Positions 1 to 50,844 of a stretch of 50,844 nt of DNA are shown here, piece after piece (position 1 is the stretch's first letter; every line of letters begins with the position of its first letter). The DNA is taken from assembly GCF_000002865.3 (NCBI RefSeq), contig NW_001865042.1, positions 102,370 to 153,213 of the forward strand. Direction: 5' to 3'. The notes under the pieces are model-generated. The model searched no databases and was not told the origin of the DNA. It was given only the letters and a program-made list of their open reading frames with translations. Both the position numbers and the translations under genes were made by a program. The DNA comes from Monosiga brevicollis MX1 (Eukaryota > Opisthokonta > Choanoflagellata > Craspedida > Salpingoecidae).

Positions 1-127
1 TTGTTGGACGCGGAACGGGGTGTTTTGGACGGTAATGCAGGTTGCATCCGGGGCTTGAGGAGACTGCACAAGTGTCTTTTTGTTTGCAATAGGTGTTGTT
101 CACAACATCAGACGCGGACCAGGTGAA

Positions 128-1249
128 ATGGCGCCGCGCACTCGCTCCGCGGCCGAGACCGACGTCAGTGGCAAGGGCAACAGCGCGCCGCATCGCGAGG
201 CCGACAAGGCACCAACGGCCACACGCTCAACGTCGGCTCAACTCCTTGAGCTCATCAAGCTTGGAAGACCCAAGTTTCTTTTCTACAGCCTCGCCTGTCA
301 TCTTGTTGGCGTCTTGATTGCCGCGCAGCAGGGCCGAAGCATCGACCTGGCCAGCGCCGTCGCCCTGCAAGCCACCATTTGGCTCACCCACCTCATGACG
401 CACTATGTCAACGATTACGGCGACTATGAAGCCGACATGGCCAACGAGAACGCTGGCTCCTGGACCGGAGGCAGCAAGGTTCTGCGCACCGGCACCATCC
501 AACGCGGCACCGCCCTGCTCATGGGCCTGGTTCTGCTCGTCGGCGCTACCCTCGCAGGGGCCACCTGTGTCGCCCGCTACGCCATCCTGCGTGAGCACGT
601 CTCCCTTCCCGACACCTACGATCTCGAAACTGTCCCTGCCCTCCTGGCTGAGATTCTGCGGGCCGCGCCCTGGCCCTTTGTCGCCTTTGGCCTGAGCACC
701 TTTGCCGTCGCCTTTGCTTACAGCCTGCCTCCGCTGCGCTTGTCGGCCAACGCCCTCGGCGAGATTTGCGTCAGCTACGTCCTCACCTTTGTCACCCCAG
801 TGGTGGGCTGCCTCCTCCAAGACGGCCAGATTGACCACCATTTTCTCGTCATTCTCGTGCCCATCTTCATGATGAACCTCAACCGCATGGTCATCATGAA
901 CATCCCCGATCGCGCGGGTGACGCCAAGGCACAAAAAATCACTTCCGTCGTCCTCATTGGCGAAGAAAAGGCCGTTCACCTCAACAACGGCATTTACATT
1001 TGGATTTACGCCCTTCTCCTCCACCAACTGCCCCTCACCTTTGCCGAGCGATGTGCCTACTTTGCCCCACTTCCGCTGCGCTTCTGGCAAAGCCTCCGCA
1101 TCAACAGCCCCGCCTGGTGGCACAACCGAGCCCTCACTGACTCCATCCCCTTTGTGGAGAGCCTCTACATCCTCTGCAGCGTCTCTTGCCTTTGTGTAGG
1201 CTTGGCCTACGACTTTTACTTCTCCCCCCTGTCTTCCCCTGCCCACTAG
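128..1249 (+). CDS. UbiA-family prenyltransferase, MenA/UBIAD1-like
   Basis: Integral-membrane enzyme expected to transfer a polyprenyl chain to an aromatic ring acceptor in quinone synthesis. The first Asp-rich motif reads NDYGDYEAD and is followed by TGGSKVL, a MenA-like feature. The second Asp-rich motif is IPDRAGDAKAQK, followed by the usual T-x-V-x-x-G stretch. Several hydrophobic helices surround them. The acceptor (DHNA, 4-hydroxybenzoate or another) cannot be told from sequence. I chose the ATG at 128 (373 aa) because the 16 extra residues from the ATG at 80 look untranslated, and an AG at 90-91 could be an acceptor for a 5' exon. The gene has no introns, unlike most neighbours, and a run of 16 A starts 25 bases after the stop. 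It converges on the FAD monooxygenase, with 211 bases between the stops. Family call is firm; substrate is not. Confidence 0.85.
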   Translation: MAPRTRSAAETDVSGKGNSAPHREADKAPTATRSTSAQLLELIKLGRPKFLFYSLACHLVGVLIAAQQGRSIDLASAVALQATIWLTHLMTHYVNDYGDYEADMANENAGSWTGGSKVLRTGTIQRGTALLMGLVLLVGATLAGATCVARYAILREHVSLPDTYDLETVPALLAEILRAAPWPFVAFGLSTFAVAFAYSLPPLRLSANALGEICVSYVLTFVTPVVGCLLQDGQIDHHFLVILVPIFMMNLNRMVIMNIPDRAGDAKAQKITSVVLIGEEKAVHLNNGIYIWIYALLLHQLPLTFAERCAYFAPLPLRFWQSLRINSPAWWHNRALTDSIPFVESLYILCSVSCLCVGLAYDFYFSPLSSPAH

Positions 1250-1273
1250 AGTGCCGCAAGCCTCCTGCGTGCC

Positions 1274-1289
1274 AAAAAAAAAAAAAAAA
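1274..1289 (+). repeat. A16 tract just after the prenyltransferase stop
   Basis: Sixteen consecutive A residues lie 25 bases downstream of the stop codon of the intronless prenyltransferase. This could be a remnant of a reverse-transcribed poly(A) tail. However, A or T runs of this size or longer occur in several introns and spacers here, so chance is a good alternative. Confidence 0.9.
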
Positions 1290-1460
1290 CGACAGCATCG
1301 TTATCAATTAATAATGTTTGCCATTCATACTCGCCATTGTTGCCGCTTGGCCCACTGCCCGCTCATTTGCAACCCGTGCACACACACACACAAACGCACA
1401 CTTGACGTCCAAGACGCTGAGCACATGAGAGACACAAGGGTAGCTCACTTCAACACCGGT

Positions 1461-3001
1461 TCACGTGCGTTTGGCGGTGAGGTGTGCCTCGGCAAATGTG
1501 CGCAGATCACGCTGCGCCCAAAACAGCAATACTTTCATCACCACGATAAACACCAAGTTGAAGGGAAAAACCAAACACAGCTGCAGACCCCAGTTGAGCC
1601 ACGGCATGTTGTGCATGTACGCGTCACCGCACCACCGCGATATATACACCAACGACCACGCACGAGCCCGGGCGCCCAGGCTGGCATAGCTTCCCAGTGC
1701 CTGACGCACTGTAGCCAAGGACAAAACCGGCCGCCGCTCGCCGCTCATCGCCACGTCTGGATGGGCTTCGTGTAAGCTGCGGGCCAGCCGCACGGCGTCT
1801 TCCACTGCCAAGCATGCCCCCTGTCCAAAGTGATGCACCACTGGATGGGCGGCGTCTCCAATCAGTACCACCCGCCCCCCTCGGTGCCAGTCAAAGGGGT
1901 CGCTATCATAAATGTCCGTCTGCAGTACATTCTCATCAGGGGTGGCCTGAACGATATCCTTGAACTCTGACGACAAGTTCGTCATGCGCTCCAACACGTA
2001 TCTTTTGCCATCACGGCCAGGCATCAATGTGTTCTGCACGCCCGGCCCCCCCAGTGCAAAGCCGCCACCCCCGCGCACAAGTTCAGGTGAGAGGGTTTGA
2101 AGACGCAATCATACAAACACTGGCCGCCATTGGTGAAGCATCACTAACCGCGGGGTAGCGCACATCAAGGACCCAGAAACAGCGGTTGCGCGGCGCAAAG
2201 CCCGCCGTGAAGCTGACATCGTCGCCCGGACGATGGACAATGGTTTTGAGCATTCGGTCTCCGTGTCGGGTGGCCGAGGCTGGCGGCGTCTCGGTGATGC
2301 CCCGCCAACAAGAGAACCCGCTGTACCGAGCCTGATGCTGGGGAAGCAGTGTCCGGCGCACCACCGAGTTGGTTCCATCGGCACCAACAAGCAAAGCTCC
2401 GTGATAGGTGGCGCCGCTCTCGAGCAGCACCTCCACATCGGTGGGACCTTCGCGAAAGCCCACCACACGCGAGCCCGTCAACACCTGCACGCCTGTAGCT
2501 AGCGCAGCCCGCAGAAGGGCTTGCTGCAATTCACCGCGGTGCACGTTGTACTGGACCGAGCCATAACGCCGAACCAGAGCTGGGTCTGCATCCAGTGGGA
2601 CTTGAAACAGACAGCGATCATCAAAACTGCGCAAAGACACATTGACTTGCCGCAGGCCCAGCTCTTCAATGTTCACGCCCAGAGCCTCGAGCAGAACCAA
2701 GCTGTGGCCAATCACGCTCATGCCCGAACCAGCATCGCGCAGCTCGCGCACCTACCGGGAAACAGAGACGACGGAGAGTCGACCCAGTTAAGAAGGATTG
2801 CGTGCCACGCGCGCGCGATGGATTGCAAGCTGTTGCGCGCATTCCGCTTACCTTGTCAAGGACCAGCACCTCAAAGCCAAGGCGGTGCAGGGCAATGCCA
2901 CAGCTCAGCCCTGCAATACCCGCCCCAACAACGATAATGCGCGAGCTGCGCGAGACCTCATCCCCCCGCACAGGCGGCACCGCCCGCATCGTGGCTGCCA
3001 T
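1461..3001 (-). CDS. FAD-dependent aromatic-ring-type monooxygenase
   Basis: Three exons: 3001-2852, 2751-2149 and 2033-1461, all joined in phase 0, giving 441 aa. The N-terminus has the Rossmann FAD-binding motif GAGIAGLS (about residue 26). The DG motif GADGTNSVVRR falls near residue 172, and the GD motif VLIGDAAHP near residue 310, followed by the usual G-Q-G-x-x-x-A-x-E-D-A helix. These define group A flavoprotein monooxygenases (salicylate hydroxylase, zeaxanthin epoxidase and kynurenine monooxygenase types), which use NAD(P)H and O2 to hydroxylate or epoxidise a substrate. The substrate here is unknown. A hydrophobic stretch near the C-terminus could be a membrane anchor. The second intron ends at the only usable AG that keeps the frame open. 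It neighbours a quinone-type prenyltransferase, but a shared pathway is only a guess. Confidence 0.85.
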
Positions 3002-3506
3002 CGCCTTACAAAAAATTTATAAAAATTGCAGCCCAATGTCAAAACACTTTTACACTTTTCTTTTAAAAGTTTAAAATTTAATAAATTTCATCCCTGATGT
3101 ATTTTCTTGGCTCATGCTTGCAACGGCGTTGCACAGAAAGAGACGTTGGGCTTATGGGATCGCTGTGTAGAACAAGAATGTGCGTTGACTGTTCGGGGCA
3201 GGCGTTTGGAGATGAGGTAAATAGCACCAGTTGGATTAGATGACAGGCCAACACATCCGCAATTACTCAAAATCGGACGATCGGTTCAAATTCGGGATGC
3301 CTCGCAATGATATAAAGTCGCCGACGATTGAACTGGTAGCATGAAGTAACGTCACATGGGACCTTGATCAGATGAAGGGATGCACCGTGGAATGCAGATA
3401 ACAATGTGTTTCACAACAATTGGCTTTGTGCGGCAAAACGAACACGAGCCCGTTTGGAATAGATGTAGAGTGAAATGAATCTTGAGCATGTCGCGGGCCG
3501 AAAGTC
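3002..3506. other. Gene-free spacer between AVL9 3' end and monooxygenase 5' end
   Basis: No supported gene. Bases about 3008-3085 are markedly AT-rich and lie directly upstream of the monooxygenase start on the minus strand, so they are the likely promoter or 5' untranslated region. Short ORFs here have no recognisable protein features. Confidence 0.6.
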
Positions 3507-5751
3507 TCAAGGCTCGACCATGGGTGGGGTCGACGCTGATTCGTCAAGCGCAACCTCCGCAGACGTGATAATGGGCTCGTCTCGGGCAGCCGGGCTTGAA
3601 TCACCGCCATCGGCTGCAGAAGCCCGCTGCGAGTTCCACCAATTACTCACCGAAGTCCAGGCTGTGCCAAGACCTTGCTTGCTGCTCTGAAAGGCTTTGG
3701 TCAGGGTCTATGATAAAAGAAAGAGGACGAGTTTATGACATCAGGGTGTGTATACATGTCGTCACCAGGCGAGGGTCTAGTTCACGTACTCGCGAGCTGG
3801 TTTCAACCGCCGTCTTCATCGCCTGCTGACTGCGCACACCCAGATTGGGGCCAAAGTGCATGTCCGAAAATTGGCGAGCGCGTCGCCCAATGTCCTTCAA
3901 CTGTGTTCGCAACATCAGGGTGAGTCAACCAACATGCAATGGGAAACAAAACACCCCGAGGCAGGTTGCCTGGCATAAGACGCACCTGCAGGGCGCCGCG
4001 GCAAGGGTGTTCCAGAGGACTGTCCATGTACATGCGCCGGCCCGTCTCTCGCATATGCTGCACCGTGGTTCATCAGATGGTCAGGTTGCTTCCACCACCT
4101 TGATGGTTTGCTTGGGCTTGGACCATCGTACCTTGTCTGCGGCACGGCACCATCGTGCGTAACTGTGCGTTGAGCGCATGCCCAGAAAATAAAAGGAGCC
4201 ATAGTCTAGATGGTGGCAAGCAAAAGCGATGAAAATGACGTGCAATCTTGTGGACCAGCGCAGGGCCTGTCGCATGTCCTTCCAGTTAATGTTGAACATC
4301 AAGCACGAACACGAGCCCGCACCGTTGAGGCGATCAAGAGACTCCTTGGTGGGCTGCTCACGAGCAAAGTCCACGCCAGCCAAAAAGCGCAAAATGTAGT
4401 CCGTAAACTGATGTGAACATGCGAACCTCGTGAGTATGCAGTGGCGCGATGAAAAGCATCAGGCACAGGACCACTAAAGCAGGAGCTATCTTGCACCTGA
4501 TAGCAACACCACGCCGGTGAACCGGCAAAGGTGGGTGCAGCAGCGTTTTGCGCCTCCTCGCATTGTGCAATAATGTCGTCCATAAAGCTGAAAACAAAGA
4601 AACGTTATGACGTGAAAACGGGGGTTCGCATAAGCGAGTATAGCATAAAAGAAAACGGCTTGCACGACGGACGAACCGCACATCCGGCGTGGACAAGGCA
4701 GCCTCGTCTTGTACAAACTTGTTGGCAAACCTAAAACAGATTGGCATGACCCAAAACATCAAGGCCCAAATGCACGAAAAGAGGCCGGAGTGGCATTACT
4801 TACTGGACAGAGACATTGCCCTTGTGATTGCAGAGATCCACAACTACGTCTGCCAGCTGAGAATGCTGGGTCATCATAGCGTTGGTGGTACCCATTAAAC
4901 AGGATTTGGCCTCCAAAAGAGCAGGCAGCTGCTGGATGGTTGTATAGGGATAAAGCGTATGCTGCAGCATTTGGTGACAGGCAGCCATTAGCACCATGGG
5001 TTTGGCGTCACGGCTCGTCGAGCAGAGCACGACGATTCGGTTGTTAGGGGTTGACTCACCCCGCCACTGTGGTCGGCCACAAAAACTGGCAGTAAAAGTT
5101 TGCTCGTACGCTCAGCCAAAGTCTCTGTCACATCGGGCGGCGTAGCCTAGATGTTCGCGTCGAATGGGCCAAGGCAGGGTTCCGCACAAGGTAAGAAGCT
5201 CGTCCCGAAAAGGCTCGAGTTTGCGATCTGCCGGCAGTGGTCGGAGGATTGATCAGGCACACCTGCAAATTGGGGCTCGCGGCATGAGGTTCAGCATCCA
5301 GCCACGCATCTGCCTCGGCGTCTGGGCTGCTATGAACTTGATCATCCGGCGCAGGGGTGGGGCTTGAGCGAGCGCTCAAAATCTTTCCTCCCTGGGCGTC
5401 TTCCGTGGCGGTGTGGAGGCAGGTAAGCATGCCCGGTACCAGGGCGGCGAGAGCCACAATCGTTTGACTGATGGTGGCAGCTGAAACGTCGGAGCTAGTA
5501 GAACAAATTAAAACCTGCCATGGGACCACAGCGCAGCAAACACAACCTCCAATCAGGAAGGTGGCAGGCAGCGAGAAAAGTAGACGGGGTTGATTTTTTT
5601 TTTTTTTTTTGCTGAGTGCGAGGTGAACAAGCCCACCTTTTTACCAAGCAGCAAAAGCTTGAAAATCTATACCCAATCACGTTGCGGGAGGTGAAAAAGC
5701 ATGCCCGGCGAACAAGCCAGCGTTGATCGACTTGCGACGCTTGAAAAAGGC

Positions 5752-5832
<81 letters not shown>

Positions 5833-6580
5833 GGAGGACGCGGTGGCGGAGACGGATGATGACGCCTGTAACATCCACTTCCTCAAGAACATAGTCTTGA
5901 AGGTCAAAGCTCCGGCTGTTGAAGGATCGAGTCAGGCTCTGATACTGGCTGACAAGCAACGTGTCAGCGTCCAGGGCTCGCTGCTCAAAGAGGACCTGGA
6001 GGGTGGGGGCCAGCGCACTTTCCAAGAGCTTGAAGACGGGAAAGGGTGAAAGCACCGTGAGTGCCTTCATGACGGTGTTGCGGTTATACTCTGCGTGCTC
6101 GGCGAGGCGCTCTGTCTCGATTTGCCTCGAGCAGGCGACGCCAAAGAGCCGCTGCTGTGGCTGGTCGCGATGTCCGGGCTTTAAGGCGGGTACTGTGAAA
6201 AAGGTTGTGTCCTGGTGGTGGTTGTGAAGACCGTCCGGCAACGTCAAAAAGGGCAGATGGGCCCACGCCGCAGGCAGCGCAGGATTTTCTTCCACATGAT
6301 GAGCTTGGTCATCCCGATCGCCACTGGCCCCGGGGTTCAGGCGTGGATAGACCATCTCAATGACTGGCCCCTTGGTATGATGGAAGGAAGACAGCATAAT
6401 GTACAAGGGAGCTCCGGCGCGCTCGTGGGCTTGAATGAGATCGTGCACGGAGGGCCCCGTCGAAGCCGCGGCCGGCATGACCAAGACCTCATCATCGCTT
6501 TCATCAAGGGCTTCACTGGTCACCTGCTGATCCGCTGACGCGGTCGCCTCCAGCGAAACTTCCTCAAGGCTCACATCCAT
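3507..6580 (-). CDS. AVL9: AVL9 homologue (DENN-type late secretory pathway protein)
   Basis: Twelve exons (minus strand): 6580-5831, 5666-5637, 5514-5263, 5146-5060, 4961-4804, 4730-4677, 4587-4497, 4407-4323, 4205-4132, 4057-3986, 3900-3790, 3686-3507. Every phase matches and the product is 647 aa, about the length of human AVL9. Family landmarks are FHHTKGPVIEMVYP, the LPDG-H-N-x-x-x-D-T-x-F-F block, RLFGVACSRQIE, and the join RHRVLQ/IFKLLLLGKK/VLICS, where the middle block is a 30-base microexon. AVL9 proteins act in exocytic transport and cell polarity. Intron 1 is filled by a long GT repeat beginning at the donor itself. The third exon could instead end at 5188, leaving a 41-base intron; I preferred 5263, which gives a 116-base intron. 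The C-terminal tail is acidic and Ser/Pro-rich. Confidence 0.9.
5753..5830. repeat. (AC)39 microsatellite at the AVL9 intron 1 donor
   Basis: Seventy-eight bases of uninterrupted AC on the plus strand, GT on the AVL9 sense strand. Exon 1 ends at 5831, so the splice donor GT is the first unit of the repeat. The intron runs on to the acceptor at 5667. Confidence 0.95.
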
Positions 6581-6723
6581 CCTGGCCAGTCTTGTTCACT
6601 TGTACCGCACCAAGACCCGCACCCCCTAACAACCTTGTGGCTTCCTCCTTCACACCTTCAGCACTCCAACCGAGGCGAGGCTCGGATATGCCGCTGCTCG
6701 CCCTCGACGATCAGCGCAGCGTC

Positions 6724-6768
<45 letters not shown>

Positions 6769-7049
6769 AATGAAATTTTTTTTTGAGAATTTTTTTTGAG
6801 AAAAAAAAAGAAAAAAAAATCACAACTTCACGGGTTTTTTTTTCTTTGTTTCTTTTTTTCCTTTTGCGCCACCAAAGACTATTGAAGGACGGGGTGGTAG
6901 ATTGTAGCATGCAGTTGCGTGCACCTGTGAATAGAAGGATCAACACAGATTGGATTGGATTGGTCATGCAGGTCAAGGTTGGGCGCGCAGCGCCAAAAGT
7001 AAGGGGTTGAGCAGGCAGTGCGCAAACTGATTCGAAGGTCTGCAAGGGT
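6581..7049. other. Spacer upstream of AVL9 with a GT repeat and A/T-rich homopurine tracts
   Basis: No gene seen. It holds (GT)18 at 6729-6764, then short runs of T, A and T between about 6776 and 6860. It lies between the AVL9 start (6580) and the stop of the orphan gene (7050), so it should contain the AVL9 promoter and the orphan's 3' end. Confidence 0.6.
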
Positions 7050-9473
7050 TTAGCGTCGACCAAAGAGCCAACTGAGAGCTTCGCGAGTGGCACTGTTGGC
7101 CTGCGCTTCCAACACGGCACCACGAAAGAGTTTCAGACCATGGAGCACCAAGTCTCGCTGGCTTGAGAGGGTTTGGTCGTTGCTGTTCAGACGGGGCAGG
7201 ACGGCACCGTTGTTCTCGTAGAACCAACAGACGAGCTGCGCCTGTTCAACGGAAAAGCCCATAGAGTCGCCGTAGAGGAGATCTTTCAGGCTGACTTGCC
7301 CCCCCGCGGTCAAAACTTGCATGGTCATGGTGAACATGGCTTGGAAAACAGCCTCGTTGTGGGCGCGGACCACGGGCGGGATGGCCTTGGGATCGTGCAA
7401 GAGCGGGTACAGATGATGTTGCACATACAAGTGCAACATCCACAGGTTGACCAAAACAGTCGGACTCACATCCAGTAGGGTGGCGTACTCGAGGAGTTGG
7501 AGGTCCAACTTTTGTCGGTGGATCAGGTTGCGAGACGTAAAGGCGGTTGCATGCGCTGCATCGCACGCCTCTTGAAGCAAAGGCAGGTCCACGTGACGGC
7601 GGCGTTTGAGGACATTTGGCAGATGCACGGGGCTGGCCACCGGCAGGTTCGAGGAGCCAGAAGAGCCACCGGTCGAAGCTGTTTGTCCCTGCGTAACGGC
7701 CACGGCTAGGGCTCGTGCCTCTTGCACGGCTGGCAGGCAGGGCCCATAGAGCGCTAGACGATCGGCAACGGCTTGAAGGCAACCACGCAGGTGATGCCGG
7801 CCCGAGGCCACGAGCGCCAGCCAAAACCAAGCCTCGCCTTGCTCAAAGGCACAACTGGAACGAGCCAAGGGCTTGGCCGGTGAGGTTGCGCCCTGGCGCG
7901 TGGATGTACGAGGAAGGGGGGCTACCAGGGGTCGGAAGCTGGCTTCAACTTCCATCTTGGCTCGGGGCGACACGCGGGGAAAGTGAAGGGCGTTGTCCGG
8001 GGTGAGGCCCCAGCGGGAGATCCTAGATTCGTGAAAGGTGGGCCAGACCTGAAGACCCAGCTCAAGCACTTGCATGTCCTGGCTGTCCAAGTCAACGTGC
8101 GGGGCAGCCGCAAAAGGGCGCTGACTGGCGAGGCTCAAAAGTCGAACCCGGTTAGCCAACAGCTTGGAAGGTGGCACGGCGAAGCGCCCATGATCCAAAA
8201 ACAAAATTTGGTTCCAAGTCACCAAGGATTGGCTGTGAGCTAGGGCGGTCCAATGTGCCAGGTCCAAGAGTGTCTCAGTCATGGGCCCAGAGCGGGCAGT
8301 GCCCGGGTCCATTTGCTCGGCTGTCCAGGCCAGAAGAACGTGGCCAATCTGACAGCTGGCGATCCGCAGTGCCGGACTCAGGGCATGGTTGTCGTCAAGC
8401 TCTCGAGCCACGAACAGAGCTTGGGCTGCCGCATGCACAAAGGTGCGCGGAGAGCCCAACAGAGCAGCAGCGAGCGCGAAATCCAGCTGTGCCTGCAGAT
8501 ACTGCGCGCGACACTCCATGGGGTGCTTGGTCAAGCTGCCAAGCAGGAGCAAGGCACGCAGCAGAAGGTTGCTCAGGGGTGCCACCTGTTCCTCGGCCCA
8601 GGAGGCCACTGAAGAGTGAGAATTAACGGAAGGGGTTCTCGACGGGCTGCTCAGGTCCAGGTGGGCGCGCCCACACAAGAGGTCTAGCAATTGCTGTTCA
8701 TCGTTGACACCGGGCGTCGAGGTTGAGCCAGAGGGGGGCGATGAGGGCGGCGAGGGCGGCGAGCTGCGGCGTGCCGCAGCGGACGCCACGGGTTGCGGGA
8801 CTGGGGCCTGATCGATAACTTGCAGCAGAAGAGCATGGGCCATGTGCGCGCCCGCATCGGCCAGGAAAATTTCATGAAGGTCAGTTTCAACCTCGTCATC
8901 CGGGTTGACATTGAGACGCATGGCTGCCGCCAGGTCGCGGTGATACTCGAGGCCCTCGGGCGTCGAGCGGGGCCCAAGATCTAAAGCCAGGGCCTTGAAC
9001 CCTTCGTGGGCGTGCTCGGCAGCGGCAGAGACCTCGCCTTGCCATTCCGCCAGCCAGGCTAGGATGGTGTGTGCACTCGCGACGCCCATGCCCGAGCCAA
9101 ACCAAGACTGGCCAGCTGCGCGCCGGCAATGGACCTGAAGGGCAGTTTGCCGATCGATATTGTCACCGACAATTTCATGCACAAGATCTTTGAGACTCAC
9201 GTCCTCATCCTGGCGCGAGGCAGCTTGTAAGAGCGGTCCAGCCTCCGGCGGTGGGTCCTTGCTCTTGCTGACCTCATCCTCAAAAGAGAGCAAGTGCAAG
9301 AGCGGTGATAGACCGGTATCTCGTCGGGAAAACACGTGCCGGCTGGTTTTCAGCATGGCCAAATCACCCGAGGAAAGCCATCGCCGCGCTGCTGGACGTC
9401 CATTTGTTTCAACCGCTGGCCTCGACCAGAGTCGAGGGCTCACCCGGCGTATCGCCGGCGCAAGTCGCGGCAT
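7050..9473 (-). CDS. Uncharacterised 807 aa intronless protein
   Basis: One uninterrupted frame of 808 codons. I recognise no family. The first 35 residues are Arg-rich with almost no acidic residues and end RRWLSS, which resembles a mitochondrial presequence; the next Met lies at residue 40. The rest looks mainly alpha-helical, with amphipathic Leu/Ala-rich stretches reminiscent of TPR-like repeats around residues 120-220 and 330-400. A low-complexity Ser/Pro-rich linker sits near residues 235-260. The C-terminal third is rich in aromatic residues and leucine (YVQHHLYPLLHD). No catalytic motif is visible. Its length, GC-rich codon use and clean start support a real gene. It is divergent from CLPB, whose product is predicted to be mitochondrial. 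Confidence 0.7.
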   Translation of the reverse strand: MPRLAPAIRRVSPRLWSRPAVETNGRPAARRWLSSGDLAMLKTSRHVFSRRDTGLSPLLHLLSFEDEVSKSKDPPPEAGPLLQAASRQDEDVSLKDLVHEIVGDNIDRQTALQVHCRRAAGQSWFGSGMGVASAHTILAWLAEWQGEVSAAAEHAHEGFKALALDLGPRSTPEGLEYHRDLAAAMRLNVNPDDEVETDLHEIFLADAGAHMAHALLLQVIDQAPVPQPVASAAARRSSPPSPPSSPPSGSTSTPGVNDEQQLLDLLCGRAHLDLSSPSRTPSVNSHSSVASWAEEQVAPLSNLLLRALLLLGSLTKHPMECRAQYLQAQLDFALAAALLGSPRTFVHAAAQALFVARELDDNHALSPALRIASCQIGHVLLAWTAEQMDPGTARSGPMTETLLDLAHWTALAHSQSLVTWNQILFLDHGRFAVPPSKLLANRVRLLSLASQRPFAAAPHVDLDSQDMQVLELGLQVWPTFHESRISRWGLTPDNALHFPRVSPRAKMEVEASFRPLVAPLPRTSTRQGATSPAKPLARSSCAFEQGEAWFWLALVASGRHHLRGCLQAVADRLALYGPCLPAVQEARALAVAVTQGQTASTGGSSGSSNLPVASPVHLPNVLKRRRHVDLPLLQEACDAAHATAFTSRNLIHRQKLDLQLLEYATLLDVSPTVLVNLWMLHLYVQHHLYPLLHDPKAIPPVVRAHNEAVFQAMFTMTMQVLTAGGQVSLKDLLYGDSMGFSVEQAQLVCWFYENNGAVLPRLNSNDQTLSSQRDLVLHGLKLFRGAVLEAQANSATREALSWLFGRR

Positions 9474-9929
9474 GATGCCCCCGAGCCCCCTGTGGCGGCA
9501 AGTTCAGATTGCGAGGACACACACACACACTGGATTTAATCACCTAGCTCGGCACAGGCACCAGGGTTTGAAACCAACACAGCCTGCTTGCCCGAACACG
9601 ATCAAGTTGTGAGAGCCGACGGCCCGCCGCCTGGCTTAAACCCACAGATGGCATCAGACAACCACAGGTCCTTCCCACAAAGGTCCACAGGGAGCATTAA
9701 ACGAAACCGAAAGAGCACCTCTTCCCCTCGCATGAATCCCCTCCACGCCCCCCCTTGGCAATCAGAGACGGAAACGCCAAGACACGCAGAGGCCACGCAG
9801 AGGCAGCCAGCTGGCCGAGCACACACACACTGTCGCCCGAAAAATGAAAAAAAAAAAAAAACACGTGAACTCTCTCTCTCTCTCTCTCTCTCTCTCAAAA
9901 CTCTGTCTCTCTCTGTCTCTCTCTGTCTC

Positions 9930-9977
<48 letters not shown>

Positions 9978-10543
9978 AAACGTCTGACAATAAAATGTCA
10001 GAATGTCAGAATGTTTTGCTGTGTTCAGGTACTGGAAAGAGCGAGAAACGAATGGGTGGCAGAGGTGGAGACGCCAAGTGGTGAGAGGAAAAGAGATGTA
10101 TCTGGGTGAAGAAGGACTTGTAGAGGTGCACGCAAAGTAGCGGTTGGACAACAGTTAATATCAAGCCGGAATCAGAGATCTAACGAAGGGGTAGAGTCGA
10201 GCCCAGAGAAGATGCGAGTTGCACTCTTATTACCAGAGAAAGCAGACGCTCACATTTTTTTCATCCGCGTCAACAACAGCTCCAAGACGGCAGCCCCGAC
10301 TGACTGACTGACTGACTGACTGACTGACTGACTGACTGCGTCGGATCTGCTGCGACAACTGCCGCGACAAGAGCGCCTGGAGAGGGACAGACTTGAGGTA
10401 CTACGTGCGGCTTTTACCTGCTCAGGAGGGAGAAAGCGGTGGAGTAGTCGGCGCAACTGGCTGTCGAGGGATTGAATGCAACATCACATGGCTGTGCGTG
10501 CTCACATGAGGTGCTCGTGTTGTTGCAGGTGCAGGTTGCAAAC
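9474..10543. other. Divergent promoter region with CT and ACTG repeats
   Basis: No supported gene. Contents: a short A tract near 9847-9860; an interrupted CT-rich microsatellite at about 9870-9975; and a perfect tetranucleotide ACTG array (10 units) at about 10299-10338. A pyrimidine-poor but usable AG ends at 10528, just before the CLPB start, so a 5' untranslated exon and intron of CLPB is possible. Confidence 0.6.
10299..10338. repeat. (ACTG)10 tetranucleotide array
   Basis: Ten perfect tandem copies of a 4-base unit, about 200 bases upstream of the CLPB start codon. Simple sequence repeat; length polymorphism is likely. Confidence 0.9.
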
Positions 10544-13543
10544 ATGTGGCGACAAACCCTCGGGCCTGCTGCTCGTCGCGGACGGCGCTTAGACTACCGC
10601 AAGCTTAATCGTGCTTCACGGCTGCTGCAGCAGACAGCCCGACAGGACTTGGTTGGGAAGGCTGTCCAGCGCCTTGCGCCAACAGCCAACGCTGCCACGT
10701 CTGCACCGGCGGCCGTTGCTGCCCTGACGCACACCAGGGACCGCCGGCGCACGCAAGACTGGTGGGGCCGCCTGGCCGGCCTGGCGCTGGCCGGGACAGC
10801 GCTTGGAGCCACTACTGCAGCATGTGCCAGTGACCAAACCCCCCACTCGAGGTCCCAGCAGGAGCTCTTTGCCGCCATTCGACGCCAGGATTCGGCCCGG
10901 GTCCAAGAGGTACCTTTTTTTTTTACCTTCTGCACGGCGGGTCGCCATGTGCAGCCATTACTCGTGTGTGCCCACCACATCCACGCGCACGAGTTTATTC
11001 TCACTCTGAACGCGTTCACGTGTGCAGCTGCTCACTAGCCACCAGGTGGATGCCGACCTGCGGCATGAGGCTGGTTGGTCAGCTCTCCATCTCGCTGTCG
11101 TCCGCGGGCAGGCCGACGTCGTGCGTGCTCTGCTGGACGCCGGTGCTGACCCCAACCAGGAGGATCGTTACGGTGCTGCGCGATTCACTCGCCACTCTGT
11201 CATTGCCCGGCAGGTAAGAACATTGTGCTCCAGCCCATGTTCAATCTCTCATCTTTCCTCACTTATCATGCCGGGGGGAACCCTCACGTTTGAGCGGGCA
11301 GCGTGAATTTTCGTCCGATTTGGATCCTTTGCAGCCGGGCCTGGGTTTGACGGCCTTGCACTATGCAGCGCTTTTTGGTCAAGCCGACATTATCAAGCTC
11401 CTGATGGACCGCGCCGCTGATCCCGGCATGCACTCGGCTGCGGGTAAGTCCATGCATTTGCCCCCTGAATGGAACGCAATCTGCTTCAGCTTGGCTTGCT
11501 TTCTAACTCTTCTGTGCTGGTCCGCAGGAGACGTGCCGCGTGACTTGGCGGCCACGCCCGCCATCGAGGCCATGCTGGACGACTATGCTCAACAATACGA
11601 GACCATCAAAGCCAAGCATCAACAGGCCCAGGCTGCCGAGGCTCGTCGCCGCCGGCAGCTCTTCCCACTGGAAGACCGCCTTCATCGCTACATTGTCGGC
11701 CAGGATGGCCCCATCATGTCCGTGGCCGCTGCTATCCGACGCAAGGAAAATGGCTGGCACAACGAAGATCATCCTCTCGTGTTCCTTTTCCTCGGTATGT
11801 TGCTGCCCAACGTGGTGGGGGCATTTTGCTGGTCCTACATCAAAACTGATCGATGAGCACTGTGCGACATTGGCTCACCCTATTTTATTTGGACCCAACT
11901 CCCCAATGCCTGTCCTATTGGCAGGTTCTTCTGGCGTCGGCAAGGTGGGGGTTTTCAGCCAGTGCTGTCAGGGCTAATATAACGTGGTTGTAGCCAATTT
12001 GCTTTTGATGGTCGGTTTGCCTGGTCTGATCGTTGGACGTGTTTGCATTCTGGGCTTGACTAGACGGAGCTGGCCAAGCGTATTGCACAGTACATTCATG
12101 ACGATGAGTCGCCCCGCGTGCCGGCCTCGTTCGAGGGCTTTGTCCGCCTCGACATGAGCGAGTTTCAAGAGAAGCACGAAGTTTCGAAGCTCATTGGTCA
12201 GACTCAAACTCCTTGGCAGCGTCCATGGCACCCATGGCGACCATCCAAACGCTCTTTGCTAACACCCTGCGCCGACTCTAGGCTCGCCCGCTGGCTACGT
12301 TGGGCACGAGGATGGTGGAGTGCTGACCAATGCGCTCAGCAAATGTAAAAACGCTGTGGTCCTCTTCGACGAAGTTGAAAAGGCGCATCCGGTAGGTGTC
12401 AAGCTCGATCGAATGCCGTTCTGTCTGTGCCGTGCCACCTATGCTTACTGACGGTGTGGGACATGCTGCAGGATGTCTTGACTGTGCTCTTGCAGGTTGG
12501 GAGTGTTTTGATTGTTCTGCCTCGATCCGTGCCCTTTCCCGTGGCATTCCAATTTTATTGTGACGGGGGATTAACATGTAAATGTGCAATAGCTGTTCGA
12601 TGAGGGCCGCATTACGGATGGTCGGGGCCAAACTGTCGAGTGTAAGGATGCTGTTTTCATCATGACCTCCAACCTGGCTAGCGACGTGATCGCACAGCAT
12701 GCCTGGGAGTTGCGGCAGGCTGTCAAGGAAACTCAAGAGGTATGAAAGACTTGTGCGCGTCGGCTGATCACCCGCTTTGACTCACCGCTTACTCGCATCG
12801 TATATCAGAGCGAAACTAGTTTTCAGCTTTCACGAGAATTCAAACAGCATGTGATCCGACCCATTCTCAAGCGACACTTTCAACGAGATGAATTCCTTGG
12901 CCGGTATGTCTGCATGGGTGGTTCAACTTTGGTGCACAGACTTTCTCTCTCTCTTTTTTTTTTTTTTTTTTTGTGGTTCGAGAGGCCCTTCACGTGCTCT
13001 GTGACTGGGGGATTTGCGCCACTTGCAGCATTGATCAGACAGTGTACTTTACGCCCTTTACCGATGCTGAGCAGCGTGATCTAATTCGCATGGAGCTCGA
13101 CAACTGGGCTGTCAAGGCAGCCGAGGTGAGTCTTGCTGTCTGAGCCCGCAGCAGGTGTGTGCTTCAAGCACGTCGTGCTCTCACAAGACGTGGCGACGGA
13201 ACTCAATGTGCTCGATAGCGGCACAATATTGAGCTGTCGTGGTCGGATGCCGTCTACTCGGTCCTGGCCAGCGAGTTTGACATTCATTTTGGTGCCCGCT
13301 CGTTGCAACACGCGATTGACCAGCTGGTCATCAACCGCATTGCCATGGTCCACGAAAAGGTGAGAATCGGTCGGTGCGCGGGTCGAGGTTGACCAAAGAG
13401 AATTTGCTCATGAGCCATTCTGGCAATCACAGGGTGAACTGCAAGCGGGCATGCGGGTTCACGTTGACGTGGACGCCAACGGCGAGATTTGCCTACAGCT
13501 GACGCCTGGCGATGCCAAGCAAGGTTCTTGGGGCATTTGGTAA
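10544..13543 (+). CDS. CLPB: Ankyrin-ClpB AAA+ disaggregase, mitochondrial (Skd3 type)
   Basis: Thirteen exons: 10544-10909, 11028-11213, 11335-11443, 11528-11794, 11925-11944, 12064-12196, 12282-12391, 12472-12495, 12593-12739, 12809-12903, 13029-13125, 13219-13359, 13433-13543; all phases match, 601 aa. The N-terminus is Arg-rich and acid-poor ([15 protein letters not shown]), fitting a mitochondrial presequence. Two ankyrin repeats follow (about residues 130-165 and 185-218), then one AAA+ module: Walker A GSSGVGK (310-316), pore-loop region with GYVGHEDGG, Walker [13 protein letters not shown] (385-397), sensor 1 IMTSN, and sensor 2 in [10 protein letters not shown]. This ankyrin plus single AAA+ layout is that of human CLPB, an intermembrane-space protein disaggregase, not bacterial two-ring ClpB. 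Exons 5 (20 bases) and 8 (24 bases) are microexons. It is shorter than human CLPB, with fewer ankyrin repeats. Confidence 0.93.
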
Positions 13544-14377
13544 AGTCTGGTTTATGTAGTTTATAGTAATAACAATCAAGCATATCCCCGAATTTGATTT
13601 CTCGACCGATCTATTGTGCAAATTGATGGAGAAAAGAAAAGCTGCTGATGGCTCTATCATCTTTGCTTTAAAGGTTTGAGTCAAAGAGGAAGTTGGTACT
13701 TATGTCAACGACCACGGGTCCTGTTTATCACCCCCAGGTCAGGAAAAAAAAAAAAACGGCCTTCGACAAGAAAAGAGACCCAGTAGAGCATACATGTACA
13801 GCCCCCAAGCCCTCTTCAAAAAAAAAAAATCAAGAAAAAAGAGAGAGAAAACACGAAACAAATAACGAGAGACAGAAAATTTAATAAAGACACAAAGGAG
13901 AGAGAGAGAGAGAAAGAACAAAGGAGAACAAAGAGAGACTCTCTCTCGAGAGAAGACAAAAAGCATCACGTGAGTGTCATGAGTAAGGTTAGATGATTCG
14001 GTTTAAGCATTTTCTTGCTTTTTCGCAGGTTTGTGCTCTCTCTCTGCTCTCTGCTCTCTCTGCTCTCTCAGTGGCTCCGAACTTGGATCTCAATGGCAGT
14101 CAGGGCTCCGCGTGACAAGGTGTAGAGAGGTGCGGTCTCAAGGGGTCAAAGGGGTCAACGGGGGAGGGTGAATGGGGCTGAGTGTGGTTCTTCCGTCTTG
14201 GTATCAAGGGGTTTAAACCATCTATCTGTGCGGCCGCTGCCGGGCTCAACGGGGGCGAGCCCTATTTGAATGGCGACACGCCGTCTCGTGGGGTGAAGCA
14301 GCCAATGAGTCGGCTCTCCGGTTTGGCGCTTTTCCTGATTTGTGCTTTGATGCTTCGTATAGGCTGGAATCGGCATC
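13544..14377. other. Spacer between CLPB and hydroxybutyrate dehydrogenase
   Basis: No gene seen. The first half is purine-rich on the plus strand (A runs and GAGA stretches, about 13742-13940). A short CT-rich patch lies near 14036-14075, upstream of the dehydrogenase start. An AATAAA sits at about 13883. Confidence 0.55.
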
Positions 14378-15453
14378 ATGGCCATGGCAACACGCCGCGT
14401 TTTGGTGACGGGGGCCGGCAGTGGCATCGGCAAGGGGATTGCCGCCTACCTCTGCAACAAGTCCCCGGCCAAGCATGGTGTCATGATCACCGATCTCAAG
14501 CTGGAGACGGCCCAGGCTGCCGCCGAAGAGCTGCGTGCAGCCGGTGGCAATGTTATTGGGGCGTATGCCCTTGACGTCAGCAACAAGGATTCCATTCGCG
14601 ATCTCATGGCCCAGCTGCAAGACAACCCGCCCGACGTGCTGGTCAACAATGTACGCCCACCGTGCTGAGCTCCCTCCTGACTCCTCGTCCTTTTTTTTTT
14701 TTTATCACGTCCTCCTTGTTCTTCTTTTTGTTTTCGTTCAGTTTTGACCCGGTCCCAATGCCTGTCTGGACCATGGCCTTTTCGATGCTTCGCTCATCAA
14801 CTGCACTTGGGGGTGCCCTCCCCCGCACAGGCCGGTATCCAGCATGTGTCGCCCCTCGAAGACTTTCCCGATGACAAATGGCAACTGCTCGTCGACGTCA
14901 TGCTGGTCGGCTGTGCTTCCATGACAAAGGCCGTGTTGCCCAGCATGCGCGAGAATGGTTATGGTCGCATTGTCAACATCGGAAGCATTCACTCCCTCAT
15001 TGCCAGCAAGTACAAATCGGCCTACGTGGCCGCCAAGCACGGCCTGGTTGGCTTCTCCAAGGTCATGGCCCTTGAGACCGCTGATTGCGATATCACCATC
15101 AACACTGTGTGCCCTGCCTACGTCATGACCCCGCTGGTCGAGGCCCAGATTGAGGGCCAAGCCAAGGCCCATGGCATGACCCGCGAGCAAGTCGTTGCCG
15201 AAATCTTCGTACGTATTAGACGTGCTTTCAGGGCCCCTCTTTTCTCATGGCTACACTTGCCATTGCTTGCCTCGTGGTTTGTTTGGGGACTCATCCTCCG
15301 TTCCTTTTTGCTACACAGCTGAAACCCATGCCCAAGCAGGCCTTCATCTCTCTGGACGAGCTGGCCGGCACCACCGAGTTTTTGATGTCGGATCACGCTC
15401 GCAACATCACTGGACAGACTCTTGCTCTTGACGGCGGCTGGACTGTCCAATAA
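14378..15453 (+). CDS. 3-hydroxybutyrate dehydrogenase-type SDR
   Basis: Three exons, 14378-14650, 14831-15208 and 15319-15453, phase 0 throughout, 261 aa, the usual length for classical short-chain dehydrogenases. NAD(H)-binding motif TGAGSGIGKG is near the N-terminus, then DVLVNNAG (split by intron 1). The catalytic triad is visible: Ser in IVNIGSIHS, then Tyr and Lys in SAYVAAKHG. The stretches AGIQHVSPLEDFPDDKW and TPLVEAQI are typical of bacterial D-3-hydroxybutyrate dehydrogenase, which interconverts 3-hydroxybutyrate and acetoacetate. The alternative ATG at 14384 is also plausible. An AATAAA lies at 15541. The gene converges on POMGNT2, whose stop is 158 bases away. Confidence 0.88.
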
Positions 15454-15610
15454 ATTCAATTATCCGTTTGCCGTTGACGCATTGACCCGGCTCTGGCCTA
15501 ATTCCATTCCCAAACTCGTCGCCTGTCACTTGTCCAAACAAATAAACAGCACTTCGTCGAAAACAGAAAGACGAAAAGAAAAAGTGGCTCTCAATCAACA
15601 CTTTTCGTCG

Positions 15611-18600
15611 TTATTGATCAGGGCACTGGGTACCCGGTGCAAAGGGCCCTACGGTGCCAGCTCCTGAGATGGTGCGCACCCAAATGTGTCGGGCCTTGTC
15701 TGCCTCACGCCCACGCAGCTCCAGCCATAAATCTATACCAGCCCTGCGAGGTCAGAATGCGCCTTCCAATTCCAAAACACATTGGGCGTCAAGCAGCATC
15801 ATACGGCACGTAACCTTGGGATGGTGCCTCATACGAACCAGTGGTCTTGTGAACGGATTGTGTTTCTTGGATCCAGACTTCAAAGTAGAGGTCAGGAACG
15901 TACGCCGCGTTCACCGGTGCTTCAAACTCAATGCTCAAGACTGCAATGGCAATGTCTCATCCGTCAGTAAATTCAAGCCTGGCGCCAGACATACGCGCCT
16001 AGCACAACCATTTTTGACATACTTGTGTCCAGGCCCGGTGACTTGAGTCGAGCACACTCAATGTGGCGCGGTGCGCTGGGCACCACGGGTGGGAGAACTG
16101 GACCCAGCGGCAGCATGGCATTTGACGATTGTTCCGGCAGCTTAGAGTCCCAAATGTCTTGCAGCGTGTCAATGACCCACTGCCAACCACAGCACGCCAT
16201 CGTTGATGTCAGGAAAAGCTCAGTCAATCGTTGTACCACAAGTCCAGCCGAGCAGCACCCAAGAATGACTTACCGGCACATCCACATGTGTATCAGAATA
16301 GATGCGATAAAGCCAATACGGATCCGAGCAGCATGTGTGTGGCGGAACGTATGGCGTTCCCATAATCTGTTGTCGCATCATCGAAACAGTAGTGACCTTC
16401 ATGAATGAAAATGCCGTCTCCTTGGAGCTCGGTACGACAGACCTCTTTCTGACGATGGGGCGACAAGTGTCGAAGCCCACCCATGGAGGGCGAACGGTCT
16501 GGGTAGGTGAGTGTCCATGCCTCTTGCGTATTATTCCAGGCACGATAGGTTAGACCCAGACCTAGGTGGCAGATAGAGGGCATACTCAAGGAGCGGTCAG
16601 ACCCAGATGCTGAGCCACCATCCGGTTTTCATGACTCTGACACACCAAGCTGCGTTGCCAAGACTTGATAGGGCGTGTAATGGGAGGGATCCACGCCAAA
16701 AGGAAACAGCTCGATGAGCACCGCTGCAGTGTATTGACGCACGCAGGGAGAGGGATATGAGCTTGGCCAGAATGTCATCCATTAAACGACTTTTGAACTC
16801 TGCTGCCCCAAATGCTCGGCGAACTTGCCGCGCGGCGGTAGAAAAAGGCTCATAATCAATATAGAGCCATGCATTCCAATGGCGGCATGACACGAGGACA
16901 AGGCTTCAACCTACGCAACGCTCGCCACGTCAGAGACGAAGGACAGAAGGAGCTGGGGGGGGGGGGGGAAGGGGGGCGGCAAAGATCATGTAAGGTCTTG
17001 CTCACAGCGGTTTGTACCTGCTCGGTAAAGTTCATCGTTTCCATTCGAACAAGGCGCACGTTGGCGTGCAAGCGCGTTCGCAACGACTGCATGAGCTCTT
17101 TCTGCGGGGCGAGGAAGCGAATGATCCGTCAGTAATCGTCGCGCGGTTAAACCTCCAGCAGTCACCTCACCTCATTGAGTATGAAACGGTTGCGTGTGCG
17201 TGAAAATATGGCCACGGTTTTGACTCGGGCGGAAGGTAACACAGGTCCTGGATCCGACAGTCCAAGCCTAGAAGATAAGAGGGATCAGCGAGTCTCCCAG
17301 TTTGACTGGGGATGGGCATTGCTGGAACGAACGATCGAAACGAGTGGACCCGCGCACCTGTGTCGGATCAGGCGTACAAAGGCTTGAATGATTCCCGAGT
17401 CGGGAACTTTGTTCTGGAGTTTGGGCCTGTTAGTCTGATCCTGGGCAGGGCAAATGGAGGGTGATGGTCCGCAGCAAATTTCGCCACTTACGGGTAAGGG
17501 GCCTTGAGGCTGGAAGAATCCGTAGTCGTACCAAGTCGTGCGCTTGCTCAGACCCATGTGCGCACGTCTAATTGGCACCAACAAGACGAGCATAAGGCGT
17601 GTCATCACGGATAAAGCGCTGCATGTGCCTCCACAAATATGAAGAAGAATCAAACGACTCACTGAAAACAGACAAAGCGGGTTTGCGGGGACAGGTCGCG
17701 AAGATGGAGGGCCGGTCTTGTGGTCAGATGATCCAGCAGAGGTGACGTGCCAAGCACCGAAGGGAACGGATCCAATGCGACCAGCTGCACGTCCTGGCGA
17801 CCCACACCTGTTCAAGGTATGCATGATCGAGATCACGGTCAGGTCAGAATAGCTAGGTGTGCAGAGCAGAAACGCACGCGCAAATGCCCGAGTACCGCAC
17901 CCCATGTCTCGAGGAGCGTGGCAAAGAGGGGCAACATGTCGTCGTGAAGGGCGTGCATAATATTGTCGGGCTTGAAACGCCTAAAGAGAACCATTTCCCC
18001 ACGGATGAACACGTCAAATTGTCGTGCTTGCAATCGCAGCATCCGCGCCTTGGGTTGACGCACCGATAGAGCAGGGCCGGCACCGTGACAAGCTCGATAT
18101 CATCGTTGGACACGGTGCTCAAGTAATCCACTACATCCAGCAGCAAACATGTTAGACACGTCTCTAGAGAAGCAGAAGATTGCGCACGCTGTGCCGTATG
18201 AGATGCATAGTTGTACCATCCACATCCACAAAGTCCCAGTGTTGCACGTTGTGTCGCTCAACCGAGGAGAGGGAGATGAGAGGTTCGGGCCCGCTACGCC
18301 AGGTGTGCCAGGAAGATAAAGTTGCATGAGCAGCAGACTTGTGTGACTAAGCAATGGTTGATCAACTTGCACAATAGCGCACTACGAACCGCGGAGATAG
18401 CCCAATGGCCAGCGAATCTGGGCCCCGAAGAAATACAAATTGGTCCACGTTGCGATCATAGCACAGATGATCAAAGGCGCAGGAGCGGTGATCCTCATCA
18501 GCGCCTGTACAAAAGACGGAGGAGCCGCGCAGTAGCCGCTGGTGCGCGTCGGACGCGCGGGAGAAGGACTTCTCATGCCGCGACGCTGAGGTGCGGGCAA

Positions 18601-18928
18601 GGCTGACTTTGACACCACCACCATCGATGTTGTTTGGATCGACCACGTGCAAATGGCTTTCCTCCTGCGTGACTGGCAAAGATGGGGCTGGCAAAGAAGC
18701 ATGCGGCTGGCCAGCACGCCAAAGGGCCAGAATGGACAAGCTGGTCAGCAGCCCCAGAACCCAGGGCCATGCCCGCACAGACCATCCTTGGAGAAGGCGC
18801 ACCGCCCGACGCTCACCATGTCGAGAAGCGCCCGTGGTTGTATGTGGTGGGCCCAGATCGACAGCGACCATTGTCGTGGCCTCGGCGCGGGCGTCGCGAC
18901 CACGCCGAGCCGCCGGGCTCACGCTCAT
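15611..18928 (-). CDS. POMGNT2: POMGNT2-like GT61 glycosyltransferase with C-terminal FNIII
   Basis: Golgi/ER type II enzyme; in animals it adds beta-1,4-GlcNAc to O-mannose on alpha-dystroglycan. Exons resolved: 18928-18390, 18293-18217, about 18026-17874, 17807-17663, 17567-17492, 17413-17358, 17267-17171, 17101-17018, 16910-16829 (or 16799), 16723-16646, 16561-16443, 16366-16274, 16179-16023, 15940-15805, 15743-15611; about 670-690 aa. One hydrophobic segment (WPWVLGLLTSLSILALW) follows a basic N-terminus. Family blocks in order: CAFDHLCYDRNVDQFVFLRG, RFKPDNIMHALHDDMLPLF, GLSKRTTWYDYGFFQPQGP, FSRTRNRFILNE, IGMHGSILIMSLFLP, ELFPFGVDPSHYTPY, CCSDPYWLYRIYSDTHVDVP. The last exons encode an FNIII-like end (YFEVWIQE, HIWVRTISGAGTVGPFA). 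The join between 18217 and 18026 is uncertain and may hide a small exon. One intron appears to be GC-AG. Confidence 0.88.
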
Positions 18929-19437
18929 GCCAACCCGCTTCTGCCTGTCAATAAAGGGGAGGGGGGTTGAGGTTCCCCTGCACAGATGCCTTCACCTCAT
19001 CGCCGCTCAATCTACGCAAGTAGCAGCTCAAAATTGGGGAAAAAAAAAAAAAAAAAAAAAAAAAAAATCGGTTTGTGCACAACTGCATGCATGCAAGGAT
19101 GCTTTCAAGTACGGCTCTCATGCTGTTTGGCCAGGCGTGCATGTCAATGTACTATGACATTTGTTTTTTCTGTGCATGTCTTGAGCAGAACTCTGAAAGA
19201 CCAGATCTCCCTCGTTGGACAAGGATGCACTCGCACGTATGTTATCGCCGAGGCCTGCTAATGTGGACGACGCCGCTGCACAAAGAGAAATAGCCTCCTA
19301 GGGTAGCAGGAACACGAGAACGGAAAATAATCAAACTAGCTGTAAATGAATTGACTTTAAAAAGACTATGGCTGTCCACTGGAGGGCTTCACTCGAGAGC
19401 CCGGCATACGTTGTACACATGTTGATGACGGCACTGA
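18929..19437. other. Spacer with A28 tract upstream of POMGNT2
   Basis: No gene seen. A run of 28 A occupies 19040-19067. The interval should hold the POMGNT2 promoter and the 3' end of the first SH2 gene. Confidence 0.6.
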
Positions 19438-20880
19438 TCAAGCCACACTTTTTTCATAGATGAGGTGGTTTTGCAGAGCTGCGTAGTCTGCGACGGCTGG
19501 ACCATGCGGCAGTTGAACGGCTTCGTTGACGCCCTGATCAGCGAGATTAACATAGGCGGGCGACCTCACTGCATTGACGTAGGCCGTGCTTTGAGGGCTA
19601 TTCATAACAATTGTCTGCACCGGTGGTGGGTGCGTGTCCACCTGCGCATATGTACTATGAGCAGCTGTTCCGGGCGGAAGGCTCGGAAGCTCAAATCCAT
19701 ACACGTCAGCATCTGTTTCATCCAAAGAGTTCAAGTGTGCGTTTCCAAGTGGCGGGGAGGAAGACGGCAGATTGGTAGTGTCAGCCACAGGTAGAAGGTA
19801 TGTGTCGTCGTCCTGAAGCAAAGACGGGTTCAGTGTCATGGATGATGGGCGAAATTGGGTTTCCGTGCGGGGGCGAAACTGGGTTTCAGAGCGCGGCCGA
19901 ATTTGGGTTTCTGAGCGCGGCCGGGTTTGTGTGTCCGACCGCGGGAGAACTTGGGTTCCTGAGCGTGAGCGAGCGGGCAGGTCCCGCCCGCCTTGCATAA
20001 CGTGCCAATTTTCCTTTGATGGACGATCAAACAGGGCTGGGGGTTGCTCTGTCATCGAGCCCGTGCCCGTATTCCTTGCGCCATGATGCGTGCTGCCCGA
20101 AGTGATGACCACGGTAAGAGGGGCCAAGAGCAAGTTGAGTTCATCGCGGAAGGAAGCAAGCTCCCGGTAGTCACAGACGACGGGGTGTGTTAGGGGTGTG
20201 TTGAAGAAGGTGCCGTTACTGCTCGAGTCGCAGCGATCGAGGACCTCCTCCATGTCATTGAACAAAAACACCTGATCTGTGTTTTGGCCCTTGGCGCGGC
20301 CAACAACCCGGAATCTGCCTCTGGAATCAAAGAAGGTGAGAAAGTGGAGGATGCGCTGGCCTAGAGGCTTGCCAGAAGAGCTGCTCTCGACGACCGAGGA
20401 GATGCAAAAGACGACCTCCTGGCCCTGGGTCTGCGGTTCCTTGACTCGCAACAAAAAAGTGCCAACCTCGCTGCAGGAGAGAAGACAAGACATGGCGGGG
20501 CGGGGGATGGTGGAGGCAGGGGCGAAGTGAGACGGCACGGCTAGCAAGGGAGGTGGGTCGAACGGGACGGCAGCGAGCCGACGGCAGGATTCAAATTCAT
20601 TCCTTGCTTTGCTTCCCGCCTCGGCTCTGCTCAGCTCAACGTACGGATTGTCGCTGGTATTGGCGATGCGGTGCACCACTTCTTCGCGGCTAATAGGGCC
20701 ATGAAAATGGTCGGGCATGCCGCTGGGAAAAGCAGCACGAATGGCTCGAGCCATGCGTACCTTGGGGGAAGCTTGAGGCGCCAGACCCAGGCACATGGCA
20801 ACCACCACGACCAGGGCCACCAGCACCACGGCGCCGCCGCTCACGGCTGTCATTGCATCCATCCCGACGCTTCGACTCAA
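19438..20880 (-). CDS. Membrane-anchored SH2 protein A with tyrosine-rich tail
   Basis: Two exons, 20880-20645 and 20470-19438 (donor GTACGT), 422 aa. Starting at the internal Met (20862), which matches paralogue B, would give 416 aa. A Gly/Val/Leu-rich hydrophobic segment lies at about residues 14-33 with few residues before it, so it is a signal anchor or signal peptide. The SH2 domain follows: FHGPISREE (alpha-A Arg), then after the intron GTFLLRV (beta-B Arg of the FLVR motif), a long beta-C hairpin, and ILHF with the beta-D His. The remainder is low complexity, with five imperfect copies of a 7-residue RPRSETQ-type unit and seven tyrosines: TYLLP, VYGFE, STYAQV, AYVNAV, AYVNLA, DYAALQ, IYEKSV. 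Two are pYxN (Grb2-SH2-type) and STYAQV fits an ITIM. Topology is unproven. Tandem paralogue of the gene at 22529-24102. Confidence 0.82.
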   Translation of the reverse strand: MSRSVGMDAMTAVSGGAVVLVALVVVVAMCLGLAPQASPKVRMARAIRAAFPSGMPDHFHGPISREEVVHRIANTSDNPYVELSRAEAGSKARNEFESCRRLAAVPFDPPPLLAVPSHFAPASTIPRPAMSCLLSCSEVGTFLLRVKEPQTQGQEVVFCISSVVESSSSGKPLGQRILHFLTFFDSRGRFRVVGRAKGQNTDQVFLFNDMEEVLDRCDSSSNGTFFNTPLTHPVVCDYRELASFRDELNLLLAPLTVVITSGSTHHGARNTGTGSMTEQPPALFDRPSKENWHVMQGGRDLPARSRSGTQVLPRSDTQTRPRSETQIRPRSETQFRPRTETQFRPSSMTLNPSLLQDDDTYLLPVADTTNLPSSSPPLGNAHLNSLDETDADVYGFELPSLPPGTAAHSTYAQVDTHPPPVQTIVMNSPQSTAYVNAVRSPAYVNLADQGVNEAVQLPHGPAVADYAALQNHLIYEKSVA

Positions 20881-22528
20881 AGCTCGCGCAAGAAGGAGGG
20901 GGAGGGGATGCGAGTCACGGACGGGACGTGCAAGCGCACAATGGAATCGTAGTCACGGTCAAGGGCACCGGCTGCCAAAACGTCGAGCGAGGGCGAGGCA
21001 GAGCCGCAACAGTTGCTCAAAACCCAACCATGCGCACGCCACGCACGATCCGCACAGCGTGTGTGTGTGTGCGTGTGCGTGTGCATGCGAAGGGCAAGTG
21101 CCACGGTGTACGAAGAAGCGAAGCGTCGTGCCAGGGAAGCAGTGCGCAGGATGAAAATGGAGTTTGCTTCAGCGGCTCGCCAGGCGAGCGCGACCGGAAA
21201 CGTGCTCGGCCGCCAACGTGACCCCGGTCTTGACGTTTACGTATAAGATTTCTATCCTCCACGTGTGATACTCCAAAGGTCATGTAATGTAAAACCCGTC
21301 AAATAGGTGTGGTTTTTGTCGTACCTATGTGTGGCGTGGCTAGCCATGTGTAACTGTTTTATGGGGCAAAAAGTGGTTTGGCGCTGTTGCAGCTGCTCCT
21401 CACGTTCTTCTTTTGTTCTCTGTGTGTGTGTATGTGTGACCTCTCTCTCTCTTTGACTTTGACTCTCTCTTGACTCTCTCTCGCTCTCTCGCTCTCTCGC
21501 TCTGTCGCTCTGTCGCTCTGTCGCTCTCTCTCTCTCTGTCTCTGTCCCTGTTCTCGGCTGTGCTCTGTTCCCGCGGCGCGAGAGCCATTCACCGCTACCG
21601 GCATTTGTTACAGCATGCCTGGCGTCGCACCTCTTTTCTTCTCATGCCCACCACCTGCCCACTCACAACTGTTTGCAACCATGCCGATTTGAGTCCGCCA
21701 ATCCCACAACAAAGCCCACACTCAACAATCAGCCTTGCCTACCATGAACACGACACCCTCAGCCATGTGGAACATTGCTTCATGACAATTGGAAACGCCG
21801 TCGGTCCCTGCCCCAGTTCCCTGCTGCTGGCTATGCCCACAGGCCCAAGACGACGTTGATGGGTGCCTTGCACACTTTTGTCACATGTCACAAGTCCGAA
21901 AGCCCGCCCGTTGTCGGTTGGCACCAATATGGTAGACGCGCATATGCCAAAGGTGTGCAGCATCATCAACAAACAGGCAATGCGACCGCCTATGCACATC
22001 TCTCAACTCGAGCGCTCAAGTCTGGGATGGTTGCCGGCGCGGGGACTGCAACAAACAACACAGAACAACCGAACAAATTTTTTTAAATAATTATTGTCAA
22101 TTCGCTCCTCTGGGTTACCCCACCGACCCCAAGCACCTGTGCGCGCATCACAGCAGTTTTACCCTTTTTGGCTCGTTCACCCCAAAAGCTTGAGGTTCAC
22201 TCCACCCTAAATTCTTTCCCACGCGACACAAAAGCAGGGCTAGGGTTACACACACTCCAGTCCGACGACAATCACGGTCAGAAAAAACCCACCATCCACC
22301 ACGTCCATTTCTCGCACCGTAACACACAACAAAGCATCCCAGCACAGGACTCGAGCCCCGTCCTTGCTCCCGGAAAAAGTCACTTGTTCACCGCATGACG
22401 TGTTCATCGACCGCAAAGCAGTTCGGAAGACGCAAGGAAATTGCCAGACAGTTTGAGCACAAGTCAGAAAGTCAATTAAGAGTGAAATGAGCAGGTAGGT
22501 AGGTGGTCTTAAAGTCGCGGTGATGGCC
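20881..22528. other. Spacer between the two SH2 paralogues
   Basis: No supported gene in 1.65 kb. A GT-rich patch lies at 21058-21086 and a CT-rich microsatellite at about 21439-21545. Short ORFs on both strands lack recognisable domains and splice partners. It should contain the promoter of SH2 gene A and the 3' end of gene B. Confidence 0.55.
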
Positions 22529-24102
22529 TCACGCACGACTATTCTGATAGGTTGCATGCTCATCCAGCGATGCGTAGCTTATTGCAAGCTGACGAGCCGT
22601 CTGGGCAGAATCATCGCGCGACATGGATAAACGGGATTGGGTGAGATAGCTGCTAAAAGCCTCGTTAACTTTTTTGGGGGGAGTAGCCCAAATCGGGTCG
22701 TCGACTTGCGCGTAGGCGCTGCTGCGAGAAACCGCGGGTTGTTCTAGATCAGCTGGCCGCCTGCTGATACTCCCAGACAGCATTGGTCTGCTTGAAGCAG
22801 CCCCAACTTGAGTAGGTGCAGCCGTGGCCTCATGCCGGTTCGCCTCTTTGCCCATGAGGTGGATAGGCACATCGACATACTCTTGGGTGCTCGGTTTGGC
22901 CTTGGCGGGCCGGCTAGCGCCAAAGACAGCGCGATGGTCCGTTACTTCCGGCATGCCATGGACCTGACTCGTGGCATGGATAGATGTATTGATATACTGA
23001 TGGGGTTTCGTTTTGGCCTTGGCGGGCCGGTTAGTGCCAAACACAGTGCGGTGGTCCGTGGCGTCTGGCATGTCTATGGCCTGGCTCGCGTCTGTCGCCT
23101 GCAGCGCGTGTGAGTTGCCCAATGGCGGGGACGACGACCTTGGCTCGGGGATTTGAAATAACGGCGTCACGTATACATCCCTGTTTGTCCTTAACGGGCC
23201 GGATGCCGGTGCCTGTAAGCTAGCACTGTCATCTGTCTCGTGGGTCTGAACGTCGATAGCGTGCCATACGGGTGCGGGCGCCAAGCTCGTCGTGGCATTC
23301 TCGGGAGCTTGCTGTGGAGACGGCTGGGAGTTGGATGTAATGACCACGGTGAGGGGGGCCAAAAGCTCGTTGAGCTCATCGCGGAAGGCAGAAAGCTCTC
23401 GATAGTCACAGGCTACGGGATGCGTGAGCGGTGTGTCAAAAAAAGAGTCGTCGTCGTTGGAGCCACACCGACTGAGTACCTCCTCCATGCTATTGAACAA
23501 AAACACTTCATCCTTGGCTTGGCCCTTGGCACGGCCAACCACTCGAAACTTGCCCTTGGCGTTGAAAAAGGCAAGAAAATGGAGGACGCGCTGGGCCAGT
23601 GGCTTGCCAGAGGCGCTGCTTTCAACAACGGAGGAAATGCAAAAGACCACCTCATGCTGGTGTTCCTGTGGCTCCTTGACACGCAACAGAAATGCACCCT
23701 CCGGGCTGCACAAGGCACGGTGTAACGAGAAGAAGAGAGGTGAGACGAGCCGCCGGTAGAGGTGATCAGTCAGCGAGCAGGCGTGGCTGCTGCCTGTTTC
23801 CTGTGGTTTGGGTGGACAACATCGTTTCCACAGATCAGCACGAGCGAATCAACAACGTACGGATCGCCGCCATATGCGGCAATGCGACTGATGGTCACGT
23901 CGCGGTTGATGGGGCCATGAAAGAAAATAGGCATGCCGTTTGGGAAGGCACGACGAATGGCGCGCGCCATGCGCTTTTTGGGTGGCACGTTCCGACCTTG
24001 ACCCAGACACATGGCGACCGCCACAACCAAGGCAACGAGCACCACGCCCCCTCCACCCAGACCCATGAGAACATCCATGGCGATCTTTACAAATCGAAGC
24101 AA
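22529..24102 (-). CDS. Membrane-anchored SH2 protein B with tyrosine-rich tail
   Basis: Two exons, 24102-23861 and 23705-22529, 472 aa (464 aa if the Met at 24078 is used). The intron sits at the same codon and phase as in gene A, so the pair arose by tandem duplication. Layout is the same: short N-terminus, Gly/Val/Leu helix, basic RMARAIRRAFP, then SH2 with FFHGPINRD, GAFLLRV and VLHF. The tail differs from A but again has seven tyrosines: VYVTPL, QYINTS, EYVDVP, AYAQVDD, SYLTQS, SYASLD, TYQNSR. Two are pYxN and SAYAQV is ITIM-like. A 33-residue stretch is duplicated (MPDATDHRTVFG... and MPEVTDHRAVFG...), each copy carrying one tyrosine. The last 15 residues align with those of A (YASL-x5-Y versus YAAL-x5-Y). 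No kinase or phosphatase domain. Confidence 0.82.
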
Positions 24103-24996
24103 GGGGTCACATGAAGAAGGGCGTCATCACCACTGGAGGCAAGACACAGCTGCATCAACGTGAGGATCCTTGGTCAGAAAAATGCCTCCTGTTCAATGTC
24201 CGTCATCCACTCATTGAGCCGCAATCCTTTCAGTCAACGTAGGTCTAACCACTTCTACACTCGGGCGACATGTGACTGTACACATGGGCGGGAGGTATGG
24301 GGTCGGGTGGAAGAGGAGAAAAGCACAATTTTGCTGCATGCCCACACTTTGAAAGCCTCTGCCAGCCGCTGATGCTCGGCAAAGCCCCTGTTGCTTAGTT
24401 GACACAAGCCGACTGCTCGCGTTGTCCCTTTGCTGTTGGTGCAAACATCTGTCCTGCTGCCATTCATACCTCCTTTTGACTACGCCATGACTCGCAAATT
24501 CTGACGCCCCCACCCCACCACGCAAGCATTTCACAAGCACATCCCCAAACCAAACGCGCAACATCGGCGGACTGAGGCGCATACTACCACCCATGACACC
24601 CCGTAGGCAGCAAAATCCTCAAATTCATTCGTGCTTCATTCGTGCTTCATTAGTGTTCTGCTCCGTCATGGAAGTTCAATGTGACCACGATCGTACACAT
24701 TCACAACTCTGGAAGCAAATGCTCGGTTCTCATCCCATCGCCCCCGCTCGGCGCCTTGATGCGAATTGCACGTCAGCTCGCAGTGAGCATTGCTTTGGCG
24801 TCTCGAACTTGTTTCCGTTCTCACCCTTCACATCACCGTCAACTCAACAGATATAAAATCCAGTAAACCCTCTACAAGTGTTTTCCACTGCCGACCAGGT
24901 CCCTCCCACACCTCACCTCACCCTCTTTCATCCCCCTCGCCCATCTGCATCATCACCACGTCGGACTCGGTTGCCTCGTGCCGTCGGTCTCCTATG

Positions 24997-25047
<51 letters not shown>

Positions 25048-25354
25048 CATTTTGATGACAATCAAATTGTCATCATTTTCGTTTTGTTTGTGTGAGTGTG
25101 TGTTTTGTGTTTTTTTTTTCGATCGACTAACTGACGCGCACACCCACACACACAGACTCGCTGACACTGGCGCGCTCACACGTTCACACTCGCACACGCA
25201 CTGACTCGCTCACTCCCTAATCGCTCAGACACAGACAGACACACAGACACAGAAACAGCCAGACACACAGACACAGACACAGCCAGACACAGACACAGAC
25301 ACACACGCACACACACACATACTGACACACACATACATCCGTGCGTTCGGCAAA
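24103..25354. other. Divergent promoter region with GT and CA microsatellites
   Basis: No supported gene. It separates the start of SH2 gene B from the start of the QRT3-like gene. (GT)n occupies about 25001-25045; an imperfect CA-rich tract with CAGACA units fills about 25139-25330, ending just before the QRT3-like start codon. Confidence 0.6.
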
Positions 25355-27900
25355 ATGGCAGCCAGTCAAGGTGGGGGGATTTTAGGAATGGGATGGATGA
25401 TGACGGTGGTGGTGGTGGCGCTGGTGACGATTGGAACGGTGGATGTGGCAAAGGCAGTGGACATGGGGATCGAGGGGTTTGGGCGCGCAATCCCGCAACC
25501 GCGCGACCTCGAGCACGCCAAGGAATTGCACGCTCAGGCCTTGCGACATGCCAGTGACCAGCGCCGACGCTTGGGTACCAACTCAGCTGCGTCGGCTCTG
25601 CCCATGCCCGTGGTTGGTCTCTTGCCGGGAGATGAATCGCGTCATCAGCTGCATCGACAGGCCGGCCGCCAACTCTTCAACGAAGCCCGAGCACGGGGAC
25701 GCACGTTTGGCGAGCCCGTGGTTCCGACCATCAATCCAATCACCTACGGAGCCGATCCAACCGGTATCTGCCCGGTTGTCGCTTGTTTGGCTTGCACATC
25801 CATTCCCTCATCATGGGCTTACTCTCGCTCCTGGCGCCCACAGGGCGAGATGATAGCACGGCCGCCTTCCAAGCAGCCATGAAAGATCTCTTGTCTTACA
25901 ATGCCTCGGTGCCCAAGATGGCCTCGGGCATCACCAACCTGGGTGGCATCACTATGGATCTCCAAGGTGGAGAATACCTCATCTCACAGTCCTTGGTCTT
26001 TCCCACCTTTTTCGGCAATGCGTAAGCCTCGGTACTTTGCTCGTGTTGCTTGCCTTGCGACGCATAGTCCTCCACATCGCTCCCAATTCCAGGTCGTATT
26101 CCTGATGCCAGCCTGGGCTCTACTGCCCTGTGAAAATATATTGGTCCCTGTAGCCGTATCGTTCGCGGCTCACTACGAGCCAGCCGCAGCTTCCCGTCGG
26201 ATGGCTACCTCATTCAGATTGGTCAAGACGGGTACGCCATGACCTGCGCGTGCCTCGCGCCAGCGCGCTGACGGGGCCCGATCCCGTTCACTCACGAATC
26301 TGAACCTCACGCTCTTCTTCACTGTTGGCTTGCCCTCGAGTCGCAGTTGCCAACCGGATCAACAAAAGTCTTGCAACGAGTTTATCGAGCTCTCGGAGCT
26401 GTTGCTGGACGCCTCTCAAGTATGGCCGGCCTTGACCGAGCTGAGAGCTGCGCCCTAGACCTCACACAAAGGTGTCCATTCTCACCCCTGCCCATCCACC
26501 GCGCACCGTGCACACAGGTGGCGGCAGGCTGCGTGTATATTGCCAGCACCATGGGTGCTACGCTTGGACCCTCAATTTTTTTTCATGGTTTTCTCCAAGT
26601 CGGTTGTTAGCTTCCTACTTGCCAATTTGTGTCTTCTCGACTGCTGTCTGTGCTGGCCATGCCTTCACTCCCATCGACACCTCAACTCGCGTCGCAGGCT
26701 GGCCTCCATGTGGTGGGATCACACGAAGTCATGTTGCTTGAAGCTTGGCTCAGCGAGTTGTATTGGTCTGAACCTGAGCAGCGAAAGAAAAACTCCACCT
26801 CCGTTGGCGTGTTGCTCGATGGCAATGATCACCTTCTGACCGACGTCATTGTTTTTGATTTTACCAAGGCAGGTGCAGGTGCCACGCACAACACCCTCGT
26901 CTTGCCGACAATTGCTCATTGCCCACGCACGGCCCAACCACGCTTTTCTTGCACGGCCCACCGCGTGCCATCCTCTGCTTCTATCTTGTCCTCCCTCTCT
27001 CTTCGTCTAGACGGGCGTGGTCGTAAACGGGGGTGCCAATATCTTGATTGGCGTGCACACGTGGAATGGTGGTGGAATTGGCATTCAAGTCAACTCGCAC
27101 AATACACGCCTGAGTACCTGCTATCTCGACTACAACCACCTTCTCATCAACGACCCAAGCAAAGTGATTGTGGAAGACACGTTCTTCTTGCAGGTCGGTT
27201 GTGCATTCCTATGCAACATTTAAGCTCTCCAGCCAGCCTCACAACGCCGCCATAGACTACTGCCTGGATTCAGGCCGTGCATGGTCAAGCTGAGGACACA
27301 ATCCTGCGCTACAACAGCTTCACCAACGACAACCCCGTCGCTGTTGCCATAAATGGAACCTTTACCTCGGTGTGTCTATTGCTCGGACCCGTTTGCGTCT
27401 CAAGCAGCACTCATCATCGTGGTGGTTCGACTGTGCCAATGCATGACCAATAGGTCAGCAATGTGCAAGTTGTTGACGACTTTGGCAACACCCGTCACAC
27501 CCGCGCCACACAGGCAAAGACGGTTCGACCTGCTCCATGACAAGTAGCCTTTTGCTTTTTGCCAGATTTACTGGCCACCACCTCACATGCCCGGCACCCG
27601 ATGACATGTTTCAGATTACGGGCACGCAGGCGTTGTTTGACTTTTCAGACGCCCTGTTGTTTCCATGGATTGGTCGCATTGAATACAGTGTGACCATGAA
27701 CACGCCCTCCTTTGCTCGCCATTATGCCTCCTTTTCCAATATGACTGCCCAGGTCAAGCTTCATGCACACTTCTCTATCTGGGCATCCCACATGATTGCT
27801 CGGCCTCATGAGTATTGTGCCCTACCGCGCGGGCTTGTAGGTTAATTTTGAAGAAGCGGTCAACGCCACCATCACGGCCACCGCTATTCAAGGCGAGTAA
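25355..27900 (+). CDS. QRT3-like right-handed beta-helix (pectate_lyase_3) protein
   Basis: Eleven exons: 25355-25763, 25844-26021, 26154-26231, 26347-26419, 26518-26598, 26698-26868, 27011-27193, 27274-27369, 27454-27522, 27615-27752, 27841-27900; 511 aa, phases consistent. A hydrophobic stretch near residues 14-28 (WMMTVVVVALVTIG) fits a signal peptide. After a spacer, ITYGADPTG/RDDSTAAFQAAM is the hallmark start of the pectate_lyase_3 fold. Later blocks (RGSLRASRSFPSDGYLIQ, LLLDAS, NGGANILIGVHTWNG, STCYLDYNHLLINDP) follow the order seen in plant QUARTET3 polygalacturonase, through to a short C-terminal strand region. Polysaccharide lyase or hydrolase activity outside the cell is likely; the substrate is unknown and no catalytic residues were confirmed. 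The intron after 26868 would be GC-AG. Converges on CHK2, 124 bases apart. Confidence 0.87.
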
Positions 27901-28024
27901 GCGCACGCACCCAGACTCTGGGCTGAATTGATCAATGTGCTAGTGGCATCAACGCTTTTGACTCAGAACGCATCCCGAGTAATGTCGAGGACATAGTATG
28001 CAATTCGCGGGGCGATAATTTTAT

Positions 28025-28246
28025 TTATTGGTCCTTTGCGCGTTTGGCCGTGGGGGCCGCAGTTGCATCCCCGTTGGCTTCACCCTGAAAGCGGCGGATG
28101 GCCGATGTCTGGGTGTTGCCCACTTGCAAGCGACGCTCAATGGCCACGGTTTGCTTTTGCTTCACCTGCTCGCGGACCAGATCGTCCTAAATATCACACA
28201 AGCCCGGCTGTCAATGAGAGACGCTTCAATGCATATGCTCGAAAAA

Positions 28247-28283
<37 letters not shown>

Positions 28284-31174
28284 AGCGCAGCACAAAACAA
28301 CATCATCTCAAGTCAAACCTGAAGGAATGGATGCTGCAAAGCAGCCTCCACCGTCAGCCGCTGGGAAGGATCCAGCACCAAGAGCTTGGACACCATGTCC
28401 TTGGCTATTCATGTCCATGGCCGGTAAGTATGTCATCAAAACTTCTGGGTCAACCAAGACACAAAGATGTTACGTACCCGAGTCACTTATGTCATCCCAG
28501 TACGGCTCCAAGAATGTATATGTCCCCGCTGTTTTCGTGGCGCAGAAGCCAATGTGAGCGCCAGTACTTTTGACGATGAGTTGCAGAGATGGAAGCATCG
28601 TGCACTTACTTAAAATCTGTTCTGCCAGGCTAAGGTCAGTGCTCAGATCCTCTGAAAAGGGAGGAAAACCACACAGCCTGCGCAAAAAAGTGGTGGTTGT
28701 GAGTTCGGCATTGCTGTTTTTCAGTTGGAAAAAAGAATTGGAAACAAACGAAAAAAGGTTGGCGCGTACATGATGTAGAGAATCACTCCCAAGCTCCACA
28801 TGTCAGCGGCTTTACCGTAGCCCTGCCAGGCAACATAATTCCCGTGAGCTGGCGGCTGCCTGGAACATTTACATCGGCGTTTGCATGGGTCAGAACGTGT
28901 CAGCCACACCTCTTCCTGGCAACGGTCCGTCATTTTGAGCACTTCGGGGGCTTGGTAGCTACGTGGAGGTAGCCAACACAGATGAGAACGGGGCTGTCGA
29001 GCAATGACTTTGGAATTCATAAGCAGGTGTGGTTGTCTCTTGGGAAATGGCTGACCTGGGAGTGCCACACATGGTTTTCATAAAGGACTGTGGGCCCACA
29101 AGCTTGGCAAGTCCGAAATCCGTAATCTAGAGTGGCAGACAAATGAGACCCGCGGAAGGGTGCTCTGAAATCACTAAAGCTGGTTAGCGAGGACAGGGCC
29201 ACACGGCTGGCACCTTGATCAGAGAGTCGTCACTCTTGCTGGTGAGGAGAATGTTCTCTGGCTTGAGATCTCGGTGAGCAATGTTTTGGCTGCCAAAAGG
29301 ATACGCATGGCCAGATGCAAGTTTAGGCACAAACGAAGCGGAAAGAGAGGCCCCGTTCTGCTTTGCAGATGTGGGAACAGGACAAAACAGCAAGACGCAC
29401 TCGTGAAGATACTTGACCGCATCCAACATTTGCAGGAAGTAGAATTTGGACACGTCCTCGGAAAACTTCTCCTTGTCGACGATGCGATCAAAGAGTTCGC
29501 CACCAGACGCTCTAGTGAGGTGGAAGAAAAGATGAAAGAAAAGAGGCGTCAGGGTTGAACCTTCTAAACACACCCAGTAGGGGGGCACCAAAGCAAATGG
29601 AGTTTGCCACGTACAACTCGAGTACAATGTACAGGTGAGAAGGTGTATTCTCCACGTCGTGTACGTGGATGACGTTGGGCTGTTGGTCAGTTGATCAGGC
29701 GGAAAGAAGTGAAGCGAGATACAGGTGAGGGTTGCGAGAGCAAGGGGAATTATGGGCTTGTGGCCAGACAGTTAGAAGAGCATACATGGTTGATTTTGAG
29801 AAGGATATCAACCTCGGCCATGACTTGTGCATCCGAAACTCCAATGGACGAGCCCTACACATCGCAGCAGAATTGAGAGCCAAAAATTCAAGTCTATTGC
29901 ACTGCGAGGTAGGCAAAATGACCTAAAACAGGGCGGCGGGCTTACCACGGTGGAGGTGAACTTGCGCTTGGAAATGATTTTGACGGCGTACTTGCGACCG
30001 GTGCGCTTGTCGATGGCAAGATGTACTTCGCCACAGGCACCGGTGCCCAGAGGTTTTGTAAGGTTGTACCGGTCCTCGATGGCCGGATGCGATGACTGCA
30101 TGCTTGACTGGCCCATGTGAAACACGTAGCGCGGCGCTGCGTTGTCGCGAGCAAAGACCGAACCAGTCAAGAGTCGGGGGCGGAAATAACAGAGATAGGA
30201 CACCCAAACACGGACACGGACACGGACACGGACACGGACACGGACACGGACACGGACACGGACACGGACACGGACACGGACACGGACACGGGTACGGGCA
30301 CGGGCACGGACGCAGACGCAGACTTTGACGCAGACGCAGACTTTGACGCAGACGCAGACACGGACACGGACACGGACACGGACAATATCTGGTTTTCTTG
30401 CCCTGAGTCAGCTCGATGAGGGCGTTGTGGCGAAGGACGACATGATTGCCTTTGCCCACGCGCTGATTGTCAACAAAAGTGCCATTGCTGCTGGTATCCG
30501 TGAGCTTGACTACAACTCGTCCTCATCGTACTGCGAATAGGCTTCCTTGGGTCGCTCCTGTACAAGAGAACACGGCCATGTGGGAACAAGTCAAAGAAAA
30601 AAAAAAAGAAAAAAAAAAGGAGAGACAAACAGAAAAGAAATCAAGTCATCAAGTCCACTCGAGGGGGGGGGGCAGAGAGGATCGGGATCTAGGTGAGAGA
30701 CCTACGCGGCGGATGGTGCAATGCCGATTACTAATGGCAGGGTCAGTAAACTTGATGGTGCAGGTGGCATGGCGACCAAAGGAGTACTCGTCCTCCACAA
30801 GCTCTAAGGGGTGGAGGGGGTGGAGGGGGAGAGGGCAGGTAAGAAAAAAGGTCGACGCGGCCAAGAAGAGAGAGAGAGAGAGGGAGAGAGAAGGGGCAGT
30901 GTCAGATCACGGAGGTGCGGCGAGGCTACCGATGAGATCAAAACCCGGACGATCTGGCAGCAGTTTGCCCCAAGCCGTGTTGACGGGTTCTTCGTCTTCA
31001 CTGAGTCCCAGCTAGAAAAAAGAAAAAAGGGTCGAGACAATAAAGTGTTGACGGTGAGCACTGCTCCGACGAGCGAGGGGGCGGCTGCCAAACATTGCGG
31101 GAGAGAATGGGCACACACGTTGTCGTCATCGACCACAAAGTCTGAGGCAGCGTCGGGTCGAGGTTACCCGCCAT
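28025..31174 (-). CDS. CHEK2: Checkpoint kinase CHK2 homologue (FHA + Ser/Thr kinase)
   Basis: DNA-damage checkpoint kinase. Resolved exons: 31011-30930, 30803-30706, then an FHA exon ending at 30384, 30136-29946, 29854-29786, 29679-29615, 29511-29401, 29289-29214, 29126-29056, 28958-28910, 28822-28770, 28677-28610, 28528-28478, 28404-28319, 28186-28025. FHA: AWGKLLPD, YSFGRHATC, SNRHCTI, TDTSSNGTFVD. Kinase: GTGACGEVHLA glycine loop, AVKII lysine, HRDLKPEN catalytic loop, DFG in ITDFGLAKL, CGTPSYQAPEV activation segment, DMWSLGVILY, then LLVLDPSQRLTVEAALQHPFL. The tail ends in a basic, NLS-like KRAKDQ. Two problems: the start is unclear (ATG at 31174 does not connect cleanly), and the exon before 30384 reads in frame only with a weak acceptor at 30522 or with one extra base after the strong acceptor at 30558. 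It is head-to-head with CTF18. Confidence 0.9.
28248..28282. repeat. A35 tract (T35 on CHK2 sense strand) in the last intron
   Basis: Thirty-five consecutive A on the plus strand inside the final CHK2 intron (28318-28187). On the sense strand it is a T run well upstream of the acceptor. Confidence 0.9.
30208..30382. repeat. Hexanucleotide (GGACAC)n repeat in CHK2 intron
   Basis: About 175 bases of tandem 6-base units, mostly GGACAC with GGGCAC, GACGCA and TTTGACGCA variants in the right half. It fills most of the CHK2 intron between the end of the FHA exon (30384) and the first kinase exon (30136). The plus-strand Asp-Thr and antisense Ser-Val ORFs it creates are by-products of the repeat. 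Confidence 0.92.
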
Positions 31175-31291
31175 GGTGAATTTCGAGTGATGGACCTCTC
31201 CCGGAGGCTTGCGCGCAAGAGACCCACGAACGATCCAAACGCCGCACTAGCTTGTGCGAGTGCCAACCCAGCCTTTGCCTCGGAAAACTGA

Positions 31292-31341
31292 NNNNNNNNN
31301 NNNNNNNNNNNNNNNNNNNNNNNNNNNNNNNNNNNNNNNNN
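31292..31341. other. Assembly gap of 50 Ns
   Basis: Unknown sequence of possibly arbitrary size between the CHK2 start region and the first readable CTF18 exon. The 5' end of CTF18, and possibly the true CHK2 start and a shared promoter, lie here. Confidence 0.98.
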
Positions 31342-31358
31342 TTTTGCGCTCGGAATAG

Positions 31359-32082
31359 CTCCGCCCTACGTCGCACCACTCTCCTCTCACAAAGCGTCAT
31401 CAGCTCCGCCAAGAACTACAACAAGAGGCGTTTGCCGTTGCTCGTGCAGGTCCGCGGCACCACGCCACTCGCATCACATTTGCATCTCCCTTCTTTGGCG
31501 CCAGCACGTCTTACCATTCCTTGTTCACGTCTGCCGTAGAACACGAACGCCTTGCAGCCTCTCACGCCCGCCACCAACGCCTGCTTCAAGGCCAAGACCT
31601 GGATGACATTGAGGAGCCCCAGGCGGATACCTCAGCATCGCCGGTCGAGGTTAACCTTTGGACCGACGAATTCAGCCCCCGGCACTACATCGGTACGCCT
31701 GCCCGCAACCACCAGACGCTTGCTCTCAGAGTCGGCAGCTTGACAAGGCAAGCTCAACACCGAGCGGGCCTGTCTGATCTTTGCACTTCCAGATTTGATC
31801 TCGGATGAGGAGACGAACACCTCACTTCTCCGGTGGCTCCGATCGTGGGATCCGGTGCGCTCTTTGACTTGCCAGCGCTTCTCGGTCTCTTCTCTCTATT
31901 CACCGCCGAGCCTTGTTCTCATGCTCACATTGCTGATCTAAACCTCGTGCTCGGCGTGAACCTTTGACAGGTGGTGTTTGGTACACCCGCACCTAAACCA
32001 AAGGTAAGCGTGCTTTTTACGAACAACGCATACAGTGACCTAAGACCAATTGTCGTGGGTTTGCTTCGCACCTCCTCACTTC

Positions 32083-32135
<53 letters not shown>

Positions 32136-35100
32136 AATCGCGTGCCACTTTCCTCCAACTTCTAGCAACCCAGTACGCAAAACTCCTTCGGCTCCCAGCG
32201 ACCAGACAACTTTGGCTCCAAGGTCCATCAATACCAGCTTTTGCATCATCATTAACCTTCTCCTATTGCTTTTGAGGTGTTCTGTCCTGCTATTTATGCC
32301 TTTTTTGGCGCTCACATAACTTGATTCTTGCAAACTAGGTGGTTCTCCTGGCTGGTCCGCCTGGTGTCGGCAAGGTGAGTCTTCTTGATTTGAGCTGAGG
32401 TGGTTTATATGACCAGGCGATGAACGAATTCCTGAACAAAAACAGCCTCAAGCATTACATCGTCCACTGACCTTCATCTGAACCTTGACCATCCCATGAT
32501 CTCCTTTTCTAGACCACATTAGCGCATGTGGTTGCACGCCATGCCGGCTACAGTAGCGTGGAAATCAACGCCAGCGATGACCGCTCACCGGCGGCCCTCA
32601 AGGAACGTGTCATCAATGCCACCCAGATGCAAGAAGTCATTGGACGAGATCGTCGGCCCAACTGCCTTGTGCTTGATGAGATTGACGGCGCCTCCAAGGG
32701 TGCCATCAATGCCCTTATCAAAATTGTCCAGGCCACCGGTAGGCGCACATGCTCTCATCTGGGCTTGCTTCATTCCGTGGCTTGGCCGTCCAGATGTTGC
32801 CTTGCGCACCAGTGTTCCTCATTGCTTGTCATGACTAAATGTGCATGCGCAGGAAAAGGCGGGGGCAAGCGCAAGGGCGCTCTGCCAGCTCTACGCCGAC
32901 CAATCATTTGCATTTGCAATGACCTGCAGGCCCCGGCTTTGCGCCCGCTCCGGCAGATTGCCCTGCAAATCAACTTTGCTCCTATCGAGAACAATGCTCT
33001 CATTGGCCGCCTGCTCACAATATGTGAGCGAAAGGGTGTTCGAGTTGGTGCGTTACTTTTTCTCAGGCGCTCACTATGTTTTGCCGCCGTCAAACACCCT
33101 GTTTGGGCCTGCCAGGCCCCTCCATGCCAGCAAACTCCTCACCCCAAGCGTGGCTTGTTTGGATTGTTTGGATTTGTCAGAGCGCAACGCCGTGACACAC
33201 CTGGTCGAAGCGACCGAGGGAGACGTTCGCTCTTGCATCACCACCCTGCAGTTTCTCTCACGGAGGATTGCCACGGATGCCACCGGGCGCATTACCTTGC
33301 AATCCGTGCGCGGGGCGGCCGTGGGCCGAAAAGACAAGGTTTGTCATTGATCATGAAGTGGTTCATTTGCCCGCTCCGTGCTCATGGCAGTAACTGCTTG
33401 GCTGCCCGATGCTCAAGGTTATGGATGTCAAATCCGTGTGGACCAAGCTGTTCAACCGCAGCCGCCGTCGAGCTCTGCGAACCGGTGCGTGGATCGAGAA
33501 GGCCAGGAACGTATGCACAGACCTCATCGACTCATCTGCACTTGGCCTGCTTCATCTGCAGCATCTGCCCCGGCTGTGCCAGACTCGATGGAGCTGCGTC
33601 CGCTGATCGAGGGCAACGGTGAATATGAAAAGCTGATTGACGGTGCCTTTGAAAACTACCTTCTGGTCAAGGGCCAACTTGCCTTCGACCCAAACTTCAA
33701 CAAGGTACGCATGGGATTGAGAGTGATGTACTCGGTGCACCACCCAGCTTACTCACTGTGTGCCAATCACTTTTAATTCTTGCTCGGCGCTTGGGGTATA
33801 GGCATCAGCAGTGCTAGACTGGCTTGTGGTTCACAGTGAACTGCAGCTACACTTGGCTCGTGAGCAAGACTATAGCCTCTTGCGCTACAGCTCTTACCCA
33901 TTGCTCGCTTTCCATTACCACTATGCCACTCACGGTAAAGGCTCTTGAGCACCAAAGCAACGCGCCACACTTTCGGCTGGTGCAACAGGCTCGGTGCCAA
34001 GCTTGACTTGTGTTCTTTCGTGTGCTGCCATGTTTTCCATGCAGATGTGCACCACGTCAAGTGGCCGCGTACACCGTGGGAGTTTGCCCAGCAATGCAAA
34101 AACAACCAAGCCGTACTAGCAGCGGTGCTGGAGGTGGGTGTTGTGCTTGACTCCCCCCTTGGGCACGCGGGCGTCGGGATTTGCTTATACATCGATCTAA
34201 TTGATGTGTCTGTGTCTGTGTCTGGGTACGCGGGACATCTCTAGGACGGCCAAAGCATGTTGAAGCGATATTACTCGCGCCGCGAGTTGAGCACCACCTT
34301 GCTTCATCCGCTCAACGCGCTCATTCAACCCCCTGTGCGCCCCGTCACTGCTGCCTTGCTAAGGTCTGTTGTACTTCACCTGGTCTCCAATCTCCTCTAA
34401 ATGAGAAGGCACTGCACGAGGAAATTGCTCATCTCGTGCTGTTTTTGGTACATTCCCTTAGTGCTGCGGAAAAGGTGGCGATTGCTCGCATTGTGAATGT
34501 TATGCTCGACTATAATCTCACGTACAAGCAGATGAAGACCCAGAAGGTGAGCTGCCCGTGGCTATGATTCAACTAGAACGTCCACGAACCTCATCAGCAC
34601 ATGCCACACACCTTCTGCTGCAGGGCAAGTACGTCTACGAACTTGAGCCAGCCATTGACCAAGTGGCCATCTTCAACGAGCCCTCCAAGTTTGCTGGAGG
34701 CATTGTACAGTTTCAAAATCACGACGAGCCCATGCCCATGCAACAAGAATCGTCGGTGGCGTATGCTGTCAAACAGGTTAGTACCTCATGAGCCTGCGCC
34801 TCCCCTTCGCACTGAAGCCCATACCGTCTGCTTACGCCTGTGCATGGGTGTGGCCAGCTTATTGCTCAAGAACTTAGCAAGGAGCGCATTCGTCGCGGCT
34901 CGGACATTTTGGGCCGACCTCTTAGCCAACCCGCTCCATCCTCGCGCATCAACAAAGGTGAGCTCACATGTTAGCATGACAGACGACTTTTGATTTCAGA
35001 TCATGTTCCCGCGCTCGTTCTAATGTGCCAACTCTCACATATACGCTGCATGGTTGCTCATTTTAGTTGGAGCCAGTCCAGCCAAATCAAGCAAACAGGA

Positions 35101-35773
35101 CGATGCGCGCATCAATCGCAAGGATCATTCGGTGGGCCTTTTTTTTGCGGGAAGCAGTCGTGAGAGAATGGGGTTAACCGTCTGCCCATTCCTTGTTCAG
35201 ATTGACTCATCTTGACAATGTTATCTGAATTGCGTTGCCACCATGCTTTTCCTATCTATAGAAGCATTCACATAGCGAAGAAGAAAAACGTGCTTTTATG
35301 CAAGCGCGCATGGGCTTGGCTCAAGACACCAACATTAAAGTCAAGGTTCGATACCACGCGCTTTGATTCTTCAAAAATAGGAGCTTTTCCCAGCCAGCTC
35401 ACATCACATGGTTTGGTATTGCACGTTGGCCTACCCAATCTTAGGACCGACTGATGGTGAAACGTGACTTTTTCGGTCGCCCTTTGCCAAGCTCACAACC
35501 TACTCAAAGCCAAGAAGTGGCCAAACCGCACTCCGACGGCCGCCAGCCGCAATTTACCCGTCGCCGCACGAAGCAACCCCCTGTTCGCTACAAGTGGGTC
35601 TTGCCTGACATCAAGTATTGTGGCCTGTTTTAACATGCCACTTCCTACCCATCCCGTTCTCATTTTTTTTTCTTGACTCGGTTTCCTTGACCTGCTCCTT
35701 TTTGACATGCAGATTCCATGAAGGCTGCAGCAATGCAGTGCGCCGCATCCCAACCTTAGCCGACTTTGTATGA
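31359..35773 (+). CDS. CHTF18: CTF18 clamp-loader subunit (5' end lost in gap)
   Basis: Large subunit of the alternative RFC complex that loads PCNA and acts in replication checkpoint signalling and sister-chromatid cohesion. Twenty readable exons: 31359-31692, 31793-31854, 31971-32003, 32166-32222, 32339-32374, 32513-32738, 32853-33047, 33181-33338, 33418-33484, 33562-33704, 33802-33934, 34045-34133, 34245-34363, 34462-34546, 34624-34776, 34858-34957, 35067-35131, 35262-35345, 35445-35593, 35713-35773; 782 aa, lacking the N-terminus. Landmarks: VNLWTDEFSPRHYID, Walker A GPPGVGK on a 36-base exon, INASDDR, Walker B LVLDEID, RPIICICND, DVRSCITTLQFLSRR, LDWLVVHSELQ, and the C-terminal RDFFGRPL and FHEGCSNAVRR that distinguish CTF18 from RFC1. 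The first readable exon begins after an AG at 31358; an in-frame stop lies just upstream, so it is internal. Confidence 0.93.
32085..32134. repeat. T50 tract in a CTF18 intron
   Basis: Fifty consecutive T in the intron 32004-32165, ending 31 bases before the acceptor. It may serve as an extended pyrimidine tract. Exact length is unreliable in assembled sequence. Confidence 0.9.
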
Positions 35774-36099
35774 TTTGAAGCAGTGATAATTCAGCATGTC
35801 TTCTTCTCTTGTGTGGCGTCCTTACAATGCCGCGTCCGCGCCCATGTCACCTCGCATCCCAATCAATCTCTTCGGCTATTCAACGCCATCCATCGAGTCT
35901 TTCCAAATTTTGACAGATCCAACAATCAAGGCGGACAACCATCATTATAGTATCACAATCCATGTAGTTGTCGATTTCAAACAAGAATAAGATGTATCCT
36001 GTCAATGGACATGTTAAGATATTAATAATGTAGTTCCACACTATCCGCTGGCCAGCGCTCGTCGCCACCGCCACACACTTTGAAACGTTCGCACAAACG

Positions 36100-39000
36100 T
36101 CAGGAGGCAGCCATGACTTGACTGAAGACTGGATACCCCAGAGGCGGCTCGGCGCTTTGCAAAGTCAAATTACGCAAGAGGCTACGATGTGCTTGAATGC
36201 TGTAACGTTCCTCGTCATCATTGGTCAAAAAGAGAAGCTCAAGGGCCATGTTAGCCCACTGCCCGCGAACAGCTTCAGCATTGAGGCGGACGGCTCGGAC
36301 ACGAACGTGACCAGACGTCACAAGGTGACTTTGTACCACCTGCTCTTCAATCGCGAGTGCAAAAAGTTGTTGCTTTCGTTCACGGATGGCTCGATACCAT
36401 AGGGCATCCTCACTGCGGCCCAGGTGTACATCTCTGTCCAAAGCACGTAAATCTGCGGCCAATTCCTCAAGATCCTGCACCGTCTCGTCACCCACTACAG
36501 CCAGATCCAGAGCCAGTTTGATTGCCAGCCGACTTGCTCGCACCACGAGCTGCTTCACTTTGCTTGGTAATTTGGCCCGGTTTACACTGTGCGGCAAGGC
36601 GCCGTTGTACAAACCCACCAGACCTTGTGGCGTCAACGGCTACAAGTGCACAATTCGATGGAGGTGAGAGGCCGAAACGGAGGAAGCAACGGGAATGCGG
36701 CCACGTGCGCTCTTGCCTAACCCACCGTTTCAGAAAATGTCAATTGTAGCACGTGCTCTGTTACTGTAACCACAGTCTCGTGCCAGCTCGATGCCTCGGC
36801 CTGCTGCAAATCATCAAATGAGGCGTTGATCAAGGATTCACAAAAGCCCAAGGTTGGAAGCCAACACCTTGTTTCACACAATCGCACGTACCAAACTTGA
36901 AGAAAGGTCAGTAGCCTGGTTATCACTCGAGAGCCGCAGCCACCTGTCGAAGCAATTTTCGACAAACAAAATAGATCATATGAGACTGCCACGGCAATTT
37001 CGGACCAGTCGATGGAAAAAAAAAAAAAAAAAAAAAAAAAAAACGCACTCGCGTAAACGGTCAGGAGCACCGGTTGTGTGTGCTGCAAAGAGATTGACCG
37101 AGGTGGCCAAGCTGCGTCGTTCCTCGGGTTCCAGTGTTTCGCGAAGCAGACAATGCGACAGGGCATAGCAAAAGCATTCTTGAAACAAGACGGCGTACGC
37201 CGGCGAGTCGACAATGCCCGTAAGCTGGTTGCGCGTGTCCGCATACGTGCGCAATGGGGAGGCCCACACGGGGGAAAAGCTGTCGTCGGCATACTAGGTC
37301 ATGTTGAGAGGCAGATGCGTTGTCGAGTACAAGCGTGAGGGACGGGATTGTTCACATTTTTGGTAGACTGAGACGGCTTACCTTCCACATGCCCAGCCCG
37401 CGCTTTTTTTCTGGCAAGACGTAATCCAAGACCTCCTCCAAATGAGTCGCTTCGGTCGTGTGGCATGATGTTTCTGTCAGTTCCAAACCTGTCGACAAAC
37501 GCCGGCAGAGTGGCCGAAAGAAAATGATATTGTTGCAAATGCGCTGTCCAGGCGCCCGCCTCTCAAACAAGGACGTAAATGATGGCTCGGCGGATCTGTG
37601 GGCGACACCATACCTTGAACAAGGAAGACGGCATGAAAAAGGCCAGCCTCGAGGAGGTGCACCATCATCATACGGTTCTCGAAGCGTAGCAAAAGCACTT
37701 CGCCCATGCGACAATGACCGAGAGCACCTCTTCGGTATGCCTGTCACCCCACAGAAAGTTTTGGAAGAAACAGCTTAATCAGTAATGTCGGAACGATTCG
37801 GAGGGAGGGTGAGGGAGAACTACCAGCCCAGTCCCGCATATATTGACAAGCTCCTACCGTGATGAGCGCATCGGCGACTGTTGAACAGATTTCGCTATAG
37901 TACACGGCTTCCTGGGCATCACTCTGCCCACCCACGTGCTGCCAGAAACGACGAGATCGAGGACTGGCGAGTACGAAGAATGGAAGTCCAAAAAGGGGCA
38001 TGACCGAGGCATCCAAAAGAGCAGCAAGACCGGCAAGGCCAAGGTTGAGCGGCAACGCAATCACGTTCCAAGCAATAAGCACCGGGGACTGGCGCAGTCG
38101 CATGGGTTTGATGCGCCAGTGCGTGACGGTTGTGACGGCCATGAAGCGGACCAGATCCACAAATTTGAGCACTCGGTCCAAAAGAAGAGACACCAGCAGG
38201 AGCTGAACCGGGTAGGCGAGCGCCACCAAGGGACCCCACGCCGCATAACGATCTACAAAAAGCACAATAATGACCTGTGGATGTGATGTAACAAAGCAGT
38301 CACTCATGAGCTGATCGGCACCACCCTTAAAAATTAACAGCAAGAGCAAGGCCATTCCGTAGGACAGCAGATTCAAGCCATACCGTCCAAAGCTCGTGCA
38401 GGGGTCGAGATAGAGCACCTCTGCGGGCGATTGGGAAACAATGAATCAAAATCAAAACACAAGAAGAGTAGGCGAAGCACAGACCATGACAGCCGAACGG
38501 TCACGCTTAAAGCACAAGCTACGCACTGTTGGCCGCGCAGGAGACCGAGTGCCACCCAAAATTGATCTGGAACGCGTCGCCCGTCGCGGGAAAATATGCT
38601 CAAGGTGCTCAAAGCAAGCAAAGCAGCAGTTATGCGCTGTTGTTCAGTACCACCAGCACGGACAGGTAAGATACAGACGACGAGGAAATTTTGGTGTCTT
38701 GACGCGAGCCTGTGAAAACCAAAAGATACTTACCAGCAACTGGAACAATCGACCAAGCCATGGCATGCGCTCTAAACGAGACGATGTGCCCGTCAGAAAC
38801 ACGATCAAAACCATGAGTGGGAGCAGCTACGTCAAGGGGTACACGTGTGTGTGCTCTGTGCTGGACAAGAGGCCTACCTTTGTATATGGGGTTGGCAAGC
38901 CAACCCAAGACGAGCGGCTGTTGTGCGGCAGCTAGAAGGCTGGCAAGGACGCAGACGACAAGACCGACAAGAGCAAAAGCTAGCCGAAGGTTGTCCCACG

Positions 39001-40841
39001 CTGCAGAGGACTGGGCCAGGTCGGCATGAGCCAAACTAATGGCAAGAGCCAAAGCCACGAGCCACACGACGACACGCCCCAGCAAGAAAGCAGGCGCTGC
39101 AAGGGGAGCTGAAGCTGGTGCGTGCGCCTGCTCGTCGCCAAAAGGTATGGCAGTGTCGCCACTGGAAGGTTTGACGCGCTGGTGTTGAGGCCGGATGGCG
39201 TGCAGGCATGCGCGCCACATGCGTGCATCAATGGCGAGGGCCAGAGCTGGGAAGATGGACCAAGTCAGGGCATCGGCAACATTGGGCCCACTCTCATTGG
39301 CACCCATGATGGCAAACCCAACGAGGGCACTGCTGACACCCGCGAGCACGCGCCAGAGAGACCGAGATGCCGACACATGCGAAGCGCCACCCAGAGCATA
39401 GACGTCGACCTGTTCGAGACACCACAAGCCCAAGTCTGAGGCCAAGGGAAAGATGCCCCACCACCAGATGAGCGGCAGGACAATAAAGAGAACGAGCACG
39501 CCAAACGCCGCATCGCTAGCCCACTGAGCACTGGCATCCACCGCAGCCAAGGCAATAAGGGTCACGGCGAGGATTGAAGCATGCAGGGCGCGTGATGTGA
39601 TGTCAATATTGAGGAGCCCTTGCGTTGGCCGCGTCTGGTTGCACGCGGGAACGTCTCCCACCAGCAGGCCCAAATGAGCCAATCCAACAACGAGCCCACA
39701 GAGGAAGCAGACGACTACACGATTCAGCACCATGCTGGCAAGCCACGTTGGCAGGTAAGCACGACGCGGCAACGCAGGTCTCTGAAAATGCTGAGGCGGA
39801 GAAGATACGCAGGCGAAGGCGGTGGTGTGCCGACCCCACGAGGGAAGAGCAGGCCACACCTGAATACAAAGTCCAGCCGGCTCGGAGCCAGAGCTGCCAC
39901 ACCCAACGCATGCAAGATGGCCATGGCCAGGGAGCGCAATGCCAGGTTGGGCCAGCTGGCATGAGGCATGACGTAGAGCCAAGAAACGAGCCCACAGCCC
40001 TCGGCCTCGCAATCATCCTCTTCATGATTGGGCTGACTGCACATCAGACGACATCACTCGGTCAATGAGATCAAAGTCGGAAAAAAAAGCAAAAGCACAA
40101 CAAGACTCCAAGCAAAATTCCAGCCCGCCTCGCAGGGAAGAGTCAAATGGACGAAACAGTGTGAACATACAAATCATCGGGACGCAGGTGGTGGCTCTCG
40201 CGGCTCGAGTGGATGACGGCATATGTTGCCACCAAGAACAGGCCTGCAAGAAGTCCTGCAGTTGGAGCTGCCGCGGTCATGGGAAAGGAGCCACCTTCGT
40301 AGAACCCGATGACGGCACCTGGACGCGATAAGGAACCCCATGGGGAGAGAGGAGAAGGCAGGGATGTAAGGGAAGCGAGTGTGGCAGGGCGACCAAGTTT
40401 GGCCAGGACAAGCAAGCACGTGCAACACTTTGAGCCCGGACGCACCGCTCAGCACCAGCGGGATCAGGTACAGAAGCAGCTAAGGGAGGACGGGCGTAAG
40501 ACCAGCATGCGCAAAAGCAGCGCAGAGAGGACAAGTTGCTCCAGGGACGAAACAAACCTGAATGAGATGCAAACTCGCCGGAGCCCGGGCAAGCATGCGC
40601 CAGCCGCCGCAAAGGCTCGAGGCCAGCTGCCGCCGTACAAAGGCATATTTGTACTCGTTGATGAGTGGAGCCCCAGCAATGCTGCGACAAGCCGGAGGAG
40701 AGAAAGGGATATGAGCAGGATGATCCAGCCGCTTCCGACAGCTCAGCAAAGAAGGCCGGCAGACACCCCAACAGCAGCAACTCACGAGTGCTCGGCCACG
40801 ATTCGCCGCTCCAGCTGGTCGAGGATATCGAGATTCGGCAT
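36100..40841 (-). CDS. Pecanex homologue, multi-pass membrane protein
   Basis: Pecanex proteins are large multi-pass membrane proteins; the fly founder influences Notch signalling from the ER. Resolved exons: 40841-40786, 40681-40558, 40479-40446 (34-base microexon), 40318-40171, 40036-39860, 39779-38878, 38418-37858, 37740-37614, 37488-37382, 37293-37049, 36943-36897, and a last exon of about 36624-36100. The start MPNLDILDQLE leads into FVRRQLASSLCGGWRM, the conserved N-terminal block, then many hydrophobic helices. The core has IWWWGIFPL and CLEQVDVYALGGASH, later FFVLASPRSRRFW, LELTETSCHTTEATH, and a closing VRGQWANMALELLFL and PLGYPVFSQVM. The segments at 38877-38419 and 36896-36625 contain coding pieces (for example VSYLSVLVVLNNS) whose joins I could not settle. 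The long Ser-rich insert of animal pecanex 1 is absent. It starts 913 bases from the divergent FERM gene. Confidence 0.88.
37016..37043. repeat. A28 tract (T run on pecanex sense strand)
   Basis: Twenty-eight A on the plus strand in the pecanex intron 37048-36944, starting five bases inside the donor GTGCG on the sense strand. Low-complexity sequence. Confidence 0.9.
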
Positions 40842-41754
40842 CGTGCACGCTCACTCTCATGCACGCAGCGCTCCAAGGAAACGACCAAGCGCGCCTGTGC
40901 GAGCGAGCAGGCTCGTGTGCGCTGCAAGAACAATGAACCTGGAACTCGACCAAGCGCAGGATCCACACCCAAAGGTGGCGAATGCTGCTGTCATTCACCA
41001 GTCGTTTGATCGACGTTGGCAAAGCCAAGCTAGCGCACACACACGTGACCGCCGTCGCCTGCTATCGCGCCGCCGCTTCACACCATCTGTCTTCCCTTTC
41101 AAAAAAGTTAAAAATTGTGTGTGGGTGTGTGATGTGGTGCGTTGGTGGGTATACCATCAATCGCCTTCATGTGTGACCCCGACAAAGCCGTGGCATAGGC
41201 TTTACCTGCGCTCATGTGTGACGATTTGTTTGTACGTGTGTGACTGAGTGCCTTCACGTGTGTGACGCTGGGGGCGTGTTGTTCAATTGTGCTGACAAAT
41301 AGACTTCGTCGCCAAAGGAAAGGTGTTGTTAACATGTGTTGTGAGTTTCGGGGCTAGAGCGGACAACCGGACGAGATGAGAGAGAAGAAGCGGCATGTCG
41401 CAGGCCCCACAGATCTCACAGGGCACAGAGAAGCAGGTGGTGTTGTGGGCGCGGACACGGTCCAGCTTGCACGCACGACCTGGGGAATGGCTGGGAGACA
41501 TCATGGTGCAAGACGCTGGCGGTTGCAAAAGGAACTGACAATTTGCTTCGTGGTGGCACCAAAGAATTGGTGCCGCGTCCAAACCATTTCGAGCAAGCAA
41601 GCAGGCATCTTGTCGCCAGATCCGGTTCGTCTTTGAACGTTGTCGCGGCAGCCAGTTGACGTCTTCTTGCAATCGTTTTGGCAGTCTGGCACACGCGTGC
41701 TTGTCGCTGACCAAGGATTATTCCCGTTTTCGCACACGCTCGCTCGCAGGGATC
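40842..41754. other. Divergent promoter region with repeated CAYGTGTG(TG)AC elements
   Basis: No supported gene between pecanex and the FERM-SH3 gene. Four related elements lie within 99 bases: CATGTGTGAC at 41168-41177 and 41213-41222, and ACGTGTGTGAC-type copies at 41234-41244 and 41255-41266. All are in the same orientation. They could be binding sites or simply a diverged GT repeat. Confidence 0.5.
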
Positions 41755-44123
41755 ATGCTGCAGTCATTCCTTGGATTAAAAGGTGCCCCCGAGTTGGTGG
41801 CAGTCACCTTGGCTCTACCTGACGGTGCCGCCGTCACCGTCGAGGTGCGTGCCCCTCTGTGTGCGCAAGCCCATCACTTCGACATCTGCCGATCCCCCGC
41901 TGATCTTGTCATGCTACGGCAGGTCTCGAAGAATGCAACCATCAGTGATGTCCTTCCGTTGCTGGATCGGGAGGTCCAACTTCCAGAGCGTCTCTTTTTT
42001 GGTCTCCTGGCCCCCAAGGATACGGTGCGTGGTCTTCCACCTCCAACCCTGCTTGGCGGCCTTTTTGGCATCCATTATTCACACGCATATTGGCATCGGG
42101 CAGGAGAAGCATTTCCTTGACCCCAATGACAGTCTGCGCAAGGTCCTGGGCCAACCGGTTGCTGAAGTAGAGGTATCAAGTTTGCTGTGGCCCGCCTCGG
42201 CAATTAGATGCCGTCTCACCTGACTGCGGCCCCCCGTCCCATCCTATTTATTCATCAACATGTTTGCTTTTGCACAGACCACAACAGGACGTCTGGGTCG
42301 AAAGCATTGGCGCTTGCAGTTGCAGCTGCGCTATCATCCTCCAGCTGTGGTCATGCGCGAATGGTCACCCATGGGCAAGACCTGGCTGCTGCACTCCTTG
42401 CTTGCAGAGCTCCTCGCGGCTCGACTCCAAGTGATGCAGGACGTCGCCGTCTCGCTGGGCGCTCTGGCTGCTCAAGTTCTAGCAGGTGACTACGAGGAGA
42501 GTCGACATGCTGATGCCCAGTATCTTCGTTCCATGCGTGTGCAGCCCGATCAAGACGAGCGCCTTACTCGGTATGCACGGTGCAGCTCCACCCTGGGCCC
42601 TCCAAATCACTTTTTTTTTGCATCTTGGCGCAGCTGAACGTCTCATGCCCCCGTTGTTTGACCCTTGATGTGCTTCTTCTCTCTAGCGCCATTCAGCATC
42701 GCCACGCAAGCCATAGTGGCATGATCACCTCAGCCAACGCGCTGGATGAGTTTCTCAACCTGTGCTGCGAACAAGAACTTTACGGAGTCGGTCGTCTGTT
42801 TGAAACGGCCCCCACCCCTGACCGCGAGGTACCACCAACACCGTCCTTTTACCTTGCTCTTGAGGTTGCTTGATTCAGTTTTTGTGGTTGTTGTTTTGTC
42901 GGTTTTTTTTTTTTTTTTTTTTTTTTTGGGGGGGGGGGGGGTGGTGTTTTTGTTTTTTGTTTTTTGTTTTATTTTTTGAGAGCTGCCTGCTTGGCTCACA
43001 GATACGCCCTGGTTCATCTTATCAGATTCAGCAAGTCGGGTGCTCGGCGCGTGGTGTGCATGTCTATGCACATGATCAGCGCGTCGTCATATATGGCTGG
43101 TCCCGCATTCAGCGCATGCACTACCGCAGTAAAAACTTTGAAATCACTCTCAAGACGCCCCCGTCTGAGTTTGAACCAACCGACTTTTTCTTTGCCACGT
43201 CAGCCCTCTGCAAGGCTGTGTGGTCGCACTGCGTTGAGCGCCACGCTTTTTACCGCATACGCAACACCTCGCTGCGAGGTGACGTTCAAGGCGTTCCCAT
43301 TGGCGCCACCATGTTTGAAGCTTCGCGGATTGCGCGCCGCAACTCAAAGATGCTGGAACAAGCCTCGCTCGACGAAGCCCGTCGCCGGTCCTCCAATTGG
43401 ACGAGTTCAACCGGCTCCTTTGAATCGCACGTTTCACTTGATTCCCTGATCCGAGGGGCCGAGGGCGAAGCCATTCGCCGTGCCAGCGCGGCCCCTTCGA
43501 AGAATGTGGCCCGAACGCCCAGTTTTGCCGTGGCCATTGTGGCCTTTGAACCGCAGGGTGACCGAGTGCGTGCTGTCATCTGCGTTGCTCATGCATGCGG
43601 CTACCCCTCCGTCCTGCCTGCCACGATGGCCTGTCTGACCTTGTTTTGTCTTGCTTTTTGTCGTGGCATCGTGGCATAGGACCTTGCCTTTCGACCAGGC
43701 CAGGTTGTCCGACTGACCAAGACTGACGAGCATGATTGGTGGTGGGGTGCCATCGGTCCACAGTCCGGACGCTTCCCTAGTCGCTGTGTGACTAGGCTTG
43801 ACCAAGATTTGTCTCGCCTTGTACGTCAGGCTGACTGACCAGAGAGAGCTCGCCCGATCTTGCCTTTTTCCATACGCACTCACCCAGCTCTGCATTTGAC
43901 GCACCGTGCATAGGTCAAGGCCAAGCGAGATCATCAGGGAGAGATGAGTTTTCCCGCCGGGGCCATCCTGTCACTGGAGGAGACCTCACGTGACGTCCCG
44001 GCAGGCATGCTGTTTGGACGTTTTGGAAGTCGCACGGGCCTGTTCCCGCAGGACGTGGTTGCCAGCCTCGCACCAACGACCAAACCATTATCTCAACCGC
44101 TGACCCAGCAAGTTATCATTTAG
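41755..44123 (+). CDS. FERM - SH3 - SH3 adaptor protein
   Basis: Eight exons: 41755-41844, 41923-42024, 42104-42172, 42278-42570, 42687-42828, 43002-43565, 43680-43820, 43914-44123; phases match, 536 aa. FERM lobe F1 spans residues 1-87 (LALPDGAAVTVEVSKNATIS, LDPNDSLRKVL). F2 is about 88-232, all-helical. F3 (PH-like) is about 233-320, with VVIYGWSRIQRMHY, FEITL, and CKAVWSHCVERHAFYR, the classic FERM_C end. After a Ser/Ala/Arg linker come two SH3 domains: about 408-465 (VAFEPQGDRDLAFRPGQ, DWWWGAIG, GRFPSRCV) and about 468-522 (GEMSFPAGAILSL, GLFPQDVV). No kinase, actin-binding or PDZ domain is present, so it looks like a membrane-cytoskeleton adaptor that gathers proline-rich ligands. I know no standard animal protein with exactly FERM-SH3-SH3. 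Confidence 0.9.
42903..42941. repeat. T25-G14 homopolymer tract in FERM-SH3 intron
   Basis: Twenty-five T followed directly by fourteen G inside the intron 42829-43001. Such junctions are prone to replication slippage and to sequencing error. Confidence 0.9.
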
Positions 44124-44521
44124 GCTTGCTTTCATTTCATGTGTTGTCCTGGAGCTTATCACCGCGCGCTACATCCAAGTGCATGCATCATATCAACAGA
44201 AAGTAGGCGGTCGTTCCCCGGTGTGTCTAAATTGGTATTATGTAATGTGATTTGAGAAAACAAACAGATGCTAGCGTTCTATTTCAAACCAACCAACATC
44301 CGCATTCTGCAGTTCAAAGCCACCACCAGGAGGAAAAGAAAGGAGGAGAAAAAGAAAAACGAAAAGCAACCCAGGTACACGACAACAGGTTCATACATCT
44401 AAAAACCCATTGCAATGGCGGCCACGCTCAGCCAGCTCGCCATGACAAAAGCACACACGCATATCAACACACAAACATACACTTTAATGAACTCAAATCC
44501 TGAAAAAGCTAAGGCCGGGGA
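44124..44521. other. Convergent 3' spacer
   Basis: Lies between the stops of the FERM-SH3 gene (+) and the mucin-like gene (-). A purine-rich patch (AGGA and AAAG stretches, about 44325-44368) is the only visible feature; no gene. Confidence 0.6.
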
Positions 44522-45736
44522 TCACTGGACCGTATCGTAGCCACTACGCTTGTGTGAGGAGCCATAACGCAAGTAGGCGAAAAAGCCAAGGAGAACAACG
44601 AAAAGACCACCCATGACACCGCCTGCTACGGCCCCAGCGTAGCGTTTGGAGCTGTGCTTGTTCGAGGCGGGAACGCACTCTGGCACTTGTGAATGGGGCA
44701 CAAACTGTAGAGTACCACCCTGTGGTGGATGCTCGCAGGACGAGGCCGTCCCGGTGATGTGCTCAGTGCAATTTTGACATGCCCCGCCCACCAGTTGACA
44801 GTGGCGCTTCAAGACATAGGTGCCAGCTGTACCAATGTAGCTCAACTGGTATGCAGAGCCATCAGAGGATTTTCTGCACGTGTCATCGGGTGAGCCGAGA
44901 TTGGTGATGTTGCTGTTGGATGCCGAGCTGCAGGTGTTGGAGGTTGGGAAATTGACCGCGAACACGCTTGAGAGGTCGGATTGTGTCTGATTGGTAGCGG
45001 GCGAGGCACAGATCTGACTGGAGTTGGTGAAGAGGAAAGAAAGCTGCTCGCCCGTGCTGATAGGGATGCAGGTTTTGTAGTTGACGTTGCTCTCGTCCAG
45101 GTCGCAATTGTTGCAATGATGATCAACGCAGTAGAAGCGAGCGATGACCAGTCTTTGGTGGGCGGGGTCCAAAGCCAGCTGATAGTAATGGCCAGTCGCG
45201 CTGAGTCGGCACGAGGTGTTGGTTTCCGCCACACTAGCCACGATCGCGGCTTGATCCAGCCCCACGCCAATGCTACAATCACGACTTGGAAAGATGTGCA
45301 CGTAAGCCTGTCGACGAGCAGGGTCTGGCTTTGGTGTTGGTGCCACCGTCGTCGTCGTTGTCACATCCGGGGTTGTCGTCGTCACATTCGGGCTTGTCGT
45401 CGTCACATTGTTGTGCGCTGTGGTGGTCGTCGTTGCCTCTGAGGTTGTCGTCGTTGCCTCTGAGGTTGTCGTTTGGCCCGTCGAGGTAGCCGTTGTACCA
45501 TTCTCGTGCCCTGTGGTCGTGGTCGTCGCCACTGTCGTCGTCGTGTTCGGTTCAACCGTGCTGATCGTCACCGTGGCGGTGGTTGACGTTGACACGTTTG
45601 AAGAAGCCGCCACGGCCGCCCCCGTGGGCTCGATCTTTCCAACCGCTAACCCAGCAGCCGAAGCAAGCACACCATACAGCATGAGCGCCACCCATATCCA
45701 ACGAGTCGACCATCTCGTCCTGCTTGCCACTGCCAT
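44522..45736 (-). CDS. Mucin-like type I membrane protein with duplicated Cys module
   Basis: Intronless, 404 aa from the ATG at 45736. An upstream in-frame ATG at 45820 adds 28 residues, but the signal peptide fits the later one: MAVASRTRWSTRW, then the hydrophobic IWVALMLYGVLASAAGLAVG. A Thr/Ser-rich stretch of about 100 residues (TTTT, TSEATTTT, NVTTT units) is a likely O-glycosylated stalk. Two homologous cysteine modules of about 95 residues follow. Each has FPS/FPT, a Cys, C-R-x-x-x-x-x-G-x-x-Y-Q-L, a Cys, C-x-N-C, and a final L-x-F...C. Next is one transmembrane helix (GAVAGGVMGGLFVVLLGFFAYL) and a short basic tail ending SGYDTVQ, with one candidate phosphotyrosine. I recognise no named domain for the module. 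Likely a cell-surface or adhesion protein. Confidence 0.8.
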   Translation of the reverse strand: MAVASRTRWSTRWIWVALMLYGVLASAAGLAVGKIEPTGAAVAASSNVSTSTTATVTISTVEPNTTTTVATTTTTGHENGTTATSTGQTTTSEATTTTSEATTTTTAHNNVTTTSPNVTTTTPDVTTTTTVAPTPKPDPARRQAYVHIFPSRDCSIGVGLDQAAIVASVAETNTSCRLSATGHYYQLALDPAHQRLVIARFYCVDHHCNNCDLDESNVNYKTCIPISTGEQLSFLFTNSSQICASPATNQTQSDLSSVFAVNFPTSNTCSSASNSNITNLGSPDDTCRKSSDGSAYQLSYIGTAGTYVLKRHCQLVGGACQNCTEHITGTASSCEHPPQGGTLQFVPHSQVPECVPASNKHSSKRYAGAVAGGVMGGLFVVLLGFFAYLRYGSSHKRSGYDTVQ

Positions 45737-46546
45737 CGTGCCGGTGTTCAATGTGATTCGAGCGTGCCGCGTATTGCAAATTGGCTGGCCTTGCAGAGAG
45801 CTGCTCAAAAATGACTGCAACCTGAAGAGATTTGTCCAGAAGGGAAGCTGAAGTCAGAGATGCTTTTAAAGTCGTAGCTTTTTCCTTAGTAAAACTGTAG
45901 GCTGAAGCAGAGATGTGAACGAGACATCCCTTTCCATCAGAGACACCTTTAAACCCATGGTTGTCGGTCAGAGATCTTGCAGGAGAACCTCTTCTTCAAA
46001 TACCACAACAACACGACACGAATGTCAGATGAAATAATTGGTTATCGTCACTGTTTTACTTCACCGCCCTCCTGGCGACGACAGGACCAGCTCGGCGCAG
46101 TCAGCGCAGCTCGGCCCTTATCGGCTCAGCTCGGCTCGGATCGGATTGTTTGGGCTTTGAAATCAGCCCAATCTCGGCAAGCTGTTGAACCAGCAACGCA
46201 TCGACCACGTATGTACTACACACATAAATTTTCCTGCCTTTTTTTTTATTTGCATGATCGGAATGATGATGCTGAGGTTTGTTGCTCACCGCCGACGCCG
46301 CATGGATGGGTAGCTGCACGCAATATGCCCAAGCGGTAGGAGACGTTCACCAGCATTACAGGCTAGAGCTGGATGATTGGAGCCCCTTCAGCAAGAGAAG
46401 CATCCCTCATCAAGCCTGACCCGGTCATTATTTATGACGTGATTCTCCCCATCACGGCCATGGCTTCTTCCCTGCGAGACCGGTCTGTGCCATGTCGCTG
46501 CTCGATTGCATGAAAATTACGGCACGCTTCCTTGGGCCTTACGGAT
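45737..46546. other. Divergent promoter region of mucin-like and coiled-coil genes
   Basis: No supported gene. Three direct copies of CAGCTCGGC at 46088, 46107 and 46127 are spaced 19-20 bases apart. Short CAGAGATG-type repeats lie near 45855-45915. These might be binding sites; nothing confirms that. Confidence 0.5.
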
Positions 46547-47945
46547 ATGCATCCCTCTAGCTGTGCACTTGCGCTGGACAATATTGGTCAGGAACTGGCA
46601 ACGCTGCAGCGCGAAAATGGCGAGCTCGACCATCGACTCAGGGAACTCGAAGATGCCCTTCAAACCTTGCCCGTCTCTGCTCTCTTAGATCCCAAAGAGG
46701 TACGACTTGAGCCTGTGTGCGTGTGTGTGCGTGCGTGTGTGTTTTTTATGGTTTTTTTTTTTATTTTTTCTCGCTTTCCAGTCGTTGTTGCTAAACTCAA
46801 GCCGTAACGCTGATGCACACCTCAATGCGTCTGGGCCTCCAACCGTTTGCTGCTGATATTTGGCGTGCAGGTGTATGCGTTGACCAAAGAAGAGCTAGTA
46901 CAGGCTCACTTGCGCCTGCGCCAGCGCCGGCGACTCGAAGAGCTGGCCAACGCCGAACTGCAGACGCGACTCACCCACGCCCAAAACATGCTCATCGAGC
47001 AGAACGAGGCAGAGAAGCGCCTGCTCGAGCTGCAGCATGCCCACCTGGCCCAGCAACAGTTCCAGGCATCCGTCTTGACAAGCATTGAAGAAGGGAGCAT
47101 CTACAAGCAAGCTTGTCGCATGCAGGAAAAGGCAATTGAGAGCCTTGAAACCCTGTTAGATCGCCTTCGTGCGGTAAGTGCCGTCATTTTGGTCTCTTTG
47201 TCCCACCGGGCACCAGGTCGAGTTGTGTCTTGTTGTGGGTGATTCTTGTTTCGCATTCAATTTTGCATGTTGGTGGTGTTGGTTTCCTTGACCTTTTGAA
47301 CGTCTGATGGCACGACATACAACGTAGGATATGGCCTTGCGACTGCAATCTGATGTTCCAAGTCCGCTCTTTGAGCGTCTCGAAGAAGAGTTGGCCAAAG
47401 TGGAGCGCGTTGTGCGAGTAACCGCACCAGCAACAGGGTCTTCACCTAGTTCAGCTGAATCAAAGCTCAAGCTCAACGCACAGGAAGAGCTGCAGGGCCG
47501 TACCCAAGAGATGCATCGACTGCAGCAGGAACACCGTGCCCTCCAACAATCCTTACAAGTGCTCTATGAGCAGGCGGACAGCGGCCAGGACCCTGCAGAA
47601 CAAGTGCTCCGGTTGCAGTCCGAGGTAGCCGCTCTCGAGTCTGAGCTTACGGCAATGGCCCAACAATTTGCAGACGAGGAGCTGGAACTCGAGATTCAGT
47701 TGATGGAGGCCCAACTTGAAAGTGAGGCCTCGGCCATCGACATATCATCTCTCCCCACGACTGAGGCCCACGCCCATCTAGCGCTGGGAGCGGCCGCCCC
47801 TTGGCTGGAGCAACCTGCGCCTCGAAAACCCTCCCTTTCAAAACCAGGTATGACTGCTGTGTGCATATTCAAGGCCCGGACTCCGTCAAAAAGAGGCGTA
47901 AAAACCATGAGCATCAATCGGCGCTATGTCATTGCCCAAGCCTGA
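46547..47945 (+). CDS. Coiled-coil protein, function unknown
   Basis: Three exons, 46547-46699, 46871-47173 and 47328-47945, phase 0, 357 aa. Almost the whole product is heptad-rich: ELATLQRENGELDHRLRELE at the start, EELVQAHLRLRQRRRLEEL, then NEAEKRLLELQHAHLAQQQ and later LQGRTQEMHRLQQEHRAL and EELELEIQLMEAQLE. It is rich in Leu, Glu, Gln and Arg with no Cys-rich or catalytic region, so it is expected to dimerise as a rod. I cannot name the family with confidence. The 3' end is uncertain: removing 26 bases with GT...AG ends (47848-47873) would replace the last 32 residues by a basic KKRRK-containing tail of about 100 residues ending at 48181. An intron that short would be unusual, so I kept the unspliced end. 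Confidence 0.75.
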
Positions 47946-48458
47946 ATCTTTGGCGCTCACCTGCCTCACTAAAACCCATGGCATTATTGTCTGCGCTCCA
48001 TAGTGTCACCCCGTCACGAGCGCACGGGTGCCGCTCGTCGGCCCACCTCGGGCGTTCGCCTTCAACCCTTATAGACGAGTGGCACAAGCAGCTCGCTACA
48101 TTCATTCCATTCACCTGCCAGGCCAAGCCGAGGTGCTTGAGTCATTCACGACTTGCAATGCATTTCCATCTTACACCGTAACCTGTCTCCGAGTCCCACC
48201 TCCCATAGAGACTTGCTCTTCTTGACATGCATCTGAAGAAATATTATCATAATCGGATATGATCCAGCGCGACGTCATGATTCTTTGGTCCTTCAAACAC
48301 TCTCTAACTCTCTCTCTCTCAAACTCTTTCTCTCTCAACTAACTCCTCTCTCTCCCAAACTTTCTCTTTCTCTCTCTTTCTCACTCTCAAACTCGCTTAC
48401 ATTCTCTCTCTCAAAAACCTCTCTCTCAAACTTTCTCTCTCAAACTCTCTCTCTCTCA

Positions 48459-48495
<37 letters not shown>

Positions 48496-49127
48496 TCATT
48501 TCATTTCGTTGTGTGCCTGGTTGTGCCCTGCTACATTTGCAAAAGGACGGGGACGGCTCTTTTGCGCCGACTGGCCGATTAGCCCGCCACTGAGCGTAGC
48601 TGGCTAAACTGGAACGATTTGACCTTGGATGGCAGGTTGGAGAGTATATCCAAGCAAGCCTTTTGCACTGGTGCCAAGAGGTGCAGCTTGCTCGTGGTGT
48701 TGTTTCGTTGTTTTCAACGCGCTGGAACGAACCCAACTCTTCGTGTGAGGGCGTGATCTTCGAGCACACGTCCACAGCCCCCGTGCTGGTGCCCGTGCTT
48801 GTGCCTCTGACGAGGTCTTGATGCCTTCTATGCAAGCCTCGACTTGTTTGTTTGTTGGACTAGCACCCGCTTAGTCTTGCCCGTTGCCCTCTTTCCCTCT
48901 CCTCGATAACTCCCTTCTTTCACGCATGTGTGCTGCCCTCTTCTTCTTCTTGTCGCCCAATGTTGTAGCTGACACATCCTGGCACATCCTATTCGACGCA
49001 TCATGTCGTGAACCGACCCGTGCCTTTCCACGCCCTGGCCTCTGTCTAAACGCAACACCAAAGATTTTTTTCAACGTTTTTTTTGGCTGGCGTGTCTGCT
49101 GACGATCCCATAACATTACTCGTCGAG
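47946..49127. other. Spacer with CT-rich repeat
   Basis: No firm gene. An imperfect CT/CTCAAA-rich microsatellite covers about 48298-48493. The first 240 bases could be coding if the 26-base intron of the coiled-coil gene is real. The last part is the presumed promoter of the PAN-like gene. Confidence 0.5.
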
Positions 49128-50448
49128 ATGCCGAAGATGTCCGAGCTCATCTTATTTTACATCACGTTTGCCACTTGCTGGGCCCTTGGTTCGTGCGCTG
49201 GCCGTCTTCGTCGTCCTCTCCATCAAAAACATGACTAGGTCAGCTGAGACTTGCCAAACTGACTTCACCCTGCTCACCTCCTGCGATAGGCGCCAACGCG
49301 CCTTTCACGTCCACACCTCAGACGAGCCCAGACACTGCAGCATCCACACAGTCTACGAGCACGACCTCAAGCTCCACGCATGTTGCTCCCACCAGCTCTA
49401 CAAGAATCATCACCGCCCCTGCCAACATTCGCGAAGCCTACCGCGTTCTTGACAACAGTGCAATTAACATGCGTGGTTCCTCCTACTACGTCAACTACAA
49501 TACTGTCTCGGTACGAGTACCCTACGTATCTCATGCCTGCCATCAAGGCCAAGCCAAAAGATACCCAAAACCCCTTTCTCCCGTCAACCAAAAACATTCA
49601 TGACAGACATCAACTGCGCCTCACTCGTCAGTACGGCCATGGTGGCGCCTGTGCGCTCTGCTGTAGGGCACCGTGGATGAATGCATGACGTCCTGCTTTG
49701 AGGACGACACATGCCTCTCTTTTGACTATGACAATTCAGATGGCGTCGGATGGATGCACCGGTTTGTGACCGCAAAGTTCAGTAAAACCTCATCTTTCTG
49801 GCACCTGGGCCAAGCCCTTCTGCCTCACATGCATGCGTTGCCTTCCTGTTAGAGTGCTCGCTCGTTGTGCCAGTGGGGCGGGCGCCTCGTTTCTGAATGG
49901 AACAAGCGATTCCACGCAGTTTTTTGAAAAACTTCCCGCATATTGGACAGGTATAGCTTTTGGCTTGCCGCACACCCCACACTCGCCATGCAAGTCGTGT
50001 TTGTTGAAACCATTGCCACAATGTTTGCCATGTCCAACCCGTCACTCCTGGACCTTCTCCCCGTCTTTGACAGATACGAATGCTTCGCAATGCGTTTTGC
50101 CGTCGGGAGGCTCTGCGGTCACAACCTCGACCTCCTCCTTGTCCGGCGCCGTCATTGTTCTGCTTACTCTTTTAGGCGCACTTTTAGGCTCCCTGTTGAT
50201 TGCTGTTGTCTTGATTTTCGGTGCCGAAACGTGGCGCTCGCACCTTCGACGTCAAGCTCAGCAAGAGCGTCGCGCTCAACGGTAAGCATGCCTGCTGTTG
50301 GCCGCATGCTTGTAAGCCCAGACTTGTCGTCATATTCATGGCTGCTGTATTTAGGGCGCTTCAAGCAGGCGTGCTGCCGGCTGAACGCCGTCACAGGGCT
50401 GCAGATCCTGCTGCGGTTGCACAAGTGCAGATGCAACCGTTGGCGTGA
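49128..50448 (+). CDS. Small type I surface protein with PAN/apple-like Cys region
   Basis: Six exons: 49128-49188, 49290-49510, 49667-49761, 49853-49950, 50074-50281, 50355-50448; phases match, 258 aa. Exon 1 encodes a hydrophobic leader (LILFYITFATCWAL), a probable signal peptide. A Ser/Thr-rich stretch follows (TSTPQTSPDTAASTQSTSTT), then an extracellular region including VDECMTSCFEDDTCLSFDYD, whose Cys spacing resembles PAN/apple domains, though the domain looks short. A second Ser/Thr-rich linker leads to one membrane helix (SGAVIVLLTLLGALLGSLLI) and a basic Arg/Gln-rich tail of about 55 residues without tyrosine. Exon borders rest on phase agreement, not on a close homologue, so one exon could be missing. 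Function unknown; a surface receptor or matrix-binding role is inferred from the layout. Confidence 0.7.
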
Positions 50449-50844
50449 TGATCCCAGGGCTCACCTCATGGACTGTTTTCCCCAATCAATATCACCTTGC
50501 TCAGGCAGACGCTCTGAAGCATTTTCAAATGTGGTGGCCCATCACGCCATGGGCATTAAATTTTCCTCTCACCTGCCTTTTAACCTTTCTCCTTCTCGAG
50601 AGTGCCCGCTTTCATGATAATAATTATTGTTACTCTTTTCATCTGCCCGGGGTTCATTGCTGCGCCTCATTTCCGGCCATGGTCCCACTGACGCTTTTAT
50701 CTTCTCCTTCAAAGTCGATACCAACTCCGCTTGATGAGTTTCACTCATGTTTGCATGTGACCCATGGAGCATGTGACCGGCGCCACAATCCCAACCAGGA
50801 AGATCGAATTACTTGTCTTGAGTTTTAAAGGGAGCATGGTAGGA
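50449..50844. other. Window-end sequence without a recognisable gene
   Basis: Moderately AT-rich with a short AT-only patch near 50618-50632. Small ORFs on both strands show no domain. A neighbouring gene may begin beyond the window. Confidence 0.5.

Follow-up and report, generated by a model that had tools for sequence, protein, structure and literature searches.

Two adjacent minus-strand paralogues of Monosiga brevicollis, here called genes A and B, raise the question of whether this choanoflagellate encodes small membrane proteins that carry both an SH2 domain and potential ligands for such a domain on a single chain, and how far that layout stands apart from known proteins. Both genes lie in a 50,844-nucleotide stretch of genomic DNA, which we refer to as the window and within which all positions are given.

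Gene structure and the hydrophobic segment

Gene A (19438-20862, minus strand) encodes 416 aa and gene B (22529-24078, minus strand) encodes 464 aa, each from two minus-strand exons. Exon 1 of gene A (20645..20862) carries the ATG, a hydrophobic segment, a basic juxtamembrane stretch, and the initial part of an SH2 domain; it is followed by the donor GTACGT at 20644 and an intron (20471..20644; GTACGT...CTGCAG, 174 nt, phase 2, no in-frame stop) before exon 2 (19438..20470), which includes the stop codon. Gene B follows the same plan, with exon 1 (23861..24078; start codon context CGCCATGG), an intron of 155 nt (23706..23860), and exon 2 through the stop codon (22529..23705). In both genes, the SH2 domain is interrupted by this single intron at an identical position and phase. 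The splice sites were inferred from the sequence, using consensus, reading frame, and the agreement between the two genes. Compared with each other, the introns showed no significant similarity past the common first 8 bases (best E value of 0.13). The end coordinate of the first-pass annotation, 24102, lies 24 bases 5′ of the gene B ATG. Searched against its own genome up to an E value of 1, protein A matched only A and B, and a search of viral contigs for relatives yielded 29 stretches with a pattern match, none of which was confirmed.

The first-pass annotation had described a pair of adjacent paralogues with an N-terminal hydrophobic segment, and both hydropathy and substitution rates bear this out. 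The best 19-residue windows span residues 10-28 in A (20779..20835, minus strand) and residues 7-25 in B (24004..24060, minus strand), with Kyte-Doolittle means of 2.92 and 2.56, respectively; past residue 45, the top windows reach only 1.26 (A) and 1.08 (B). Between the two genes, dN/dS is 0.17 for residues 8-30, equal to the value for the SH2 region, and 0.18 for residues 1-50. The segment is thus under purifying selection. Homology between A and B starts at the common ATG, and the 30 bases directly 5′ of it match at 27%, which is chance level. Because the segment shows SH2-like conservation and homology ends at the shared ATG, it is very probably translated.

Neither protein has a lysine or arginine N-terminal to the segment, and residues 29-48 carry a net charge of +4 in A and +7 in B. 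According to the positive-inside rule, the basic side of a membrane helix is cytosolic, so the basic residues behind the segment would place the C terminus in the cytosol. Together with the hydropathy, the onset of homology at the ATG points to a single membrane helix preceded by a very short ectodomain, predicted at <10 residues in both proteins.

A divergent SH2 domain and its tyrosine-containing tail

Each protein had also been assigned one SH2 domain with an intact FLLR arginine and no kinase, phosphatase, SH3, or other domain. The absence of other domains was upheld by Pfam, which at E values of ≤1 returned SH2 as the sole family. The SH2 assignment itself fell short of Pfam recognition: A scored 14.6 to 17.0 bits against a cutoff of 21, the Pfam SH2 model gave no match to B, and a genome scan with 114 SH2 matches contained neither protein. 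It was sustained by a same-genome SH2 profile, built without A and B from the 47 domains that were left of 56 full-length pieces once duplicates had been removed. This profile scored the A domain at 25.1 bits (E value of 1e-6, residues 51-175 aligned) and the B domain at 22.3 bits (E value of 7e-6, residues 52-173 aligned), and the whole proteins at 21.6 and 18.7 bits. Among 1,290 decoys (1,000 shuffles, 2 reversals, and 288 window ORFs), the best shuffle reached 7.0 bits. Two of the ORFs ranked next after A and B, at 14.1 and 11.7 bits; their coordinates identify them as the same two genes read through without splicing, so this was expected. A smaller profile of 19 SH2 sequences gave 12.0 bits for trimmed A and 11.4 bits for trimmed B (top shuffle, 6.5), and hhalign matched the A and B alignment to SH2 at 97.85% with a score of 67.1 (100 column shuffles, ≤18.9).

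By the same-genome profile, the SH2 domain of A occupies residues 51-175 (20164..20712 including the intron, minus strand) and that of B, by alignment to A, the same residues (23399..23928 including the intron, minus strand). The FLLR arginine, R81, is intact in both (codons at 20446-20448 in A and 23681-23683 in B, minus strand) and aligns with the arginine of the FLxR motif in the SH2 profile. R59 and H115 are likewise present and profile aligned in A and B; we take these three positions to be ones usually in contact with phosphate in SH2 domains. Sequence matches in the PDB were few, all SH2, and nonsignificant (HSH2D, E values of 0.13 and 0.67; PTK6, E value of 0.23); they covered residues 47-85 only, where the start of these closest solved sequences resembles A and B (FHG-ISRE, G-FL-RV). 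HSH2D and PTK6 are not known to have a transmembrane segment. The AlphaFold models were of low confidence (mean pLDDT of 41.0 and 50.4), with a strand and helix order that fits SH2, and structure searches with these models did not place SH2 domains among the top matches. By sequence, A and B each hold one divergent SH2 domain, for which phosphotyrosine binding is predicted. Since these domains fall below the Pfam cutoff, genomes of this kind may contain more SH2 domains than have been counted.

The best-conserved part of the pair lies just behind the domain, at residues 174-197 (88% identical, dN/dS of 0.11), and an extra tyrosine common to both proteins, Y174, directly follows the SH2 domain. 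The tails comprise residues 199-416 in A (19441..20094, minus strand) and 199-464 in B (22532..23329, minus strand). The reported count of seven tyrosines in each was reproduced (A, residues 297, 330, 347, 370, 379, 402, and 411; B, residues 251, 310, 349, 404, 426, 450, and 459). The array that they were said to form is not unusual: tyrosine makes up 3.21% of the A tail and 2.63% of the B tail, inside the 0.98 to 3.54% of four other long ORFs in the window. The number of tyrosines is therefore no more than chance and the density ordinary.

The context of these tyrosines goes modestly beyond chance. With patterns picked after inspection of the sequences, YAxV/YAxL occurs twice per tail (shuffle P of 0.004 and 0.005), YxN occurs twice per tail (P of 0.04 in A and 0.02 in B), and Yxx-hydrophobic is not enriched (P of 0.13 in A and 0.10 in B). 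Over their alignment, the tails share just 27% identity; YAQVD, YA(A/S)L, and the last tyrosine keep their order in both, and the last two conserved motifs are equidistant from the C terminus, with tyrosines at the 15th and 6th residues from the end. The matching C termini of A and B give no indication that either is a truncated enzyme, an origin that the annotation had named as grounds for rejecting its reading. In the B tail, residues 285-323 and residues 324-362 form a tandem repeat of two 39-residue units (18/39 identical), each with one tyrosine.

Other transmembrane SH2 proteins and vertebrate adaptors

The layout, which had been described as matching no standard animal SH2 family, is not unique in this genome. 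Our survey covered 74 SH2 loci, from which we obtained 122 pieces of SH2 sequence and counted 88 distinct starts of the domain (20 further stretches were left out), and eight further transmembrane SH2 proteins were found (L025, L027, L035, L037, L038, L050, L062, and L065). Three of them (L025, L037, and L038) have cadherin domains ahead of the helix by Pfam, and L050, L062, and L065 have one or two SH2 domains alongside a transmembrane segment and 12 to 25 tyrosines; some of the eight have denser tyrosine arrays than A and B. No kinase domain was detected by Pfam in the ten transmembrane SH2 stretches examined. Such kinase-less proteins form a class in this genome, and A and B share its arrangement of a transmembrane segment followed by a predicted cytosolic SH2 domain. 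Proteins of this type have also been published: passages of PMC3082566 describe Monosiga gene model 11339 as a cadherin-transmembrane-SH2 protein, and passages of PMC6040629 describe a protocadherin-transmembrane-SH2 protein in Choanoeca perplexa.

Like A and B, the choanoflagellate proteins present a helix followed by basic residues, with an SH2 domain and tyrosines on the predicted cytosolic side. They differ in being larger (open frames of 706 to 2987 aa for those of this genome) and in having an N-terminal part ahead of the helix, where A and B would expose <10 residues. Moreover, L035, L050, L062, and L065 have tyrosines between the transmembrane segment and SH2, whereas A and B carry their tail behind SH2. 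The closest SH2 domain in the genome, that of L006 (10.5 and 8.9 bits), lies outside the transmembrane set; the next for A, L035 (8.2 bits) and L027 (7.3 bits), belong to it.

A second short-ectodomain protein was not clearly present among the 88 other SH2 starts, in a survey that can miss SH2 domains split by introns as in A and B and that left out the 20 stretches. Hydrophobic runs near SH2 at 16 loci outside the transmembrane set, judged by eye, did not appear to be membrane segments of short proteins; most had no in-frame Met before the run. L005, with a run in a different frame and a Met ahead of it, and L047 may be short membrane SH2 proteins. For the 22 SH2 pieces lacking a domain start, a candidate first half was found by motif within 700 bases 5′ in 11, none of which had a membrane segment connected to it in an open frame. 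For the remaining 11 pieces, the motif gave no candidate half. Among literature titles, we noticed no short-ectodomain SH2 protein; the catalogues of Manning 2008 and Pincus 2008, which reportedly cover Monosiga phosphotyrosine proteins, fell outside this scope.

Vertebrate transmembrane adaptors (LAT, NTAL, PAG, LAX, and GAPT) are described in passages of PMC4861716 as having, like A and B, a short ectodomain, one transmembrane segment, and a long cytosolic tail with multiple tyrosines. A further point of likeness is a conserved cysteine close to the inner end of the helix, C24 in A and B, which could be palmitoylated. According to the same passages, they recruit SH2 proteins, with no SH2 domain of their own mentioned there, whereas A and B carry one. 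The likeness to LAT, NTAL, and PAG is one of layout only. A and B are a compact variant of a recurrent, already published membrane-SH2 layout, within which the ectodomain of <10 residues and the LAT-like plan with a built-in SH2 domain stand out.

Possible roles of the two proteins

We lean slightly toward A and B being small single-pass membrane adaptors that relay and amplify a phosphotyrosine signal along the membrane. With <10 residues outside, one helix through the membrane, and the remainder in the cytosol, the SH2 domain would dock onto a phosphorylated tyrosine of a partner, in the simplest case a receptor that has been activated or a protein bound to that receptor. A nearby tyrosine kinase would then phosphorylate the tail, which could recruit cytosolic SH2 proteins. 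A and B would in this way resemble LAT but possess their own reader to take them to the signal. We infer membrane insertion and orientation, phosphotyrosine binding, tail phosphorylation, partners, and clustering alike.

The same anatomy, a reader and several potential ligands within one chain, would also suit a self-clustering scaffold, in which the SH2 domain of one copy binds tail phosphotyrosines on further molecules of the same protein or its paralogue to form a two-dimensional membrane polymer or gel. Seven sites would permit branching, and L050, L062, and L065 show that readers and docking sites recur in single chains. For LAT, a gel-like aggregate is predicted by theory with Grb2 valences of zero to three and a bridging Grb2-SOS1 complex (PMC3291652). 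The strong divergence between the two tails argues against this scaffold, which we regard as unlikely; it is similarly doubtful that A and B are LAT-like adaptors able to nucleate phosphotyrosine clusters by themselves, with no need of a bridging adaptor. Alternatively, the SH2 domain could bind its own phosphorylated tail in cis or compete with signaling SH2 proteins for receptor sites, damping the response. A lack of any catalytic output domain by Pfam fits such a negative adaptor, as do YxxV/YxxL motifs with S or I at position -2 (Y347 in A, Y404 and Y450 in B), which resemble the inhibitory motifs of immune receptors. Their count, however, ranges from chance to weak (P of 0.31 in A and 0.035 in B), and we consider this role quite unlikely.

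Two further explanations were considered. The subthreshold Pfam score and the top conservation of residues 174-197 could mean that the SH2 domain is degenerate, does not bind phosphotyrosine, and leaves these residues as the working part. The retention of R59, R81, and H115 in both proteins and the dN/dS of 0.17 across the domain make this improbable. The length and position of the hydrophobic segment would suit a cleaved signal peptide on a secreted protein, and the 5′ DNA with no assigned gene, roughly 1.7 kb for A and 1.3 kb for B, could hold an ectodomain exon of a longer receptor. However, the charge distribution, with basic residues clustered after the segment and absent before it, speaks against these readings, as does the end of homology at the shared ATG; upstream ORF pieces of the two genes show no significant similarity (best E value of 0.29). 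We consider them highly improbable.

As membrane adaptors, A and B would add a compact form to the choanoflagellate transmembrane SH2 proteins. If the LAT-like reading is true, the minimal transmembrane-adaptor plan of vertebrate lymphocytes had a separate origin in a single-celled relative of animals. If tail and SH2 domain interact, the pair would offer a very simple natural test system for phosphotyrosine-driven membrane clustering, small enough to be rebuilt on a bilayer, and a possible independent counterpart of LAT.

Identity of the SH2 domain

A (19438-20862, 416 aa) and B (22529-24078, 464 aa) are neighboring paralogues on the minus strand. Each gene has one intron inside the SH2 domain (residues 51-175), at identical position and phase, with spliced junctions of NP/EVGTFLLR in A and DP/PEGAFLLR in B. 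The intron of A lacks an in-frame stop; thus, its retention would add 58 residues within the SH2 domain. A genome search with protein A matched A and B only.

With the Pfam SH2 model (cutoff, 21 bits), A scored 14.6 bits as a whole protein and 17.0 bits when trimmed, and B gave no match; Pfam alone would leave the SH2 identity open. Sequence matches in the PDB were exclusively SH2 domains, all nonsignificant (HSH2D at E = 0.13 with A alone as the query; PTK6 at E = 0.23 and HSH2D at E = 0.67 with an A+B profile). A profile built on 47 SH2 domains found elsewhere in this genome, with A and B excluded, scored the trimmed domains at 25.1 bits (A; E = 1e-6) and 22.3 bits (B; E = 7e-6), in an alignment spanning the domain, and the whole proteins at 21.6 and 18.7 bits, respectively; the top score among 1,000 shuffles was 7.0 bits. 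Profile-profile comparison gave 97.85% (score, 67.1), against at most 18.9 in 100 column shuffles and 11.4 for the reversed alignment. At the level of sequence, the own-genome profile settles the question: A and B contain an SH2 domain. Two low-confidence AlphaFold models (mean pLDDT, 41.0 and 50.4) showed strands and helices in a fitting order, but structure searches with these models yielded no clear SH2 match. The FLLR arginine (R81), R59, and H115 are present in both proteins; R59 and H115 are at positions that, like the FLLR arginine, usually touch phosphate. Assembly-wide (39.5 Mb, 57 contigs), there were 114 SH2 matches at E ≤ 0.001.

Directly behind the SH2 domain, residues 174-197 (20098-20169 in A, 23333-23404 in B; DYRELxxFRDELNxLLAPLTVVITS) form the best-conserved part of the two proteins (88%; dN/dS, 0.11). 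This stretch includes a conserved tyrosine and lies outside every Pfam match.

Hydrophobic segment and tyrosine tails

Between A and B, identity is 66% over residues 1-50 (dN/dS, 0.18) and 70% over residues 8-30 (dN/dS, 0.17); these values are no different from those of the SH2 domain (67%; dN/dS, 0.17). The hydrophobic segment itself spans residues 10-28 in A and 7-25 in B. The 30 bases immediately 5' of the ATG are only 27% identical, which is chance level, and open reading frame (ORF) pieces upstream of A showed no significant similarity to those of B (best E = 0.29). The low dN/dS and the loss of similarity upstream of the ATG indicate that the segment is under selection and very probably translated, with A/B homology starting at the ATG. 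No basic residues precede the segment in either protein, and residues 29-48 carry a net charge of +4 (A) or +7 (B). The positive-inside rule ties the basic flank of a membrane segment to the cytosol; because this flank lies only behind the segment, a cytosolic C terminus is predicted.

The tails, from residue 199, contain seven tyrosines each, in 218 residues in A (3.21%) and 266 in B (2.63%). This density is not high, as four other ORFs in the window range from 0.98 to 3.54%. The tails are only 27% identical, with synonymous change saturated, and share YAQVD, YA(A/S)L, and a final tyrosine sixth from the end, in the same order. Each also has two YxN motifs, a class bound by Grb2-type SH2 domains (P = 0.04 in A and 0.02 in B, for a pattern picked post hoc); Yxx-hydrophobic sites were not enriched in the tails (P = 0.13 and 0.10, respectively). 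Two tail tyrosines of B fall within a 39-residue tandem repeat (copies 18/39 identical). Thus, a few sites look constrained and others look to have been gained and lost. By eye, residues 244-283 of A (19840-19959, minus strand) form a period-8 tandem repeat, TQxRPRSE, without tyrosines.

Other membrane-bound SH2 proteins of the genome

Our survey covered 74 SH2 loci (122 SH2 pieces, 88 distinct domain starts), with 20 further stretches outside it. At seven loci (L025, L027, L035, L037, L050, L062, and L065), a clear membrane helix with basic residues behind it precedes the SH2 domain within one open frame; L037 also has a near copy, L038. When these eight stretches plus L048 and L044 were scanned with Pfam, all 10 contained SH2 above the cutoff, three contained cadherin (L025, at 40.6 bits, L037, and L038), and none contained a kinase. 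The transmembrane SH2 protein of L025 also contains the sequence FSNPMYA; together with the published cadherin-transmembrane-SH2 protein of Monosiga (PMC3082566), this points to M. brevicollis as very probably the source species. L037 and L038, large cadherin-transmembrane-SH2 genes on different contigs (C34 and C55) and near-identical by eye, either arose by recent duplication or are one gene duplicated in the assembly.

In L062, L035, L050, and L065, the transmembrane helix is followed by 15, 5, 12, and 25 tyrosines, respectively, and then by one or two C-terminal SH2 domains. Joining a reader to docking sites within a single membrane-bound chain is therefore a recurrent plan in this genome, of which A and B are the smallest form seen in the survey. 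The first-pass annotation, which matched the pair to no standard animal SH2 family, had seen the pair correctly and read its anatomy well, but the class is not new. No second short-ectodomain SH2 protein was clear among the 74 loci read (20 stretches unread, 11 pieces unplaced); L005 and L047 may be further candidates.

L048 and L044, whose N termini lie beyond the stretch read, have arrays of 24 and 19 tyrosines and likewise end in one or two SH2 domains. Tyrosine density is lowest in L035 (2.56%) and highest in L065 (8.09%). Several of the tyrosine stretches in these six loci are repetitive (YDQPNA, YEEPVVQAQEGDR, YDSPNAQDQT). Among the same-genome SH2 domains closest to that of A are those of L006, L007, and L014, located inside or just behind frames that, by their motifs, resemble a myosin motor end and neck.

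Possible modes of action and neighboring genes

The best-supported model for A and B is a relay resembling LAT, the vertebrate transmembrane adaptor. The SH2 domain would steer A or B to a phosphorylated partner, a nearby kinase would phosphorylate the tail, and the phosphorylated tail would draw in further SH2 proteins. The likeness to such adaptors is one of layout, with no common descent claimed, and A and B have an SH2 domain in addition. Self-clustering, as initially proposed for the pair, is a live rival. LAT aggregation is predicted by theory to run via Grb2-SOS1 bridging (PMC3291652), whereas in A and B the bridge could be built into the chain. Several of the six tyrosine-array loci are more striking self-docking candidates than the pair.

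Pfam identified a UbiA prenyltransferase (59-1246, plus strand), Avl9 (5498-6595, minus strand), and a FERM C-terminal domain (42864-43676, plus strand) in the window, without evident link to A or B. An ORF at 44525-45853 (minus strand), with no Pfam match, encodes a mucin-like protein rich in threonine; a hydrophobic segment lies close to its C terminus, and its short tail has one tyrosine.
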